From assembly GCA_019309545.1 (NCBI GenBank), contig JAFDGA010000025.1, positions 1 through 55,511 of the forward strand: 55,511 nt of DNA, in the 5' to 3' direction. A program made the position numbers and the translations under genes. Under the pieces are notes generated by a model. The model had not been told where the DNA came from and searched no databases. It worked only from the letters and a program-made list of their open reading frames with translations. How positions within the stretch are numbered: position 1 is the first letter of the stretch; each line of letters starts with the position of its first letter. Positions 1 through 55,511 of the stretch are shown here, one piece after another. This DNA comes from Deltaproteobacteria bacterium (GTDB lineage: Bacteria > Desulfobacterota > Desulfobaccia > Desulfobaccales > Desulfobaccaceae).

Positions 1-354
1 GCCCTTAAATATGCCTGGGAACAGCGGGATAAAAACAGCCCTTACGTTTTCACTAACCCCAGGACAGGAAAAGCTTACGACTACCGAGACAAGTTTATAG
101 CTACGGCCTGCAAGCGCCTGGGCATCCCTAAGATCAACTATCACGACTTTCGCCACCACACAGCATCCACCCTAGCCCAGAAGGGCGCTTCACTGACTGA
201 CATTCAGAAGATTCTTGGCCATGAGCGCGCCACGACAACCGACCACTACTTGCAATCTCTGGGAGAATCGGTTCGCCGAGCAATGGGATTGCTGGAGCAA
301 GATACGACTGAAAGCACGACTAAAGAAAAAGAGGCGGTTGAGCATAAAAGCTAA
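1..354 (+). CDS. Tyrosine recombinase/integrase, C-terminal part (5' end outside window)
   Basis: The open frame enters from the left edge and gives 117 residues of the catalytic half of a phage-type tyrosine integrase. Visible catalytic elements, numbered in the fragment, are His48 and Arg51 in HDFRHH, the LGH box with His74, and the nucleophile Tyr83 in TTDHYL. The order and spacing are those of an active enzyme. Such enzymes cut and rejoin DNA at attachment sites through a phosphotyrosine intermediate. The stop codon lies 4 bp from the 3' end of a tRNA-Arg gene, the usual arrangement when the tRNA 3' end is the attachment site, so the mobile element should extend to the left. The family is certain; the kind of element (prophage, ICE or island) cannot be judged here. 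Confidence 0.93.
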   Translation, partial: ALKYAWEQRDKNSPYVFTNPRTGKAYDYRDKFIATACKRLGIPKINYHDFRHHTASTLAQKGASLTDIQKILGHERATTTDHYLQSLGESVRRAMGLLEQDTTESTTKEKEAVEHKS

Positions 355-380
355 CCGGCGCGCCCAGAAGGATTCGAACC
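355..380. other. Probable attachment-site junction at the tRNA-Arg 3' end
   Basis: The integrase ends at 354 and the tRNA-Arg 3' end begins at 359. Integrases of this class commonly recombine within the 3' part of a tRNA gene, leaving the tRNA intact. The duplicated core that would prove it lies outside the window, so the limits are approximate. Confidence 0.35.
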
Positions 381-432
381 TCCGACACACGGATTCGTAG
401 TCCGTTGCTCTGTCCAGCTGAGCTATGGGCGC
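359..432 (-). tRNA. tRNA-Arg (anticodon ACG)
   Basis: Read on the minus strand, this 74-nt sequence folds as a complete cloverleaf: acceptor GCGCCCA/TGGGCGC, anticodon stem ACGGA/TCCGT with loop CTACGAA (anticodon ACG, decoding CGN Arg codons after inosine modification), T-arm GGAGG/CCTTC around TTCGAAT, and discriminator G. CCA is not encoded and must be added after transcription. It sits next to the integrase gene and is the likely integration target. Confidence 0.95.
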
Positions 433-637
433 GCATTGAAAATTATTCTAATATTACAAGCCCATATCTATATTTATTTAATATATTAAATCAGCAAGGA
501 AAAATCAATGGATTTTCCCGATTGCCTAAGGATGATATGGGCCCTAATCTTAACATCCTGACAATTAGATTTAATTAACTGACTCCATTGATCAAATTCT
601 CAAGCCTTTCATCCCTACATTACAAATTTTGGTTGCT

Positions 638-2014
638 TCAGGCCTCCATGGGGCGGATGCCATTGAAACACTTTAGGCACAAATTATCACTGGGGAGGCC
701 CAGGGCCCCTACAAAGGCATCAAGGCTGTTGTATTTGACTGAGTCGGCGCCGATCTGATCCGCCACCCAGGTTTCTAAGGCTCGCAATTGCGCCATGGAG
801 ACGATGTCTCCCTGGTTGAGATAGTGCCGGGCCAAGAGTTCTTCGTAGCTGCGGGTGGCAATGCCGAAATCGCAAGGATACATCAGCGGTGGGCAGGAAA
901 CCCGGACATGCACTGCTTTGGCACCGGCTTTTTTTAGATCCCGAACTTTATGAAAAATCTGGGTACCCCGGACAATGGAATCATCGCACAGCACAATACG
1001 CTGCCCCTTAATGGAACGATGTAGGATGGATAGCTTGCGCTTGGCCATCTCCTCCCGAGCTATCTGGGTCGATTGGGTATAACTCCGGTCAGCATAGCGA
1101 TTATACAAAAATACTTCCTGGTAGTTAAGCTTGGAGTGCCGGTGATAGCCGATGGCGTGGCCGACGCCGGACATGGGCACCGGGGCCACCAGGTCGGCTT
1201 CCAACCCGCCTTCTTCAGCGTCTCGTTGGGCCAATCGGGCGCCCAAATTGTTCCGGGCTTCCTGAACGTAAACTCCTTCAATAATGGAGTCGATGCTGGC
1301 GGTATAGGCCCATTCAAAGGCGCAATGGGCCCGGCGGGGCGAAGGCAGCTGTTTCAAGGTCGAGAATCCCTGGTCATTGAGAAGGACGATCTCCCCAGGC
1401 TTTACATCACGCCACACTTCCAGATCGAGGTTATGAAGGGCCCGGGACTCGGAGCTGACGGCAAATTTTCCCGGACTGTGCCCCAAGATCAGGGGGCGGA
1501 AGCCATAAACATCTCGGGCGGCATAGATGCCGGATTCGGTTAATACTAACAGGGAGTAAGCTCCCTTGACCTTATCAGCCAGAGCCGAGATACCGGCCAC
1601 CGGATCGTCGGCCTCCAGGATAATTTTGGAAATGATCTCCACATCATAGCCTTCCGGAAAGGCTTTTCCCCGGGCCATCATCTCTTTAATCAGTTCCGGG
1701 GCATTGATGATATTGCCGCTGAAGGCCACGGCGATTTCTCCCAGGCGGCATTGCCAGCGGACCGGTTGCCGCTCTTTGAGGCTGACATGACCGATGCCGA
1801 AGTTGCCTTTTAAATAGTTGATGTCCTGATCGGTAATGGTGTTTAGCACCTTGCCGTAATGGGTAATCTGGTAGATACGGCCCTCAAAAGTGGCTATGCC
1901 GCAGTACTCCTGCCCACGATGTTGCAACAGGTCGATGCCCTGGTAAATCTCACGGACACACGGGGTGGTGGAGTACAAACCAAATACCCCACAATTGTCC
2001 CGGACTGACTTCAT
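638..2014 (-). CDS. purF: Amidophosphoribosyltransferase PurF
   Basis: PurF makes 5-phosphoribosylamine from PRPP and glutamine, the first committed step of purine synthesis, in the cytoplasm. The 458-residue protein has the N-terminal nucleophile glutaminase domain with Cys8 in NCGVFG, which becomes residue 1 after removal of a short propeptide, the LQHRGQE segment, and the PRPP-binding motif LCDDSIVRGT in the phosphoribosyltransferase half. A C-terminal CLKC pair (446 and 449) matches the iron-sulfur ligands of the Bacillus-type enzyme, suggesting an oxygen-sensitive clustered form that fits an anaerobe. The start has the site AGAAGG at good spacing. It lies 67 bp downstream of carB and is probably cotranscribed, linking purine and pyrimidine/arginine precursor synthesis. 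Confidence 0.97.
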   Translation of the reverse strand: MKSVRDNCGVFGLYSTTPCVREIYQGIDLLQHRGQEYCGIATFEGRIYQITHYGKVLNTITDQDINYLKGNFGIGHVSLKERQPVRWQCRLGEIAVAFSGNIINAPELIKEMMARGKAFPEGYDVEIISKIILEADDPVAGISALADKVKGAYSLLVLTESGIYAARDVYGFRPLILGHSPGKFAVSSESRALHNLDLEVWRDVKPGEIVLLNDQGFSTLKQLPSPRRAHCAFEWAYTASIDSIIEGVYVQEARNNLGARLAQRDAEEGGLEADLVAPVPMSGVGHAIGYHRHSKLNYQEVFLYNRYADRSYTQSTQIAREEMAKRKLSILHRSIKGQRIVLCDDSIVRGTQIFHKVRDLKKAGAKAVHVRVSCPPLMYPCDFGIATRSYEELLARHYLNQGDIVSMAQLRALETWVADQIGADSVKYNSLDAFVGALGLPSDNLCLKCFNGIRPMEA

Positions 2015-2081
2015 GTTTGTTTCCTTCTAAAATCAACGTTAATTTAACAGGCTTCAGGTTTATAGGCCTTTATTTCAGAAA

Positions 2082-5000
2082 TTACTTGATATCCTGATGG
2101 TAACTTTGCAGTGCCCGGACCTGGCCGCGGCCCTGGCGGTAGGCTGAGATGCCTCGGGCCGCGGCCAGGGCCCCGGCCAGCGTGGTAATATAAGGAATCC
2201 TATATTTAATGGCATTTTTACGGATATAGGAGTCGTCATATTTACTCAGTTTACCGCTGGGGGTATTGATGATCAGATCAATCTCCTGGCTTTTGATGCC
2301 ATCGACAATATGTGGACGGCCCTCGTGGACTTTAAGAATAGGTTCGGACTCGATTCCCTGCTCGGCCAGAAATTTATGCGTCCCTTCGGTGGCCCTGAGC
2401 TTGAACCCCAACCGTTTAAACTGCCGGGCGACCTCCAACACTGCCGGCCGGTCGGTCTCACACACGGTAATCAGTACCGTGCCTTGGATGGGCAGCGCCG
2501 GCTGGGCCGCCTCCTGGGCCTTGAAAAAGGCCAGGCCGAAGGAATCAGCCAAGCCCAGAACCTCCCCGGTGGAGCGCATCTCCGGTCCCAGCAACGGGTC
2601 CACTTCGGGAAACATATTAAAGGGGAACACTGCCTCTTTGACCCCGTAGTGGGGGACGGATTGGGGCCGGATATTGAGATCAGCCAGTTTGTGGTTCAAC
2701 ATGATCTGGGTGGCAATGCGGGCCATGGGGATATTACAGACTTTAGAGACCAGGGGCACGGTGCGGGAGGCCCGGGGATTGGCCTCGAGGATAAACACCG
2801 TATCTTCGACAATAGCATACTGTATATTCATCAGACCCACGACCTTTAATTCGACCCCGATTTTCCGGGTATAATCATGAATGGTTTCCAGGTGTTTGGC
2901 CGGGATGCTGATGGGCGGGATAACGCAGGCCGAGTCACCGGAGTGAACCCCGGCCAGTTCAATGTGTTCCATGACCGCCGGGACAAAGGCATCGGTGCCG
3001 TCGGCGACGGCATCGGCTTCGGCCTCAATAGCATTTTCCAGAAACTTGTCTATCAGGATGGGCCGCTCCGGACTGACCTCCACCGCCGCATTGACATAAT
3101 GCTGGAGCATCTCTTCATCGTGGATTACTTCCATGGCCCGGCCGCCCAGCACATAGGAGGGTCTGACCATTAAAGGATAACCGATTCGCTCCGCCACCTG
3201 CAGGGCTTCTGCCAGGTTGTGGGCCATCCCTGATTCCGGATGGGGGATGCCCAGTTCGCGCATCATCTGCCGGAAACGGTCGCGATCCTCGGCCAAGTCG
3301 ATGACGTCCGGAGTGGTGCCGATGATTCTGACCCCGGCGGCGGCCAGTTCATTGGCAATATTAAGCGGGGTCTGCCCCCCAAACTGGACGATTACCCCTT
3401 CGGGCTGCTCTTTCTCATAGATGCTCAAGACATCCTCTACGGTGAGCGGTTCAAAATAGAGCTTATCCGAGGTGTCGTAATCGGTGGACACGGTCTCCGG
3501 GTTGCAGTTAACCATGATCGACTCAAAACCTTCATCCCGGATGGCAAAGGCAGCATGCACACAGCAATAATCGAACTCGATCCCTTGGCCGATGCGGTTG
3601 GGGCCACCCCCCAGCACCATGATCTTGCGTCTGGAACTAGTTTCAACTTGATCAGAGGCATTATAGGTGGAATAATAGTAAGCGGCATTTTCCACCCCGC
3701 TGACCGGCACCGCCTCCCAGCCTTGCACCACGCCCTGGGACTGGCGTTGAGCTCTGATCTGCGGCTCGGGAATACCCAGCAGTTGGGATAGATAGAGATC
3801 GCTAAAACCGTCTTTCTTGGCTTGCCGGAGCAGGGCGTCGGGTAAGTCCCGTCCCTTGTACTGCAGAATGATTTCCTCCAGATCAACCAATTCCTTCATC
3901 TGTTGAATAAACCAGGGTTTGATATAGGTCTTTTCATAAAGGGTGTCAATGCCGGCACCTTGCCGCAGTGCTTCATACATGATAAACTGCCGCTCACTGG
4001 TAGGCTCGGCCAAAAGCTCCAGGAGCGCCTCGAGGGGCTGGTGATGAAAATCCTTGGCGAAGCCCAAACCGTAGCGGCCGATTTCCAGGGAGCGGATGGC
4101 CTTCTGGAAGGCCTCTTTATATGTCTTGCCGATGCTCATGACTTCGCCCACGGCCCGCATCTGGGTGCCCAGTTTATCTTCCGCGCCCTCGAATTTTTCA
4201 AAGGCCCAACGGGCAAACTTGACCACCACATAATCGCCCCAGGGGATATATTTGTCCAAGGTGCCTTCCCGCCAGTAAGGAATCTCGTCTAAAGTCAGGC
4301 CTCCGGCCAGCATGGCCGAAATCAGCGCGATGGGGAAACCGGTAGCCTTGGAAGCCAGGGCCGAGGAACGCGAAGTACGGGGGTTGATCTCAATGACCAC
4401 CACCCGACCGGTCTGGGGGTCATGCGCAAACTGAATATTGGTGCCACCGATCACCCTGATGGCTTCGACAATATCATAGGAATGTTGTTGCAGGCGCTGC
4501 TGCAGTTCCGGAGCAATGGTGAGCATGGGCGCGGTGCAGAAAGAATCACCGGTATGGATCCCCATGGGATCGACGTTCTCGATAAAGCAGACCGTAATCA
4601 TCTGATTTTTGGCATCACGCACCACCTCCAGCTCTAATTCCTCCCAGCCCAGGACCGATTCCTCCACCAGAATCTGACCTACCAGGCTGGCCGTTATGCC
4701 GCGGGCGGCGATGAGTCGCAGTTCTTCCAGATTGTAAACCAGCCCGCCGCCGGTACCTCCCAGGGTGTAGGCCGGGCGGATGACCAGCGGATAACCCAAC
4801 TCATCAGCGATGCGCTCCGCCTCCTCGACGCTAAACGCCGGTTGACTGCGGGGCATGTCAATGCCCAAGCGGTTCATGGTGTCCTTGAAGGCGATGCGGT
4901 CTTCGCCCCGCTGGATGGCATCGACTTCCACGCCGATGACCTTGACCCCATATTGCTCAAGCACCCCGGACCGCGCCAGTTCGGCGGACAGATTGAGGGC

Positions 5001-5282
5001 CGACTGGCCGCCCAGGTTGGGCAGGAGGGCATCCGGCCTTTCCTGTTTAATGATCTCTACCATGGTGGACAGGTTAAGGGGCTCGATATAAGTCCGGTCC
5101 GCCATCCCCGGATCGGTCATGATGGTCGCCGGATTGGAGTTGACCAGGACGATTTCATAACCTAATTGTCTCAGGGCCTTGCAGGCTTGGGTCCCGGAAT
5201 AGTCAAATTCGCAGGCCTGACCGATGACGATTGGCCCGGAACCAATGATCATTACTTTTTTGATATCATCACGTCTGGGCAT
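2082..5282 (-). CDS. carB: Carbamoyl-phosphate synthase large subunit
   Basis: CarB makes carbamoyl phosphate for pyrimidine and arginine synthesis from bicarbonate, ATP and ammonia delivered by the small subunit CarA, which is not in this window. The 1066-residue length is normal. Both homologous halves are present, each with an ATP-grasp domain (RPAYTLGGTGGG in the first half, RPSYVLGGRAME in the second), followed by the C-terminal methylglyoxal-synthase-like allosteric domain. The start has TAAGGAAA upstream. A strong sigma70-type promoter lies about 70 bp upstream, and purF follows. Confidence 0.97.
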   Translation of the reverse strand: MPRRDDIKKVMIIGSGPIVIGQACEFDYSGTQACKALRQLGYEIVLVNSNPATIMTDPGMADRTYIEPLNLSTMVEIIKQERPDALLPNLGGQSALNLSAELARSGVLEQYGVKVIGVEVDAIQRGEDRIAFKDTMNRLGIDMPRSQPAFSVEEAERIADELGYPLVIRPAYTLGGTGGGLVYNLEELRLIAARGITASLVGQILVEESVLGWEELELEVVRDAKNQMITVCFIENVDPMGIHTGDSFCTAPMLTIAPELQQRLQQHSYDIVEAIRVIGGTNIQFAHDPQTGRVVVIEINPRTSRSSALASKATGFPIALISAMLAGGLTLDEIPYWREGTLDKYIPWGDYVVVKFARWAFEKFEGAEDKLGTQMRAVGEVMSIGKTYKEAFQKAIRSLEIGRYGLGFAKDFHHQPLEALLELLAEPTSERQFIMYEALRQGAGIDTLYEKTYIKPWFIQQMKELVDLEEIILQYKGRDLPDALLRQAKKDGFSDLYLSQLLGIPEPQIRAQRQSQGVVQGWEAVPVSGVENAAYYYSTYNASDQVETSSRRKIMVLGGGPNRIGQGIEFDYCCVHAAFAIRDEGFESIMVNCNPETVSTDYDTSDKLYFEPLTVEDVLSIYEKEQPEGVIVQFGGQTPLNIANELAAAGVRIIGTTPDVIDLAEDRDRFRQMMRELGIPHPESGMAHNLAEALQVAERIGYPLMVRPSYVLGGRAMEVIHDEEMLQHYVNAAVEVSPERPILIDKFLENAIEAEADAVADGTDAFVPAVMEHIELAGVHSGDSACVIPPISIPAKHLETIHDYTRKIGVELKVVGLMNIQYAIVEDTVFILEANPRASRTVPLVSKVCNIPMARIATQIMLNHKLADLNIRPQSVPHYGVKEAVFPFNMFPEVDPLLGPEMRSTGEVLGLADSFGLAFFKAQEAAQPALPIQGTVLITVCETDRPAVLEVARQFKRLGFKLRATEGTHKFLAEQGIESEPILKVHEGRPHIVDGIKSQEIDLIINTPSGKLSKYDDSYIRKNAIKYRIPYITTLAGALAAARGISAYRQGRGQVRALQSYHQDIK

Positions 5283-5353
5283 TACAGATTTCCTTAATCT
5301 ATACTTGAGTAAATGGACGACTACTTAGTATAACTTAATTTCAGTCTGGGGGA

Positions 5354-5382
5354 ATATTAGGCAAGGGCTAGTACCATGTCAA
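5354..5382 (-). promoter_or_regulatory. Sigma70-type promoter for carB-purF
   Basis: On the minus strand TTGACA (5382-5377) and TAATAT (5359-5354) are separated by exactly 17 bp. Transcription would begin near 5347, about 65 nt before the carB start. This is among the best promoter matches in the window. Confidence 0.7.
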
Positions 5383-5493
5383 GATCAAAACCGGATCCGG
5401 GGAAGGGCAATGGTGACCTGGCCAGCAGCGATATAGATAAACCTGTTTATTCCACTTTGTGGTCAAATTTGCTGTTTGGAACTAATAATCTGC

Positions 5494-5883
5494 TCAGGCA
5501 AAAGCGGCCTCATCATCGGGTCCGAGGCGGTAATATTGCTCAATAATCTCCAACCAGTCGGCCAGAGCCAGGCCGGTATTGAAAAACTCGCACTCCAGAG
5601 GCGAGGGGCTGCATTCATCCACCACGGTTTCCGCCGTGACCAGACAGACCGGCCATCCCGGGATGCCTGGCGGCACTCCGCACTGCTCGTTGATTCGATA
5701 GACCAGAAAGGCCCGCTCATCACAGGAGATCAGATACTTATACCCCTCAAATTCCAGGGGCAGCTTCTGGCCGAAAATGCCCAACCGGCGAAACAGGTCC
5801 TGAATCTGGCGGAACAGCCGAGGGGGCGAATCCTCCGGTGCAGGCTGCTCTGTTACTGAATTTTTGCTAATAACATCCTTCAT
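5494..5883 (-). CDS. Hypothetical protein, 129 aa
   Basis: I do not recognise this family. The protein is soluble-looking, with no signal peptide or membrane segment. It starts with about 30 low-complexity, charged and proline-containing residues, followed by an alpha/beta-looking body with one Cys in YLISCDERA, two further Cys and an acidic end. The start ATG has AGGGA upstream and lies only 13 nt after the stop of the PfkB kinase gene, so the two are probably cotranscribed. The frame is supported by position and coding-like composition, not by homology. Confidence 0.65.
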   Translation of the reverse strand: MKDVISKNSVTEQPAPEDSPPRLFRQIQDLFRRLGIFGQKLPLEFEGYKYLISCDERAFLVYRINEQCGVPPGIPGWPVCLVTAETVVDECSPSPLECEFFNTGLALADWLEIIEQYYRLGPDDEAAFA

Positions 5884-5896
5884 CTAAGTCCCTGGC

Positions 5897-6823
5897 TTAA
5901 TTGAAATTGGCCCGGTGACGGGCCCAAAAATCTTCTATAGTAAAATGGTGCTCCTGGGTGCCGTGATACTCTACCGCGTAACTGGCGCAGGTGGCCCCCA
6001 GGCGGGCGGCGTCGGCCAGACTGTGACCCAACACCAGGCCCTTGATCAGACCGGCCCGAAAGGCGTCCCCGGCCCCGGTGGGGTCCACCACTTTGGCTGC
6101 CTTAGCCGCCAAAATCTGCACCTCCTGAGCCCGGCTGATAACCATGGAGCCCTTTTCTCCATGGGTGGTGATAATTGCTCCAGTTCTTTGGAGCAGTTCG
6201 GCTTTATCTAAGCCGGTGGTCTTGATGATCATCTCCAGTTCATAATCATTGGAGATCAACAGACCGGAACCGGTGATCATTTCGCTCAACTGTTTTTTGG
6301 ACCACTGCGGCAGGGATTGTCCCGGATCAAAGATATAGCGCACCCGGCGTTCTTTATAGATTCTGGTATAAGTGAGCATATCCTCCAGGTTGCCGGGAGC
6401 CACAATGGCCAGGGCCTGCGATGGTTTGACCCCGTCAAATTGAAATAGGGAAGGATATTTCATTGCTCCGGGGTTAAATCCGGTGATCTGATTGTCGGAT
6501 TGATCGGTGGTGATATAGGCCCCGGCCGTAAATTCCTCCGGAATAGACCGAATCCCGACCAGCGGCAGCCCCAGTCGGCGCAGCCGGTCCTCATAGCGGT
6601 CAAAGTCATGACCGGCGGTGGCCAGAATCACTGGCCGCTCGCCCAGCAGGGCCAAGTTATAAGCGATATTGCCAGCAGTGCCACCAAACTTCTCGATCAG
6701 CCCATTGACCATAAAGCAGACGTTAAGGATATGGATTTTTTCCGGCAGGATATGGTCGGCAAATTTGCCGGGGAAATCCATGATCCGATCATAGGCCAGG
6801 GATCCGGAAATGAATATCTGCAT
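5897..6823 (-). CDS. PfkB-family carbohydrate/nucleoside kinase (adenosine-kinase-like)
   Basis: This is a ribokinase-fold enzyme that phosphorylates a sugar or nucleoside with ATP. The 308-residue protein has the N-terminal PfkB signature region around FGGTAGNIAYNLALLG and the C-terminal DPTGAGDAFRAG motif, which holds the anion hole and the catalytic Asp. The early Gly-rich segment and overall length resemble bacterial adenosine-kinase-like PfkB proteins more than fructokinases, but the substrate cannot be fixed by reading. The start is supported by AAGGAG seven bases upstream. It precedes the small unknown gene at 5494-5883 with a 13-nt gap. Confidence 0.88.
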   Translation of the reverse strand: MQIFISGSLAYDRIMDFPGKFADHILPEKIHILNVCFMVNGLIEKFGGTAGNIAYNLALLGERPVILATAGHDFDRYEDRLRRLGLPLVGIRSIPEEFTAGAYITTDQSDNQITGFNPGAMKYPSLFQFDGVKPSQALAIVAPGNLEDMLTYTRIYKERRVRYIFDPGQSLPQWSKKQLSEMITGSGLLISNDYELEMIIKTTGLDKAELLQRTGAIITTHGEKGSMVISRAQEVQILAAKAAKVVDPTGAGDAFRAGLIKGLVLGHSLADAARLGATCASYAVEYHGTQEHHFTIEDFWARHRANFN

Positions 6824-6918
6824 GTCCTCTCCTTAAAGATGGGCCGGAAACCGCAATCAATTGAACCATTGTAACGCAAGGCCCTTGGGTGTGGCAACCC
6901 CTTTGATGAGAAAATCTA

Positions 6919-6947
6919 TTGACGAACAGGGTCAAAACCGATATAAA
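6919..6947 (+). promoter_or_regulatory. Promoter for tRNA-Val
   Basis: TTGACG (6919-6924) and TATAAA (6942-6947) are spaced by 17 bp and end 12 bp before the tRNA, the expected distance for a short tRNA 5' leader. Confidence 0.7.
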
Positions 6948-6959
6948 AAAATTATTCAC

Positions 6960-7034
6960 AGGCACGTAGCTCAGGGGGAGAGCACTACCTTGACGCGGTA
7001 GGGGTCACGAGTTCAAATCTCGTCGTGCCTACCA
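6960..7034 (+). tRNA. tRNA-Val (anticodon GAC)
   Basis: The cloverleaf has acceptor AGGCACG/CGTGCCT, anticodon stem CTACC/GGTAG with loop TTGACGC (anticodon GAC), T-arm ACGAG/CTCGT around TTCAAAT, discriminator A and an encoded CCA. It has its own promoter upstream and a terminator hairpin just downstream, so it is an independent one-gene unit. Confidence 0.96.
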
Positions 7035-7042
7035 GGAAAATC

Positions 7043-7075
7043 AAGGGGTTATGGCTGGAGCTGTAGCCCCTTTTT
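7043..7075 (+). terminator. Rho-independent terminator after tRNA-Val
   Basis: AAGGGGTTA (7043-7051) pairs with TAGCCCCTT (7064-7072), a 9-bp stem with one G-U pair, and runs into a short T tract. It begins 9 bp after the tRNA CCA end. Confidence 0.75.
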
Positions 7076-7355
7076 GGTTGCCGATTAGTTGCTTCCCGCA
7101 TCCACCAAGGAAGGCCTTGATCAGCCGGCCTGTTTAAGAATCTCCCACCGCTAAAACTGCAGCATCTGGTGGCCATTCATTATTGAACTAAAGTTTGAAA
7201 TCACTTATACTTAGAGGCTATTTGCTTAACCTTTTAGTTCTTAGTGACAAAACCTGTTTTACAACAACCTGCGGTTGTGGTAATTAAACTAGGACTTCCG
7301 TTAAAGATAATTCATCCGTCTAACTGCTCAGCCAAAATCCTAATTAGGAGTTGCA

Positions 7356-7937
7356 ATGACAGCCGAGGCCGAGATTCTTGACCGCCTGCCGTTTGCCATC
7401 TTTCAGGTGGATCAGGATGAGCGGATAACATATTGCAATCTTGCTGCCGTAGAGCTTTTGGGGCCAACCGACGCGGAGGTGACAGGTAAATTTTACCATG
7501 AATTATCAGAATCTTTTTTCAAGGCAATCGAGCCGGAGGGGGTCGACAAAATCCGTTATTACTGCAATCTGGCCTTGAAAAATGGTCAGTCCTCGGAAAC
7601 CGTGGTGAATGGGAAAGAAGGCAAACCCATCTACTGCTGGTTCATCCCCCTATCTGACCCTCAGACCCAGACTAGGGTAGTAGTTTTGGTCCTGGGAGTA
7701 CTCAGCATCCGCCATACGATCTCGGTTAAACAATTTGGTCGGGAACGCCTGGAGATAGCCAGCCGCCTGACCCATCAACTAAATCAACCGCTGCAGATTA
7801 TTCTGGGTTACATTAGTCTGATGTTAATGGATCTGGGCCCAGACCAGCCGCATTACAGTTTTCTCAATAAGATGTTGGAACAGGTGGAAGAATTCAACAA
7901 GATTATTCAAAAACTCAACCACCTTACCAGGGATTGA
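7356..7937 (+). CDS. PAS domain plus histidine-kinase-type phosphoacceptor domain, no ATPase domain
   Basis: This 193-residue protein has an N-terminal PAS sensor domain (about 1-115; LPFAIFQVDQDERITYCN is the typical opening) and then a dimerisation/phosphoacceptor-like helix pair with the H-box-like segment LTHQLNQPLQIILGY, where the His aligns with the phosphorylated residue of histidine kinases. It then stops: no HATPase_c domain follows and the downstream sequence does not resume one. It is soluble, with the site AGGAG at good spacing before ATG. It may be an adaptor or phosphoacceptor that needs an ATPase in trans, a dimerising modulator of another kinase, or a truncated kinase. No response regulator lies nearby. 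Confidence 0.8.
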   Translation: MTAEAEILDRLPFAIFQVDQDERITYCNLAAVELLGPTDAEVTGKFYHELSESFFKAIEPEGVDKIRYYCNLALKNGQSSETVVNGKEGKPIYCWFIPLSDPQTQTRVVVLVLGVLSIRHTISVKQFGRERLEIASRLTHQLNQPLQIILGYISLMLMDLGPDQPHYSFLNKMLEQVEEFNKIIQKLNHLTRD

Positions 7938-8030
7938 GCAAGCCTCCTAAGGGGCAGAACTCGACGGAGGGTGAGATCGCCGGTTCCATCAGGGCCGTGC
8001 CCCTGGAGACGAAGACTGTTCTACCGCCTA

Positions 8031-8951
8031 TCAGCCGATAATTAATTTGGTGCCTACACAACTTACCATAAAATTTTCCGGGAAAGCGGTAGCCAAGGCT
8101 GTTAAGGCGCGAAAACCGGTGCAATGCCCGGCAAAAATAAGGTCAGGATTTATTTCCTGCAAGCCCTGGATAGTATTATTGATTAATTGGTCACCGCCGG
8201 CAGTCAAGTGGAAGCCGCCAATGACAGCGGCGATGTGATCCACCCCGGTCAATTTCTGGGCATATTTCACCATATTGACAATACCGGGATGGGAACAACC
8301 GCCGATTACCACCAGCCCTTTGCCCGCCACCTTGATCACCAAGGCCTGCTCATCAACAAAAGTATCGTGTTCTTCCTGACCCTGGACGATGCGTTTGGCT
8401 CCGGGCAGCGGGGTTTCATAAGGAACGCTGGCCTCCACCGTACCGGTGATCAGAGCCTGCCCATTGATCAGGGTCGGTCCGGTGTTTTCGTGCAGCTCGG
8501 CCCCGGCGGCCTCCAGCTTGTCTCGCTCCAGGGTCCAGGGACCGATCCGGCCGCGGGGAGTGATAAGCAGTTTGGGATAATAACAGTCCGGGTGCAGGTA
8601 GACCGGTAGGGGTTTTTGACGCCGGTTCAGCAGTTCCAAAAGACCGCCATAATGATCAGGATGGCCATGGCTTAGAAAAACCGCATCGACTTCATCTACC
8701 GGCCGCTCTAATGCTTCAAGATTATTGAATAATACCAGGGGGGAGTTGGCGGTATCCATCAAGATGCGGGTCTGTTGCTGGTCTTGGTGTAAAGTGATCA
8801 ACAGCGACAGTCCGTGGGCCGCCATGACGGGTTTCTTGAGGCGGCCCAAAATCACTCGTTCGACCTGGCCGGGGCGTGAAGCTTCGAACACATCGATGAA
8901 GTTGTCTACGATAATCTCAATGTTAACGGCATTAAGCTCCGGAATTTCCAT
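8031..8951 (-). CDS. Metallo-beta-lactamase-fold hydrolase
   Basis: This is a cytoplasmic MBL-fold protein of 306 residues. The metal site is visible as SHGHPDHYGG, with further ligands in GGCSHPGI, IGGFHL and AGHCTG. The layout (metal motif near residue 95 and the GCSHPGIVNM segment) resembles the group annotated as 7,8-dihydropterin-6-methyl-4-(beta-D-ribofuranosyl)aminobenzene-phosphate synthase-like proteins, common in anaerobes, but the true substrate in bacteria is unclear. The start is supported by AAAGGAGG. A TTGACA box lies about 80 bp upstream. Confidence 0.85.
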   Translation of the reverse strand: MEIPELNAVNIEIIVDNFIDVFEASRPGQVERVILGRLKKPVMAAHGLSLLITLHQDQQQTRILMDTANSPLVLFNNLEALERPVDEVDAVFLSHGHPDHYGGLLELLNRRQKPLPVYLHPDCYYPKLLITPRGRIGPWTLERDKLEAAGAELHENTGPTLINGQALITGTVEASVPYETPLPGAKRIVQGQEEHDTFVDEQALVIKVAGKGLVVIGGCSHPGIVNMVKYAQKLTGVDHIAAVIGGFHLTAGGDQLINNTIQGLQEINPDLIFAGHCTGFRALTALATAFPENFMVSCVGTKLIIG

Positions 8952-9277
8952 AGCTTCCCCTCCTTTCGGCAGCCTGGCAATTGACTAATCAAACTTTCTG
9001 ACAGCAGGCTACCCGCTCATTACCCGGTTGTCAAGGGTTAGGTAACGGGCAGTGAGACAGACAGACCTATCAGCCTGAAATTAATCAAAATAAATACAGC
9101 GCTAGTGAGCCCCCCGGAATTACTAAAAATCTGACTGTAACCCAGGGATAAGATGGAAAGGATCAGAGGTCTTGATTATGAAGGCAGTCAATTATTTGTC
9201 ATTTCATTTAATCCGGCAGTATCGAATAGAACTCGGTTGTGGCCCGGCCCGGGGTGGGCAGAGGCGCAGAGGCGAGA
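8952..9277. other. Non-coding gap between rho and the MBL hydrolase
   Basis: This 326-bp stretch has no convincing gene. It holds the weak minus-strand promoter described separately and the end of the rho transcript. I see no clear intrinsic terminator for rho. Confidence 0.5.
9006..9034 (-). promoter_or_regulatory. Possible promoter for the MBL hydrolase gene
   Basis: On the minus strand TTGACA (9034-9029) is followed after 17 bp by TAGCCT (9011-9006). The -35 box is perfect and the -10 box is poor, so the call is tentative. Confidence 0.4.
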
Positions 9278-10525
9278 TTAACGGCTCATGGAAGCCAAGA
9301 ATTCGGCGTTATTTTTGGTGCCTCGCATCTTTTCCAGCAAAAATTCCATACTATCTACCGGACTCAACGGGGCCAACAGCTTCCGCAAAATCCAGATGCG
9401 GTTCAGATCATCGGGCGGCACCAGCAATTCTTCTTTGCGGGTTCCGGAGCGATTGATATCAATGGATGGGAATATCCGTTTTTCGGTGAGCTTGCGGTCC
9501 AGCAGAATCTCCATGTTGCCGGTACCCTTAAATTCCTCAAAGATCACTTCATCCATGCGGCTGCCGGTGTCAATCAGGGCAGTGGCAATAATGGTCAGAC
9601 TGCCGCCTTCTTCAATGTTCCGGGCGGCGCCAAAGAAGCGTTTGGGCTTGTGCAAGGCATTGGAATCCACTCCACCCGAGAGGATTTTACCGCTGGGGGG
9701 AACTACCGTATTATAAGCCCGGGCCAGCCGGGTGATGGAATCGAGCAGAATAACTACATCTCGCTTGTGCTCCACCAAACGCTTGGCCTTTTCTAGAACC
9801 ATCTCCGCCACTTGGACGTGACGCTGGGCCTGTTCGTCGAAGGTGGAACTGACCACCTCGGCCTTGACCGAGCGTTGCATATCGGTCACTTCTTCGGGCC
9901 GTTCGTCGATCAACAGCACGATCAGGATGACCTTGGGGTGGTTGCGGACGATACTGTTGGCAATATTTTGCAGCAACATAGTCTTGCCGGTACGCGGGGC
10001 CGCGACGATCAGCCCTCTTTGACCTTTGCCGATCGGGGTCATCAGGTCCATGATGCGGGCTGAATAGTTGTCCGGGTCAGTCTCCAGGCGAAGCGATTTA
10101 TTGGGATATAGTGGGGTCAGGTTATCGAACAGGATCTTTTCCCGGGAGGCTTCCGGATCTTCAAAATTGACCGATTCAACTTTGAGGAGAGCGAAATAAC
10201 GCTCCCCATCCTTGGGAGGCCGGACCTGGCCTGACACCGTGTCACCGGTGCACAGATTAAACCGTCGGATCTGAGAAGGCGAAACATAGATATCGTCAGG
10301 TCCGGGCAGATAGTTATATCCTGGCGAGCGCAAAAAACCGAAGCCATCCGGTAAGACTTCGAGAACTCCTTCTCCATAAATATAGCCGTTCTTTTCCGTC
10401 TGGGCCTGAAGGATGGCAAAGATCAGCTCCTGTTTACGCATGGCCGCCGCGCCTTCGACGTGGAACTCCCGTGCCAGGCTGGCCAACTCGCCGATTTTTT
10501 TGTTTTTTAAGGCTGCGAGATTCAT
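9278..10525 (-). CDS. rho: Transcription termination factor Rho
   Basis: Rho is the hexameric RNA helicase that ends transcription. Domains are a short N-terminal helical Rho_N region, the cold-shock-type RNA-binding domain (segment [15 protein letters not shown]), and the RecA-type ATPase with Walker [11 protein letters not shown], Walker [17 protein letters not shown] and the Q/R-loop region. The family-typical opening is [11 protein letters not shown] place the start there at 10525 because AAGAGG lies five bases upstream; an in-frame ATG at 10546 would add seven residues but has a poorer site. The 415-residue length is normal. A promoter overlapping the end of coaE implies a leader of roughly 450 nt. 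Confidence 0.97.
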
Positions 10526-10990
10526 CACTTCCTCTTTTGCTAACATATTCTCTTCTCTTTTGTTAATCTAATGGCTAACAATATATTCCTCCTTCTTAAG
10601 CCCTTGCTGTTCTTAGAAGCATGACGGCATTAGGGATGGCAGGAGGCCGGTCAGACTTCCCATCTATCTATGGCCGTGATTATCGCCGCTAAAACGAAAA
10701 ATTTTAACTGCTCTTGCTCCATTCGATGAGAACGGATGAAACTTTTTACTCTGAACGCCAGCGCCCTTAAGACCAAACCGCGTCAGATGCCAATACCGGA
10801 TAAGATTATTACATAAGTATCAACAAACTTTGGCAACAGTCATGGGAGCCACGTAAATTGGGGGTTTAGTCTGGCCGATTGCCTGCTTTATCAGATAACA
10901 TCATGAATACTTATGGGGAATAGGACTTGATCGATTATTTATTTCTTCGTTCGGTTAGAAACCAAAATTCCGTAAGGAAGGTTAATTCGC
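10526..10990 (-). other. Long 5' leader of rho
   Basis: About 460 bp between the promoter at the coaE end and the rho start contain no convincing open frame on either strand. In several bacteria rho is autoregulated by premature termination in its leader, and the length here would permit that. This is inference; I see no strong intrinsic terminator in it. Confidence 0.45.
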
Positions 10991-11019
10991 AAATTAAACA
11001 TTTTAATTTTTTTTGTCAA
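10991..11019 (-). promoter_or_regulatory. Promoter for rho
   Basis: On the minus strand TTGACA (11019-11014) and TAATTT (10996-10991) are 17 bp apart in an A/T-rich spacer. The -35 box overlaps the stop codon of coaE. Confidence 0.5.
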
Positions 11020-11618
11020 GCATAATCGGTTTTAATTTTTTTTAATAACATTATAACCTTTTGGCGTAATTCCTGGAGCGAACCACGATTATCGATCAGG
11101 TAGTCAGCCCGCCGGATTTTTTCCGGCAACGGGACTTGAGCCTTAATAATACCCTCGATCTGGGAGCGATCCCGCCGGTCCCGATCCTGCAAACGGCGGA
11201 CTTGGGTTTCCCTGTCGGTATAGACCACGATCACCAAATCATAGGCCGACTCCAGCCCTAGTTCAAAGAGCAGCGGGACTTCCACTACTACAAAGGGCTC
11301 TCCCTGGGCCTCAAACTGTTTCAGCCGCCGTTTTATCTCTCGGGTGATCCAGGGGTGCACCAACTCGTTCAGATGTTGCCGCTCAGCGGGATGAGCAAAT
11401 ACCCGCCGGGCCAGATTTTCCCGGTCCAGAGTACCATCGGCATTAAAGACCTCAGTGCCGAAGGCCTCTTGAATCAAGCGGGCGGCAGGCTGCCCTGGGG
11501 CCACCACCTGCCGGGCCACTTCATCAGCATCAATAACCGCTACCCCCAGGTCACGGAGATATTGCGCCACCGTACTCTTGCCCGAGGCCACGCCGCCGGT
11601 CAGGGCTATCTTGAACAT
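11016..11618 (-). CDS. coaE: Dephospho-CoA kinase
   Basis: CoaE catalyses the last step of coenzyme A synthesis, ATP-dependent phosphorylation of dephospho-CoA. The 200-residue protein has the P-loop GGVASGKST at residues 8-16, the DADEVAR segment used in CoA binding, and the lid region with RRLQDRDRRDR. The length is typical. It overlaps the end of rluD by 13 nt and forms an operon with rluD and the PIN/TRAM gene. Confidence 0.95.
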   Translation of the reverse strand: MFKIALTGGVASGKSTVAQYLRDLGVAVIDADEVARQVVAPGQPAARLIQEAFGTEVFNADGTLDRENLARRVFAHPAERQHLNELVHPWITREIKRRLKQFEAQGEPFVVVEVPLLFELGLESAYDLVIVVYTDRETQVRRLQDRDRRDRSQIEGIIKAQVPLPEKIRRADYLIDNRGSLQELRQKVIMLLKKIKTDYA

Positions 11619-12574
11619 TTAGGATGCAGTTCCAGGAAATCCACCACCGCTCGAAAATCTGTCGGCAATTCCGCTTCCAAAGTTAAACTTTTTCCGGTCC
11701 GGGGATGATTTAAAGTTAATTTCCAGGCGTGCAGTAATTGTCGCGACACTAGGGTCTTAAGCCTTGAAAGCATTGCTGGCAGTGATGACAACCGGCGGGC
11801 CCCGCCGCCGTAGGTCCGATCCCCGACGACCGGATGCCCGATGGCGGCCAGATGAACCCGAATCTGATGGGTCCGACCGGTATGCAATTGTAATTCCACT
11901 AGGGCCAGAGGGCCGGGGTAATGCTGCAGGCGTCGCCAGGAAGTATGTGCCTCACGTCCCCGGCGCGCATGCACAGACATCTTTTGCCGGACCCGGGGAT
12001 GCCGCCCGATCGTTTCTACGATCTCACCGTGCGGTTCCGAAAGGTGCCCCCAGACCAAGGCCAGGTAAAACTTGGATAATTGGCGTTGCTTGAACTGGCT
12101 TACCAAGGACTGATGCGCCAGATCGGTCTTGGCCACTATCATTAGGCCGCTGGTCTCCTTATCCAGGCGATGTACCAGTCCGGGCCGTTGGACATCGCCG
12201 ACCCCCGTCAGGTTGGGGCAATGATGGAGGATGGCATGAACCAGGGTTCCGGTTCGATGTCCGGCTCCGGGATGGACCACCAACCCAGGGGGTTTGTTAA
12301 TGACCAGCAGATCCTGATCCTCAAATAATATGTCCAGGGGGATGGGCTCCGGAACCAGAGAGGATTTTTCCGGGGCCGGCATCTCCACTACCAGCCGATC
12401 ACCAGACTGAACCCGATAATCAGCCGGACGGCTGGCTTCATTAACCTGGACCAAGCCACTTTTAATCCATTTCTGTAGACGGGCTCGGGAAATATTGAGC
12501 AAGTGACGGGTCAGAATCTGGTCTAATCGGAGCCCTTGCTCAGCAGCGGCGACCGTCAGGGCAACCCGGGTCAT
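11606..12574 (-). CDS. rluD: Large-subunit pseudouridine synthase, RluD family
   Basis: This protein converts uridines to pseudouridine, most likely in 23S rRNA. An N-terminal S4 RNA-binding domain (about 13-60, starting RLDQILTRHLL) is followed by the catalytic domain with HRLDKETSGLMIVAKT, which holds the catalytic Asp, and by the RTHQIRVHLA motif. At 322 residues it matches RluD/RluC-type enzymes; RluD is the best guess but target sites cannot be read from sequence. Its start overlaps the upstream stop in an ATGA, indicating translational coupling to the PIN/TRAM gene. Confidence 0.93.
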   Translation of the reverse strand: MTRVALTVAAAEQGLRLDQILTRHLLNISRARLQKWIKSGLVQVNEASRPADYRVQSGDRLVVEMPAPEKSSLVPEPIPLDILFEDQDLLVINKPPGLVVHPGAGHRTGTLVHAILHHCPNLTGVGDVQRPGLVHRLDKETSGLMIVAKTDLAHQSLVSQFKQRQLSKFYLALVWGHLSEPHGEIVETIGRHPRVRQKMSVHARRGREAHTSWRRLQHYPGPLALVELQLHTGRTHQIRVHLAAIGHPVVGDRTYGGGARRLSSLPAMLSRLKTLVSRQLLHAWKLTLNHPRTGKSLTLEAELPTDFRAVVDFLELHPKCSR

Positions 12575-13599
12575 TTAGAATGATATGCTTCCGAGACCGG
12601 ACTACCATCTTTGATTTCGGTGAAAATCATCCGGCCGGCAGTGGTCTGGAGCACACTGGTGACGGAAACCTCGACGTCTTTGCCGATATAGCGGCGGGCA
12701 TTTTCTATTACCACCATGGTGCCGTCATCCATATAAGCCACGCCTTGGCCCTGGGATTTGCCCTCCCGCAGGATATGAACATGTAAGATTTCTCCGGGTA
12801 ACACCGCAGGCTTCAGGGCGTTGGCTAACTGATTGATATTCAACACCTCGATGCCTTGCAAGTCCGCCACCTTATTCAGATTGAAATCATTGGTCAAGAT
12901 CTTGGCGTGCATCTTGAGGGCCAGCTCAATAAGCTTGGAGTCAACCGTGGTCTTAGAGACCCCGTCGTCGGTGAATTCTACCCGCACCCGACTGTTTTTC
13001 TGGATGCGTTTCAAGATATCCAGACCGCGGCGGCCGCGGCTGCGTTTCAAATTGTCCGCCGAATCGGCAATATATTGTAATTCTTCTAACACAAACTTAG
13101 GAACGATAAAAGTGCCTTCAATAAACCCGGTCTCACAGATGTCGGCGATGCGCCCATCAATGATTACACTGGTATCCAGAATTTTGGGCTGATAGCGGAG
13201 ATTTTTACTCTCTTCCAGAAAGGGAGGGGTGGTGACCTCAGCCATTTTCTTTCCTCCCAGCACCAACCCGATATAGCCGAAGATAGCTGAAAAGGAGATA
13301 TAGATAGGGATTTGCAGGAAGGAATGGTCCAGGTATTTCTCGAAAGGGTAACTGGCTAGCTTGGCTATGCCCAAGCCGATGAACAGGCCCAGGGTGCCCC
13401 CCAAGATAATCTTTAACGGCACCCGTTTGATTACCTGCTCTAACTGTAAAGTGAGCAAGGCGATCACTAGGCCGGCCAACGCCCCGACCCAACCGGCCCA
13501 TCCCAGATGGCTAAATTGAGGTATCTGGCTGCCGATCAGATAGCCGCTGACAGAACAGATGGTCCCCAACACCACCCCGACCAGAATTTTGTAACCCAC
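12571..13599 (-). CDS. Membrane-anchored PIN/TRAM-domain protein (YacL-like)
   Basis: The 342-residue protein begins with four transmembrane helices (about 5-25, 33-52, 62-82, 92-112), followed by a cytoplasmic PIN ribonuclease-type domain (KILDTSVIIDGRIADIC, with acidic residues as expected for metal binding) and a C-terminal TRAM domain (about 275-330). The family resembles Bacillus YacL; its cellular role is poorly known, with RNA binding or cleavage at the membrane assumed. The start is GTG with GAGGTG upstream. It is first in the minus-strand PIN/TRAM-rluD-coaE operon. Confidence 0.92.
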   Translation of the reverse strand: MGYKILVGVVLGTICSVSGYLIGSQIPQFSHLGWAGWVGALAGLVIALLTLQLEQVIKRVPLKIILGGTLGLFIGLGIAKLASYPFEKYLDHSFLQIPIYISFSAIFGYIGLVLGGKKMAEVTTPPFLEESKNLRYQPKILDTSVIIDGRIADICETGFIEGTFIVPKFVLEELQYIADSADNLKRSRGRRGLDILKRIQKNSRVRVEFTDDGVSKTTVDSKLIELALKMHAKILTNDFNLNKVADLQGIEVLNINQLANALKPAVLPGEILHVHILREGKSQGQGVAYMDDGTMVVIENARRYIGKDVEVSVTSVLQTTAGRMIFTEIKDGSPVSEAYHSK

Positions 13600-13807
13600 T
13601 TTAAATTCACCTCATTTCCGGGTTAACAATTCGGGGGGAGCCTCACACAACAACCAATTTATTCCTTAACCTGAAGCTGCCCGGCTCCAGGAATCAACCG
13701 AAGTCTTTTCATCACCGGCTGTGCTTAGCCAACTGTTGGTGTAGGAAACCGGCCTCTTAAACCGATTAGTATCATTGGGCCGCTGCTGGGATTATCTTTG
13801 GAAAAAA

Positions 13808-14299
13808 TTAAATTTCTGGAATATCAAGAAGTTTCCGAATATCCGCTTCGATCTCAAGTTCATCTTTTTTTCTGGCAATGGAGAGTTCCTTTACCAGCAG
13901 ATTCTTAGCCGTATCCAACATCTTGCGCTCGCCAAAGGACAGGTCCTTGTCAAACTTCAGGAGTGACAGGTCCCGCAGCACTTCAGCCACCTGAAACAGC
14001 GATCCGGTTTTGATTTTTTCCATATAATCCCGATAACGGCGATTCCAGGTCTGATGTTCTACCACCCGCTTCCGGGAGCCGAGGATTTCATAGATGCGCG
14101 CCACGGCTTGGGGATCAATAATACCTCGCAAACCTACCGCTTTGGCATTTCGGGTTGGGATCATGATGATCATATTGTTTTCCAAGATCCGCATGACATA
14201 AAATTTTTGGCTATTTCCCGAGATCTCTTTATCTTCGATTGATTCTATCACCCCCACCCCATGTGCCGGATATACGGCAAGATCCCCTGTTTCAAACAT
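13808..14299 (-). CDS. CarD-family transcriptional regulator
   Basis: CarD-type proteins bind the RNA polymerase beta subunit through an N-terminal Tudor-like domain (here FETGDLAVYPAHGVGVIESIE) and stabilise promoter opening, notably at rRNA promoters, through a C-terminal helical DNA-binding domain. The 163-residue length is typical. I choose ATG 14299 because AAGGAG sits eight bases upstream; an upstream in-frame ATG overlaps that site. The gene is divergent from xseA with its own promoter. Confidence 0.92.
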   Translation of the reverse strand: MFETGDLAVYPAHGVGVIESIEDKEISGNSQKFYVMRILENNMIIMIPTRNAKAVGLRGIIDPQAVARIYEILGSRKRVVEHQTWNRRYRDYMEKIKTGSLFQVAEVLRDLSLLKFDKDLSFGERKMLDTAKNLLVKELSIARKKDELEIEADIRKLLDIPEI

Positions 14300-14329
14300 G
14301 GTCTTACTCCTTATCATTGCTTCTATTTA

Positions 14330-14358
14330 ATACTAACATAGCGTCCCAGAAAGTGCAA
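14330..14358 (-). promoter_or_regulatory. Promoter for carD
   Basis: On the minus strand TTGCAC (14358-14353) and TAGTAT (14335-14330) are spaced by 17 bp, placing the transcript start about 25 nt before the carD start. Confidence 0.55.
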
Positions 14359-14433
14359 GTTTATTTCCGGCGGTTTTCCGGTCATTTCCGTTGATGGTCC
14401 AGTCGGTTGGGAAAATTCATTGCCGATAATCAC

Positions 14434-14462
14434 TTGCTGTGGTATGGTAGTTTTATTATTAT
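14434..14462 (+). promoter_or_regulatory. Promoter for the xseA-xseB-ispA-dxs operon
   Basis: TTGCTG (14434-14439) and TATTAT (14457-14462) are 17 bp apart. The predicted start of RNA near 14469 is only about ten bases before the xseA ATG. Confidence 0.65.
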
Positions 14463-14478
14463 AACCATAATTCCTAAT

Positions 14479-15825
14479 ATGGCTGAACAATATCCCCGTA
14501 TTTATACGGTCAGTGATTTGACCCGACAGATCAAAACCCGGCTGGAAAATGACTTCCCTCTGGTCTGGGTCAGCGGCGAGATCTCCAATCTGCGACTACC
14601 TCTTTCCGGTCACTGTTATTTTACCCTTAAGGATGAGGCCAGCCAATTACGGGCGGTTTTATTCCGGGGTAACCACCAATTTTTGCGCCATAAACCTTGC
14701 GAAGGCCTCAAGGTCGTCTGTCGGGGCCGAATCAGCGTCTATGAACCACGGGGCGAATACCAGTTATTGGTGGATTATCTGGAGCCCTTGGGAGTGGGAG
14801 CCTTGGCCCAGGCCTTTGAGGAACTGAAACTGCGCCTGGATAAAGAGGGGTTGTTCGATTCGGCCCATAAAAAGCCTTTGCCCTTCTTGCCGCAACGTCT
14901 GGCCGTGGTCACTTCTCCCACCGGAGCGGCCATCCGGGATTTTTTACAGGTTTTGAACCGCCGCTTTCCCTCCATCGAGGTGATGATTTATCCGGTCAAG
15001 GTGCAAGGATCAGAGGCAGCCGCAGAAATCGTCCAGGCCCTGGATAAGCTAAACACCCTGCCTGATATCGACGTCCTGGTGTTGGCCCGGGGCGGCGGCT
15101 CGCTGGAAGATCTGTGGCCCTTTAATGAAGAGGCGGTGGCTCGGGCCATTTTCCGCTCCCGGATTCCGGTGCTCTCTGCCATTGGCCATGAGATCGATTT
15201 TACCATCGCCGATTTCGTCGCCGATGTTCGCGCCCCCACACCCTCGGCCGCGGCTGAACTGGTAGTGCAGCGCAAGGAAGAATTAGATCTCAACTTGCAA
15301 CGCCTTAGCGCGGCTCTTAAGCGCCGGATCCAAACTTTGATTCAGGTGCGCCGGGAACGGCTTTTCCACCTGAGCCAGCGGCTTCTTGATCCACGGCGGC
15401 GGCTGGCGGATCTGCGTCTGCGGGTCGATGACCGGCTGGAGCAACTACAGCGGGCCTGGCAAGGGCAGCTTCAGGGATATAAACACCGGCTGCAATTGGC
15501 TCAGGCCGGGCTGCGGTTGATGAGTCCCCGGCGGGCCGCCGACGCGGGCCGACAACTCCTGGAGCAGAGGCAGGCCCAGCTGCGCCTTTGGTTGCGGCAG
15601 CAGCTTACTGACCAGCGGCGGCAACTCCAGCATTACCAGGAGCGGCTGCAGACCTTAAACCCCCAGGCCATTTTAGAGCGCGGCTATGCGGTGGCCACAA
15701 TCTTGCCGACGCAGGAAGTCGTCCGGGATGTGCAGCAGGTGCAGGTCGGGGCCTCCCTGCGGGTCCGGGTCGCTCGGGGCAGCATGGACTGCGAAATTCA
15801 AGAAATCAATGAATTAAACCGATGA
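14479..15825 (+). CDS. xseA: Exodeoxyribonuclease VII large subunit
   Basis: XseA with XseB forms exonuclease VII, which degrades single-stranded DNA in both directions. The 448-residue protein has the N-terminal OB-fold (about 1-100, RIYTVSDLTRQIK), the catalytic core with GHEIDFTIADFVADVRAPTPSAA, and a long C-terminal coiled coil rich in Gln, Arg and Leu. The frame is open further upstream to a TTG at 14407, but the operon promoter lies inside that extension, so ATG 14479 is the likely start; no Shine-Dalgarno site precedes it. Its stop overlaps xseB. Confidence 0.95.
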   Translation: MAEQYPRIYTVSDLTRQIKTRLENDFPLVWVSGEISNLRLPLSGHCYFTLKDEASQLRAVLFRGNHQFLRHKPCEGLKVVCRGRISVYEPRGEYQLLVDYLEPLGVGALAQAFEELKLRLDKEGLFDSAHKKPLPFLPQRLAVVTSPTGAAIRDFLQVLNRRFPSIEVMIYPVKVQGSEAAAEIVQALDKLNTLPDIDVLVLARGGGSLEDLWPFNEEAVARAIFRSRIPVLSAIGHEIDFTIADFVADVRAPTPSAAAELVVQRKEELDLNLQRLSAALKRRIQTLIQVRRERLFHLSQRLLDPRRRLADLRLRVDDRLEQLQRAWQGQLQGYKHRLQLAQAGLRLMSPRRAADAGRQLLEQRQAQLRLWLRQQLTDQRRQLQHYQERLQTLNPQAILERGYAVATILPTQEVVRDVQQVQVGASLRVRVARGSMDCEIQEINELNR

Positions 15826-16088
15826 CCGCCGAAAGCCGAAAAAGGGTGAAGAGCGAAAACTTCGAAAAGGCCTTAAAAAGGCTGGAAAACCTTATCCAAC
15901 AACTGGAGCGCGGTGATCTGCCTTTGGAACAGGCCCTTCAGACCTTTGAAGAGGGCATGCGGCTGGTCCGGTTCTGCACTAAAAAGTTAGATGAAGTGGA
16001 GAAAAAAGTCGAAATTTTACTCCAGGATGAAGAGGGACGTTTGATTACCCGGCCATTTAACGTCTCTGAAGAAGATCTGGAGCGCTGA
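15822..16088 (+). CDS. xseB: Exodeoxyribonuclease VII small subunit
   Basis: This 88-residue partner of XseA has the typical two-helix core (FEKALKRLENLIQQLERGDL, then EQALQTFEEGMRLVRFC). It overlaps the xseA stop in an ATGA, so translation is coupled and stoichiometry is kept. It is somewhat longer than the usual 75-80 residues at the C-terminus. ispA follows after 12 nt. Confidence 0.95.
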   Translation: MTAESRKRVKSENFEKALKRLENLIQQLERGDLPLEQALQTFEEGMRLVRFCTKKLDEVEKKVEILLQDEEGRLITRPFNVSEEDLER

Positions 16089-16100
16089 CCCGGAGGCTGG

Positions 16101-16991
16101 ATGAATCTAAAGAGTTATCTGGCCGAGCGCAAGAGCCTGATTGACCAGACCCTGGATGCCTGTCTGCCCGAGATCAAGGGGGGCGGGGCCAGGATTGTTC
16201 AGGCAATGCGCTACAGCCTGATGGCCAGGGGTAAAAGGCTCAGGCCGATCCTGTGTCTGGCCGCGGCCGAAGCCGTGGGCGGCAACGCTCTGGATGCATT
16301 GCCGGTGGCCTGCGCCCTGGAGATGATTCATACCTATTCCCTGATCCATGATGATCTGCCGGCCATGGATGACGATGATCTACGCCGGGGCCAGCCTACC
16401 TGCCACAAGCAGTTCGACGAAGCCACTGCCATTCTGGCCGGGGATGGCTTGCTTACCGAGGCCTTTGTGACCATGAGCCGCATCGCCGACACCTTTGTTG
16501 GCCGTGAAGCTGTATGTTTGGAAGTAATCAATCTGATCGCCCAGGCCGCCAGCTATCGGGGGATGGTGGGAGGTCAAATGGCCGATCTGCTGGCCGAGGG
16601 CCAAAATCTAGACCTGCCCCAGGTGGAGGCCATTCATAATCTCAAAACCGGGGCCTTACTTACCGCCGCGGTCCGGGCCGGAGCCTTGTTAGGCGGAGGT
16701 ACTCCAGAGGCGGTTGAGCGTCTCACCCGCTATGGCCAAAAATTCGGTCTGGTCTTCCAGATCACTGATGATCTGCTGGATGTGGAAGGCCAGGCAGCCG
16801 AAATGGGAAAAGCTACAGGGATGGACCTGCTCCGGCAAAAAGCTACTTATCCAGGCGTTCTGGGAGTGGAGAACGCCAAGGCCCAGGCCCGGGAGCTGGT
16901 AAGCCAGGCCGAAATGGAGTTGTCTCCTTTTGGCCCCCAGGCCGAGCCACTCCGGGAACTGGTGCGTTATCTGTTGCAGCGGCGTAATTAA
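16101..16991 (+). CDS. ispA: Farnesyl/geranylgeranyl diphosphate synthase
   Basis: This is a short-chain trans-prenyl diphosphate synthase, condensing isopentenyl diphosphate with allylic diphosphates. The 296-residue protein shows the first Asp-rich motif in [15 protein letters not shown] (with the two-residue insertion typical of bacterial FPP synthases) and the second in ITDDLLD. Product length (C15 or C20) is not certain from sequence. It lies in the xse-ispA-dxs operon, a common arrangement that pairs the first and later steps of isoprenoid synthesis. Confidence 0.94.
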
Positions 16992-17004
16992 GGGGGAGAA
17001 TAAT

Positions 17005-18972
17005 ATGGATAATTCCGAACACCTCACGAGTAAATTTCCAACGCGTGCAACAGGCCGAAATACGCGTCTTCTGGATACTATCCGTAGTCCCCAGGATCTC
17101 AAAAAGCTATCCCTGGAACAGTTGCCCCAACTGGCGGAGGAGCTGCGGGCGCAAATCATTGACACCGTTTCCAAGACCGGGGGACACCTGGCTCCTAATT
17201 TGGGGGTCATTGAACTTACCCTTGCCCTGCATTACGTTTTTGACACCCCTCGGGACAAAATTATCTGGGATGTCGGGCACCAGGCCTATGCTCATAAACT
17301 CCTCACTGGCCGTAAATCTAGATTTCGCACCCTGCGTCAATTCGGCGGGATCAGCGGCTTCCCCAAACGGGCCGAAAGCCCCTACGATACCTTTGATACC
17401 GGCCACAGCTCCACTTCGATCTCGGCGGCGCTGGGCGTCGCCACCGCCAAGTGTCTAAAGCAAGAGCGGCGGCGGGTAGTGGCGGTGATCGGCGACGGCG
17501 CCATGACCGCTGGACTGGCCTTTGAGGGCCTCAACAACGCCGGCGACCTTAATAAGAATCTGATTGTCATCTTAAATGACAATGAGATGTCAATTTCCCC
17601 TAATGTCGGGGCCTTGTCCTCCTATCTGAGCCGCAAGCTGACCGGGAAAATAATGGTATATATGAAAAAACAGATCGAGAGTTTTCTGCGCTCTGTCCCC
17701 GGTATCGGTGAAGATTTGGTAGCCTTGGCCCGTAAGAGCGAGGAATCTCTCAAGTCCTTTCTGACTCCGGGCATGTTCTTCGAGGCGCTAAAATTTACTT
17801 ATCTGGGTCCGGTTCAGGGCCACCGGCTAGACCACCTGATCGAAACTCTCAATAATGTCAAAAACTTGAATGGACCGGTGCTAGTCCACGTGCTGACTAC
17901 CAAGGGCAAGGGTTATAAACCGTCCGAGTGCGATCCGACCGGCTTCCATGGCCTGGGCTGCTTTGATCTGGAGACCGGCGAACCCAAGAAAAGCGTCGAT
18001 CAGGTCCCGTCCTATACCGAGGTTTTTGGTGATACCCTGGTGAAACTGGCTGCCGAAGATAAGCGCCTTGTAGCTATTACCGCGGCCATGCCGGAAGGTA
18101 CCGGTCTGGTCAACTTCCGCCTCCACTATCCCGACCGCTTTTTTGACGTCGGCATCTGTGAGCAGCACGCGGTCACCTTTGCCGCGGGTCTGGCTGTTGA
18201 AGGCCTGCGGCCGGTGGTGGCGATTTACTCGACTTTTCTGCAGCGGGCCTACGACCAACTGCTCCACGATGTCTGTCTCCAGAACCTGCCGGTGGTTTTT
18301 GCCCTGGATCGGAGCGGCGTGGTCGGCGAAGACGGCGAAACCCACCAGGGGCTGTTTGATCTGTCCTATCTGAGACACCTGCCCAATATGGCGGTCATGG
18401 CCCCCAAGGATGAGGATGAACTGCGGCATTTGCTCTACACCGCGCTCAATCATCAGGGGCCCATTGCCATGCGTTATCCCCGCGGCAGCGGTGTGGGAGT
18501 GTCACTGTCGCCGACCTTGCATAAAATTCCTCTTGGCCAAGCCGAGGTGCTGGTGGAGGGCGAGGACCTGCTCATCCTGGCCCTGGGAGCTTGCGTTTAT
18601 CCCTCGCTTAGTGCCGCCCAGGAACTCCAAAAGCGGAATTTTTCCGCCACCGTGGTCAATGTCAGATTTGTCAAACCCCTGGACCAAGCCCAGTTGCTCA
18701 GCCTGGCAGCCCGTCATGGGCGGGTGCTGACCGTGGAAGAAAATGTGGCCATGGGCGGGTTTGGCAGCGCGGTCCTGGAACTGTTTGCCGAGCACGGCCT
18801 GTATGGCATTCCGGTCAAACGCCTGGCCCTCCCCGATGCCTTTGTGGAACATGGCAGCCCGAAAATCCTGCGCCGCAAATATGGCCTCGATGCCGAGGGC
18901 ATCCGTACCAGCGCCCTGGAGTTGCTTGAACAGCGAGCAGTGAAAAAAAAGGTAATCTGGGGCAACTTTTAA
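17005..18972 (+). CDS. dxs: 1-deoxy-D-xylulose-5-phosphate synthase
   Basis: Dxs condenses pyruvate and glyceraldehyde-3-phosphate with thiamine diphosphate, the entry step of the MEP pathway. The 655-residue protein has the thiamine-binding motif [18 protein letters not shown], the transketolase-type pyrimidine domain around [14 protein letters not shown], and the C-terminal transketolase domain. ATG 17005 is chosen because AGGGGGAG lies just upstream, although the frame is open further. It is last in the xseA operon; ispG of the same pathway lies at 26495 in this window. Confidence 0.97.
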
Positions 18973-19041
18973 AAAAGCGAATATGTCATTCTGAAAGGCA
19001 TTGGATTGATCGAAACGAATATTACTAAAATATCCTATGCC

Positions 19042-19070
19042 TTGACATTTTTATTACCTATATGTTAAAA
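19042..19070 (+). promoter_or_regulatory. Promoter for panC-panD
   Basis: TTGACA (19042-19047) is followed after 17 bp by TTAAAA (19065-19070). It gives panC its own transcript with a leader of about 120 nt carrying a terminator. Confidence 0.6.
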
Positions 19071-19077
19071 ATTAGCT

Positions 19078-19184
19078 GAAGGGTTTATTATCTGACCCGG
19101 AGCTTGGATCCAAGTTGATGGACCGAGACTCGCCTGATAAAAGTGGGGTGTTTACTCCAGCGACTCGGTCTGGAGTTTTTTTTT
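19078..19184 (+). ncRNA. Attenuator-like leader RNA of panC-panD (possible pan motif)
   Basis: The leader holds an upstream hairpin AGCTTG/CAAGTT closed by GATC and then two mutually exclusive helices. The sequence at 19119-19127 (core GACCGAG) can pair with 19164-19172 (core CTCGGTC), with an unpaired A on each side just inside the helix. The alternative is the terminator stem at 19154-19176. The two share bases 19170-19172, so one excludes the other. A published candidate RNA, the pan motif, is found upstream of panB/C/D genes in groups including deltaproteobacteria and is described as having conserved bulged adenosines. This leader could be one, but I cannot confirm its consensus by reading. 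Confidence 0.5.
19154..19184 (+). terminator. Intrinsic terminator in the panC leader
   Basis: ACTCCAG (19154-19160) pairs perfectly with CTGGAGT (19170-19176) and runs into nine T. It lies between the panC promoter and the panC start, so it can act both as a stop for dxs readthrough and as an attenuator. Confidence 0.8.
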
Positions 19185-19201
19185 GCGGGTTAGGGCAGGT
19201 T

Positions 19202-20056
19202 GTGGAAATCATCCGAAGTCCTCAGGACATGCAAGATCAGGCCCTAAAATGGCGGACGGCCGGGCAACGGATTGTGCTGGTACCGACCATGGGCTTTTTT
19301 CATCAAGGACATCTGAGCCTGATGGAGTATGGTCGTACGGTTGGCGACCGGCTGGTGGTCAGCCTGTTTGTCAATCCCACCCAGTTCGGCCCCAATGAGG
19401 ATCTGGAGCAATATCCCCGGGACGAAGCTCGGGACTGCGAATTGGCCCGGCAGGTGGGAGTGGATGTACTTTTTGCCCCGGAACCACAATCGATGTACCC
19501 TCCTGGTTATCAAACTTATGTGACGGTGGAACAGCTCACCCAAGGGCTGTGTGGCGCCTTTCGGCCCACGCATTTCCGGGGGGTTACCACCGTGGTGCTC
19601 AAGTTATTCAACCTGGTGCAGCCCCACATCGCGGTTTTTGGCGAAAAGGACTACCAGCAACTGGTCACTATTCAGCGGATGGTAGTCGATCTTAATCTGC
19701 CCCTGGCAGTCGTAGGCCGCCCCATCGTCCGGGAACCAGACGGGTTGGCCATGAGTTCCCGCAACCGTTATTTGACTCTGGAGGAACGGCAGTCAGCTCT
19801 TTGCCTTTATAAAGCCGGGCGGGGTGCCCAAGAATTGGTGGCCAACGGGGAGGTCAGGCGGGACCGGCTGATGGCTACCGTCTCGCAAATGCTCAATCAT
19901 AGCCCCGGGACAGTTGTTGATTACGTTTCTCTGGTAGAGCCATCCACCCTTGCTGAGGTCGATATTATCCAAGGTGCCGCTCGTTTGGCCATGGCCGTGC
20001 GGATCGGGCGGACGAGATTGATTGATAATTTTTTACTAGAGGAATCCAGATCATGA
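19202..20056 (+). CDS. panC: Pantothenate synthetase
   Basis: PanC joins pantoate and beta-alanine with ATP to give pantothenate, the precursor of CoA. The protein shows [15 protein letters not shown] (nucleotide-binding HxGH-type motif), [25 protein letters not shown] and SSRNRYL. The frame is open back to 19115 but that region contains the terminator, so the GTG at 19202, with AGGGCAGG upstream and opening [10 protein letters not shown], is the better start (284 residues, normal for the family). It overlaps panD by four bases. Confidence 0.94.
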
Positions 20057-20430
20057 TGCGCACCATGCTCAAATCAAAAATTCACCGGGCGACAGTTACC
20101 ATGTCCGATCTGCATTATGAAGGGTCTCTGACCATTGATTGCCGCCTGATGCAACTGGCCAATATCCTGCCTTATGAAATGGTCCACGTCTATAACATTT
20201 CCAACGGCGAACGTTTTCAGACTTATGCCCTGGAGGGGGAGGCGGGCAGCGGCGTCATTTGCCTGAATGGCGCCGCGGCCCGTAAAGGTGCGCCCGGGGA
20301 CCTGATTATCATCACCACTTATGCTACTTATAGCGAGGCCGAATTGCAGCAATACCAACCCCTGATCATCCTGGTAGACGCGCAAAATCAGGCCAGAATG
20401 CCTTTCCCCAAAAAATCCTTGTCTTTTTAA
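20053..20430 (+). CDS. panD: Aspartate 1-decarboxylase, pyruvoyl-dependent
   Basis: PanD makes beta-alanine from aspartate and so feeds PanC directly. The proenzyme self-cleaves between Gly and Ser in YEGSLTID to create the pyruvoyl cofactor; that site and the NGAAAR segment are intact. The first ATG (20053) overlaps the panC stop; the family-typical opening [12 protein letters not shown] begins at the ATG at 20065, so the first four residues may not be used. The length of about 125 residues is typical. Confidence 0.95.
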
Positions 20431-20448
20431 TGATTTTTCTGTTATAAT
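20419..20448 (+). promoter_or_regulatory. Promoter for metK
   Basis: TTGTCT (20419-20424) and a perfect TATAAT (20443-20448) are 18 bp apart. The -35 box overlaps the end of panD. The leader would be about 58 nt. Confidence 0.65.
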
Positions 20449-20466
20449 TTAAAAATTTTGCTGCTC

Positions 20467-20487
20467 AACCCCATTTATGCAGGGGTT
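20467..20487 (+). other. Hairpin in the metK 5' leader
   Basis: AACCCC (20467-20472) pairs with GGGGTT (20482-20487) around a nine-base loop, just upstream of the metK ribosome-binding site AAGGAG at 20499-20504. It is too short to recognise as a known SAM riboswitch. Confidence 0.35.
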
Positions 20488-20512
20488 AATTTGTAGACAA
20501 GGAGCACAATGC

Positions 20513-21679
20513 ATGGCGATTTCAGATTTTCTTTTTACTTCCGAATCGGTTGCCGAAGGACATCCTGATAAAGTCGCTGATCAGATTTCGGATGCGATTT
20601 TAGACGCGATCATTGCCCAAGATAAATATGCCCGAGTTGCGGCTGAAACTCTGGTTACCACTGGTATGGCCTTTATCGCTGGCGAGATTACTACTACGGC
20701 AGTGGTCGATATGCCCGGTATTGTCCGGGAAACCATCAAAGAGATCGGCTACAACGATTCCTCTATGGGATTTGATTGGGAAACCTGCGCGGTTATTACT
20801 TCCATTGACAAACAATCCCCGGATATTGCCATGGGTGTTGATGGCCGCGGTTTATTTCCAGAGCAAGGCGCTGGTGATCAGGGCCTGATGTTTGGCTATG
20901 CCTGTGATGAGACTGAGGAATTGATGCCGATGCCCATCTGGTATGCCCATCGCTTGGCCGAACGTCTGGCCTATGTGCGCAAGTCGGAAATACTGCCCTT
21001 TTTGCGACCGGATGGCAAGACCCAGGTGACCGTCACTTATGAAAACGGCACCCCCAAGTCCATCCACACCGTCGTAGTGGCGGCGCAACACACTCCCGAA
21101 GTTACCCGTAAGCAGATTGAAGAAAGTATCATCGAGGAGGTCATCAAAAAGGCCATCCCGGCGCATCTGCTGCACGCCGGTACCAAGTTTTTGGTCAACA
21201 CCACCGGCCGTTTTGTGGTCGGCGGCCCCCTGGGAGACTGTGGTATGACCGGCCGCAAGATCATTGTCGACACCTATGGCGGCGCCGGATATCATGGCGG
21301 GGGCGCATTTTCTGGCAAAGACCCCTCCAAAGTCGATCGCACCTCCTCCTACATGCTTCGCCATGTGGCCAAAAATATCGTCGCCGCTGGCTTGGCTAAA
21401 CGCTGCGAAGTGCAGGTGGCTTATTCCATCGGCCTTCCCGATCCGCTTTCCATAATGGTCTATACCTATGGCACAGGGACTATCCCGGACTCTCAACTGC
21501 TGGAGATTATCAAAAGCACCTTCAACTTTAAGCCTGCGGCCATGATCAGCTACCTCAATATGCAGCGCCCGATTTTCAAGAAAACCGCCTGTTACGGACA
21601 CTTTGGCCGGGCGGACACAGATTTTACCTGGGAACAGACCAACCGGGTGGAGTTGTTAAAAGAAAAAGCCGGTCTGTGA
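20513..21679 (+). CDS. metK: S-adenosylmethionine synthetase
   Basis: MetK makes S-adenosylmethionine from methionine and ATP. The 388-residue protein has the family motifs [16 protein letters not shown], the hexapeptide-like GAGDQG and the P-loop-like [18 protein letters not shown] 20513 has AAGGAG eight bases upstream; a longer open frame to 20477 lacks a ribosome site. It lies just upstream of ahcY, so synthesis of SAM and removal of its by-product are adjacent, though separated by a terminator. Confidence 0.97.
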
Positions 21680-21706
21680 GTTGGAGACGATTCTCGATTC
21701 CGGCGG

Positions 21707-21736
21707 GGCAGGGCGACCGCATACCCTGCCATTTTT
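21707..21736 (+). terminator. Intrinsic terminator after metK
   Basis: GGCAGGG (21707-21713) pairs perfectly with CCCTGCC (21724-21730) and is followed by A and five T. It lies 28 bp after the metK stop and before ahcY. Confidence 0.75.
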
Positions 21737-21767
21737 ATGAAATCACTTTGAAAATTCTGAGGTATAA

Positions 21768-23027
<1,260 letters not shown>

Positions 23028-23095
23028 GCCAGGGTCTTCACCTTTCCTTGAGACGCAGATGGTAATTAACCTTAGCAATATAAGGACAAGCAGAG

Positions 23096-23845
23096 TTGAC
23101 CCATCCTGAGGACGGCGAGTCTTGGGGTTGCCAGCCGGAAATTAATCTTCAGGCTGATTTCCGGGAGGTCGAAAAAAAGACCGTATTGGAAATGCTGAGG
23201 GACGGCCAGACCAGGGCTAAAGTTCTGGAGTTGGCCTCCCAGGCTCACCGGTTTGCGGGTCAGATTATCTCGCGGGTAGAACAAGAACTCGGAGAACTCC
23301 TCCAACCCGTGGCCTGTAAAGCAGGCTGCAGCTTCTGTTGTTATCATCAGATATTAATAACTCCCCCCGAGGCCTTTCAGATCGGGGATTACCTGCAAAG
23401 AAAATTTACTGACCATGATCAGCAGGCTCTGGCGGTCAAGGCGCAGAAGAACATCCAGGTTGTTGACGGCAAGGATCTGGAGGCCATAGTTCACGCCAGA
23501 CCGCAATTGCCATGCATATTTTTACAAAATAACCGCTGCTCTCTCTATGAAGTACGGCCTCTGGGCTGTCGGGCCTGGAGCTCGAGCCGGGCCGAACAAT
23601 GTAAAATCGGATTGGAGACCGGAGACCCATTGGCTGGCATTGGTGGTTATATCCACCGGCAGAAAATATCGGTGGCCATCCATACCGGACTCTTGCAGGG
23701 GACCAAGACCCTGGGCTTGGAGTCCGGTTATATGGATCTGGCCCAGGCCGTTAATGTTCTGCTTCACAATGATCTGGACAACCTGATGGACCGCTGGCTG
23801 AACGGTGAGGAGGTTTTTTCGGCAATTATAGATTATCGGGTTTGA
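23096..23845 (+). CDS. YkgJ-family cysteine-cluster protein
   Basis: The cysteine pattern is that of the zinc/iron-chelating YkgJ family: CKAGCSFCCYH near residue 80, then PCIFLQNNRCSLYEVRPLGCR near residue 145. The family binds a metal, probably zinc or an iron-sulfur cluster, and its function is unknown. The frame starts at TTG with AAGGAC upstream; a start at the Met in EMLRDGQ would remove about 32 residues. The length of 249 residues is longer than the core domain, with a helical N-terminal extension. It lies 68 bp after ahcY. Confidence 0.85.
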   Translation: MTHPEDGESWGCQPEINLQADFREVEKKTVLEMLRDGQTRAKVLELASQAHRFAGQIISRVEQELGELLQPVACKAGCSFCCYHQILITPPEAFQIGDYLQRKFTDHDQQALAVKAQKNIQVVDGKDLEAIVHARPQLPCIFLQNNRCSLYEVRPLGCRAWSSSRAEQCKIGLETGDPLAGIGGYIHRQKISVAIHTGLLQGTKTLGLESGYMDLAQAVNVLLHNDLDNLMDRWLNGEEVFSAIIDYRV

Positions 23846-23897
23846 ATTTATGAAGCCACGACGATAAGTTAATCGACCGGTTGGCAAGGGAGGAATC

Positions 23898-25316
23898 ATG
23901 ACCGCAATTAAATTTGGAACTTCGGGCTGGCGCGGACTTCTGGCTGAGGATTTTACCTTTGACAATGTCCGTCTGGTCTGTCAAGCGATCGCCAATTACT
24001 TGCGGAAAGAAGGGTTGGGAGCCCGGGGGCTGATTATCAGCCACGATACTCGCTTTTTATCCGAAAGTTTTGCTGCCGCGGCGGCCGAAATTATCGCCGG
24101 CAATGGCATGGCCAGCTATCTGACCACCCGGGATGCGCCGACCCCGGTGGTAACCTTCGCCATTGTCCATGACCAGCGGGATGGCGGGATCAATTTCACC
24201 GCCAGCCATAATCCCTATCCTTACAACGGCCTCAAGTTTTCTCCGGCCTGGGGCGGGCCGGCCCCTAACCCGGTGACCAATGCCATCGAAGCCATCATCC
24301 AGGAAGTAAGCCATAAAGATATCAAGATGTTGCCCCTGTCTGAGGCCCGACGCCAGGCTTTGGTGACCGATATTGACCCGCGGGATGATTATTTACGCGA
24401 CCTGGCCGCCAAAGTGGATACCAGCATTCTTAAACGGGCCGGTCTCAAGGTGGTGGTCGATACGCTTTATGGAACCGGCCGGGGCTATCTGGATCGCTTT
24501 CTTCAGGAAGCCGGGGTGACCGTTGAGACCCTGCACGACTGGCGGGACCCTTATTTTGGCGGACAGCAGCCGGAGCCTTCGGCCGAGATCTTGGCCGAGT
24601 TGCAGGACAGGGTAAAGACCAGCAGCGCTAATCTGGGGCTGGCGGTGGACGGCGATGCCGACCGTTTCGGGGTCATTGACGACCAGGGAGATTATCATGA
24701 AGCTAACGAGATCCTGGCGCTGTTGCTGGATTATCTGGTGGAGACCCGGGGGTGGAAGGATGGCGTGGCGCGCAGCGTCTCCACCACCCACCTCATTGAT
24801 CGGGTCGCCGCCTACCATGGCCTGCCGGTTTATGAAACTCCGGTAGGTTTCAAATATCTGGGAGATTTTATCCTCAAAAATAAGGTTACCATGGTCGCCG
24901 AAGAAAGCGAGGGCTTCTCCATGAAAGGCCACTTGCCGGAAAAAGACGGCATCCTGGCCGACCTGCTGGTCGCCGAAATGGTGGCCCGGAAAGGCAAGGA
25001 TCTTCCCCAGTTGCGGGACGAATTATTTGCCCGGGTAGGGCCGGTCTACACTCGGCGCATCAATCTCCGTTTAGCAGAGGAAGTTAAGCAGCGCCTACTG
25101 GCCCGCCTTACCACCCCCCCTGAGCGGATTGCCGGTCTGGCCGTCACCCAGCATATTACCATCGACGGCCATAAGTATATCCTAGAGGACGGCAGCTGGC
25201 TGTGCCTGCGGCCCTCGGGGACCGAACCGGTGGTGCGCCTCTATCTCGAAGCCCACAGTCTCGAGGGTTTAGAGAAGTTGAAGCAGGCCGGGCAAGCCCT
25301 GGTGGAACAGGTCTAA
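23898..25316 (+). CDS. Phosphoglucomutase/phosphomannomutase family protein
   Basis: This alpha-D-phosphohexomutase interconverts hexose 1- and 6-phosphates. The 472-residue protein shows the phosphoserine loop in FTASHNPYPYNGLKFS, the metal-binding loop DGDADRFGVID, the sugar-binding segment EESEGFSMKGH and the phosphate-binding loop LRPSGTEPVVRLYLEA. The opening FGTSGWRG is typical. Glucose or mannose specificity cannot be decided by eye. ATG has GGGAGGAATC upstream, and the stop is 6 bp before the site-2 protease gene. Confidence 0.94.
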   Translation: MTAIKFGTSGWRGLLAEDFTFDNVRLVCQAIANYLRKEGLGARGLIISHDTRFLSESFAAAAAEIIAGNGMASYLTTRDAPTPVVTFAIVHDQRDGGINFTASHNPYPYNGLKFSPAWGGPAPNPVTNAIEAIIQEVSHKDIKMLPLSEARRQALVTDIDPRDDYLRDLAAKVDTSILKRAGLKVVVDTLYGTGRGYLDRFLQEAGVTVETLHDWRDPYFGGQQPEPSAEILAELQDRVKTSSANLGLAVDGDADRFGVIDDQGDYHEANEILALLLDYLVETRGWKDGVARSVSTTHLIDRVAAYHGLPVYETPVGFKYLGDFILKNKVTMVAEESEGFSMKGHLPEKDGILADLLVAEMVARKGKDLPQLRDELFARVGPVYTRRINLRLAEEVKQRLLARLTTPPERIAGLAVTQHITIDGHKYILEDGSWLCLRPSGTEPVVRLYLEAHSLEGLEKLKQAGQALVEQV

Positions 25317-25322
25317 ACATCC

Positions 25323-25943
25323 ATGCTGCAGATGAGAACCGCCATCGACATTGCCTTGATGGTGGTGGTGTTATTTTTTTCGGTTATCGTCCACGAAGTG
25401 GCCCATGGCTATATCGCCCTGCTCAACGGCGACCCCACTGCCAAAAATTATGGCCGCTTGAGTTTCAATCCTCTGGTCCACATTGATCCGATCGGCACTA
25501 TCCTGGTCCCGGCCATCCTGCTGCTCAGCCATGCCGGCATCCTGTTCGGCTGGGCCAAACCAGTGCCGGTCAATCCCTTAAATTATCGTAATTATCGCCA
25601 GGGAGAAATTACCGTTAGTGTTGCCGGGCCGCTCAGTAATCTGTTGTTGGCGGTAATCTTTGCGGTGGTTTTGCGATTCGCCGGGGATAATCCGGGGCTG
25701 GTCCGTCTGTGCTATTATGGCTGTATTATCAATATCTTCCTGGCTCTATTCAATCTTATCCCCATCCCGCCGCTGGACGGTTCCCATGTGCTCCTGCATC
25801 TGTTGCCCCGTCCTCTGGACCGCTATTATGCTCAACTGGAACCGGTGGGGTTTGTGATCATCCTGATCCTGCTCTATACCGGGGTGTTGAACTTCATTAT
25901 TATGCCGATCTTTCGCTTCCTGGCCGCCATGTTGTTAGGTTGA
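25323..25943 (+). CDS. Site-2 protease family (M50) membrane metalloprotease
   Basis: This 206-residue intramembrane protease has the zinc motif HEVAHGY (about residues 23-29) and the second signature NLIPIPPLDGSHVL, both in transmembrane segments; about five or six helices are visible. It belongs to the small, PDZ-less group of M50 proteins found in many bacteria and archaea, whose substrates are unknown. It begins 6 bp after the phosphohexomutase stop and is probably cotranscribed. Confidence 0.92.
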   Translation: MLQMRTAIDIALMVVVLFFSVIVHEVAHGYIALLNGDPTAKNYGRLSFNPLVHIDPIGTILVPAILLLSHAGILFGWAKPVPVNPLNYRNYRQGEITVSVAGPLSNLLLAVIFAVVLRFAGDNPGLVRLCYYGCIINIFLALFNLIPIPPLDGSHVLLHLLPRPLDRYYAQLEPVGFVIILILLYTGVLNFIIMPIFRFLAAMLLG

Positions 25944-26058
25944 CGGGTGTCAGGAAATCAGTAAAATAAAGGTGACCAGGACAGAGGAAGGGTAAGTAGC
26001 CAGAGGTTAGTTATCAGTTCCGGTAAAAACCAGCGTCTCTAGTAGTTATCCTCCGCTT

Positions 26059-26082
26059 AGGGGCGCCCCGCCGGGTCCCCCC
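26059..26082. repeat. Degenerate copy of the GC palindrome found at 33064
   Basis: About 20 of 23 bases match the palindrome region at 33062-33084, including AGGGGCG and GGGTC. It lies between the site-2 protease and the XRE gene. It looks like an older member of a REP-like family. Confidence 0.45.
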
Positions 26083-26110
26083 GACCTTGGAAAATCCAGA
26101 GGAGGGAAGT

Positions 26111-26338
26111 ATGATAATCTGTAAGCTCAACGAACTGATGGAAAAAAATCAGATTTTGGATTTTGGGCGGCTAGCCAGGGAAACCGAGATCACTAAAGAC
26201 GTTCTGATCCGCTTGGCCGAGAACCAATGGCACCAAATCCGCCGGGAGCATCTTGATTGCCTCTGTCAATATTTCGATTGCGGAATTGAAGACCTGTTGG
26301 AGTACCAGGCCTTTGAAGGGAGCGTCCTGCCCGCTTAA
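26111..26338 (+). CDS. Small Cro/C1-type helix-turn-helix protein
   Basis: This 75-residue protein is almost entirely one XRE-type DNA-binding domain: LARETEITKDVLIRLAENQW forms the helix-turn-helix and LDCLCQYFDCGIEDLLEY the typical following helices. It resembles the short HTH_26-type regulators. ATG 26111 has GGAGGGA upstream. The target is unknown; it may regulate itself or neighbours. Confidence 0.82.
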   Translation: MIICKLNELMEKNQILDFGRLARETEITKDVLIRLAENQWHQIRREHLDCLCQYFDCGIEDLLEYQAFEGSVLPA

Positions 26339-26494
26339 AGCCAGATGGCTAAATCTGTTCCTCAGAGGCTGGATTTGATTAATTTTTGCAAATAGATTAC
26401 CCAATGTTAAAAAACCCTGGTACAGGCTTCCAGCCGGTTCCAAGGCACCGGCCAGCTGCCTGAGCCAAGAAGTTGCTTTGGGTTGCCCTAAACC

Positions 26495-27601
26495 ATGGAA
26501 GATAGATATGTGATAACCAGACATCGGCGGCATACTAAAGCCATTTCGGTCGGCGGCGTCCAGATCGGCGGTGGGGCCCCGGTGGTGGTGCAGTCCATGA
26601 CCAACACCGATACCTGTCAGGTGGACACTACCTTAAGCCAGATTGAGCGTCTGGCCGCGGCCGGCTGCGAGGTGGTGCGCCTGGCCATCCCTAACCATGA
26701 GGCAGTTCAGGCCTTTAAGGAAATCCGGGCGGCCAGTCCGGTCCCCCTCATCGCTGATATTCATTTCAATCATCGGCTGGCCCTGGCAGCCCTGGAGCAC
26801 GGCGCCGACGCGGTGCGGATCAACCCCGGCAATCTGGGCGGCCCTGACAAAACCCGGCCGGTGGTGGCGGCCTGCCAGGAACTGGGACGGCCCTTGCGCT
26901 TGGGAGTCAACTCCGGTTCCCTGGAGGCTGATCTCCTGGCCCAGCATGGCGGGCCCACCGCCCCGGCCCTGGTCGAGAGCGCCCTTAGGTGGGTGCACCT
27001 GTTTGAGGATTGGGGCTTTGACAACTTCAAGATTTCTCTCAAATCTTCCGATGTATTGATTAATGTCGCGGCTTATCAGGAGCTGGGCCGGCTGGTAGAT
27101 TACCCCCTGCATCTGGGGGTCACCGAGGCCGGCGGCCTGATTGCCGGTACGGTGAAATCGGCCCTGGGTATCGGCATGCTCCTGGTACAAGGGATTGGCG
27201 ACACCATCCGGGTGTCATTGACCCGCGACCCGGTGGAAGAGGTGCGGGTAGCCTATGAGATTTTGCGCGCCTTGCATCTCAGGAATCGGGGCGTCGAACT
27301 GATCTCCTGCCCCACCTGCGGCCGCTGTCAGATTGATCTGTTCAGTCTGGCCGAAGCCGCGGAACAGCGATTGAGGTCTATAAAACAGCCGCTTAAGGTA
27401 GCGATTATGGGCTGTGTGGTCAATGGTCCGGGCGAGGCCCGGGAGGCCGATGTCGGCATTGCCGGGGGCAAAGGGGTCGGCGCCCTGTTCAAACACGGCG
27501 AACTGGTCCGCCAGGTCCCGGAGGCCGACCTGCTCAGAGTCCTGCTGGAAGAAGTAGCAGCATTGACAGGAGAACCAGTAGAGATGCCTGAGAATGGTTA
27601 G
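26495..27601 (+). CDS. ispG: 4-hydroxy-3-methylbut-2-enyl-diphosphate synthase, flavodoxin/ferredoxin type
   Basis: IspG reduces methylerythritol cyclodiphosphate in the MEP pathway with a 4Fe-4S cluster. The 368-residue single-TIM-barrel bacterial form shows GGAPVVVQSMTNTDT at the start, RINPGNLGG, and the cluster ligands in SCPTCGRC and the later Cys of GCVVNGPGEA. It belongs to the same pathway as dxs (17005). The ribosome site before ATG 26495 is weak; a GTG at 26510 is an alternative. Confidence 0.96.
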   Translation: MEDRYVITRHRRHTKAISVGGVQIGGGAPVVVQSMTNTDTCQVDTTLSQIERLAAAGCEVVRLAIPNHEAVQAFKEIRAASPVPLIADIHFNHRLALAALEHGADAVRINPGNLGGPDKTRPVVAACQELGRPLRLGVNSGSLEADLLAQHGGPTAPALVESALRWVHLFEDWGFDNFKISLKSSDVLINVAAYQELGRLVDYPLHLGVTEAGGLIAGTVKSALGIGMLLVQGIGDTIRVSLTRDPVEEVRVAYEILRALHLRNRGVELISCPTCGRCQIDLFSLAEAAEQRLRSIKQPLKVAIMGCVVNGPGEAREADVGIAGGKGVGALFKHGELVRQVPEADLLRVLLEEVAALTGEPVEMPENG

Positions 27602-27669
27602 ATTACGGCCAACAACCAGGGCTACAATTGAATTTAAGACAGGTTTAGGAAATTATTTAAAAAATATTG

Positions 27670-27697
27670 TTGACATCCCCTAAAAAGCTTCTATTTA
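27670..27697 (+). promoter_or_regulatory. Promoter for the lipoprotein pair
   Basis: TTGACA (27670-27675) is followed after 16 bp by TATTTA (27692-27697). The -35 box is perfect and the -10 box is poor. Confidence 0.45.
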
Positions 27698-27718
27698 AAG
27701 AGCAGGGAGGGCTGCAAA

Positions 27719-28147
27719 ATGAGACATACGATGGCAATTGGCTTAATTGTGTTGGTAAGCTTTTGTTTTTGTGGATGCGCAACTGTTGATCATTCTGTCC
27801 GTATTGATACGGATAATACCGATGGTTATGCCACAGGTTACTACAAGGATGATCGTTTCGGGCAACTGGGAAGCTGGGGCTTTTGGTTTTTAGGTGGGTA
27901 TGCTGGTGATATTGTGTCCTACTGGCCATGGCGAGACCGACAGGGATACAGCGACCCGGTACAATTTGCTAGAGCAATTACCATGATAAACTACAGTAAA
28001 AAGTTAAAACGCATAGAGTACAACCGCTACGGTGACATAGTTGGATATGAATTTGAGACCAAACCAGCCAAAGCAAAAATGGGCTACAAACAAACTCCTC
28101 GTCAAGAGAGTTTGCCACCAGCATTTGGCTACGAGCCCGTTGATTAA
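27719..28147 (+). CDS. Putative lipoprotein, 142 aa, unknown family
   Basis: A signal peptide with a Cys after FCG in LVSFCFCGCA suggests lipidation near residue 20. The mature part is rich in Tyr, Trp, Gly and Asp and has no motif I recognise. ATG has AGGGAGGG upstream. The gene is visibly richer in A/T than its neighbours, with codons unlike the flanking metabolic genes, and it is followed 31 bp later by another small lipoprotein, so the pair may have been acquired together. Confidence 0.72.
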   Translation: MRHTMAIGLIVLVSFCFCGCATVDHSVRIDTDNTDGYATGYYKDDRFGQLGSWGFWFLGGYAGDIVSYWPWRDRQGYSDPVQFARAITMINYSKKLKRIEYNRYGDIVGYEFETKPAKAKMGYKQTPRQESLPPAFGYEPVD

Positions 28148-28178
28148 AAAATCAGCTACATTTGCAGGGAGTGCAGTC

Positions 28179-28499
28179 ATGTGCAAGACCTCAAAAATTA
28201 TACTTGTATTGCCATTAATGGCATTAATCTTTGCATGTGCTACCGACCAACGAGGATATCAACCCGTTAGCCAAGGCAAACCATCGTCGTTGGTGTTTGA
28301 AGACCCCATGAATGTTGACTTGGGTGCCCTACCCAGAATGCAAGATCTCCCCATCCCAGAGCCTCAAACAATGGCCCATAAAAAAGTTCGCCAATATGTC
28401 GGCATCATCAGGAACTATACCAACCACGAAATCTTTATCCCGTCGCAGAATAGTCAAGCAACCTTGACGGTAGCGCGGGGAATATCCTTTTATGTGTAA
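28179..28499 (+). CDS. Putative lipoprotein, 106 aa, unknown family
   Basis: I place the start at ATG 28179, preceded by AGGGAG, because this gives a clean lipoprotein signal: MCKTSKIILVLPLMALIFAC with the lipidated Cys at residue 20. The remainder (about 85 residues) contains a short beta-rich end with IIRNYTNHEIFIPS. I do not recognise the family. It is A/T-rich like the preceding gene and probably cotranscribed. Confidence 0.65.
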   Translation: MCKTSKIILVLPLMALIFACATDQRGYQPVSQGKPSSLVFEDPMNVDLGALPRMQDLPIPEPQTMAHKKVRQYVGIIRNYTNHEIFIPSQNSQATLTVARGISFYV

Positions 28500-28628
28500 A
28501 GATTACGATTTCATGGCGATCATCAGTACTAAAACCACCGCCGTCGAAGGGCTGGGATAGCGTAGGCGATACAGGACGCTGGCGCTTATCTCCCTCTGGT
28601 GTGGCTAATACTGGTAACTTTCCAGAAT

Positions 28629-28697
28629 CACAGAGGCACAGAGAACCAAAGGTTAAAAAGAATAAATGGGGGCCAAACTTATCTTTGTGTCTCTGTG
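28629..28697. repeat. Imperfect inverted repeat, CACAGAG type
   Basis: A 15-base arm (28629-28643) made of CACAGAG-type units faces a second arm (28683-28697) that matches its complement at 13 of 15 positions, across about 39 bases. Similar CACAGAG-rich palindromes are scattered in many bacterial genomes, so this is probably an interspersed non-coding repeat. Confidence 0.55.
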
Positions 28698-28892
28698 GAT
28701 AAAAGATCATATACTTTAACATCCCTAATCACATCTGGTCATTGCCAGTTCCTTAAAAGTCCGCCGTCAGGTCATAAACCACCATCAGTTTGCTCATCCT
28801 GCTTCGCCTCAAAAACTTTTGAGCGATATCCGGCATCGCGGCCAGGGAATGTTAATGGCCCCCGGAGCCGTCCTACGGGTCCAGCATATACC

Positions 28893-28922
28893 TTGACAAC
28901 CCCTCGGGAAATATATTAAAAT
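28893..28922 (+). promoter_or_regulatory. Promoter for the biotin carboxylase/OadA-like pair
   Basis: TTGACA (28893-28898) and TAAAAT (28917-28922) are 18 bp apart, giving a leader of about 50 nt. Confidence 0.65.
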
Positions 28923-28977
28923 CAAAGAAAAACCAGTAGTTTTGCATACTTTTAGGCTAAGCGAGCAAGTTCTATAA

Positions 28978-30411
28978 ATGTTTAATAAAGTTCTGGTCGC
29001 CAACCGGGGGGAGATCGCTATTCGGGTCATTCGGGCCTGTAAAGAGTTAGGTATCCCCACGGTGGCCATATTTACCGAGCAGGATGCCAACGCCCTGCAT
29101 ATTCAGAAGGCCGATCAGTCTATCCTGGTGACCCCGGGGCCGATTGCCGGCTATCTGGATTACGACCAGATCATCCGGGTGGCCAAATGGGCCGGAGCCG
29201 ACGCCGTCCATCCAGGCTATGGCTTTATTGCCGAAAACTGGCATTTTGCCCATGCCTGCGAGGATAACGGCCTTACCTTTATCGGCCCGCCGGCCCCGGC
29301 TATTCGGGCCATGGGCAGCAAAACTAAGGCCCGGGAGATCATGGAGGCGGCGGGGGTACCGATCATTCCCGGCTCCCCGGCTATCAATACCGAGGGCGAG
29401 GCCACTTACTGGGCTGCCCGGATCGGCTATCCACTATTAATCAAGGCCAAGGCCGGGGGCGGGGGCCGCGGCATGCGTCTGGTTTACAATGATGGGGAAC
29501 TGCTCCGGAATCTGAACTCGGCCCGCACCGAAGCCCAAAAGACCTTTGGCGATGCCACAGTTTATCTGGAAAAATTCATCTCTGAACCCAAACACATTGA
29601 AATCCAGTTGATGGCGGATAGATATGGCCGGATCGTCCACCTGGGGGAACGGGACTGTTCCATCCAGCGGCGGCACCAGAAGTTGATTGAAATTGCACCC
29701 TCCCTGGTCCTGACCCCGCAAAAACGGACGGAAATGGGAGAGGTGGCCAAGCGCGCCGCCCGCCAGATCGGTTACCATTCGGTGGGCACGGTGGAGTTTT
29801 TGGTCGATCGGCGGCTCAATTATTATTTCCTAGAGGTCAATACTCGCATCCAGGTCGAACACACCATTACCGAACTGATAACGGGAATCGACATTGTTAA
29901 AGAACAAATTAGGCTGGCGGCCGGGGAGCCTTTGCAACTGACCCAGGAAGAGGTGACCCTGCGCGGCCATGCTATCGAGTGTCGGATCAATGCTGAGGAC
30001 CCGCGCAACAACTTCTTCCCCTCGCCGGGTAAAATTACCAAATACCAATCCCCCGGCGGGTTCGGCATCCGCATTGATGGCTGTATCTTTGGTGGATATG
30101 AGGTGCCGCCCTATTTTGACCCGATGATTTCCAAGCTCTGCGCCTGGGGGCTCACCTGGGAGGAAGCGGTGCAGCGGATGCAACGGGCCTTGGATGAATA
30201 TCTCATCCGGGGGATCAAAACGACGATCCCGCTTTATAAAAAATTACTGCAAGATGAAGAATTCCGCAGCGGCCAGTTTACCACCGAATACATGGAGAAA
30301 AAGATCCAGGCCTTGAGCTATGAGGATGTCAAGGAACCCTGGGACATTTTTTATATCGCCGCGGCTGCCTTATTTTTTGAATTGAATTCCTTTTACTCGG
30401 AGAAAAGCTAA
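28978..30411 (+). CDS. Biotin carboxylase subunit (acetyl-CoA/pyruvate carboxylase type)
   Basis: This subunit carboxylates biotin on a carrier protein using bicarbonate and ATP. The 477-residue protein has the full set of domains: N-terminal VANRGEIAIRVIRACKELG, the ATP-grasp glycine loop KAKAGGGGRGMR, the catalytic segment EVNTRIQVEHTITE, and the C-terminal biotin-carboxylase domain. The length fits AccC or PycA-type stand-alone subunits. No biotin carrier gene is adjacent. The next gene, 5 bp downstream, is an OadA-like protein that lacks a biotin domain, so the carrier must be elsewhere. Confidence 0.92.
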   Translation: MFNKVLVANRGEIAIRVIRACKELGIPTVAIFTEQDANALHIQKADQSILVTPGPIAGYLDYDQIIRVAKWAGADAVHPGYGFIAENWHFAHACEDNGLTFIGPPAPAIRAMGSKTKAREIMEAAGVPIIPGSPAINTEGEATYWAARIGYPLLIKAKAGGGGRGMRLVYNDGELLRNLNSARTEAQKTFGDATVYLEKFISEPKHIEIQLMADRYGRIVHLGERDCSIQRRHQKLIEIAPSLVLTPQKRTEMGEVAKRAARQIGYHSVGTVEFLVDRRLNYYFLEVNTRIQVEHTITELITGIDIVKEQIRLAAGEPLQLTQEEVTLRGHAIECRINAEDPRNNFFPSPGKITKYQSPGGFGIRIDGCIFGGYEVPPYFDPMISKLCAWGLTWEEAVQRMQRALDEYLIRGIKTTIPLYKKLLQDEEFRSGQFTTEYMEKKIQALSYEDVKEPWDIFYIAAAALFFELNSFYSEKS

Positions 30412-30416
30412 AACCT

Positions 30417-32114
30417 ATGTTTATGCCGGTCAAGGTCTCGGACGTCACTCTGCGTGACGGCATCGAGGATTTTGTCCTCAAATATATCCATATGGAAGAA
30501 CTGGTCCGCCTAGGCGAACTGCTGGACCGGGCCCGGTTCTATTCTATTGATTGTTGGGGCGGCACCACTTTTTATGCCGCCATCACTGCTCTTAAAGAAG
30601 ACCCCTGGGAGCGCTTGAAGAAGCTGCGGCGGGCGGTTCACCATACCCCGTTGCAGATGATTGTCCGGGGTCAGATGCTGGTGGGCTTCAAGCCCTACCA
30701 TAAAGAGGTAGTGCGCAAATTCATGAGCAAAGCCGCGGCCCTGGGGATTGACATCTTCCGGATTTACGATTCCTTGAACGATGTGCAGAATATGAAGTTG
30801 ACTATTGCGGTCGGCAAGGAGCTGCGCAAGCAGGTCGAGGCCACCCTGTTATTCTCACTTAATCCCCATATCAAATTAGACGACTATATCCGGCTGGCCG
30901 GGGAACTGCTCCGCCTGGGAGCGGATGCTATTTGCATCAATGATTCCTTTGGGGTCATGACACCCCACCAGGTGGCCAGCCTGGTGGCCTCCTTTCGGAA
31001 ATACTTCAGCCAACCGCTGCGCTTGCATCTGCACGACAACCACCAGACAGCCCTGACCTCCTACCAGGAGGGTATCCGGACCGGGGCGGAGATGGTCGAT
31101 ACCACCCTGTCAGCCCTCACTTGGCCCTATGGACCGCCAGCGGTAGAATCCCTGGTGTTTTCCCTGGGGGGCACGCTTTACGATCCGCATCTGGACGTGG
31201 ATGTCCTGAGCGAGATTTCTCAATACATCAGAGCCTTGAAGCGGAATTATAACTACCAGGACCCTCCCTTGAAAAGATCAGTGGATCATCTGGCCGGGGG
31301 GTATCTGCCCGGACCTCTAAAAGAGTTTATCCGGGAGGAATTAATCCGCCGGAAGGCCCGGGATCGCCAGCAAGTGGCCTTCAAAGAGGCCAAAAAGGTC
31401 TGGGAAGATTTGGGCTTCCCGCCGCTCAAGGGCCGGATTCTGGAAATCGTCGGCGAACAGACGGTGGAAAATATCTTTTCCCGGCACCGGTATGAAACCA
31501 TTACCCCCGGCATGCGGGACCTGGTGCAAGGGCGTTATGGTCGGCTTTACACCCCGGCCAACGACGAGTTGCGGCGCCGGGCCATGGCCGCGGCCGAGGC
31601 CGAGGCCGGGCCGGGCTGGGAAGGAACCCTGCGTCACCTCCCGGGGCTGGCCCGGGAAGAGGATGTCCTCACCTATTCTTTATTTCCGGAGGAAGCTGGC
31701 CGGTTTTTCCGTCTCAAAGTTGAAGGTCCGGCAGAGCCTCCTACCGCACCGGCAAGTCCGGCCCGGGCTGCTCCTGAGCCTCAGGTACCGGTCCGCCTGC
31801 CCCCGGCCATTCCCCGGGGTTTAAGCATGATCCTCAAGGGTGAAGAGGTTACGGCCCGGATGGAAGGCATCGGTCCGCTCCGGAACAATAAACAGACTCT
31901 GTTCATCAGTGTGTTTGACCACACCGAAGAGCTCGAGGTCCATCGTCCGGCCAGTGCTGACCAGATGCCGGAGTATATTGTTACCATGCACGGCGAGAGC
32001 TATCGGATAAAATTCAAGAAGGCCTTCCCTAAAGAAGAAGAATATGTCCCGATCTTTCTCGAGGTCAATGGCAAGATCGAGGAATTTCTGATCAAACATA
32101 TCCACATTGATTGA
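30417..32114 (+). CDS. OadA/PycB-like carboxyltransferase homologue with altered active site and no biotin domain
   Basis: The TIM-barrel and following PYC_OADA domain are recognisable: CWGGTTFYAAITALKEDPWERL, RGQMLVGF, DIFRIYDSLNDVQNM, LHLHDNHQTA (metal-binding His pair) and EDLGFPPLKGRILEIVGEQTV. Several hallmark residues are changed: the usual RDAHQSL is RDGIEDF, the carbamylated Lys of IKDMAGLL is Asn in INDSFGVM, and the Thr/Ser of PGG(x)TNL is lost in AGGYLPGPL. The C-terminus has a beta-rich domain but no EAMKM biotin site. It is paired with the biotin carboxylase subunit and probably cotranscribed. It may need a separate carrier, catalyse another reaction, or be regulatory. Confidence 0.85.
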   Translation: MFMPVKVSDVTLRDGIEDFVLKYIHMEELVRLGELLDRARFYSIDCWGGTTFYAAITALKEDPWERLKKLRRAVHHTPLQMIVRGQMLVGFKPYHKEVVRKFMSKAAALGIDIFRIYDSLNDVQNMKLTIAVGKELRKQVEATLLFSLNPHIKLDDYIRLAGELLRLGADAICINDSFGVMTPHQVASLVASFRKYFSQPLRLHLHDNHQTALTSYQEGIRTGAEMVDTTLSALTWPYGPPAVESLVFSLGGTLYDPHLDVDVLSEISQYIRALKRNYNYQDPPLKRSVDHLAGGYLPGPLKEFIREELIRRKARDRQQVAFKEAKKVWEDLGFPPLKGRILEIVGEQTVENIFSRHRYETITPGMRDLVQGRYGRLYTPANDELRRRAMAAAEAEAGPGWEGTLRHLPGLAREEDVLTYSLFPEEAGRFFRLKVEGPAEPPTAPASPARAAPEPQVPVRLPPAIPRGLSMILKGEEVTARMEGIGPLRNNKQTLFISVFDHTEELEVHRPASADQMPEYIVTMHGESYRIKFKKAFPKEEEYVPIFLEVNGKIEEFLIKHIHID

Positions 32115-32138
32115 TTTGATCCGCCGGGGGCAACCCGT

Positions 32139-32164
32139 CCGGTGGCCACCGGCTTTTTCTTTTG
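32139..32164 (+). terminator. Intrinsic terminator after the OadA-like gene
   Basis: The palindrome CCGGTGGCCACCGG (32139-32152), folding as CCGGT/ACCGG around GGCC, is followed by a T-rich run ending at 32164. It lies 25 bp after the stop. Confidence 0.75.
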
Positions 32165-32194
32165 ATTTAAGGTTCCGGTTCATAGGAGGGCATT

Positions 32195-33037
32195 ATGGGA
32201 GTACGTCATCGGACATTGCCAGTGGGTTGGTATCCGGGTTCGGCCCGCACCTGTCAGGAAGAAATCGCAGATTTTATTGCCGGAGTCAAACCCCTTCCGG
32301 CTGGAACCAAGGTCTATGGCGGCGTCATGCCGCACGCCGGTTGGTACTTCTCCGGCAAACTGGCGGCCCAGGTCTTTTACCTGGCTTCCCAGGCCACCCA
32401 GCCCCAGGTGGTCTGTGTGTTTGGCGGCCACCTAGGCAGCGGCTCTCCCCCCCTGATGGTCAGCGACGACGGCTGGGAGACGCCGCTGGGGACCATAGCG
32501 GTGGCAACCGAATTTTTAGAACCGCTGCGGGAACGGCTGCGCTTTCAGGAAGAATATCCCGGCGACAATACCATTGAGATCCAACTGCCGTTTGTCAAAC
32601 ACTTTTTTCCCCAGGCCAAATTGTTGGCGCTGCGCGCTCCCCATTCCCACCAGGCCATTGAACTGGGCCGGGCAGTAGCGGAGGTGGCCCAGAACCTAAA
32701 ACTCAGCCTACTGGCCTTTGGCTCTGCTGACCTTACCCATTATGGCCCCAATTATGGCTGGACTCCCAAAGGCTATGGGGCGGCGGCGGTCAAGTGGGTC
32801 AAGGAGGTCAATGATAAGCATTTTATCGACCAGGCCCTGGCCCTGAATGCGGAGGGAGTGCTTCAGGCCGCGGCCCGGGATCAAAGCTCCTGCAGTGCCG
32901 GAGCGGTGGCCGCAGCCATAACCGCAGCCCAGGCCTTGGGAGCCAGCCAGGCCCGGCTGGTCGATTATTATACCAGCTACGACATCCGCCCCGGTGACAG
33001 CTTCGTAGGCTACGCTGGCATTATACTGACCGGATAA
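32195..33037 (+). CDS. MEMO-family protein (AmmeMemoRadiSam system protein B type)
   Basis: MEMO proteins share a fold with nonheme-iron extradiol dioxygenases. The 280-residue protein keeps the likely metal and active-site residues: His in MPHAGWYFSG, His in FGGHLG, and Cys in SSCSAGAV. In many anaerobes the gene is linked to AMMECR1 and radical-SAM genes; neither is present here, so this copy is solitary. The start has GGAGGG upstream. Its reaction is not established. Confidence 0.92.
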   Translation: MGVRHRTLPVGWYPGSARTCQEEIADFIAGVKPLPAGTKVYGGVMPHAGWYFSGKLAAQVFYLASQATQPQVVCVFGGHLGSGSPPLMVSDDGWETPLGTIAVATEFLEPLRERLRFQEEYPGDNTIEIQLPFVKHFFPQAKLLALRAPHSHQAIELGRAVAEVAQNLKLSLLAFGSADLTHYGPNYGWTPKGYGAAAVKWVKEVNDKHFIDQALALNAEGVLQAAARDQSSCSAGAVAAAITAAQALGASQARLVDYYTSYDIRPGDSFVGYAGIILTG

Positions 33038-33063
33038 AATTAAAAGGCCTATCTCTGTAGCAG

Positions 33064-33084
33064 GGGCGACCCGCAGGGTCGCCC
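33064..33084. repeat. GC-rich perfect palindrome (REP-like)
   Basis: GGGCGACCC and GGGTCGCCC form a perfect 9-bp inverted repeat around GCA. It lies between the MEMO and TPR genes with no T tract, so it is not a standard terminator. A degenerate copy is at 26059-26082. Confidence 0.6.
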
Positions 33085-33108
33085 TAACGGGGAAAATCCT
33101 TATAAATT

Positions 33109-33828
33109 ATGAGAAGCTTGAAAATTAGCCTCTGGGTCCCGGTGTTGATAGCCGTACTCAATTTTTTTATGGCCTGCGGGTGGTGGAAAAACTCCGAGCC
33201 GCAACCGACCTTGGCCGAGCAGTTGGCCGCGGCCCGGGAAAGCTCCACTGAGACCAGGAAATCAGCGACGGAGTATGTAAGGCAGGGGCTTGATTATGCC
33301 TCCCAGGGCCAATATGATCAGGCCATCGCGGCGTTCACCCAAGCTCAGCAGGAAAACCCGGCCTATGCCAAGGCCTACTATAACCGCGGGGTGGCCTATG
33401 TTAAAAAAGGTCAGTACGACCAGGCTATTGTCGATTTCAATCAGGCCCTGAAGCTAAATCCTAAGGATGCCGACACTTACAACCACCGGGGAGTGGCCTA
33501 TCGGGCCCAAGGCCAGACGGAGCGGGCCTTGGCCGACTACAACCAGGCGATTCAACTAAACCCACGGTTATCTAAGGCCTATCTTAACCGCGGGGTGGCT
33601 TACGTGAAAAACGGCCAGATGGATCAGGCCATCGCCAACTTTAACGAAGCCATTAGGCTGGATCCACGGTATGCCAAGGCCTACTTTAACAAGGCCCTGG
33701 CCTGTGACCAGGCCGGTCGCCGCCCGGAGGCTATTGAGGCCTACCAAAGTTATCTTAAATATGCCCCCAGCCAGGAGGCCCAATATATTGAGCCGGTACG
33801 CCAGCGGCTCAAAGAGTTGTCTAAGTAA
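33109..33828 (+). CDS. Tetratricopeptide-repeat lipoprotein
   Basis: The 239-residue protein has a lipoprotein signal ending FFMAC (Cys23), a linker, then five tandem TPR units from about residue 60, for example AYYNRGVAYVKKGQYDQAIVDFNQALKLNP. The repeats are close copies of each other, suggesting recent internal duplication. TPR lipoproteins act as scaffolds at the membrane; the partner cannot be told. It sits alone after the GC palindrome. Confidence 0.9.
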   Translation: MRSLKISLWVPVLIAVLNFFMACGWWKNSEPQPTLAEQLAAARESSTETRKSATEYVRQGLDYASQGQYDQAIAAFTQAQQENPAYAKAYYNRGVAYVKKGQYDQAIVDFNQALKLNPKDADTYNHRGVAYRAQGQTERALADYNQAIQLNPRLSKAYLNRGVAYVKNGQMDQAIANFNEAIRLDPRYAKAYFNKALACDQAGRRPEAIEAYQSYLKYAPSQEAQYIEPVRQRLKELSK

Positions 33829-34459
33829 TTGACAGTTGCAAAGACTGACGTCCCTCTCCATTAAAATCTTTACTGCGTCTTTCCCACCAATAATCCTGAT
33901 TATCTGAAATTGCCCGCCAAACATAAGATTACAAGGATGGTTAGTTACAAGATTTATATCATTTGTCAAAAATAATTTTGCCTGGCGCAAAACACCCCCA
34001 ATCGAGAGATTGCTTTTTGTGCCAGGTGGGATTATCCCAAAGGAGGAGATGTCGCAGGCGTTCAGGCGGAGGGGCTTACACTAGTAAGGGACACGGAATT
34101 AAGCATCTTGGGAGGCCTGGACGCGGCCGTTCGCTTAAGCCCTCGGGGTCCTGTTGATGAAGGCGTTTAATCGAAGGGGCTTTGGTCCGACGGCTGATAC
34201 TGAACAAGCCGCTAGCGGATTGTGACCGCTGCCTAAAAATAAGGCCCGGATCGCCATGCGGCGAAGATGGCGGCGTTTGGTCGCCGCGGCTTGAGCCGCG
34301 CCCTCTGGACAACTAAAATTTTTGGGGATCGCGATAATTTATAATTAATATAATCACCGAAATTATTCTAACAACAGCTTCTCTGTTAAGGGTGGATACC
34401 ACCGAACCAGGTGGTTATTCAGTGGGGCGCAAGCATTTGAATAATCAAAGGGAAAAGCA
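33829..34459. other. Non-coding region with structured segments
   Basis: About 630 bp lie between the convergent TPR and hisG genes. It holds the long hairpin at 33981-34026 and a GC palindrome CGCGGC/GCCGCG (34285-34300). The frame running from the hairpin through TGTGCCAGG to a stop near 34170 looks coding-like in composition but has no start site or family I recognise; it may be a decayed gene, perhaps of a mobile element, or a structured RNA. Confidence 0.45.
33981..34026 (+). other. Long hairpin with GAGA tetraloop
   Basis: CCTGGCGCAAAA (33981-33992) pairs with TTTTGTGCCAGG (34015-34026), a 12-bp helix with one G-U pair. Inside it CAATC and GATTG close a GAGA loop of the GNRA class. No T tract follows, so it is not a terminator on this strand. 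Confidence 0.55.
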
Positions 34460-35335
34460 TCAGATGACTTTGTGTAGAGGATATTCGATGATTCCGGTGC
34501 AGCCATGCTTGATTAATTGTGGAATGAGACTGCGGACCTCGGCCTGATGCACTACCACTTCGACTGAAAACCAGTCCGTTTCATATAGCGAGGCGATGGT
34601 CGGGGCCTGGAGGCAGGGGAGCATGGCCACCACCTGAGACAGATTTTGTTCCGGGACATTCATTTTCAGGCCCACCATCTTTTCGGCGTGCAGGGCCCCC
34701 TTCAGCAGCAGGGCGATATGTTCGATCTTCTCCCGTTTCCAGGCATCCTGTTCCCAAATCACGGGATTGGCAATCAGTTGCGGGTTGGATTGAAAGAGTT
34801 CGTGGATGATTTTGAGGCCATGGGCTCGAATGGTACTGCCGGTTTCGGTAACCTCAACGACCGCGTCTACCAGTCCGGCCGCCACCTTGGCCTCGGTGGC
34901 CCCCCAGGAAAACTCGACTTTGATCGGAATCTGGCGCTCGGCAAAGTAGCGCCGGGTGAAATTGACCAGTTCGGTGGCAATCTTTTTCCCGGCCAGGTCT
35001 TCCAGCGTCTGATAGGGGGCATCCGCCGGGACTGCCAGCACCCAGCGGGCCGGTTTCTGGCTGGTCTTGGAATAGATCAGATCGCTTACCACCACCACAT
35101 GGGAGTCATTTTCCATGATCCAGTCCCGCCCGGTGAGGCCGCAATCCAGGGTGCCGTTTTCCACGTAGCGGGACATCTCCTGGGCCCGGCACATCGAACA
35201 ACTGATCTCGGGATCATCGACATCCGGAAAATAGCTCCGCCCATTGATGGTGATCTTCCAACCGGATTTATTAAAAAGTTCCAGGGTAGCCTTTTCCAGA
35301 CTACCCTTGGGAATGCCTAACTTTAGGTTATTCAT
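34460..35335 (-). CDS. hisG: ATP phosphoribosyltransferase, long form
   Basis: HisG joins ATP and PRPP, the first step of histidine synthesis. The 291-residue length and the C-terminal ACT-like domain (about 215-290) mark the long form, which is inhibited by histidine and does not need HisZ. The catalytic part shows the LTGRDW segment and the PRPP loop region around [15 protein letters not shown]. The start has AAGGAGG at good spacing and overlaps the hisI stop. Confidence 0.95.
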
Positions 35336-35703
35336 TTATAAACCTCCTTGGGGTCAAAGACTTTGGTTCCCACCGGGCGCAAGCTCTGGCCTTCAACCAG
35401 GTTATGAAAACAGCTGCGATATCCCAAATGGCAAGCCGCCCCTCCCACCTGCTCCACCTTCAGGAGTAGCGAATCGTGATCACAGTCCAGATAGATTTCC
35501 TTGACCAACTGAATGTGGCCCGAGGTTTCCCCTTTGATCCAAATTTTCTGTCGGGTCCGGCTGTAATAATGGGCCCGGCGGGTGGTCCGGGTAAGCTCCC
35601 AGGCTTCGGCATTCATAAAACCTAACATCAAGACCTCGCCGGTCTGATAATCTTGCACAATGGCCGGAACAAGACCATTAAGTTTGCTAAAATCCAACAT
35701 CAT
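35332..35703 (-). CDS. hisI: Phosphoribosyl-AMP cyclohydrolase
   Basis: HisI opens the purine ring of phosphoribosyl-AMP, the third step of histidine synthesis. The 123-residue single-domain form shows [32 protein letters not shown], the metal-binding [11 protein letters not shown] with its Asp/Cys/His ligands, and CHLGYRSCF. The fused HisE domain is absent. It overlaps hisG in an ATGA and is translationally coupled to it; the other his genes are elsewhere. Confidence 0.96.
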
Positions 35704-35815
35704 ATTTTACCTTTCGCGGGAAACTGGCTGCTTGTTCTCGAAAAAATACTCCTTTTGGCTTGAATTCGCAACCCGCCATGATAATTTTTACCTTAAAAAA
35801 TGAGTTGAGGATTAT

Positions 35816-36178
35816 ATGAGCAAAGTTATTCAGTTCAGCGAAATGGCTCGCCAGCAGCAACTCCACCTTTTGGAGCATAAACGGCGGGAATTTCAGGAGC
35901 GAGAAGATTATCTGGGCCGGATGCGCAAGCTTCTATTTCAGGTCGAAGCCCAGATGCGTCAGGCCGAACTCGAACAATATGAGCTTTATCGGCAACTCCT
36001 GGAAAATTTTCAGATCGAAGTAAATTTTCCCAATCTCGGGGACCGGGTAGGTCTGCAGCGCCTTTTTGCCGAACATCCGGCCCTGTTGACCCTGAGTCAA
36101 TTCCTGGAAAAACGGCTGGATGCCGAGGAGTGTTATAACCGGCTCAAGGAGCTCCAGCACCACCCCAAACCATCCTGA
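35816..36178 (+). CDS. Hypothetical coiled-coil protein, 120 aa
   Basis: I do not recognise the family. Residues 8-65 are strongly helical and charged, with heptad-like Leu/Gln spacing suggesting a coiled coil; the rest is a short helical domain with LFAEHPALLTLSQFLEKRL. There is no signal peptide. The site GAGG lies a few bases upstream of ATG. It is divergent from hisI with about 110 bp between, so the two may share a control region. Confidence 0.68.
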   Translation: MSKVIQFSEMARQQQLHLLEHKRREFQEREDYLGRMRKLLFQVEAQMRQAELEQYELYRQLLENFQIEVNFPNLGDRVGLQRLFAEHPALLTLSQFLEKRLDAEECYNRLKELQHHPKPS

Positions 36179-36299
36179 CCCTTCCCTGCCCTCTGGGGAT
36201 AAACCGGCGGTTTGAGTGGATAAGGGGGGCGCCCTCTAAAATCGCTGGTTAAATAATCAGCAGATACATTCAACAGAGTTACTGCGAAAAAATAATACC

Positions 36300-36334
36300 A
36301 AAAAACTGACCGGACGGGGGAGGCATCCGGTCAG
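36300..36334 (-). terminator. Minus-strand intrinsic terminator downstream of the hydantoinase gene
   Basis: On the minus strand CTGACCGGA pairs with TCCGGTCAG (36334-36306, a perfect 9-bp stem) and is followed by six T. It is correctly oriented to end the hyuA transcript about 310 bp after its stop, leaving a long A/T-rich 3' tail. Confidence 0.7.
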
Positions 36335-36641
36335 TGGGGTGAAAGGAGAAAATAGGATTTGAACTTTGATTAAGGGGGGGATGTGGTTACCTTATCAAGT
36401 TCAATTATTAATTATGCATTTTATGTGCCAGTTGCGCTTGTTTTATATTTATTAATGTTTACAGTATATTACAATATGCTCTACTTAAACCCCCTGAATT
36501 ATCGGTAAAAAATTTTTAACAGCAAACCCCTAAATATTTGAGATTCGATTTATCTATTTGATTATTAAACAATTATCTGGTTTAAAAAATTTATCTATTT
36601 CCTGGCCTGGACCAATTTTTTAGCAGGCTGTCAAACCGAAA
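36335..36641. other. A/T-rich 3' region after the hydantoinase gene
   Basis: About 300 bp of low-GC sequence contains no convincing open frame. If the terminator at 36300 is the true end, this is an unusually long 3' untranslated region and could hold a small RNA, but I see no specific structure. Confidence 0.35.
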
Positions 36642-38636
36642 TTAACGTTTCAGATGGATGTTCCCCCAAGCATCGACCTTACCGGAAAACTGCGGCAGCA
36701 CAAGCAAGGTGGCAAAGTCCTCCAAAATCAAAGCCGGGCCCCGGAAGTCAAAGCCCGACCAAAGTCGTGGCCGGTAATAGACCGGCACCCAGGCCCAGCC
36801 TTCGGGAAGCCAGATTTCGGTTTGGCTGGGCAAAGGTAAGGCTGGAGACTCGATTCTTGATTGTCGTAGCGGCCAAGAGGCCAAGCTGGTTTCGGCCTGA
36901 CAGCGCAGTCTCAGGGTGGTGATCTCCAGGGGCCGCTCGGAAAAAAAGTAACCAAAGGCCTGTTGATGACGCTGGTGGAAGGCTTCTCTAAAATCCGCAC
37001 CCCAGGGCACCTCCAAGGTATAACTCTGGCCCTGATAGCGGACCTCAAGGTGAAACTCCGTCTCTATCTGGTCGGGCACAAAGCCATCTTGGGCCAGTTC
37101 GGCCAATCCCTTTTGCCGTAATTTTTGAAATTCCCTGGTGATTAACTCGTCTTGCAACTGCTCTCCGGCCCACAGAATGGTTTTGGAAAAATCCCGACTG
37201 GGCCGGGCCAGCGCCATGCCCAGGGCGGAAAGCACTCCGGCATGGGCCGGGACGATAATCCGGCGGACATCCAGTTCCTGGGCCAGTTCGCAGACATGCA
37301 AGCCCCCAGCGCCGCCGAAACAACACAGGGCAAAATCCTGGGGATCATAGCCCCGCTCCAGGCTGACAGTGCGTAAGGCTTTGGCCATGTGGCTGTTGGC
37401 GACCCGAATGATTCCCTGAGCCAGTTCAACTGCGGCGACCCCCAGGTCTGCCGCCAACCGGTCCATGGCCTGGCGGGTAGCGACTACCTGCAGCGGCAGG
37501 CGACCGCCCAGGAAGAAATCAGGCAACAGCCGCCCCAGCCACAGGTTGGCATCGGTAACGGTGATCTGCTCTCCCCGACCGTAACAGACCGGCCCAGGGT
37601 CGGCTCCAGCGCTGTAGGGGCCAACCCTTAGGGCACCTCCCTGATCCGGATAGGCGATCGACCCGCCCCCGGCTCCCACGGTGTGGATATCGATCACCGG
37701 GATACCGATCGGATAGCCATCCAGTTGATACTCTTGGGTAAAAGGAATGGCCCCGGCAACCAAGGCTACATCCGTAGAGGTGCCCCCCATATCAAAGGTC
37801 AACAGATTAGGCTCCTTAAGGGTCTGTCCCAGATGCCAGGCGGCATTAACCCCGCCGGCAGGCCCTGACAGGATGGTATGGACGGCCTGACATGCGGCCC
37901 GACGGGCTGGTATAAACCCGCCGTTTGATTGCTGGATGAACAGGGTCACCCCAGGCAACCGGTCCTGTAAGTCGTGAATATATCGATTTAACAGGGGGCC
38001 TAAATAGGCATTGATGACAGTGGTGGCAGTGCGTTCAAATTCCCGGAATTCCGGCAATATCTGGCTGGAAAGCGACAGTGGCAGATCAAGGTCGGCCAAT
38101 TCCGCGGCCAGGCGCTCCTCGTGTACCGGGTTGGCATAAGCATGGAGCAGGCAGATGGCCACAGCCTCCGGGGTCAGGAGGCGAATCCGGGCCTTAAGCC
38201 GCTGGACTTCGGCGTCACCCAAAGGCCGCCGGATGCTGCCGTCTGCCTGCAACCGCTCTGCCACTCCCAGGCACCGGTGCCGGGGCAGCAGGGGCAGGGG
38301 TTTGGTTCCGGCCAAGTTGAATAGTTCCGGCCGGGTCTGGCGGCCGATAAACAGGACATCTTCGAATCCCTGGGTGGTCAGCAGCACTACCCGGGCCCCT
38401 TTACGCTCCAGGAAGGCATTGGTTCCCACGGTGGTGCCATGCACCATCTCCAGCGGCGGAAACTTGTTTCCCAGAAGACGCTTGAGTCCGCCCAGAATAG
38501 CCCGGGCCGGATTATCAGGAGTGGAAGGCACCTTGTGAACCTGCCAGCCCTGCGCGGTCAGGAGGACAAAATCGGTAAAGGTGCCCCCGGTGTCGATCCC
38601 CACACGCAACATCTCACCCGTGGTCCGTCCGGCCAT
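36642..38636 (-). CDS. Hydantoinase/oxoprolinase A-subunit family protein
   Basis: This is an ATP-binding ASKHA-fold protein related to N-methylhydantoinase A, acetone carboxylase beta and 5-oxoprolinase. The phosphate-binding opening RVGIDTGGTFTDFVLL and the segments HGTTVGTNAFLERKGA, LSGPAGGVNAA and FDMGGTSTDVAL are all present. It usually works with a B subunit, which is not adjacent, so the substrate is unknown. The frame is open to a TTG at 38648; ATG 38636 and ATG 38612 (closest to the family start) are more likely. It lies just after the UPF0182 gene, probably in one transcript. Confidence 0.88.
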   Translation of the reverse strand: MAGRTTGEMLRVGIDTGGTFTDFVLLTAQGWQVHKVPSTPDNPARAILGGLKRLLGNKFPPLEMVHGTTVGTNAFLERKGARVVLLTTQGFEDVLFIGRQTRPELFNLAGTKPLPLLPRHRCLGVAERLQADGSIRRPLGDAEVQRLKARIRLLTPEAVAICLLHAYANPVHEERLAAELADLDLPLSLSSQILPEFREFERTATTVINAYLGPLLNRYIHDLQDRLPGVTLFIQQSNGGFIPARRAACQAVHTILSGPAGGVNAAWHLGQTLKEPNLLTFDMGGTSTDVALVAGAIPFTQEYQLDGYPIGIPVIDIHTVGAGGGSIAYPDQGGALRVGPYSAGADPGPVCYGRGEQITVTDANLWLGRLLPDFFLGGRLPLQVVATRQAMDRLAADLGVAAVELAQGIIRVANSHMAKALRTVSLERGYDPQDFALCCFGGAGGLHVCELAQELDVRRIIVPAHAGVLSALGMALARPSRDFSKTILWAGEQLQDELITREFQKLRQKGLAELAQDGFVPDQIETEFHLEVRYQGQSYTLEVPWGADFREAFHQRHQQAFGYFFSERPLEITTLRLRCQAETSLASWPLRQSRIESPALPLPSQTEIWLPEGWAWVPVYYRPRLWSGFDFRGPALILEDFATLLVLPQFSGKVDAWGNIHLKR

Positions 38637-38651
38637 GTTATGGTCCAAAAG

Positions 38652-41255
38652 TCATTCTGTAGACCAGGCCGGTTGCAAGCGCCGTTTTAATCTTTCAGTT
38701 TCGACTCTGAAGCGCTCATCCAGCTTCTCAAAGCCTTCCTGCAAAGTAGGCTCCATCACCGTGATTTCCCCTTTGCTGACAATAAGTCTTTTCAACTGGG
38801 GAATCTTCAAACGGGCGGCGGCCTTGAGGTACACCGGCTGGATATAATAGATTGCCCCGCGGAGAGGTAAAACAATCATCCTCCCCCGCTCTACCTTCGA
38901 GCCGATCATACTCCAGAGGCTGAATTGCTCGGAGATTAGCGTATCCTGGTCGATAAAGGCGTCGACCTGGGAAGGCCCATAGACCAGGGTGCCTTTGGGG
39001 AAGCTATAGATCAGCATTCGGCCATAATTGGGGCCGTCGCAGCCGACCACACACAGGGCCCGGAGGTTGTCTCGAGCCATGGGGTTCATCGGACAGAGTA
39101 AGATGAATTCGGATTTATCTTTGTCGATTAAATTGAGCGTCAGATAATACGGCCTCATCCTTATGGTCTGATCACCCTGTTGAATTTTGGGAAATTCCCA
39201 AATATCCTCCTGCTTGTAAAACACCTCCGGGTCGGTCTGATGGTATCTGGCATAAATTTCCATCTGGATGTCAAACATATCTTTGGGGTAGCGTAAATGA
39301 GATTTCAGCTCGGCCGGCAACTGGTTCAGGTTCTTTAACAGACCTGGGTAGATGCGACTATAGGCCTGGATGATCGGGTCCCGGGGGTCGGCCAGGTAAT
39401 AATTGACCGTCCCGTCATAGGCGTCCACCACAATCTTCACCGCGTTACGGATATAATTTAGCTTTACGTTGTAAGGATAGGCATAGGGGTAGCGATCCGA
39501 GAAGGTGTAAGCATCCTGAATCCAATAGATTCTCTTGGAGGTGACGACTATATAGGGGTCTTCATCCAGAATAAAGAAGGGGGTGATAGCCTTTATGCGT
39601 TCGACAATTTGGCGCCGGAACAGTATCCGGCTTTTGGGGTTAGTTTTGGTGGTAAACAGGATATCTCTTTCCTTAAAATAGATGGAGAAAATCAGCTTGC
39701 GCCAGAATGAGGAGATAGATACTCCGCCACGCCCCTGATAATCGATTAATTGATGGCCGGTAGCGGTGGGATAGCCAATTTCCCGGCTATCATTGGGAGC
39801 AATCGCCGGGCCATATTTTTCTGCACCATAATAGATGCTTGGTTGTTCAATGTCGAACCCAAACTCAGAAGTGGGCGGGATATCCTTAATAAACCAAGTC
39901 ATGGGCTCTTCCCCGGCCTGAGCCGCCGGGGTCATCACGACCCCAATGCCATGAGTATATTTTAAGCGTTTATTAAACCAATTCTGCACCCCCGGGGGTA
40001 GTCCTTTGAGGTTCAATTCCCGCGGGGACAGGAAAACCTGCTGATAACTCCCTTTGACGTTGTAACGGTCTACATCAATCGTAGTGAAATCATAGTAGGT
40101 CCGGAGTTCTTGGAGTTGACTATAAACATCGTTTAACACCTCGCGGTCCCAGACCGGAATATTGACCAGGCTCTGTCGGACCTCGGGGGACCGTCGATCC
40201 CAGGGAACTTCTTCCAGCTGATAGTCCCGGGTTTCTATCGTCTCCAGGTCATAGGCGGCTAAAGTCGCCTGGATATTTTTTGCCATAAAAGGTGTTTCCC
40301 GGCTGATTTCATTGGGCCGGACAATATATTGCTGAACCTGATCAGGCAGGAAAGAAGAATAACGGGCCACCAGAGCTAAAGCTAAGATCACTCCAGTGGC
40401 GATCAGCAGCTTGAGGCCCCTGCGGGTTTGAATGTAGTAGACCAGGGCCAGCCCGGTTACCAGCAAAAGCGCGATGCATACCCAGATTAGCGGTAAAATC
40501 ACGTACATTTCGACATATCCCGGGCCGTAAAAGATGGACTCATGGGCACTGGAATAAAGCAGTTGATAGCGCTGCAGGATAAAATTCCAAATCGCCAATA
40601 GAAACAACAACAGCACCAGGACACTAAGATGGGTTTTGGCGCCCCCGGCTAGGCGTTGATCCTGGGTGGCCAGGTAACGTCTATCCAGCCAATAAAGCAA
40701 TAATAAACTCAATGAGAGTAAACCGAAGATAATCAACAACTCATCAGCTACCAATAGGTAAACCGGCAAGGTGAAAAGATAATAGCTGATGTCTTTGCCA
40801 AACACCGGGTCCTGAACCCCGGCGACCGGGCCGAAGAAAAACAGCAGGGTGGATTCCCAGTGCCGAAACAGCGGCAGCGCCAGGATAATGGCCAGAAGAA
40901 GAGAAAAAGGAGTATAAACCTTGAGAGAACCGGCGCGGAAATATTTGGCCAGCTCTTTGTAACTAAGGACTTCCCTGGGGCTGGTTTTTAGCTCGGAGGG
41001 AGTGGTTGCCCCCAGGAATCTTGAGGCCACCCAGAAGTTGAGGAAAAAAACCATGAAAAACAGGAGGGTAAATAAACCGAAAATCAAATATCGATAAATA
41101 AATCGTAGCCAGAAATATTGGCCATACCCCAGGGCCTGGAACCACCATAAGTCCACAATAAAATCTATAAAGATCAGGGTCAGGACCACATATAAGAGGC
41201 CCAAAGCCATTAGGCCAGAGATTAACAACAATAACCATCTTTTCCAGCGCGGCAT
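38652..41255 (-). CDS. UPF0182 family membrane protein
   Basis: This 867-residue protein has seven predicted transmembrane helices in the first 300 residues (for example KRWLLLLISGLMALGLLYV, then repeated hydrophobic spans), followed by a large domain with the family segments IQATLAAYDLETIETRDY, YTHGIGVVMTPA, YGPSQVDAFIDQD and SLWSMIGSKVERGRMIVLP. The length is typical. The function of UPF0182 is not established. It is first in a minus-strand pair with the hydantoinase A homologue, which starts within 20 bp of its stop. Confidence 0.93.
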   Translation of the reverse strand: MPRWKRWLLLLISGLMALGLLYVVLTLIFIDFIVDLWWFQALGYGQYFWLRFIYRYLIFGLFTLLFFMVFFLNFWVASRFLGATTPSELKTSPREVLSYKELAKYFRAGSLKVYTPFSLLLAIILALPLFRHWESTLLFFFGPVAGVQDPVFGKDISYYLFTLPVYLLVADELLIIFGLLSLSLLLLYWLDRRYLATQDQRLAGGAKTHLSVLVLLLFLLAIWNFILQRYQLLYSSAHESIFYGPGYVEMYVILPLIWVCIALLLVTGLALVYYIQTRRGLKLLIATGVILALALVARYSSFLPDQVQQYIVRPNEISRETPFMAKNIQATLAAYDLETIETRDYQLEEVPWDRRSPEVRQSLVNIPVWDREVLNDVYSQLQELRTYYDFTTIDVDRYNVKGSYQQVFLSPRELNLKGLPPGVQNWFNKRLKYTHGIGVVMTPAAQAGEEPMTWFIKDIPPTSEFGFDIEQPSIYYGAEKYGPAIAPNDSREIGYPTATGHQLIDYQGRGGVSISSFWRKLIFSIYFKERDILFTTKTNPKSRILFRRQIVERIKAITPFFILDEDPYIVVTSKRIYWIQDAYTFSDRYPYAYPYNVKLNYIRNAVKIVVDAYDGTVNYYLADPRDPIIQAYSRIYPGLLKNLNQLPAELKSHLRYPKDMFDIQMEIYARYHQTDPEVFYKQEDIWEFPKIQQGDQTIRMRPYYLTLNLIDKDKSEFILLCPMNPMARDNLRALCVVGCDGPNYGRMLIYSFPKGTLVYGPSQVDAFIDQDTLISEQFSLWSMIGSKVERGRMIVLPLRGAIYYIQPVYLKAAARLKIPQLKRLIVSKGEITVMEPTLQEGFEKLDERFRVETERLKRRLQPAWSTE

Positions 41256-41861
41256 AATTCTACTCCGTTGGTGCAGCGATCACTAATCTGATCATCGACT
41301 GGGACGCGCCGTCCCATCTTGTCTGGTGGCGACTGACGGAGGCAAACAGCGATAAACCATCTTGACCTGTATTTTTTATCCTGGACTTAAGCCGCTGTCC
41401 ATTAATAATTGCAGACCTGAAGTTCTTTTATGGTCTAGTGGGGTGCTTTTAAAGATAATAGAGTTACTTGGAGCACTTAAAAGCTTTATTCATATGGAGG
41501 GCCGGGGGACCGCCAGTCCCTTCTTCCAAGAGCATTTTTCTCCGGCCCCGACCGATTACTTTATGAACTTATGTATAAATTATAACCTTTAGGCTGGCAA
41601 ACTCAAACCCTTTACAATGATTTCAAGGCCAGCAGAATAAATGACCGGCCAAATACGGTGCGAAACGACTAACCACCGGGGTGGCCCCAACCAAGCCGCC
41701 TTTAAAAATACCAGCCACCCCTTGTCAAAAATGACTGAAAAAATAATAATAACAGCCACAACCTGGATCGCCCTTTCTAATTGTCCGGGTACTTACAGAT
41801 TTATTCGCACCTTACAGACATTGCCCCTATTCGGCACAATGATTGGGGGGAAGGACTGATT
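41256..41861. other. Non-coding gap between UPF0182 and DUF192 genes
   Basis: About 600 bp separate these divergent genes. I see a short inverted repeat TGGGACG/CGTCCCA near 41300 and A/T-rich segments, but no gene, RNA or convincing promoter. Short open frames here lack ribosome sites. Confidence 0.5.
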
Positions 41862-42296
41862 ATGAAAATTAGCAGTGGCCTGAGTTTATTATTGGTATTG
41901 TTTTTATATACTGCTTGCCTGGCTGAGCTCGCCGCCCCAGAAAATCCCACCAAGGAAATTTTCATTAATGGGGTGAGGATCAAAGCCGAAGTGGTGCATA
42001 CACCAGAGAAAATCTATCAGGGGCTCAGCGGCCGAAAAGCCTTGCCAGAAGGCCACGGCATGCTGTTCGTCATGCCCGCCTTGGAGTGTCAGCATTTTTG
42101 TATGCGGGGGATGTTATTTCCTATCGATATTATCTGGATTGCTAATACCCGGATCATCGGCCTGGCCCAGCATCTTTCCCCTCAAGATAATGGCACATTC
42201 TCCTCGCCCGCCCCGGCCAATTACGTCTTGGAGGTCTCGGCGGGATTTTGTGATAAACACCGGATCGAAATCAACGATACGATATTTTTTAAGTGA
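41862..42296 (+). CDS. Exported DUF192 family protein
   Basis: The 144-residue protein has an N-terminal signal (ISSGLSLLLVLFLYTACLA; a Cys at its end may be lipidated, though the lipobox is imperfect) and a complete DUF192 domain: EVVHTPEKIYQGLSGRKALPEGHGMLFV, FCMRGMLFPIDIIWI and YVLEVSAGF. The biochemical role of DUF192 is unknown. ATG 41862 has GGGAAGGA upstream; the longer open frame lacks a signal sequence. Its stop overlaps the GTG start of the next gene. Confidence 0.88.
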   Translation: MKISSGLSLLLVLFLYTACLAELAAPENPTKEIFINGVRIKAEVVHTPEKIYQGLSGRKALPEGHGMLFVMPALECQHFCMRGMLFPIDIIWIANTRIIGLAQHLSPQDNGTFSSPAPANYVLEVSAGFCDKHRIEINDTIFFK

Positions 42297-43453
42297 TACA
42301 ATTCTTCCCCTTAGGGCCAGAACCCACCGCTCATAACATGTTGCCAGGAATTAACACCTTGTTCTCCCCCCGCCGTTATCGTCTCCTTAATACCATTAAC
42401 TCCCCCATCCAAGCTAGCACAGTGATTTTTTTGGTGATCTGGCTGGGAATCGGAGCTGAACCGGTATGGGGGTCCTCCGGCCTAATGGCGGCCCTGCCCA
42501 GCGGGATGCAGATCTATCGCCGCCTGCTCAAACCCTTACTCCGGCTCATCCTGGCCATCGGCTTCGGTCTTTTGCTCGGCAATCTCATCGAAGGCAGCGG
42601 ACTTACCGGCCGTCTGGGGCGGCTGGCCATGCCCCTGTTGCGCTGGGGCCATCTGCGGGAGCAATCCGCGGTGGCCTTCACCACCGCGTTTTTCTCCTCC
42701 GTTGCCGCCAATACCATGCTAATGAATTCCTATCAGGAGCAGCAGATCAGCCGCCAGGAGCTGGTGCTGTCTTCGCTGGTGCTCACCCTTCCTACCTTTT
42801 TCCTCCATCTGCCCACCACTTTTTTCATTATTACCCCTTTAGTCGGGTGGATCGGGGTTTATTATCTGGGGGTGCTGCTGGCCGCGGCGCTCCTTCGAAC
42901 CGTGGCCTTTTTAGGTTACAGTCGCATGAAACTGCCTCCGCCGCCAGTCTGTCCGCAATGTGCCGGTTTCCCTCGTCCCGATTGGCGGACGGTCTGGCGC
43001 CAGAGTTGGCCAAAATTCACCAGCCGCTTCCGGCAGGTGCTATTGATTACGGTTCCGGTATTTCTGGTAATTTTCTTGGCCCAGGAAGGTGGATTTTTTG
43101 AGTGGCTGAAAGTGAGGCTGGCACAAAGCTTACTAACCTCCTCGATCCAGGTGGAGTCCTTGAGTATTATCGTCCTGTCCCTGGCCGCAGAAACCACCGC
43201 CGGGTTTGCCGCGGCCGGAGCCTTTTGGGAGACCCAGGCCCTGAGCCCGCCCGCCATTCTCCTGACCCTGCTGGTTGGGACCATCCTCTCCAGCCCGGTC
43301 CGGGCTGTGCGGCACCAACTCCCCTACTATCTGGGGATTTTTACCCCCGCCCTGGGGTTTAAGATCATGGTCCTGTCCCAACTCTGCCGGGCTCTTAGCC
43401 TGATGCCCTTTTTGTTGCTCTTATATCTTTGGGATCTGCCTATAATATGGTAA
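42293..43453 (+). CDS. Nucleoside-recognition (Gate-domain) membrane protein
   Basis: A polytopic membrane protein of 386 residues with about eight hydrophobic helices. Two repeated segments match the Gate/nucleoside-recognition pattern also seen in spore-maturation proteins: AVAFTTAFFSSVAANTMLMNSY and ETTAGFAAAGAFWE. A cytoplasmic loop has VCPQCAGFPRP, a possible Cys pair. The start overlaps the DUF192 stop (GTG 42293); an ATG at 42338 is an alternative. Transport function is presumed, with no known substrate. Confidence 0.82.
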   Translation: MIQFFPLGPEPTAHNMLPGINTLFSPRRYRLLNTINSPIQASTVIFLVIWLGIGAEPVWGSSGLMAALPSGMQIYRRLLKPLLRLILAIGFGLLLGNLIEGSGLTGRLGRLAMPLLRWGHLREQSAVAFTTAFFSSVAANTMLMNSYQEQQISRQELVLSSLVLTLPTFFLHLPTTFFIITPLVGWIGVYYLGVLLAAALLRTVAFLGYSRMKLPPPPVCPQCAGFPRPDWRTVWRQSWPKFTSRFRQVLLITVPVFLVIFLAQEGGFFEWLKVRLAQSLLTSSIQVESLSIIVLSLAAETTAGFAAAGAFWETQALSPPAILLTLLVGTILSSPVRAVRHQLPYYLGIFTPALGFKIMVLSQLCRALSLMPFLLLLYLWDLPIIW

Positions 43454-43739
43454 GGTTTAATACCTTTGGTCTGATCTTATTGCTTCGGAGCCTTTAAAAG
43501 GTTAATTTGCATGGGGGGCTGGAGGAACATAAGGCTGTGACCCTCCTACCATAACCGTTTTTTGACCCCGATGGATTAATTTTAGGAGCTGAGCAATATG
43601 TCAACTCTTTTTCAAGCTCTTTTCCGATTATTGAATACGTTTATTTAGTTGCACAATCGTCCCAAATCCGCCTCGGGGGCAAAGGTTCGAATTCTCTCGT
43701 CTCGACAAGATTGATGTAAATTTCTTTAGAAATAAAATC
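43454..43739. other. Gap before the sugar-phosphatase fusion
   Basis: About 285 bp with no gene. The sequence GGTTCGAATTC resembles a tRNA T-loop, but the flanking bases do not form a T stem or acceptor, so no tRNA is called. Confidence 0.4.
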
Positions 43740-45341
43740 ATGGCGCCAAATGATTCGCCATTCATGACCAGAAAAAATTTTATCTTGGCCATCTCCAAGC
43801 AGGCTTACCAAGCGGTGATCTTTGATCTCGACGGGGTGGTTACCAAGACCGCCAAGGTTCACGTCCAAGCCTGGAAGAAGCTATTTGATGAGTATTTCGA
43901 ACAACTGGCCTGTCGGACCGGCCAGAAGTTTGAGCCCTTCGATTCTGACCATGATTACCGCTCTTACGTGGACGGCAAGCCCCGCTACGAGGGCGTAAAG
44001 AGTTTTTTAGCCTCCCGGAATCTCGAGCTGCCTTATGGTTCTCCCGATGATCATCCTGACCAGGAGACCGTATGCGGGCTGGGGAACCGGAAAAATGAGT
44101 TCTTTCACGACCAGCTCCAGAAGCACGGAGTAGAGGTTTATGATTCTACGGTGAGTCTGATTCACCACTTGCGGGCCGGCAATTTCCAGACCGCCATCGT
44201 CTCCTCCAGCCAGAACTGCGCCGCCATCCTAAAAAAAGCCGGACTCACCGATCTGTTCGATGCCCGGGTGGATGGCACCGACTCAGCTCAGATGGGGCTT
44301 AAGGGCAAACCCGACCCGGACATCTTCCTGGAGGCAGCCCGCCGCTTAGGAGTCGCTCCCCCGCAGGCCGTCGTTATCGAAGATTCTCTCGCCGGCGTGC
44401 AGGCGGGGCGCCGGGGCGGGTTTGGGCTGGTCATCGGTGTCGACCGCACCGGTCATGCCGCGGCCCTCAAGGAAAATGGAGCCGATTTAGTGGTAAGCGA
44501 CCTGGCGGAAATTGCGGTCAGGACTTCCTCGGAAGGGAGGGTGAACGGTTGTCCCTCGGCCTTGCACCACCTGGGGGAGATTTGGCCGCGGCTTAAGAGC
44601 AAACGTCTGGCCGTTTTTCTGGACTATGACGGGACCCTCACCCCCATCGTCGATCGTCCGAAACTGGCGGTGCTCTCCCCCCGGGTCCGGCAAACCCTGA
44701 AGAAACTGGCAAAGCATTGCACCGTCGCCATAATCAGCGGTCGGGATCTTAAGGACGTGCAGAATCTGGTTGGCCTGAACTCCATCTTTTATGCTGGCAG
44801 CCATGGTTTTGATATTGCCGGGCCTGAAGGGCGGCACCTGGAACACCATGCGGGGACAGAGTTTCTTCCGGTGCTGGACCAGGCTGAGCAATGGCTTCGG
44901 GAAAGTTTGGAAAAAATTCACGGTGTCCTGGTGGAACGGAAAAAGTTTTCCATTGCCGTGCATTATCGGCTGGTAGACCCGGGACGGCGGCAAGAGGTGG
45001 AAGCAGCCGTGGACCGGGTGCTGGCGGATTTTCCCGAGTTGCGTAAAGGCCAAGGGAAGAAAATATTTGAATTGCAGCCCAAAATTGATTGGGACAAGGG
45101 GAAAGCCTTGCTGTGGCTGCTGGAGGCCCTGGAAATGGATGGTGCCGACGTCCTGCCGCTTTACATTGGCGATGATGTAACTGATGAAGATGCCTTCCAA
45201 GTCCTGCAAGACCGGGGCCTTGGCATCGTGGTCCAGGAGGAGGCCCAACCGACTGCGGCCCAATACCGTTTGCGCCATCCGGAGGAGGTGGAAATTTTTC
45301 TCAATGCACTCCTTGAGATATACGAAGGAGAACATCAATGA
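43740..45341 (+). CDS. Fused beta-phosphoglucomutase-like HAD and trehalose-6-phosphate phosphatase
   Basis: Two HAD enzymes are joined in 533 residues. Residues about 20-260 are a beta-phosphoglucomutase-type HAD (nucleophile motif VIFDLDGVV, then SSSQNC and KPDPDIFLEAARRLG). Residues about 285-525 are a trehalose-phosphatase (OtsB) domain with VFLDYDGTLTPIV, IISGRDLKDV, AGSHGFDI and the metal motif GDDVTDEDAF. Both active sites look intact. It overlaps the GH65 phosphorylase start, so the predicted chain is trehalose-6-P to trehalose (OtsB), to glucose plus beta-glucose-1-P (GH65), to glucose-6-P (mutase). No ribosome site is seen at ATG 43740; ATG 43764 is an alternative. Confidence 0.9.
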   Translation: MAPNDSPFMTRKNFILAISKQAYQAVIFDLDGVVTKTAKVHVQAWKKLFDEYFEQLACRTGQKFEPFDSDHDYRSYVDGKPRYEGVKSFLASRNLELPYGSPDDHPDQETVCGLGNRKNEFFHDQLQKHGVEVYDSTVSLIHHLRAGNFQTAIVSSSQNCAAILKKAGLTDLFDARVDGTDSAQMGLKGKPDPDIFLEAARRLGVAPPQAVVIEDSLAGVQAGRRGGFGLVIGVDRTGHAAALKENGADLVVSDLAEIAVRTSSEGRVNGCPSALHHLGEIWPRLKSKRLAVFLDYDGTLTPIVDRPKLAVLSPRVRQTLKKLAKHCTVAIISGRDLKDVQNLVGLNSIFYAGSHGFDIAGPEGRHLEHHAGTEFLPVLDQAEQWLRESLEKIHGVLVERKKFSIAVHYRLVDPGRRQEVEAAVDRVLADFPELRKGQGKKIFELQPKIDWDKGKALLWLLEALEMDGADVLPLYIGDDVTDEDAFQVLQDRGLGIVVQEEAQPTAAQYRLRHPEEVEIFLNALLEIYEGEHQ

Positions 45342-47752
45342 ATCAGTGGACGCTGGTCTACGAGGGATTTGACCCCCAACAAGAGGGATTGCGGGAAGCC
45401 ATGTGCACCCTGGGGAACGGTTATTTTGCCACACGGGGGGCCGGACCGGAAGCCGCGGCCGATAACATCCACTATCCCGGCACCTATCTGAGCGGGGGTT
45501 ACAATCGCCTGAAAACCGAAATCGCCGGCAAAAGCATTGAGAATGAAGACCTGGTCAACATGCCGAACTGGCTGCCGCTGAATTTTCGCATTGGCAGCCG
45601 AAACTGGTTTAACCTGATGGCCGTTGATCTTATTTCCTATCGCCAGGAGCTTGATCTGAAAGAGGGGATCCTGCGACGCCGCTTTCGGTTCCGTGACAGC
45701 CAGGGGCGGCAGACCCAAGTGACCTGCCGGCGTCTGGTCCATATGCAAAATCCCCACTATGGTGCCCAGGAACTAACCCTGACCGCCGAGAATTGGTCCG
45801 GTCCAGTGGAGTTTTGCACTGCCCTGGACGGCCGGGTGATCAACGCCGGAGTGGAACGCTACAAGCAACTTAACAACAACCACCTGGAACCGCTGGCAAC
45901 CAGAATGATCGATGCCGAAGCCATTTATCTTGAAGTACAGACCAACCAATCCAAACTGCGGGTCTCCCAGGCCGCCCGGACCAGAGTTTACCAGGATGGC
46001 CAACTCCTGGAAATAGAGCGCAAATTGATCGAGAAACCGCGGTACATCGCCCAGCACTTTAACCTCGACCTTAAGGAAGGCCGCGAAGTATTAATTGAAA
46101 AAGCGATGGCGATGTATACCTCGCGCGACCGCGGCATCTCCGAGTGTGGACTGGCAGCCCAAGAGGCCCTCCAGCGGTGTGTAAGTTTTGCAGCTCTCCA
46201 TGAAAGTCACACTCTGGCCTGGGAACAGTTGTGGCGCCGTTTCGAAATCGAATTCCAATCCAATGATGTCAGTGAGACCGATGATGAATACATCACCATG
46301 GTTCTCCACCTCTATATATTCCACCTGCTGCAGACTACCTCGATGCACACCATGGACCTGGACGTGGGAGTGCCTTCCCGGGGCTGGCACGGGGAGGCCT
46401 ACCGCGGGCACATCTTCTGGGACGAGTTGTTCGTTTTTCCTTTTTTGAACCTGCGGCTCCATGAGATTACCCGGGCTTTGCTACAGTATCGGTTCCGACG
46501 CCTCAACGAAGCCAGATTTAATGCCCGGCAGTATGGATACCGGGGGGCCTTATACCCCTGGCAAAGTGGCAGCAGCGGGCGGGAGGAGAGCCAGAAAATT
46601 CACCTCAACCCGAGGTCCAGACGTTGGATTCCGGATAATACCTATCTGCAATTCCACGTAAATTCCGCGATCGCGTACAACGTTTACCACTATTTCCAGG
46701 TAACCAGGGATTTGGAATTTTTGGCCTTTTTCGGAGCGGAGATGATGCTGGAGATCGCCCGCTTCTGGGGCAGCATTGCCACCTATAATCCTTCCCTGGA
46801 GCGCTATGAAATTCTGGGGGTCATGGGCCCGGATGAATACCACGACAGATATCCCGACCGGGAAGAACCGGGGCTGGACAACAATGCCTATACTAACCTG
46901 ATGGCGGTCTGGGTATTGAGCCGTACTTTAGAACTGTTCGACCTACTGCCGGAAGATCGCAGTCTGGAACTCTGCAAAAGCCTTGAGCTGCAAAAAGCCG
47001 AGATGGAGCGCTGGCGGGACATCAGCCACAAAATGTTTGTGCCGTTCCATGATGACGGCATCATCAGCCAGTTTCAAGGCTACGAGCAGTTGGCCGAATT
47101 TGATTGGGACGGCTATCGGAAAAAATATGGTGACATCCAGCGCCTGGACCGCATCCTGGAGGCGGAAGGAGACACCCCCAACCGCTATAAGGTGTCCAAA
47201 CAGGCGGATGTCTTGATGTTGTTTTATCTCTTCTCCTCCGAACAATTACGGGAGCTGTTTGAGCAATTGGGCTACCCCTTTGCATATGAGACCATCCCCA
47301 AAAACATTGATTATTACTTAAAAAGGACTTCCCACGGTTCCACTCTGAGCCGAGTTGCCCACTCCTGGGTGTTGGTACGGTCGGACCGGGCTGGCTCTTG
47401 GCAGCTTTTCAACCAGGCCCTGGCCAGCGACATTGCGGATATTCAGGGCGGAACCACCCCCGAGGGCATTCATCTGGGCGCCATGGCCGGAGTGGTGGAT
47501 TTAATGCAACGGGCCTACACCGGGGTAGAAACCCGGGGCAACGTTTTGTTGTTCAATCCGTTTCTGCCTAAAGAACTGGGCAAGCTGCACCTGCGCATCC
47601 GATATCGCTGCCATTCTCTGGAGATAACCCTGACGCCGGATAAATTGCGCATTGAGGCTTTGGAGTTTCCGGCCGGGCCGATTCGAATCGGGGTCAGAGG
47701 AAATGTCTTTGAACTCAAAAGAGGCGAAACCATAGAGGTATCATTAGCCTGA
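45338..47752 (+). CDS. Glycoside hydrolase family 65 phosphorylase (trehalose/maltose/kojibiose type)
   Basis: GH65 enzymes split alpha-glucosyl disaccharides with phosphate, releasing beta-glucose-1-phosphate. The 804-residue protein has the N-terminal beta-sandwich, the alpha/alpha barrel with GEAYRGHIFWDELFVFP, the general-acid Glu in VMGPDEYHD, and the phosphate-binding segment KQADVLMLFYLF with HGSTLS. The neighbouring fused phosphatase/mutase favours trehalose as substrate, but kojibiose or maltose cannot be excluded. ATG overlaps the upstream stop (ATGA) with GAAGGAG before it, indicating coupled expression. Confidence 0.92.
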   Translation: MNQWTLVYEGFDPQQEGLREAMCTLGNGYFATRGAGPEAAADNIHYPGTYLSGGYNRLKTEIAGKSIENEDLVNMPNWLPLNFRIGSRNWFNLMAVDLISYRQELDLKEGILRRRFRFRDSQGRQTQVTCRRLVHMQNPHYGAQELTLTAENWSGPVEFCTALDGRVINAGVERYKQLNNNHLEPLATRMIDAEAIYLEVQTNQSKLRVSQAARTRVYQDGQLLEIERKLIEKPRYIAQHFNLDLKEGREVLIEKAMAMYTSRDRGISECGLAAQEALQRCVSFAALHESHTLAWEQLWRRFEIEFQSNDVSETDDEYITMVLHLYIFHLLQTTSMHTMDLDVGVPSRGWHGEAYRGHIFWDELFVFPFLNLRLHEITRALLQYRFRRLNEARFNARQYGYRGALYPWQSGSSGREESQKIHLNPRSRRWIPDNTYLQFHVNSAIAYNVYHYFQVTRDLEFLAFFGAEMMLEIARFWGSIATYNPSLERYEILGVMGPDEYHDRYPDREEPGLDNNAYTNLMAVWVLSRTLELFDLLPEDRSLELCKSLELQKAEMERWRDISHKMFVPFHDDGIISQFQGYEQLAEFDWDGYRKKYGDIQRLDRILEAEGDTPNRYKVSKQADVLMLFYLFSSEQLRELFEQLGYPFAYETIPKNIDYYLKRTSHGSTLSRVAHSWVLVRSDRAGSWQLFNQALASDIADIQGGTTPEGIHLGAMAGVVDLMQRAYTGVETRGNVLLFNPFLPKELGKLHLRIRYRCHSLEITLTPDKLRIEALEFPAGPIRIGVRGNVFELKRGETIEVSLA

Positions 47753-48018
47753 CAGCAAAAATTAGCCAGGCTCCATAAAGGCGGCTTTAGCGGCCAGCAC
47801 GCCGAAGACACCGTGCGCCACTAGCGGCCTAGGCAGGGAAGAATGGCCCCACAGTGCCGCGGTCATCTTGGACCTCATGCTTACCCAACTCCGGGGAACC
47901 AACTCCCCCAGGAGGGTGGTAAACCCCCAGAATTGATCCCCATGGGACTACAGCCTATCTGGGTAATATCTTAATTAAAAAAATGCTGTTCTGATTCTCC
48001 CGGCCGGACCGCCGCCCC
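47753..48018. other. Gap between the GH65 gene and the TPR pseudogene
   Basis: I see no gene, promoter or terminator of note here. It may be the decayed upstream part of the following pseudogene. Confidence 0.4.
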
Positions 48019-48955
48019 TGGCCGCCCTGATCCTCCAAGGAGAGACCGCCTATGACCAGGGCAACTTGCCGGAGGCGTAGGACAAGGCCGAAACCGTCCT
48101 GTCCCAAACTCCTGATAATGGTCGAGCCCTGACCTTAATGGGGTGGGTCATACCAAGTTGCGATCAAAGAGCCAAAATGCCCCCTCACCCTCGCCCTCTA
48201 CCCCGCTGGCGGGGGAGAGGGGATAAAGCTGTATCTCAGCTGAACGCGGCTAGTCGTCAGATGCCGCACGCGGCTCTGCCCCGGGCCTGGAGGAGGAATT
48301 TATGGGCGGCCTCTTTGCGGTTCTGGACCAGATAAATCTGGGCCAACAAGGCCCTGGAGGTCTGGGACTACGCCAAGACCCTGGATCCCAAGGATTCCAC
48401 TCCCCACCTTTTAAAGGCATCGCCTTGGCCGTTTTGAACCGGCCCGGGGAGGCCATCCAGGAGATCAATAAGTCCATTGAGCTGAACGACAATGTCGCGA
48501 TCTTCCGGGGCCGCCAATCCCTGGACCAGGATTTAGCGGTGCGCAATGCCGGTCTGGCCCGGGCCTGCCAGCAGTTAGCGGTCACGGCCGTCAAGTATGA
48601 GCCGGTTAACGGTGCGGCCCACCTGTTCTTGCGGGATATCACTACTGCCAGCCGGGCCGGTGCTGCCGCCCCCCTCTTTACTTCTGGCCTGCTCCTGGGC
48701 TTTGCTAACACAGAGTCAGCTCTCTTGCGCGTGCTGTCACCGGCCAATCAGGCTACCTACCGCAGCCTCCAGTTTCTTGGCACTGAGGCTCTGGGCCTGA
48801 CTCGGGATTACGCCCCCATGTTTGAGATGCCCTTCGCCCGGGTCGGCGTTAGCGGAGGGCTTGGGGCCACGGAAGGCAGTAAATTGCGCCAGGATCACCA
48901 GGCCGTGGCGTACGGCGGCGGTGACGGCTCCGGGTTGATGGCAAGGAGAGCTTAG
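48019..48955 (+). pseudogene. Decayed TPR/outer-membrane-type protein gene
   Basis: Fragments of one ancestral protein can be followed across several frames. From about 48020 a TPR-like unit reads LQGETAYDQGNLPEA, then an in-frame TAG, then DKAETVLSQTPDNGRALTLMG. A palindromic repeat interrupts it. Further on RRNLWAASLRF and ANKALEVWDYAKTLDPKDS appear in one frame and KGIALAVLNRPGEAIQEINK, SIELNDN and LSPANQATYRSL in another. This mixture fits a long TPR protein that carried a C-terminal outer-membrane-type region, now frameshifted, interrupted and truncated. It is not expected to make a functional product. Confidence 0.65.
48194..48221. repeat. GC-rich interspersed palindrome inside the pseudogene
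   Basis: CCCTCTACCCCGC (48194-48206) faces GCGGGGGAGAGGG (48209-48221), matching at 12 of 13 positions. It is preceded by CCCCTCACCCTCG. This CCCTC-type palindrome is of a kind widespread in bacterial genomes as a non-coding repeat. Confidence 0.6.
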
Positions 48956-49017
48956 CAAGAAACCACACCAGAGGGGTACTGTCAAATCAAGTCTGATTCA
49001 GGGCATTTAAAAAAGTC

Positions 49018-49047
49018 TTGACAAAGGTTAGAAAGCCGGGCTAAAAA
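49018..49047 (+). promoter_or_regulatory. Promoter upstream of the exported methylase locus
   Basis: TTGACA (49018-49023) and TAAAAA (49042-49047) are 18 bp apart. The predicted RNA start near 49054 lies ahead of a structured leader with a terminator. The same TTGACA plus TAAAA-type pattern is used upstream of panC and the biotin carboxylase gene. Confidence 0.5.
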
Positions 49048-49053
49048 TACGAC

Positions 49054-49159
49054 AATTGAGGGGATTGAACCCCTTTAACACTACCCCGAAGTCTAAAGCC
49101 GTCAGAATTAAGCCACGAAGGCGTTTCCACCTGGAGGTGGAGTCTCGTGGTTTTTTTTT
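49054..49159 (+). ncRNA. Structured leader or small RNA before the first exported methylase gene
   Basis: The predicted transcript has a hairpin GGGG/CCCC (49060-49072) and ends in an intrinsic terminator, so it is either a roughly 105-nt small RNA or an attenuating leader for the following gene 53 bp downstream. It does not match a riboswitch I recognise; in particular no B12 box is visible. The surrounding DNA also carries a perfect 10-bp inverted repeat AAAGCCGGGC/GCCCGGCTTT at 49032-49041 and 49160-49169. Confidence 0.45.
49113..49159 (+). terminator. Two-tier intrinsic terminator
   Basis: CCACGA (49113-49118) pairs with TCGTGG (49145-49150), enclosing a second stem CCACCT/AGGTGG, and nine T follow directly. 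It lies upstream of, not after, the exported methylase gene. Confidence 0.8.
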
Positions 49160-49211
49160 GCCCGGCTTTTAGGAAAAATTTACGAGTTCTTAATGATGAA
49201 AGGTTGGCGGG

Positions 49212-50144
49212 ATGGTAGGGATTAAACTGGCGAAGCCGATATGGATAACGGCCTTACTCATGGTAGGGGGGATGCTTGCAGTCCTTCCGGCGGTTGCTGG
49301 TTCGGGAACCTTATACTTAGTGAGCACCGGGCCGGGCGACCCCCAACACCTCACGGTCAAGGCCCTGGAGACCATTAAAAATGCCGACTTGGTGTTATGC
49401 AGCCATCAATCGGCCAAGAATTTGCGAGAAATCCTAAAGGGAAAAAAGGTGGAGGATCCCTGGAAGGAACTCTGGTTTTATCAAGGGGTGCCATGGATGA
49501 AAGATCTTGCCACCTTCAAACCAGAAGCGCGGGCCAAGATCGTGGCGGAAAAAAAGCGCCAACGAGATGAATATGTCAAGCGGCTGCAAATCCTCCTGGA
49601 CCAGGGGAAAAAAGTGGCGCTTTTGGAAGGCGGCGACCCTACCGTCTATAGCCGAAGCTTCTGGATTTTGGATGAATTAGACGAGGGCCGGGTGGAAATT
49701 ATCCCCGGGGTGGGAGCCATGACCGCGGCCATGGCCGCTCTGAAGAAAAGCAGCACCGGTGGCGGGGCCCGATTTGTGGCCCAGACTGCGCCTTTTGCCT
49801 TTTTCGGGAAAAGTGACCGGGACGACCTGGCCCGCGACCTCTCCCGTTATCCGGGCACTCTGGTGTTCTATATGGGAATAGCAGAAATCGAGAACTTGGT
49901 GAATACTCTGAAGAAGTACAATTCTGCCGACTTGCCGCTGGCCGTGGTCTTTTACGCGGGCTACGCTGAGAAAGAAAAGGTCATCAAAGGCAACCTGGGC
50001 AATATTCTGGGAAAAGTCGCTCCTGAAAAGGAGGACTGGTTGGGAATGATTATTGTCGGGCACTGTCTGGAAGGTCCAGCTTTCAATTTATCGGGAAAGG
50101 CTAAGAAGCCCGCCATCCGTAAAGGCCCAAGTCAAATGAAATGA
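49212..50144 (+). CDS. Exported tetrapyrrole-methylase-fold protein (copy 1)
   Basis: The 310-residue protein opens with a Sec-type signal peptide (IWITALLMVGGMLAVL, cleavage likely after AVA at about residue 29), then the complete tetrapyrrole (corrin/porphyrin) methylase fold: LYLVSTGPGDPQHLT with ADLVLC, the second motif GGDPTVYS, VEIIPGVGAMTAAMAAL, GTLVFYMG, LAVVFYAG and MIIVG. A family-unusual insertion with DPWKELW lies between the first two motifs. CbiF- and CobM-type relatives are cytoplasmic SAM-dependent enzymes, so export is odd and suggests a binding role. No start codon near the first beta strand would give a cytoplasmic form. It is followed by a TonB receptor and a paralogue. 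Confidence 0.85.
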   Translation: MVGIKLAKPIWITALLMVGGMLAVLPAVAGSGTLYLVSTGPGDPQHLTVKALETIKNADLVLCSHQSAKNLREILKGKKVEDPWKELWFYQGVPWMKDLATFKPEARAKIVAEKKRQRDEYVKRLQILLDQGKKVALLEGGDPTVYSRSFWILDELDEGRVEIIPGVGAMTAAMAALKKSSTGGGARFVAQTAPFAFFGKSDRDDLARDLSRYPGTLVFYMGIAEIENLVNTLKKYNSADLPLAVVFYAGYAEKEKVIKGNLGNILGKVAPEKEDWLGMIIVGHCLEGPAFNLSGKAKKPAIRKGPSQMK

Positions 50145-50372
50145 AGATTTTCTTAAAACCTGAAAGGAGAAAAGGAATGAGGGCAAAACTTTGACTGTCA
50201 GAAAAGAGGGCAGGCCGCTCCCGCCAAGGTTACCGACCTGCCCTCGAGGGTGTCGGTAAACGTCACACCCCTTATTATTTGTACCATAATGCGAAGGATT
50301 ATGGCAATGGGGGTTGTGACGCACACGGGAACTTTTTTAGCTTGATGGACAAGGGAAAGGAGTGTGCGATTC
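50145..50372 (+). other. Structured leader of the TonB receptor gene
   Basis: This gap contains a short well-initiated frame (AAAGGAG, then ATG at 50177 and a stop five codons later) and several perfect helices. GAGGGCAGG (50206-50214) pairs with CCTGCCCTC (50237-50245). TTACCGA (50230-50236, in the loop of the first) pairs with TCGGTAA (50253-50259), which together can form an H-type pseudoknot. CGTCACA (50261-50267) pairs with TGTGACG (50315-50321) around CCATAAT/ATTATGG (50284-50304). It ends near the ribosome site AAAGGAG at 50356. I do not recognise a known riboswitch. Confidence 0.5.
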
Positions 50373-52478
50373 ATGGCTCGCAGAGGATTTATAGCGGGTT
50401 TGTGCCTGATTTTTCTGGTTTTTGCCCAGGCGGTAGGGGCCGCAGCAACGCCAGAAACTCAGGGAACCCAAGAACGGGCGACGGAAGCCTTCAAATTGGA
50501 GGAGATCACGGTCATTGCTCCCCAACCGGGAGTGGAAATTACTACAGATAAAACCATCATTCGCATGGACCAGTTCAAAAAGCCGGGTTATGTCCGCACC
50601 CTGGAGGATGTGCTGCAGGAAATCGGCGGCATTGACGTGCTGCGCCATAATGCCCTGATGGCCAGCCCTGGGGACGAGATCGCCATCCGGGGACTGAGCG
50701 AAGGGCGACTGGTAGTGGAGATCGACGGCCGGCGTATCAATCACACCGGCCACTTTGGCAGATACGTGGTTGACTGGTCCACCCTCAGCCTTGACGACAT
50801 CGACCGGGTGGAAATCATCCGGGGAGCCCATTCCGTGCTGCACCCCTTTGCCATCGGCGGGGTCATCAACATTATCACTAAAAAGGGGCAGCAGACCGAT
50901 CAAGTGAAACCTGACGTCAGTATTTCGTCCGGCTATTCTTCCTTCAACACGTATTTCAACCAGGGCTCCATTGATGGTGGTCTCTTCAATCGGGTGGGCT
51001 ATCATTTTTCCCTCAGCCGCCAATCCACGGATGGCTTTTTGCGCAACAACTTCCAGTGGAACAACAACTTTGCTGGTGGCTTGCAGTTCTTTCTGCCGTA
51101 CGAGGCCAAGCTGTGGTTGGGATTCCGGTACAGTAAAGTGAACTACGGCTTCCCAGTGATCAATGACCCCTCCCGACCGGATTTTGACCCCGATTATCCC
51201 CCCTTCATACCGATAGGGGCGGATGCGCTGCGCCACCTGCCCGCTACGGTCCAACTGCCCGGCCCGCCCATCCCGCAATGGAATAAAAACACCTACTACC
51301 TGGACGGCATTCTGACCGTGCCGCTGGGGCCGGGCACCAGCAAGGTGCACGCCTACACCACCGACGGCCGCCGGGATATCCATTTTTACAGATTCATGGG
51401 GGGCAAAAACGTCTTTGTGCATGCCGATACCCGGGACGTCACCAAGGGCATCCTGGCGGAGTACCGGGATGTCAAGCTGGTGGAACGGGATTATCTCAAA
51501 AATTATCTGACGGTCGGGTTTGATTATCAATTGCTGGGAATGCCTCCCCAGAACCCGATTATTTACCTGGTTAAATCCGCCTATCTGCAAGATGTGGCCA
51601 AGTTGTGGAACCGTCTGACCTTTACCGCGGGAGTGCGCTATTATAATATTCAGATGGATACCTATTATGCCTGGTTTGAACAAGGCAAGCCGGCGCCTGC
51701 CTGGCCGACCGCCGGCAAGCAGCAACGGGAATCAAACTGGTTCCCCAGCTTCAAGCTGGATGTCCAGGTCACCCCGGATACGGCGCTTTACGCCGCGGTG
51801 AGCCGGGCCCTGCGCCTGCCCTGTCCTTGAGACTACTACTGGTGGGCGCGGTGCGCGTCCAAAGATAATCCGGTGTTGCGACCGGAAACGGCGTGGGAAT
51901 ATGAAACCGGCATCATCCAGAGCTTTAAACCTCTCACCCTGAGGGGCACCTTCTACTTTTATGACATCTCGGATTTTATGAACGACAGCGGCATTATGGC
52001 GCCAGGCACTGGCCTGGGCAGCGACTGCCTATATAACATCCCTAGCGTCAAATTATACGGGGTGGAATTGGAGGCGGCGCTGGATTTCAGCAAACGCTTC
52101 CGGGGCATGGTCTCCTACAGCTATCAGGCATTCGACGCCACTGATTCCCCCTTCCAAAAGGGCTGGAGCTATTATCTACCACTATTGTATCCGAAACACA
52201 AAATCAAGGCGATGGGGCGGGCGCGACTCTGGGAAGACGGCTGGCTGCAGGCCAACCTGCGCTTTGTCAGCGACCGCAGCGTCCAGAAACAAGAATATGG
52301 CCGGCTGAAAGCCTACGCCACCCTGGATTTAGGCTTCGAGCAGAAGTTTCGCTTCTGGCAGCAGGAACTGACCCTGAACGCCTTTGCGAACAACCTGACG
52401 GGCAAACGCTATCAGGAAATCCATGGTTACTATATGCCTCGGCAGACATACGGGTTCACCATCGGCACCAAATTTTAA
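50373..52478 (+). CDS. TonB-dependent outer-membrane receptor with one in-frame TGA
   Basis: One frame of 701 codons, the normal receptor length, broken only by TGA at 51828-51830 (codon 486). It has a signal peptide (FIAGLCLIFLVFAQAVGAA), a TonB-box-like EEITVIA, the plug domain (LEDVLQEIGGIDVLR, IAIRGLSEGRLVVEIDG, VEIIRGAHSVLHPFAIGGVINIITKKG) and a beta barrel ending in Phe (TIGTKF), as outer-membrane proteins do. The sequence on either side of TGA (SRALRLPCP and DYYWWARCASKDNP, then LRPETAWEYETG) is continuous receptor sequence without frame loss. It may be a selenocysteine codon or a nonsense mutation. It lies between the two exported methylase-fold genes. ATG 50373 has AAAGGAG ten bases upstream. 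Confidence 0.82.
51843..51861 (+). other. SECIS-like hairpin just after the in-frame TGA
   Basis: TGGGCGC (51843-51849) pairs with GCGTCCA (51855-51861), seven pairs with one G-U, around a GGTGC loop. The loop begins 19 nt after the TGA, inside the 16-37 nt range described for bacterial SECIS elements, and has G at its first two positions as those require. This could occur by chance in GC-rich sequence. Confidence 0.35.
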
Positions 52479-52513
52479 CCGGTTGTTTGATAACTCTAAA
52501 AAGAGGATAAATC

Positions 52514-53467
52514 ATGTCACTACAGTTGCGTATAAGTGTTAGGTTATTGCTTGGAGTGTTGATGCTAGTGGCCGGAGTGCACTCCGCCCACCCCGGTTCC
52601 CTCACTCCCGGCACCTTTTATGTGGTGGGCACCGGACCCGCCGGACCGGAATACGCCACCCTCAGGACCCTGGAAGTCATCAAAGAAGCGGATTTTATCC
52701 TGTGCAACGATAAAATGAAGCAACGTTTTCAGGCATATCTAAAAGGTAAACCGATTCTGGCTGACCCCTGGAAGGGTATGTGGGATTATCACGGCAAGCC
52801 CTGGGAAGAACTCTCGAAAATGAAACGGGAAAAAAAACTGGCCTTTCAAAAAGAGCGGATCAGGATCCGCGATGAGATAGTCCGCCATATTAAGGAGAAA
52901 CTGGCCCAGGGAAAGACCGTGGTCTTGTTGGACAGCGGCGACCCCTGTCTCTTCGGTCCGTCCCACTGGTTTATTGAAGGTTTTGATCCGCAACAGGTGG
53001 AAATCATTCCGGGAGTAGGGGCCTTCAGCGCGGCCATGGCGGCCTTGAAAAAATCCAGCATCCCGGCCTATGATACGCACTTTGTGATGCAGACCTCGCC
53101 TTTTTTTATCACGGGCAAAAAGGACAAAGGCGCGGCAGTGATCAAAGATCTAGCCAAATATCCCATCACCATGGTGTTTTACATGGGTTTAAAGGAACTC
53201 CCCAATCTCATTCCCCTGATAAAGAAGTATCATCCCGGCGATCTGCCCGTGGCCGTGGTGTATAATGCCGGTTACCCTGATAAGGAGAAAGTGGTCAAAG
53301 GGACGCTCGACACTATCGTGGACAAAGTAGCCGGTGAAAAGGAAAAATGGAACGGCCTGATTATTGTGGGCCGGTGTCTGGAAGGTCAACCTTACCGCGG
53401 TCGGGTGGAAAACCTGGTTGGTTATCAGGACCTTCAAAAGATTAACAAGCCGGTCACGAAGCCGTAA
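52514..53467 (+). CDS. Exported tetrapyrrole-methylase-fold protein (copy 2)
   Basis: This 317-residue paralogue of the protein at 49212 has a clear signal peptide (LLLGVLMLVAGVHSA), then FYVVGTGPAGPEYATLRT with ADFILC, DSGDPCLFG, VEIIPGVGAFSAAMAALKKS, ITMVFYMGL, VAVVYNAGYPDKEKVVKGTL and LIIVG. The same insertion, with DPWKGMWDYHGKPW, is present. Here the usual GPGD of the first motif is GPAG, removing the conserved Asp, so SAM-dependent catalysis is doubtful. It follows the receptor gene by 35 bp, with AGAGGA before ATG. Export of both paralogues argues against a misplaced start. Confidence 0.85.
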   Translation: MSLQLRISVRLLLGVLMLVAGVHSAHPGSLTPGTFYVVGTGPAGPEYATLRTLEVIKEADFILCNDKMKQRFQAYLKGKPILADPWKGMWDYHGKPWEELSKMKREKKLAFQKERIRIRDEIVRHIKEKLAQGKTVVLLDSGDPCLFGPSHWFIEGFDPQQVEIIPGVGAFSAAMAALKKSSIPAYDTHFVMQTSPFFITGKKDKGAAVIKDLAKYPITMVFYMGLKELPNLIPLIKKYHPGDLPVAVVYNAGYPDKEKVVKGTLDTIVDKVAGEKEKWNGLIIVGRCLEGQPYRGRVENLVGYQDLQKINKPVTKP

Positions 53468-53521
53468 ATTCGAATTGATGCTTGGTGACCGGGTTACTTT
53501 GACAAAACTTTAAGGAGAGTA

Positions 53522-54286
53522 ATGATGAAGAGAATCGTGCTGACCTTTATCATGGCCCTGATCTTGATCTTTCCGATGAGCTCCCACGCTCATATGTTCT
53601 GGCTGCTAACCGATAATGATACCCCCATGGTGAACGAGCCCGTCCAGGTGGAGATCGGCTTCGGTCACAAATTCCCCAAGGATGAAGAGATCAAGGCGGA
53701 GCGCTTGGGTGCAATCAAGGCTGTGGCCCCGGATGGCCAGGAGTTGGCCCTGAAAAAAATCTCCACCACCCGGTATGAATTGGTGCCGCCGGCAGCCGGT
53801 GTCTATGTGATTTCGGCCCAGATGGTCCCGGGGTTCGTCACCCGTACTCCTCAGGGGATGAAGATGCAAACCAAGAAGGGGGTTCCAGATGCCAACTACT
53901 GCTTTCGGTTTGACATGGCCGCCAAGACTCTCATCACTGTGGGCGGTAAGAAACAGGGGGCTGACCACCGGGCCCAGAGCACCCTGGAAATTATGCCGCT
54001 CAAAGACCCCATGGCCCTGAAAATCGGGGATACGTTGCCGGTAAGGGTGATATTTCAGGGAAGGCCCCTGATCGGCGCGGAACTAGAATTCACTCACGAG
54101 GGGTGGGCTGACCCCCAGAAACCTTTCGCTACTCTGGGCAAGACCAACGACCAGGGTGAAATCCAGGTTAAAGTAGACCAAGCGGGGTGGTGGTTCCTGA
54201 CCGCCTCTCACAAAACCCCCTATGCGCAACCGGAGGAGTGTGATGATAATTTTTACCGCGCCAGCCTTACCTGGCAGGTCCGATAA
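53522..54286 (+). CDS. Exported DUF4198 protein (metal-uptake-associated family)
   Basis: DUF4198 proteins are periplasmic beta-sandwich proteins, often encoded beside nickel or cobalt uptake genes. The 254-residue protein has a signal peptide ending SSHA; predicted cleavage before HMFWL gives a mature protein with histidine at its N-terminus, a feature that can bind metal. Further His residues are in FGHKFP, DHRAQST and FTHEGW. GGAGAG precedes ATG (a second ATG three bases on would do as well). It is 54 bp after the second methylase-fold gene and 3 bp before the permease gene, so the genes probably act together. Confidence 0.85.
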   Translation: MMKRIVLTFIMALILIFPMSSHAHMFWLLTDNDTPMVNEPVQVEIGFGHKFPKDEEIKAERLGAIKAVAPDGQELALKKISTTRYELVPPAAGVYVISAQMVPGFVTRTPQGMKMQTKKGVPDANYCFRFDMAAKTLITVGGKKQGADHRAQSTLEIMPLKDPMALKIGDTLPVRVIFQGRPLIGAELEFTHEGWADPQKPFATLGKTNDQGEIQVKVDQAGWWFLTASHKTPYAQPEECDDNFYRASLTWQVR

Positions 54287-54289
54287 GCA

Positions 54290-55511
54290 ATGAACGACGT
54301 TGCCCCCGCCGGTGCCCGGCAACTCTCGGAGCCAAAAAGCCCGCGCCACCAACTCGGTCTATTCTCCGCCGTCATCCTGGTGGTCGCTAATATGGTGGGC
54401 ACCGGCATCTTCACCACCTCAGGCTTCATTATTCAGGAATTACAGAACCCCTGGGCCATGCTGTTCTGCTGGGCTTTAGGGGGGCTATTCGCCCTGACCG
54501 GCGCCCTCTGCTATGGCGAACTGGGAGCCCGGTTTCCCCGCGCCGGGGGGGAATATGTCTTTCTGCGGGAGAGTTTCGGCGAACCCTTGGCATTTTTGTC
54601 CGGCTGGGTATCACTGTTGGTGGGCTTCTCGGCTCCGATTGCGGCGGCGGCCATGGCCTTTGCGGTTTATTTCCTGGGGAGCGCCGGCCTTGGCCTGAAC
54701 TCCGGTTTTACGTGGACCGTTCAGGGGCTGACGGTGCTGACCCTCTCCCCCGTCACCCTGTTGGCCTCGGGGGTAATCCTGGCCTTTTCCTTTATCCACC
54801 GCCACAGCCTGTTCTTGGGCAGCCACATCCAGAACCTGCTTACCCTGTTTAAAGTTGTCCTCATCCTGGCCTTGGTCTTTTTGGGACTAGCCTGGGGTGC
54901 GGGGTCGGCGTCCCACTTTGGTGCCCTGCCGCCACTTAGGGTCTTTTTTTCCGGTCAGTTTGCTACTTCGCTGATTTTTATCACCTTTGCCTACAGCGGC
55001 TGGAATGCCGCGGCCTACATGGGAAGCGAAATTTCCCGCCCCACCCGGAACATTCCCCTGGCTCTGGCCCTGGGCACCCTCTTGGTCACCATTCTTTACC
55101 TGCTACTCAATATGACGTTTGTTTACGGGCTCTCCGCCCAGGAGATGAGCGGGGTTCTGGAGGTAGGGGAAAAGGCCGCCCTGGCCCTTTTCGGGCCCGA
55201 GGTAAGCCGGGGCTTCGCCGGAGCCATTGCCTTGAGTCTGCTCTCCCTGATCAGCGCCATGATGATGACCGGCCCCCGAATCTATCAGGCCATGGCGGGT
55301 GATGGTTTGTTCTTTACCGCCTTCGGCAGATTAAGGGGCGGCTCCGGCCCCCCGGGCAACGCCATCCTGCTGCAGGCCGGACTGGCGCTGGTCATGGTGT
55401 TCACCGCCTCTTTCGAGAACCTGTTGATCTTTATCGGCTTTACCCTATCGTTGTTTTCTCTGATCACTGTGGTGGGGCTCATGGTATTGCGTCACCGGCA
55501 ACCAGCCCCGG
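54290..55511 (+). CDS. APC-family amino acid permease (3' end outside window)
   Basis: The open frame continues past the right edge, giving about 407 residues of a polytopic membrane protein. It opens with a short cytoplasmic segment and then SAVILVVANMVGTGIFTTSGF, the helix-1 motif of APC transporters, followed by about ten more hydrophobic spans, with FITFAYSGWNAAAYMGSEI matching the helix-6 region and RIYQAMAGDGLFF typical of the family. The substrate is not fixed; it could be an amino acid or polyamine. ATG lies 3 bp after the DUF4198 stop, so it belongs to the same transcript, but a role in metal or tetrapyrrole uptake is not implied by its family. Confidence 0.88.
   Translation, partial: MNDVAPAGARQLSEPKSPRHQLGLFSAVILVVANMVGTGIFTTSGFIIQELQNPWAMLFCWALGGLFALTGALCYGELGARFPRAGGEYVFLRESFGEPLAFLSGWVSLLVGFSAPIAAAAMAFAVYFLGSAGLGLNSGFTWTVQGLTVLTLSPVTLLASGVILAFSFIHRHSLFLGSHIQNLLTLFKVVLILALVFLGLAWGAGSASHFGALPPLRVFFSGQFATSLIFITFAYSGWNAAAYMGSEISRPTRNIPLALALGTLLVTILYLLLNMTFVYGLSAQEMSGVLEVGEKAALALFGPEVSRGFAGAIALSLLSLISAMMMTGPRIYQAMAGDGLFFTAFGRLRGGSGPPGNAILLQAGLALVMVFTASFENLLIFIGFTLSLFSLITVVGLMVLRHRQPAP

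Follow-up and report, generated by a model that had tools for sequence, protein, structure and literature searches.

A predicted selenocysteine TonB-dependent receptor and exported tetrapyrrole-methylase-fold proteins in a possible metal-complex uptake operon of Desulfobacterota

What does a tetrapyrrole methylase fold do when it carries a signal peptide and is encoded next to a TonB-dependent receptor? This question is raised by a contig of a Deltaproteobacteria bacterium (assembly GCA_019309545.1, contig JAFDGA010000025.1), of which positions 1 to 55,511 were analysed and are here called the window. Near the end of the window, genes for a first methylase-fold protein (TPM1), a TonB-dependent receptor, a second methylase-fold protein (TPM2), a DUF4198 protein and an APC permease follow one another on one strand. 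The original prediction for this locus was that the fold has been reused as a periplasmic or surface binding protein for a tetrapyrrole or corrinoid, working with the receptor. The features of the locus are as follows.

49098..49160, + strand: terminator-like element (strong hairpin and T run) upstream of TPM1, conserved in genomes G001 and G002
49212..50144, + strand: TPM1, exported tetrapyrrole-methylase-fold protein of 310 aa; signal peptide approximately residues 1-30; GPGDP, GGDPTVYSR and DPWK motifs
50195..50351, + strand: structured leader RNA before the receptor gene; two hairpins, the core of the first being CUCCnGCCAAGGUUA
50364..52478, + strand: TonB-dependent receptor of the PCPU motif type (NF049947), 704 aa if TGA is selenocysteine
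51828..51830, + strand: TGA codon in frame, predicted to encode selenocysteine (U of RLPCPUDYYWWARCAS); the barrel loop that holds it is predicted to be extracellular
51831..51863, + strand: bSECIS-like hairpin GGGCGC-GGU-GCGCGUCC, directly 3' of the TGA
52514..53467, + strand: TPM2, second exported tetrapyrrole-methylase-fold protein, 317 aa; signal peptide approximately residues 1-24; GPAGP replaces GPGDP
53522..54286, + strand: exported DUF4198 protein (NikK-like)
54290..55510, + strand: APC-superfamily amino-acid-permease-like protein, continuing past the end of the window; a recurrent operon member

Both methylase-fold proteins have the fold and the export signal that had been predicted for them. 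Each matched Pfam TP_methylase (PF00590) far above the gathering score of 27.8 bits (TPM1, E 1e-40, 139.9 bits; TPM2, E 2e-41, 143 bits), and the AlphaFold model of TPM2 (pLDDT 82) reproduced the two-domain methylase fold of CbiF (1cbf) with Z 20.9 and rmsd 2.7 over 226 aligned residues. Signal peptides were called by rule, not with SignalP; an n/h/c-type signal peptide is present at both N-termini, and one is found in nearly all of 24 aligned relatives. TPM1 and TPM2 are 47% identical, and the alignment contains the DPWK stretch that they were said to share, which SUMT lacks. Against the NCBIfam equivalog models for SUMT and CbiF, both proteins fall far short of the cut-offs (93-98 bits versus at least 185), the best scores being 98 bits versus 185 for TIGR01469 and 94 versus 260 for TIGR01465.

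Relatives were picked by sequence alone in 395 Desulfobacterota genomes, and their neighbourhoods were then retrieved. About 40 of the genomes have relatives, one of them (G004) in five copies, and a contig scan with a narrow profile (A2) places the system in Desulfosarcina widdelii PP31. In a quick maximum-likelihood tree the 78 domains of the group fall on one side of a single branch (SH-aLRT 89) with SUMT plus CbiF as sister, so that, judged by their sequences, the exported methylase-fold proteins are a clade of their own beside SUMT/CbiF. A TonB receptor lies within 4 kb of 61 of the 72 clade genes, compared with 1 of 69 canonical methylases of the same phylum, among which two have an apparent signal peptide. 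The exported, receptor-linked fold is thus found in many families, more widely than the original prediction saw, and none of the patterns that would have counted against it (missing signal peptides, a setting in B12 operons, or no tie to receptors) was borne out. That prediction had also overlooked the variety of the exported relatives. Besides proteins with a single domain there are tandem fusions, and in a second class (class B) the methylase fold comes after molybdopterin-domain-like modules that have a conserved CxxCH (the c-heme motif).

When the 78 clade rows were compared with eight SUMT/CbiF proteins, the structural glycines of the fold, GDP and PGV were found to be kept in the clade, whereas the Arg of VVR, the Glu after GDP and the Tyr of VVY, all invariant in SUMT/CbiF, are retained in 0% of the rows. 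The Asp of GPGDP is retained in 50% of the rows, being present in TPM1 and lost in TPM2. In SUMT enzymes, some of the residues compared contact SAM or substrate. The clade has in common with SUMT (the CobA/CysG C-terminal domain) and CbiF/CobM its fold, its core glycine, GDP and PGV motifs and its Pfam family, and is their sister in the tree; unlike them it is exported, has the DPWK insertion, has replaced the Arg, Glu and Tyr, scores under every family cut-off, and has TonB receptors instead of cobalamin operons nearby.

These residues bear on the idea that the exported proteins are still enzymes, which would act on the imported ligand by methyl transfer or some other reaction with SAM or a SAM-like group that comes from outside or is exported. 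Since the GPGDP Asp is present in half of the clade, catalysis is conceivable from the sequences; TPM1-type members retain the YSR Arg as well as GPGDP, the core motifs of the fold are retained, and class I methyltransferases are encoded in the operons of the members that lack signal peptides. The loss of the same Asp in the other half, and of the invariant Arg, Glu and Tyr in every member, speaks against a periplasmic enzyme, as does the point that SAM is not known to occur in the periplasm, and we consider such an enzyme unlikely.

The receptor lies between the two methylase-fold genes, as had been described, and has Plug and barrel domains, but it is not a single open reading frame. It consists of 50364-51830 and 51831-52478 in one frame with a TGA between them, and the possibility that this codon specifies selenocysteine had been missed. 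The same TGA with near-identical downstream DNA occurs at 12 of 12 loci in several families, and a pseudogene or assembly error is ruled out by this recurrence. Conserved codons directly after the TGA vary less at synonymous sites than those elsewhere (uniformity 0.87 versus 0.62, a value reached by 0 of 20000 permutations), the stem of the SECIS candidate is kept by compensatory changes between the PCPU and PUIUD receptor types, and SelB and tRNA-Sec are both encoded in the genome. We therefore predict from these sequence features that the receptor is a selenoprotein; given the SECIS-type hairpin together with SelB and tRNA-Sec, readthrough of the TGA as another amino acid is less likely. With the TGA read as U, the protein scores 1158.6 bits against NF049947 (cut-off 800), while it reaches 77 bits of the 599.7 set for BtuB (TIGR01779). 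No Cys in place of Sec was seen in the alignment of methylase-linked receptors. The strand order of the structure model would put the selenocysteine in an extracellular loop. A search of viral contigs for the SECIS core gave no match.

TonB receptors with selenocysteine have been predicted earlier (PMC12013277), and PMC13188914 lists one of the types. NF049947 has relatives in NF049944 (PUIUD), NF049946 (CU) and NF049945 (FCYXU); its title names the PCPU motif, at which the in-frame TGA of the present receptor stands, and includes neither a function nor the constant methylase-fold partner. That partner is encoded directly downstream of all 11 PCPU-type receptors in the 395 genomes, with a gap of approximately 20-70 nt, and a clade gene is also found at four PUIUD-type loci; the CU-type receptors of the set have no clade partner. 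We found no description in the literature of a methylase-fold partner for selenocysteine TonB receptors, and a search for a methylase-fold/TonB system likewise returned nothing relevant. Receptors that have so far been named by motif only thus gain a partner that is always present and a function that can be tested, and as the system occurs in cultivated anaerobes (D. widdelii and probably Desulfobacca acetoxidans), their cargo is open to direct test.

What that cargo might be is suggested by the neighbouring genes. The DUF4198 gene reported downstream of TPM2 was confirmed by a domain match of 147.9 bits (threshold 34), and DUF4198, which we take to be the NikK domain, is encoded near 31 of the 72 clade genes. 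Nine loci have a NikL-like protein, with matches to NF058648 that are below the cut-off; NikMQO genes lie beside the G001, G002 and G072 loci only, a DppB/NikB-type ABC transporter is found at locus L085, and no NikM, NikQ or NikO gene adjoins the system in the window. NikK and NikL have been proposed as periplasmic parts of a nickel transporter (PMC545781). The NikKLMQO nickel ECF transporter (PMC545781; PMC11247825) accordingly shares with the present system the NikK-like and NikL-like periplasmic parts and, at some loci, NikMQO, but as known it has neither a TonB receptor nor a methylase-fold protein. From this setting we infer that a nickel- or cobalt-type complex is the most likely ligand, with a corrinoid or other tetrapyrrole second. 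Control by NikR was considered and dismissed: the delta-proteobacterial consensus box GTGTTAC-N13/14-GTAACAC gave 2 sites, each with 2 mismatches, in 1.16 Mb, and neither is upstream of a system gene.

The receptor might instead import a cargo that is not a metal complex, for instance an amino-acid or nucleoside conjugate, with the APC permease as its inner-membrane carrier. The permease adjoins 28 of the 72 clade genes, and an exported nucleoside-hydrolase/FmdE fusion is encoded at four loci. The Nik-type links and the Cys/Sec cluster of the receptor, however, indicate soft-metal ligands, and a non-metal cargo appears quite improbable.

Further evidence comes from clade members without a signal peptide, which the original prediction did not notice and which form at least two separate branches inside the clade. 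ABC importers (BtuC/SBP- or DppB-type) are encoded at 7 of 9 signal-less loci compared with 3 of 57 exported ones (p 5e-6, with approximately two independent losses behind the signal-less members), and the signal-less loci have no DUF4198 and no APC gene. A signal-peptide loss that usually goes with an ABC importer suggests, on the simplest reading, that the protein acts on the ligand brought in by import and is located in the compartment where this ligand ends up.

A tetrapyrrole ligand, the core of the original prediction, has fared less well than the exported fold, the TonB link and the metal-uptake-like setting. The descent from the SUMT/CbiF side with retained cleft motifs is consistent with a periplasmic tetrapyrrole-binding protein, as are the CxxCH motif of class B, the neighbours at some loci that by eye resemble cytochrome c assembly proteins, and the BtuFCD-like character of the ABC genes that adjoin signal-less members, although FecCD/BtuC-type systems carry siderophores too. 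Residues invariant in the tetrapyrrole-using relatives have nevertheless been replaced, with the GPGDP Asp missing from roughly every second clade member, and the immediate gene setting is NikK/NikL-like. Cobalamin riboswitches commonly, if not universally, control BtuB receptors, and neither a cobalamin riboswitch nor any other known riboswitch was found in the window. A corrinoid or other tetrapyrrole is a possible ligand, but on this balance a rather doubtful one.

Periplasmic CbiK of Desulfovibrio is a case of a tetrapyrrole-pathway fold outside the cytoplasm. Another is the CobN-like HmuS, which has a signal peptide and is encoded in a heme operon with a TonB receptor (PMC13227078); it shows that such a fold can move out of the cytoplasm for uptake and is a precedent for a tetrapyrrole ligand. 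The Hmu system of Porphyromonas (HmuY-HmuR-HmuS; PMC13227078) likewise places a tetrapyrrole-biosynthesis fold with a signal peptide beside a TonB receptor; HmuS, however, belongs to Bacteroidota and is a large protein of the chelatase type, and Hmu has no methylase fold and no selenocysteine.

Taken as a TonB-dependent uptake system for a metal complex, with a selenocysteine receptor and exported methylase-fold proteins that bind or process the ligand, a reading to which we give about an even chance, the operon might work in the following order. The receptor would recognise the complex outside the cell, probably through a soft-ligand cluster of Cys-Pro-Sec and a nearby Cys in the extracellular loop, and ExbB/ExbD/TonB would drive the complex through the receptor into the periplasm. 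There the methylase-fold proteins, of SUMT/CbiF descent but in this scheme not SAM methyltransferases, may use their ancestral substrate cleft to bind or process that ligand. The NikK-like and NikL-like proteins would finish transport with an inner-membrane carrier that differs by lineage, this being the APC permease, NikMQO or an ABC importer. More tentatively, the pathway may be a selenium-dependent one that leads from the Cys-Pro-Sec receptor to periplasmic carriers of metal complexes or tetrapyrroles built on a former corrin/siroheme methyltransferase fold, and a leader RNA not described before may control how strongly the receptor is expressed.

The 157-nt leader 5' of the receptor gene was made into a two-hairpin RNA model. 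No Rfam family matches this element, and most TonB receptors that carry the leader have no methylase partner. A search of 297 genomes with the model gave 18 matches outside the training set (E <=1e-7), two of which lie at contig ends; the other 16 directly precede TonB receptor genes.

A two-hairpin leader RNA is conserved in many Desulfobacterota, with TonB receptor genes directly downstream; it has the core CCnnGCCAAGG and UUUCUACCAGAG in the loop of the second hairpin. Rfam contains no family for this RNA, which is a candidate new riboswitch or leader. A second conserved element, a terminator-like hairpin, precedes TPM1, the exported methylase-fold protein, and is possibly an attenuator.

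Window 50195-50351, also loci L255-L284: two-hairpin leader RNA, directly 5' of TonB receptor genes
Window 49098-49160: terminator-like hairpin, 5' of TPM1

At L207 9863-14163 (G000 contig 19), a paralogous TonB receptor with ExbB/ExbD/TonB has the window's leader RNA and lacks a methylase-fold partner.

In L081-L084, an exported methylase-fold gene also follows the gene for a PUIUD-type (predicted selenocysteine) TonB receptor, which has two in-frame TGA codons separated by one codon (U-I-U). TonB receptors also adjoin an exported protein in which molybdopterin-domain-like modules and a conserved CxxCH are fused with the methylase fold. Another exported fusion, joining a nucleoside-hydrolase domain (IU_nuc_hydro) to FmdE, lies close to TonB receptor/methylase-fold operons.

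L084 7762-9819: PUIUD-type receptor, example, Desulfosarcina widdelii
L195 1331-3094, L198 9817-11583 and relatives: molybdopterin-domain-like/CxxCH/methylase-fold fusion
L052 10252-11739, L081 14485-15963: IU_nuc_hydro-FmdE fusion

A TonB receptor clusters repeatedly with components of an ABC importer, a class I methyltransferase, FmdE and a TrmO-like protein in L176, L177, L171, L162 and L085, in whose lineages the methylase-fold protein is often predicted from sequence to be cytosolic.
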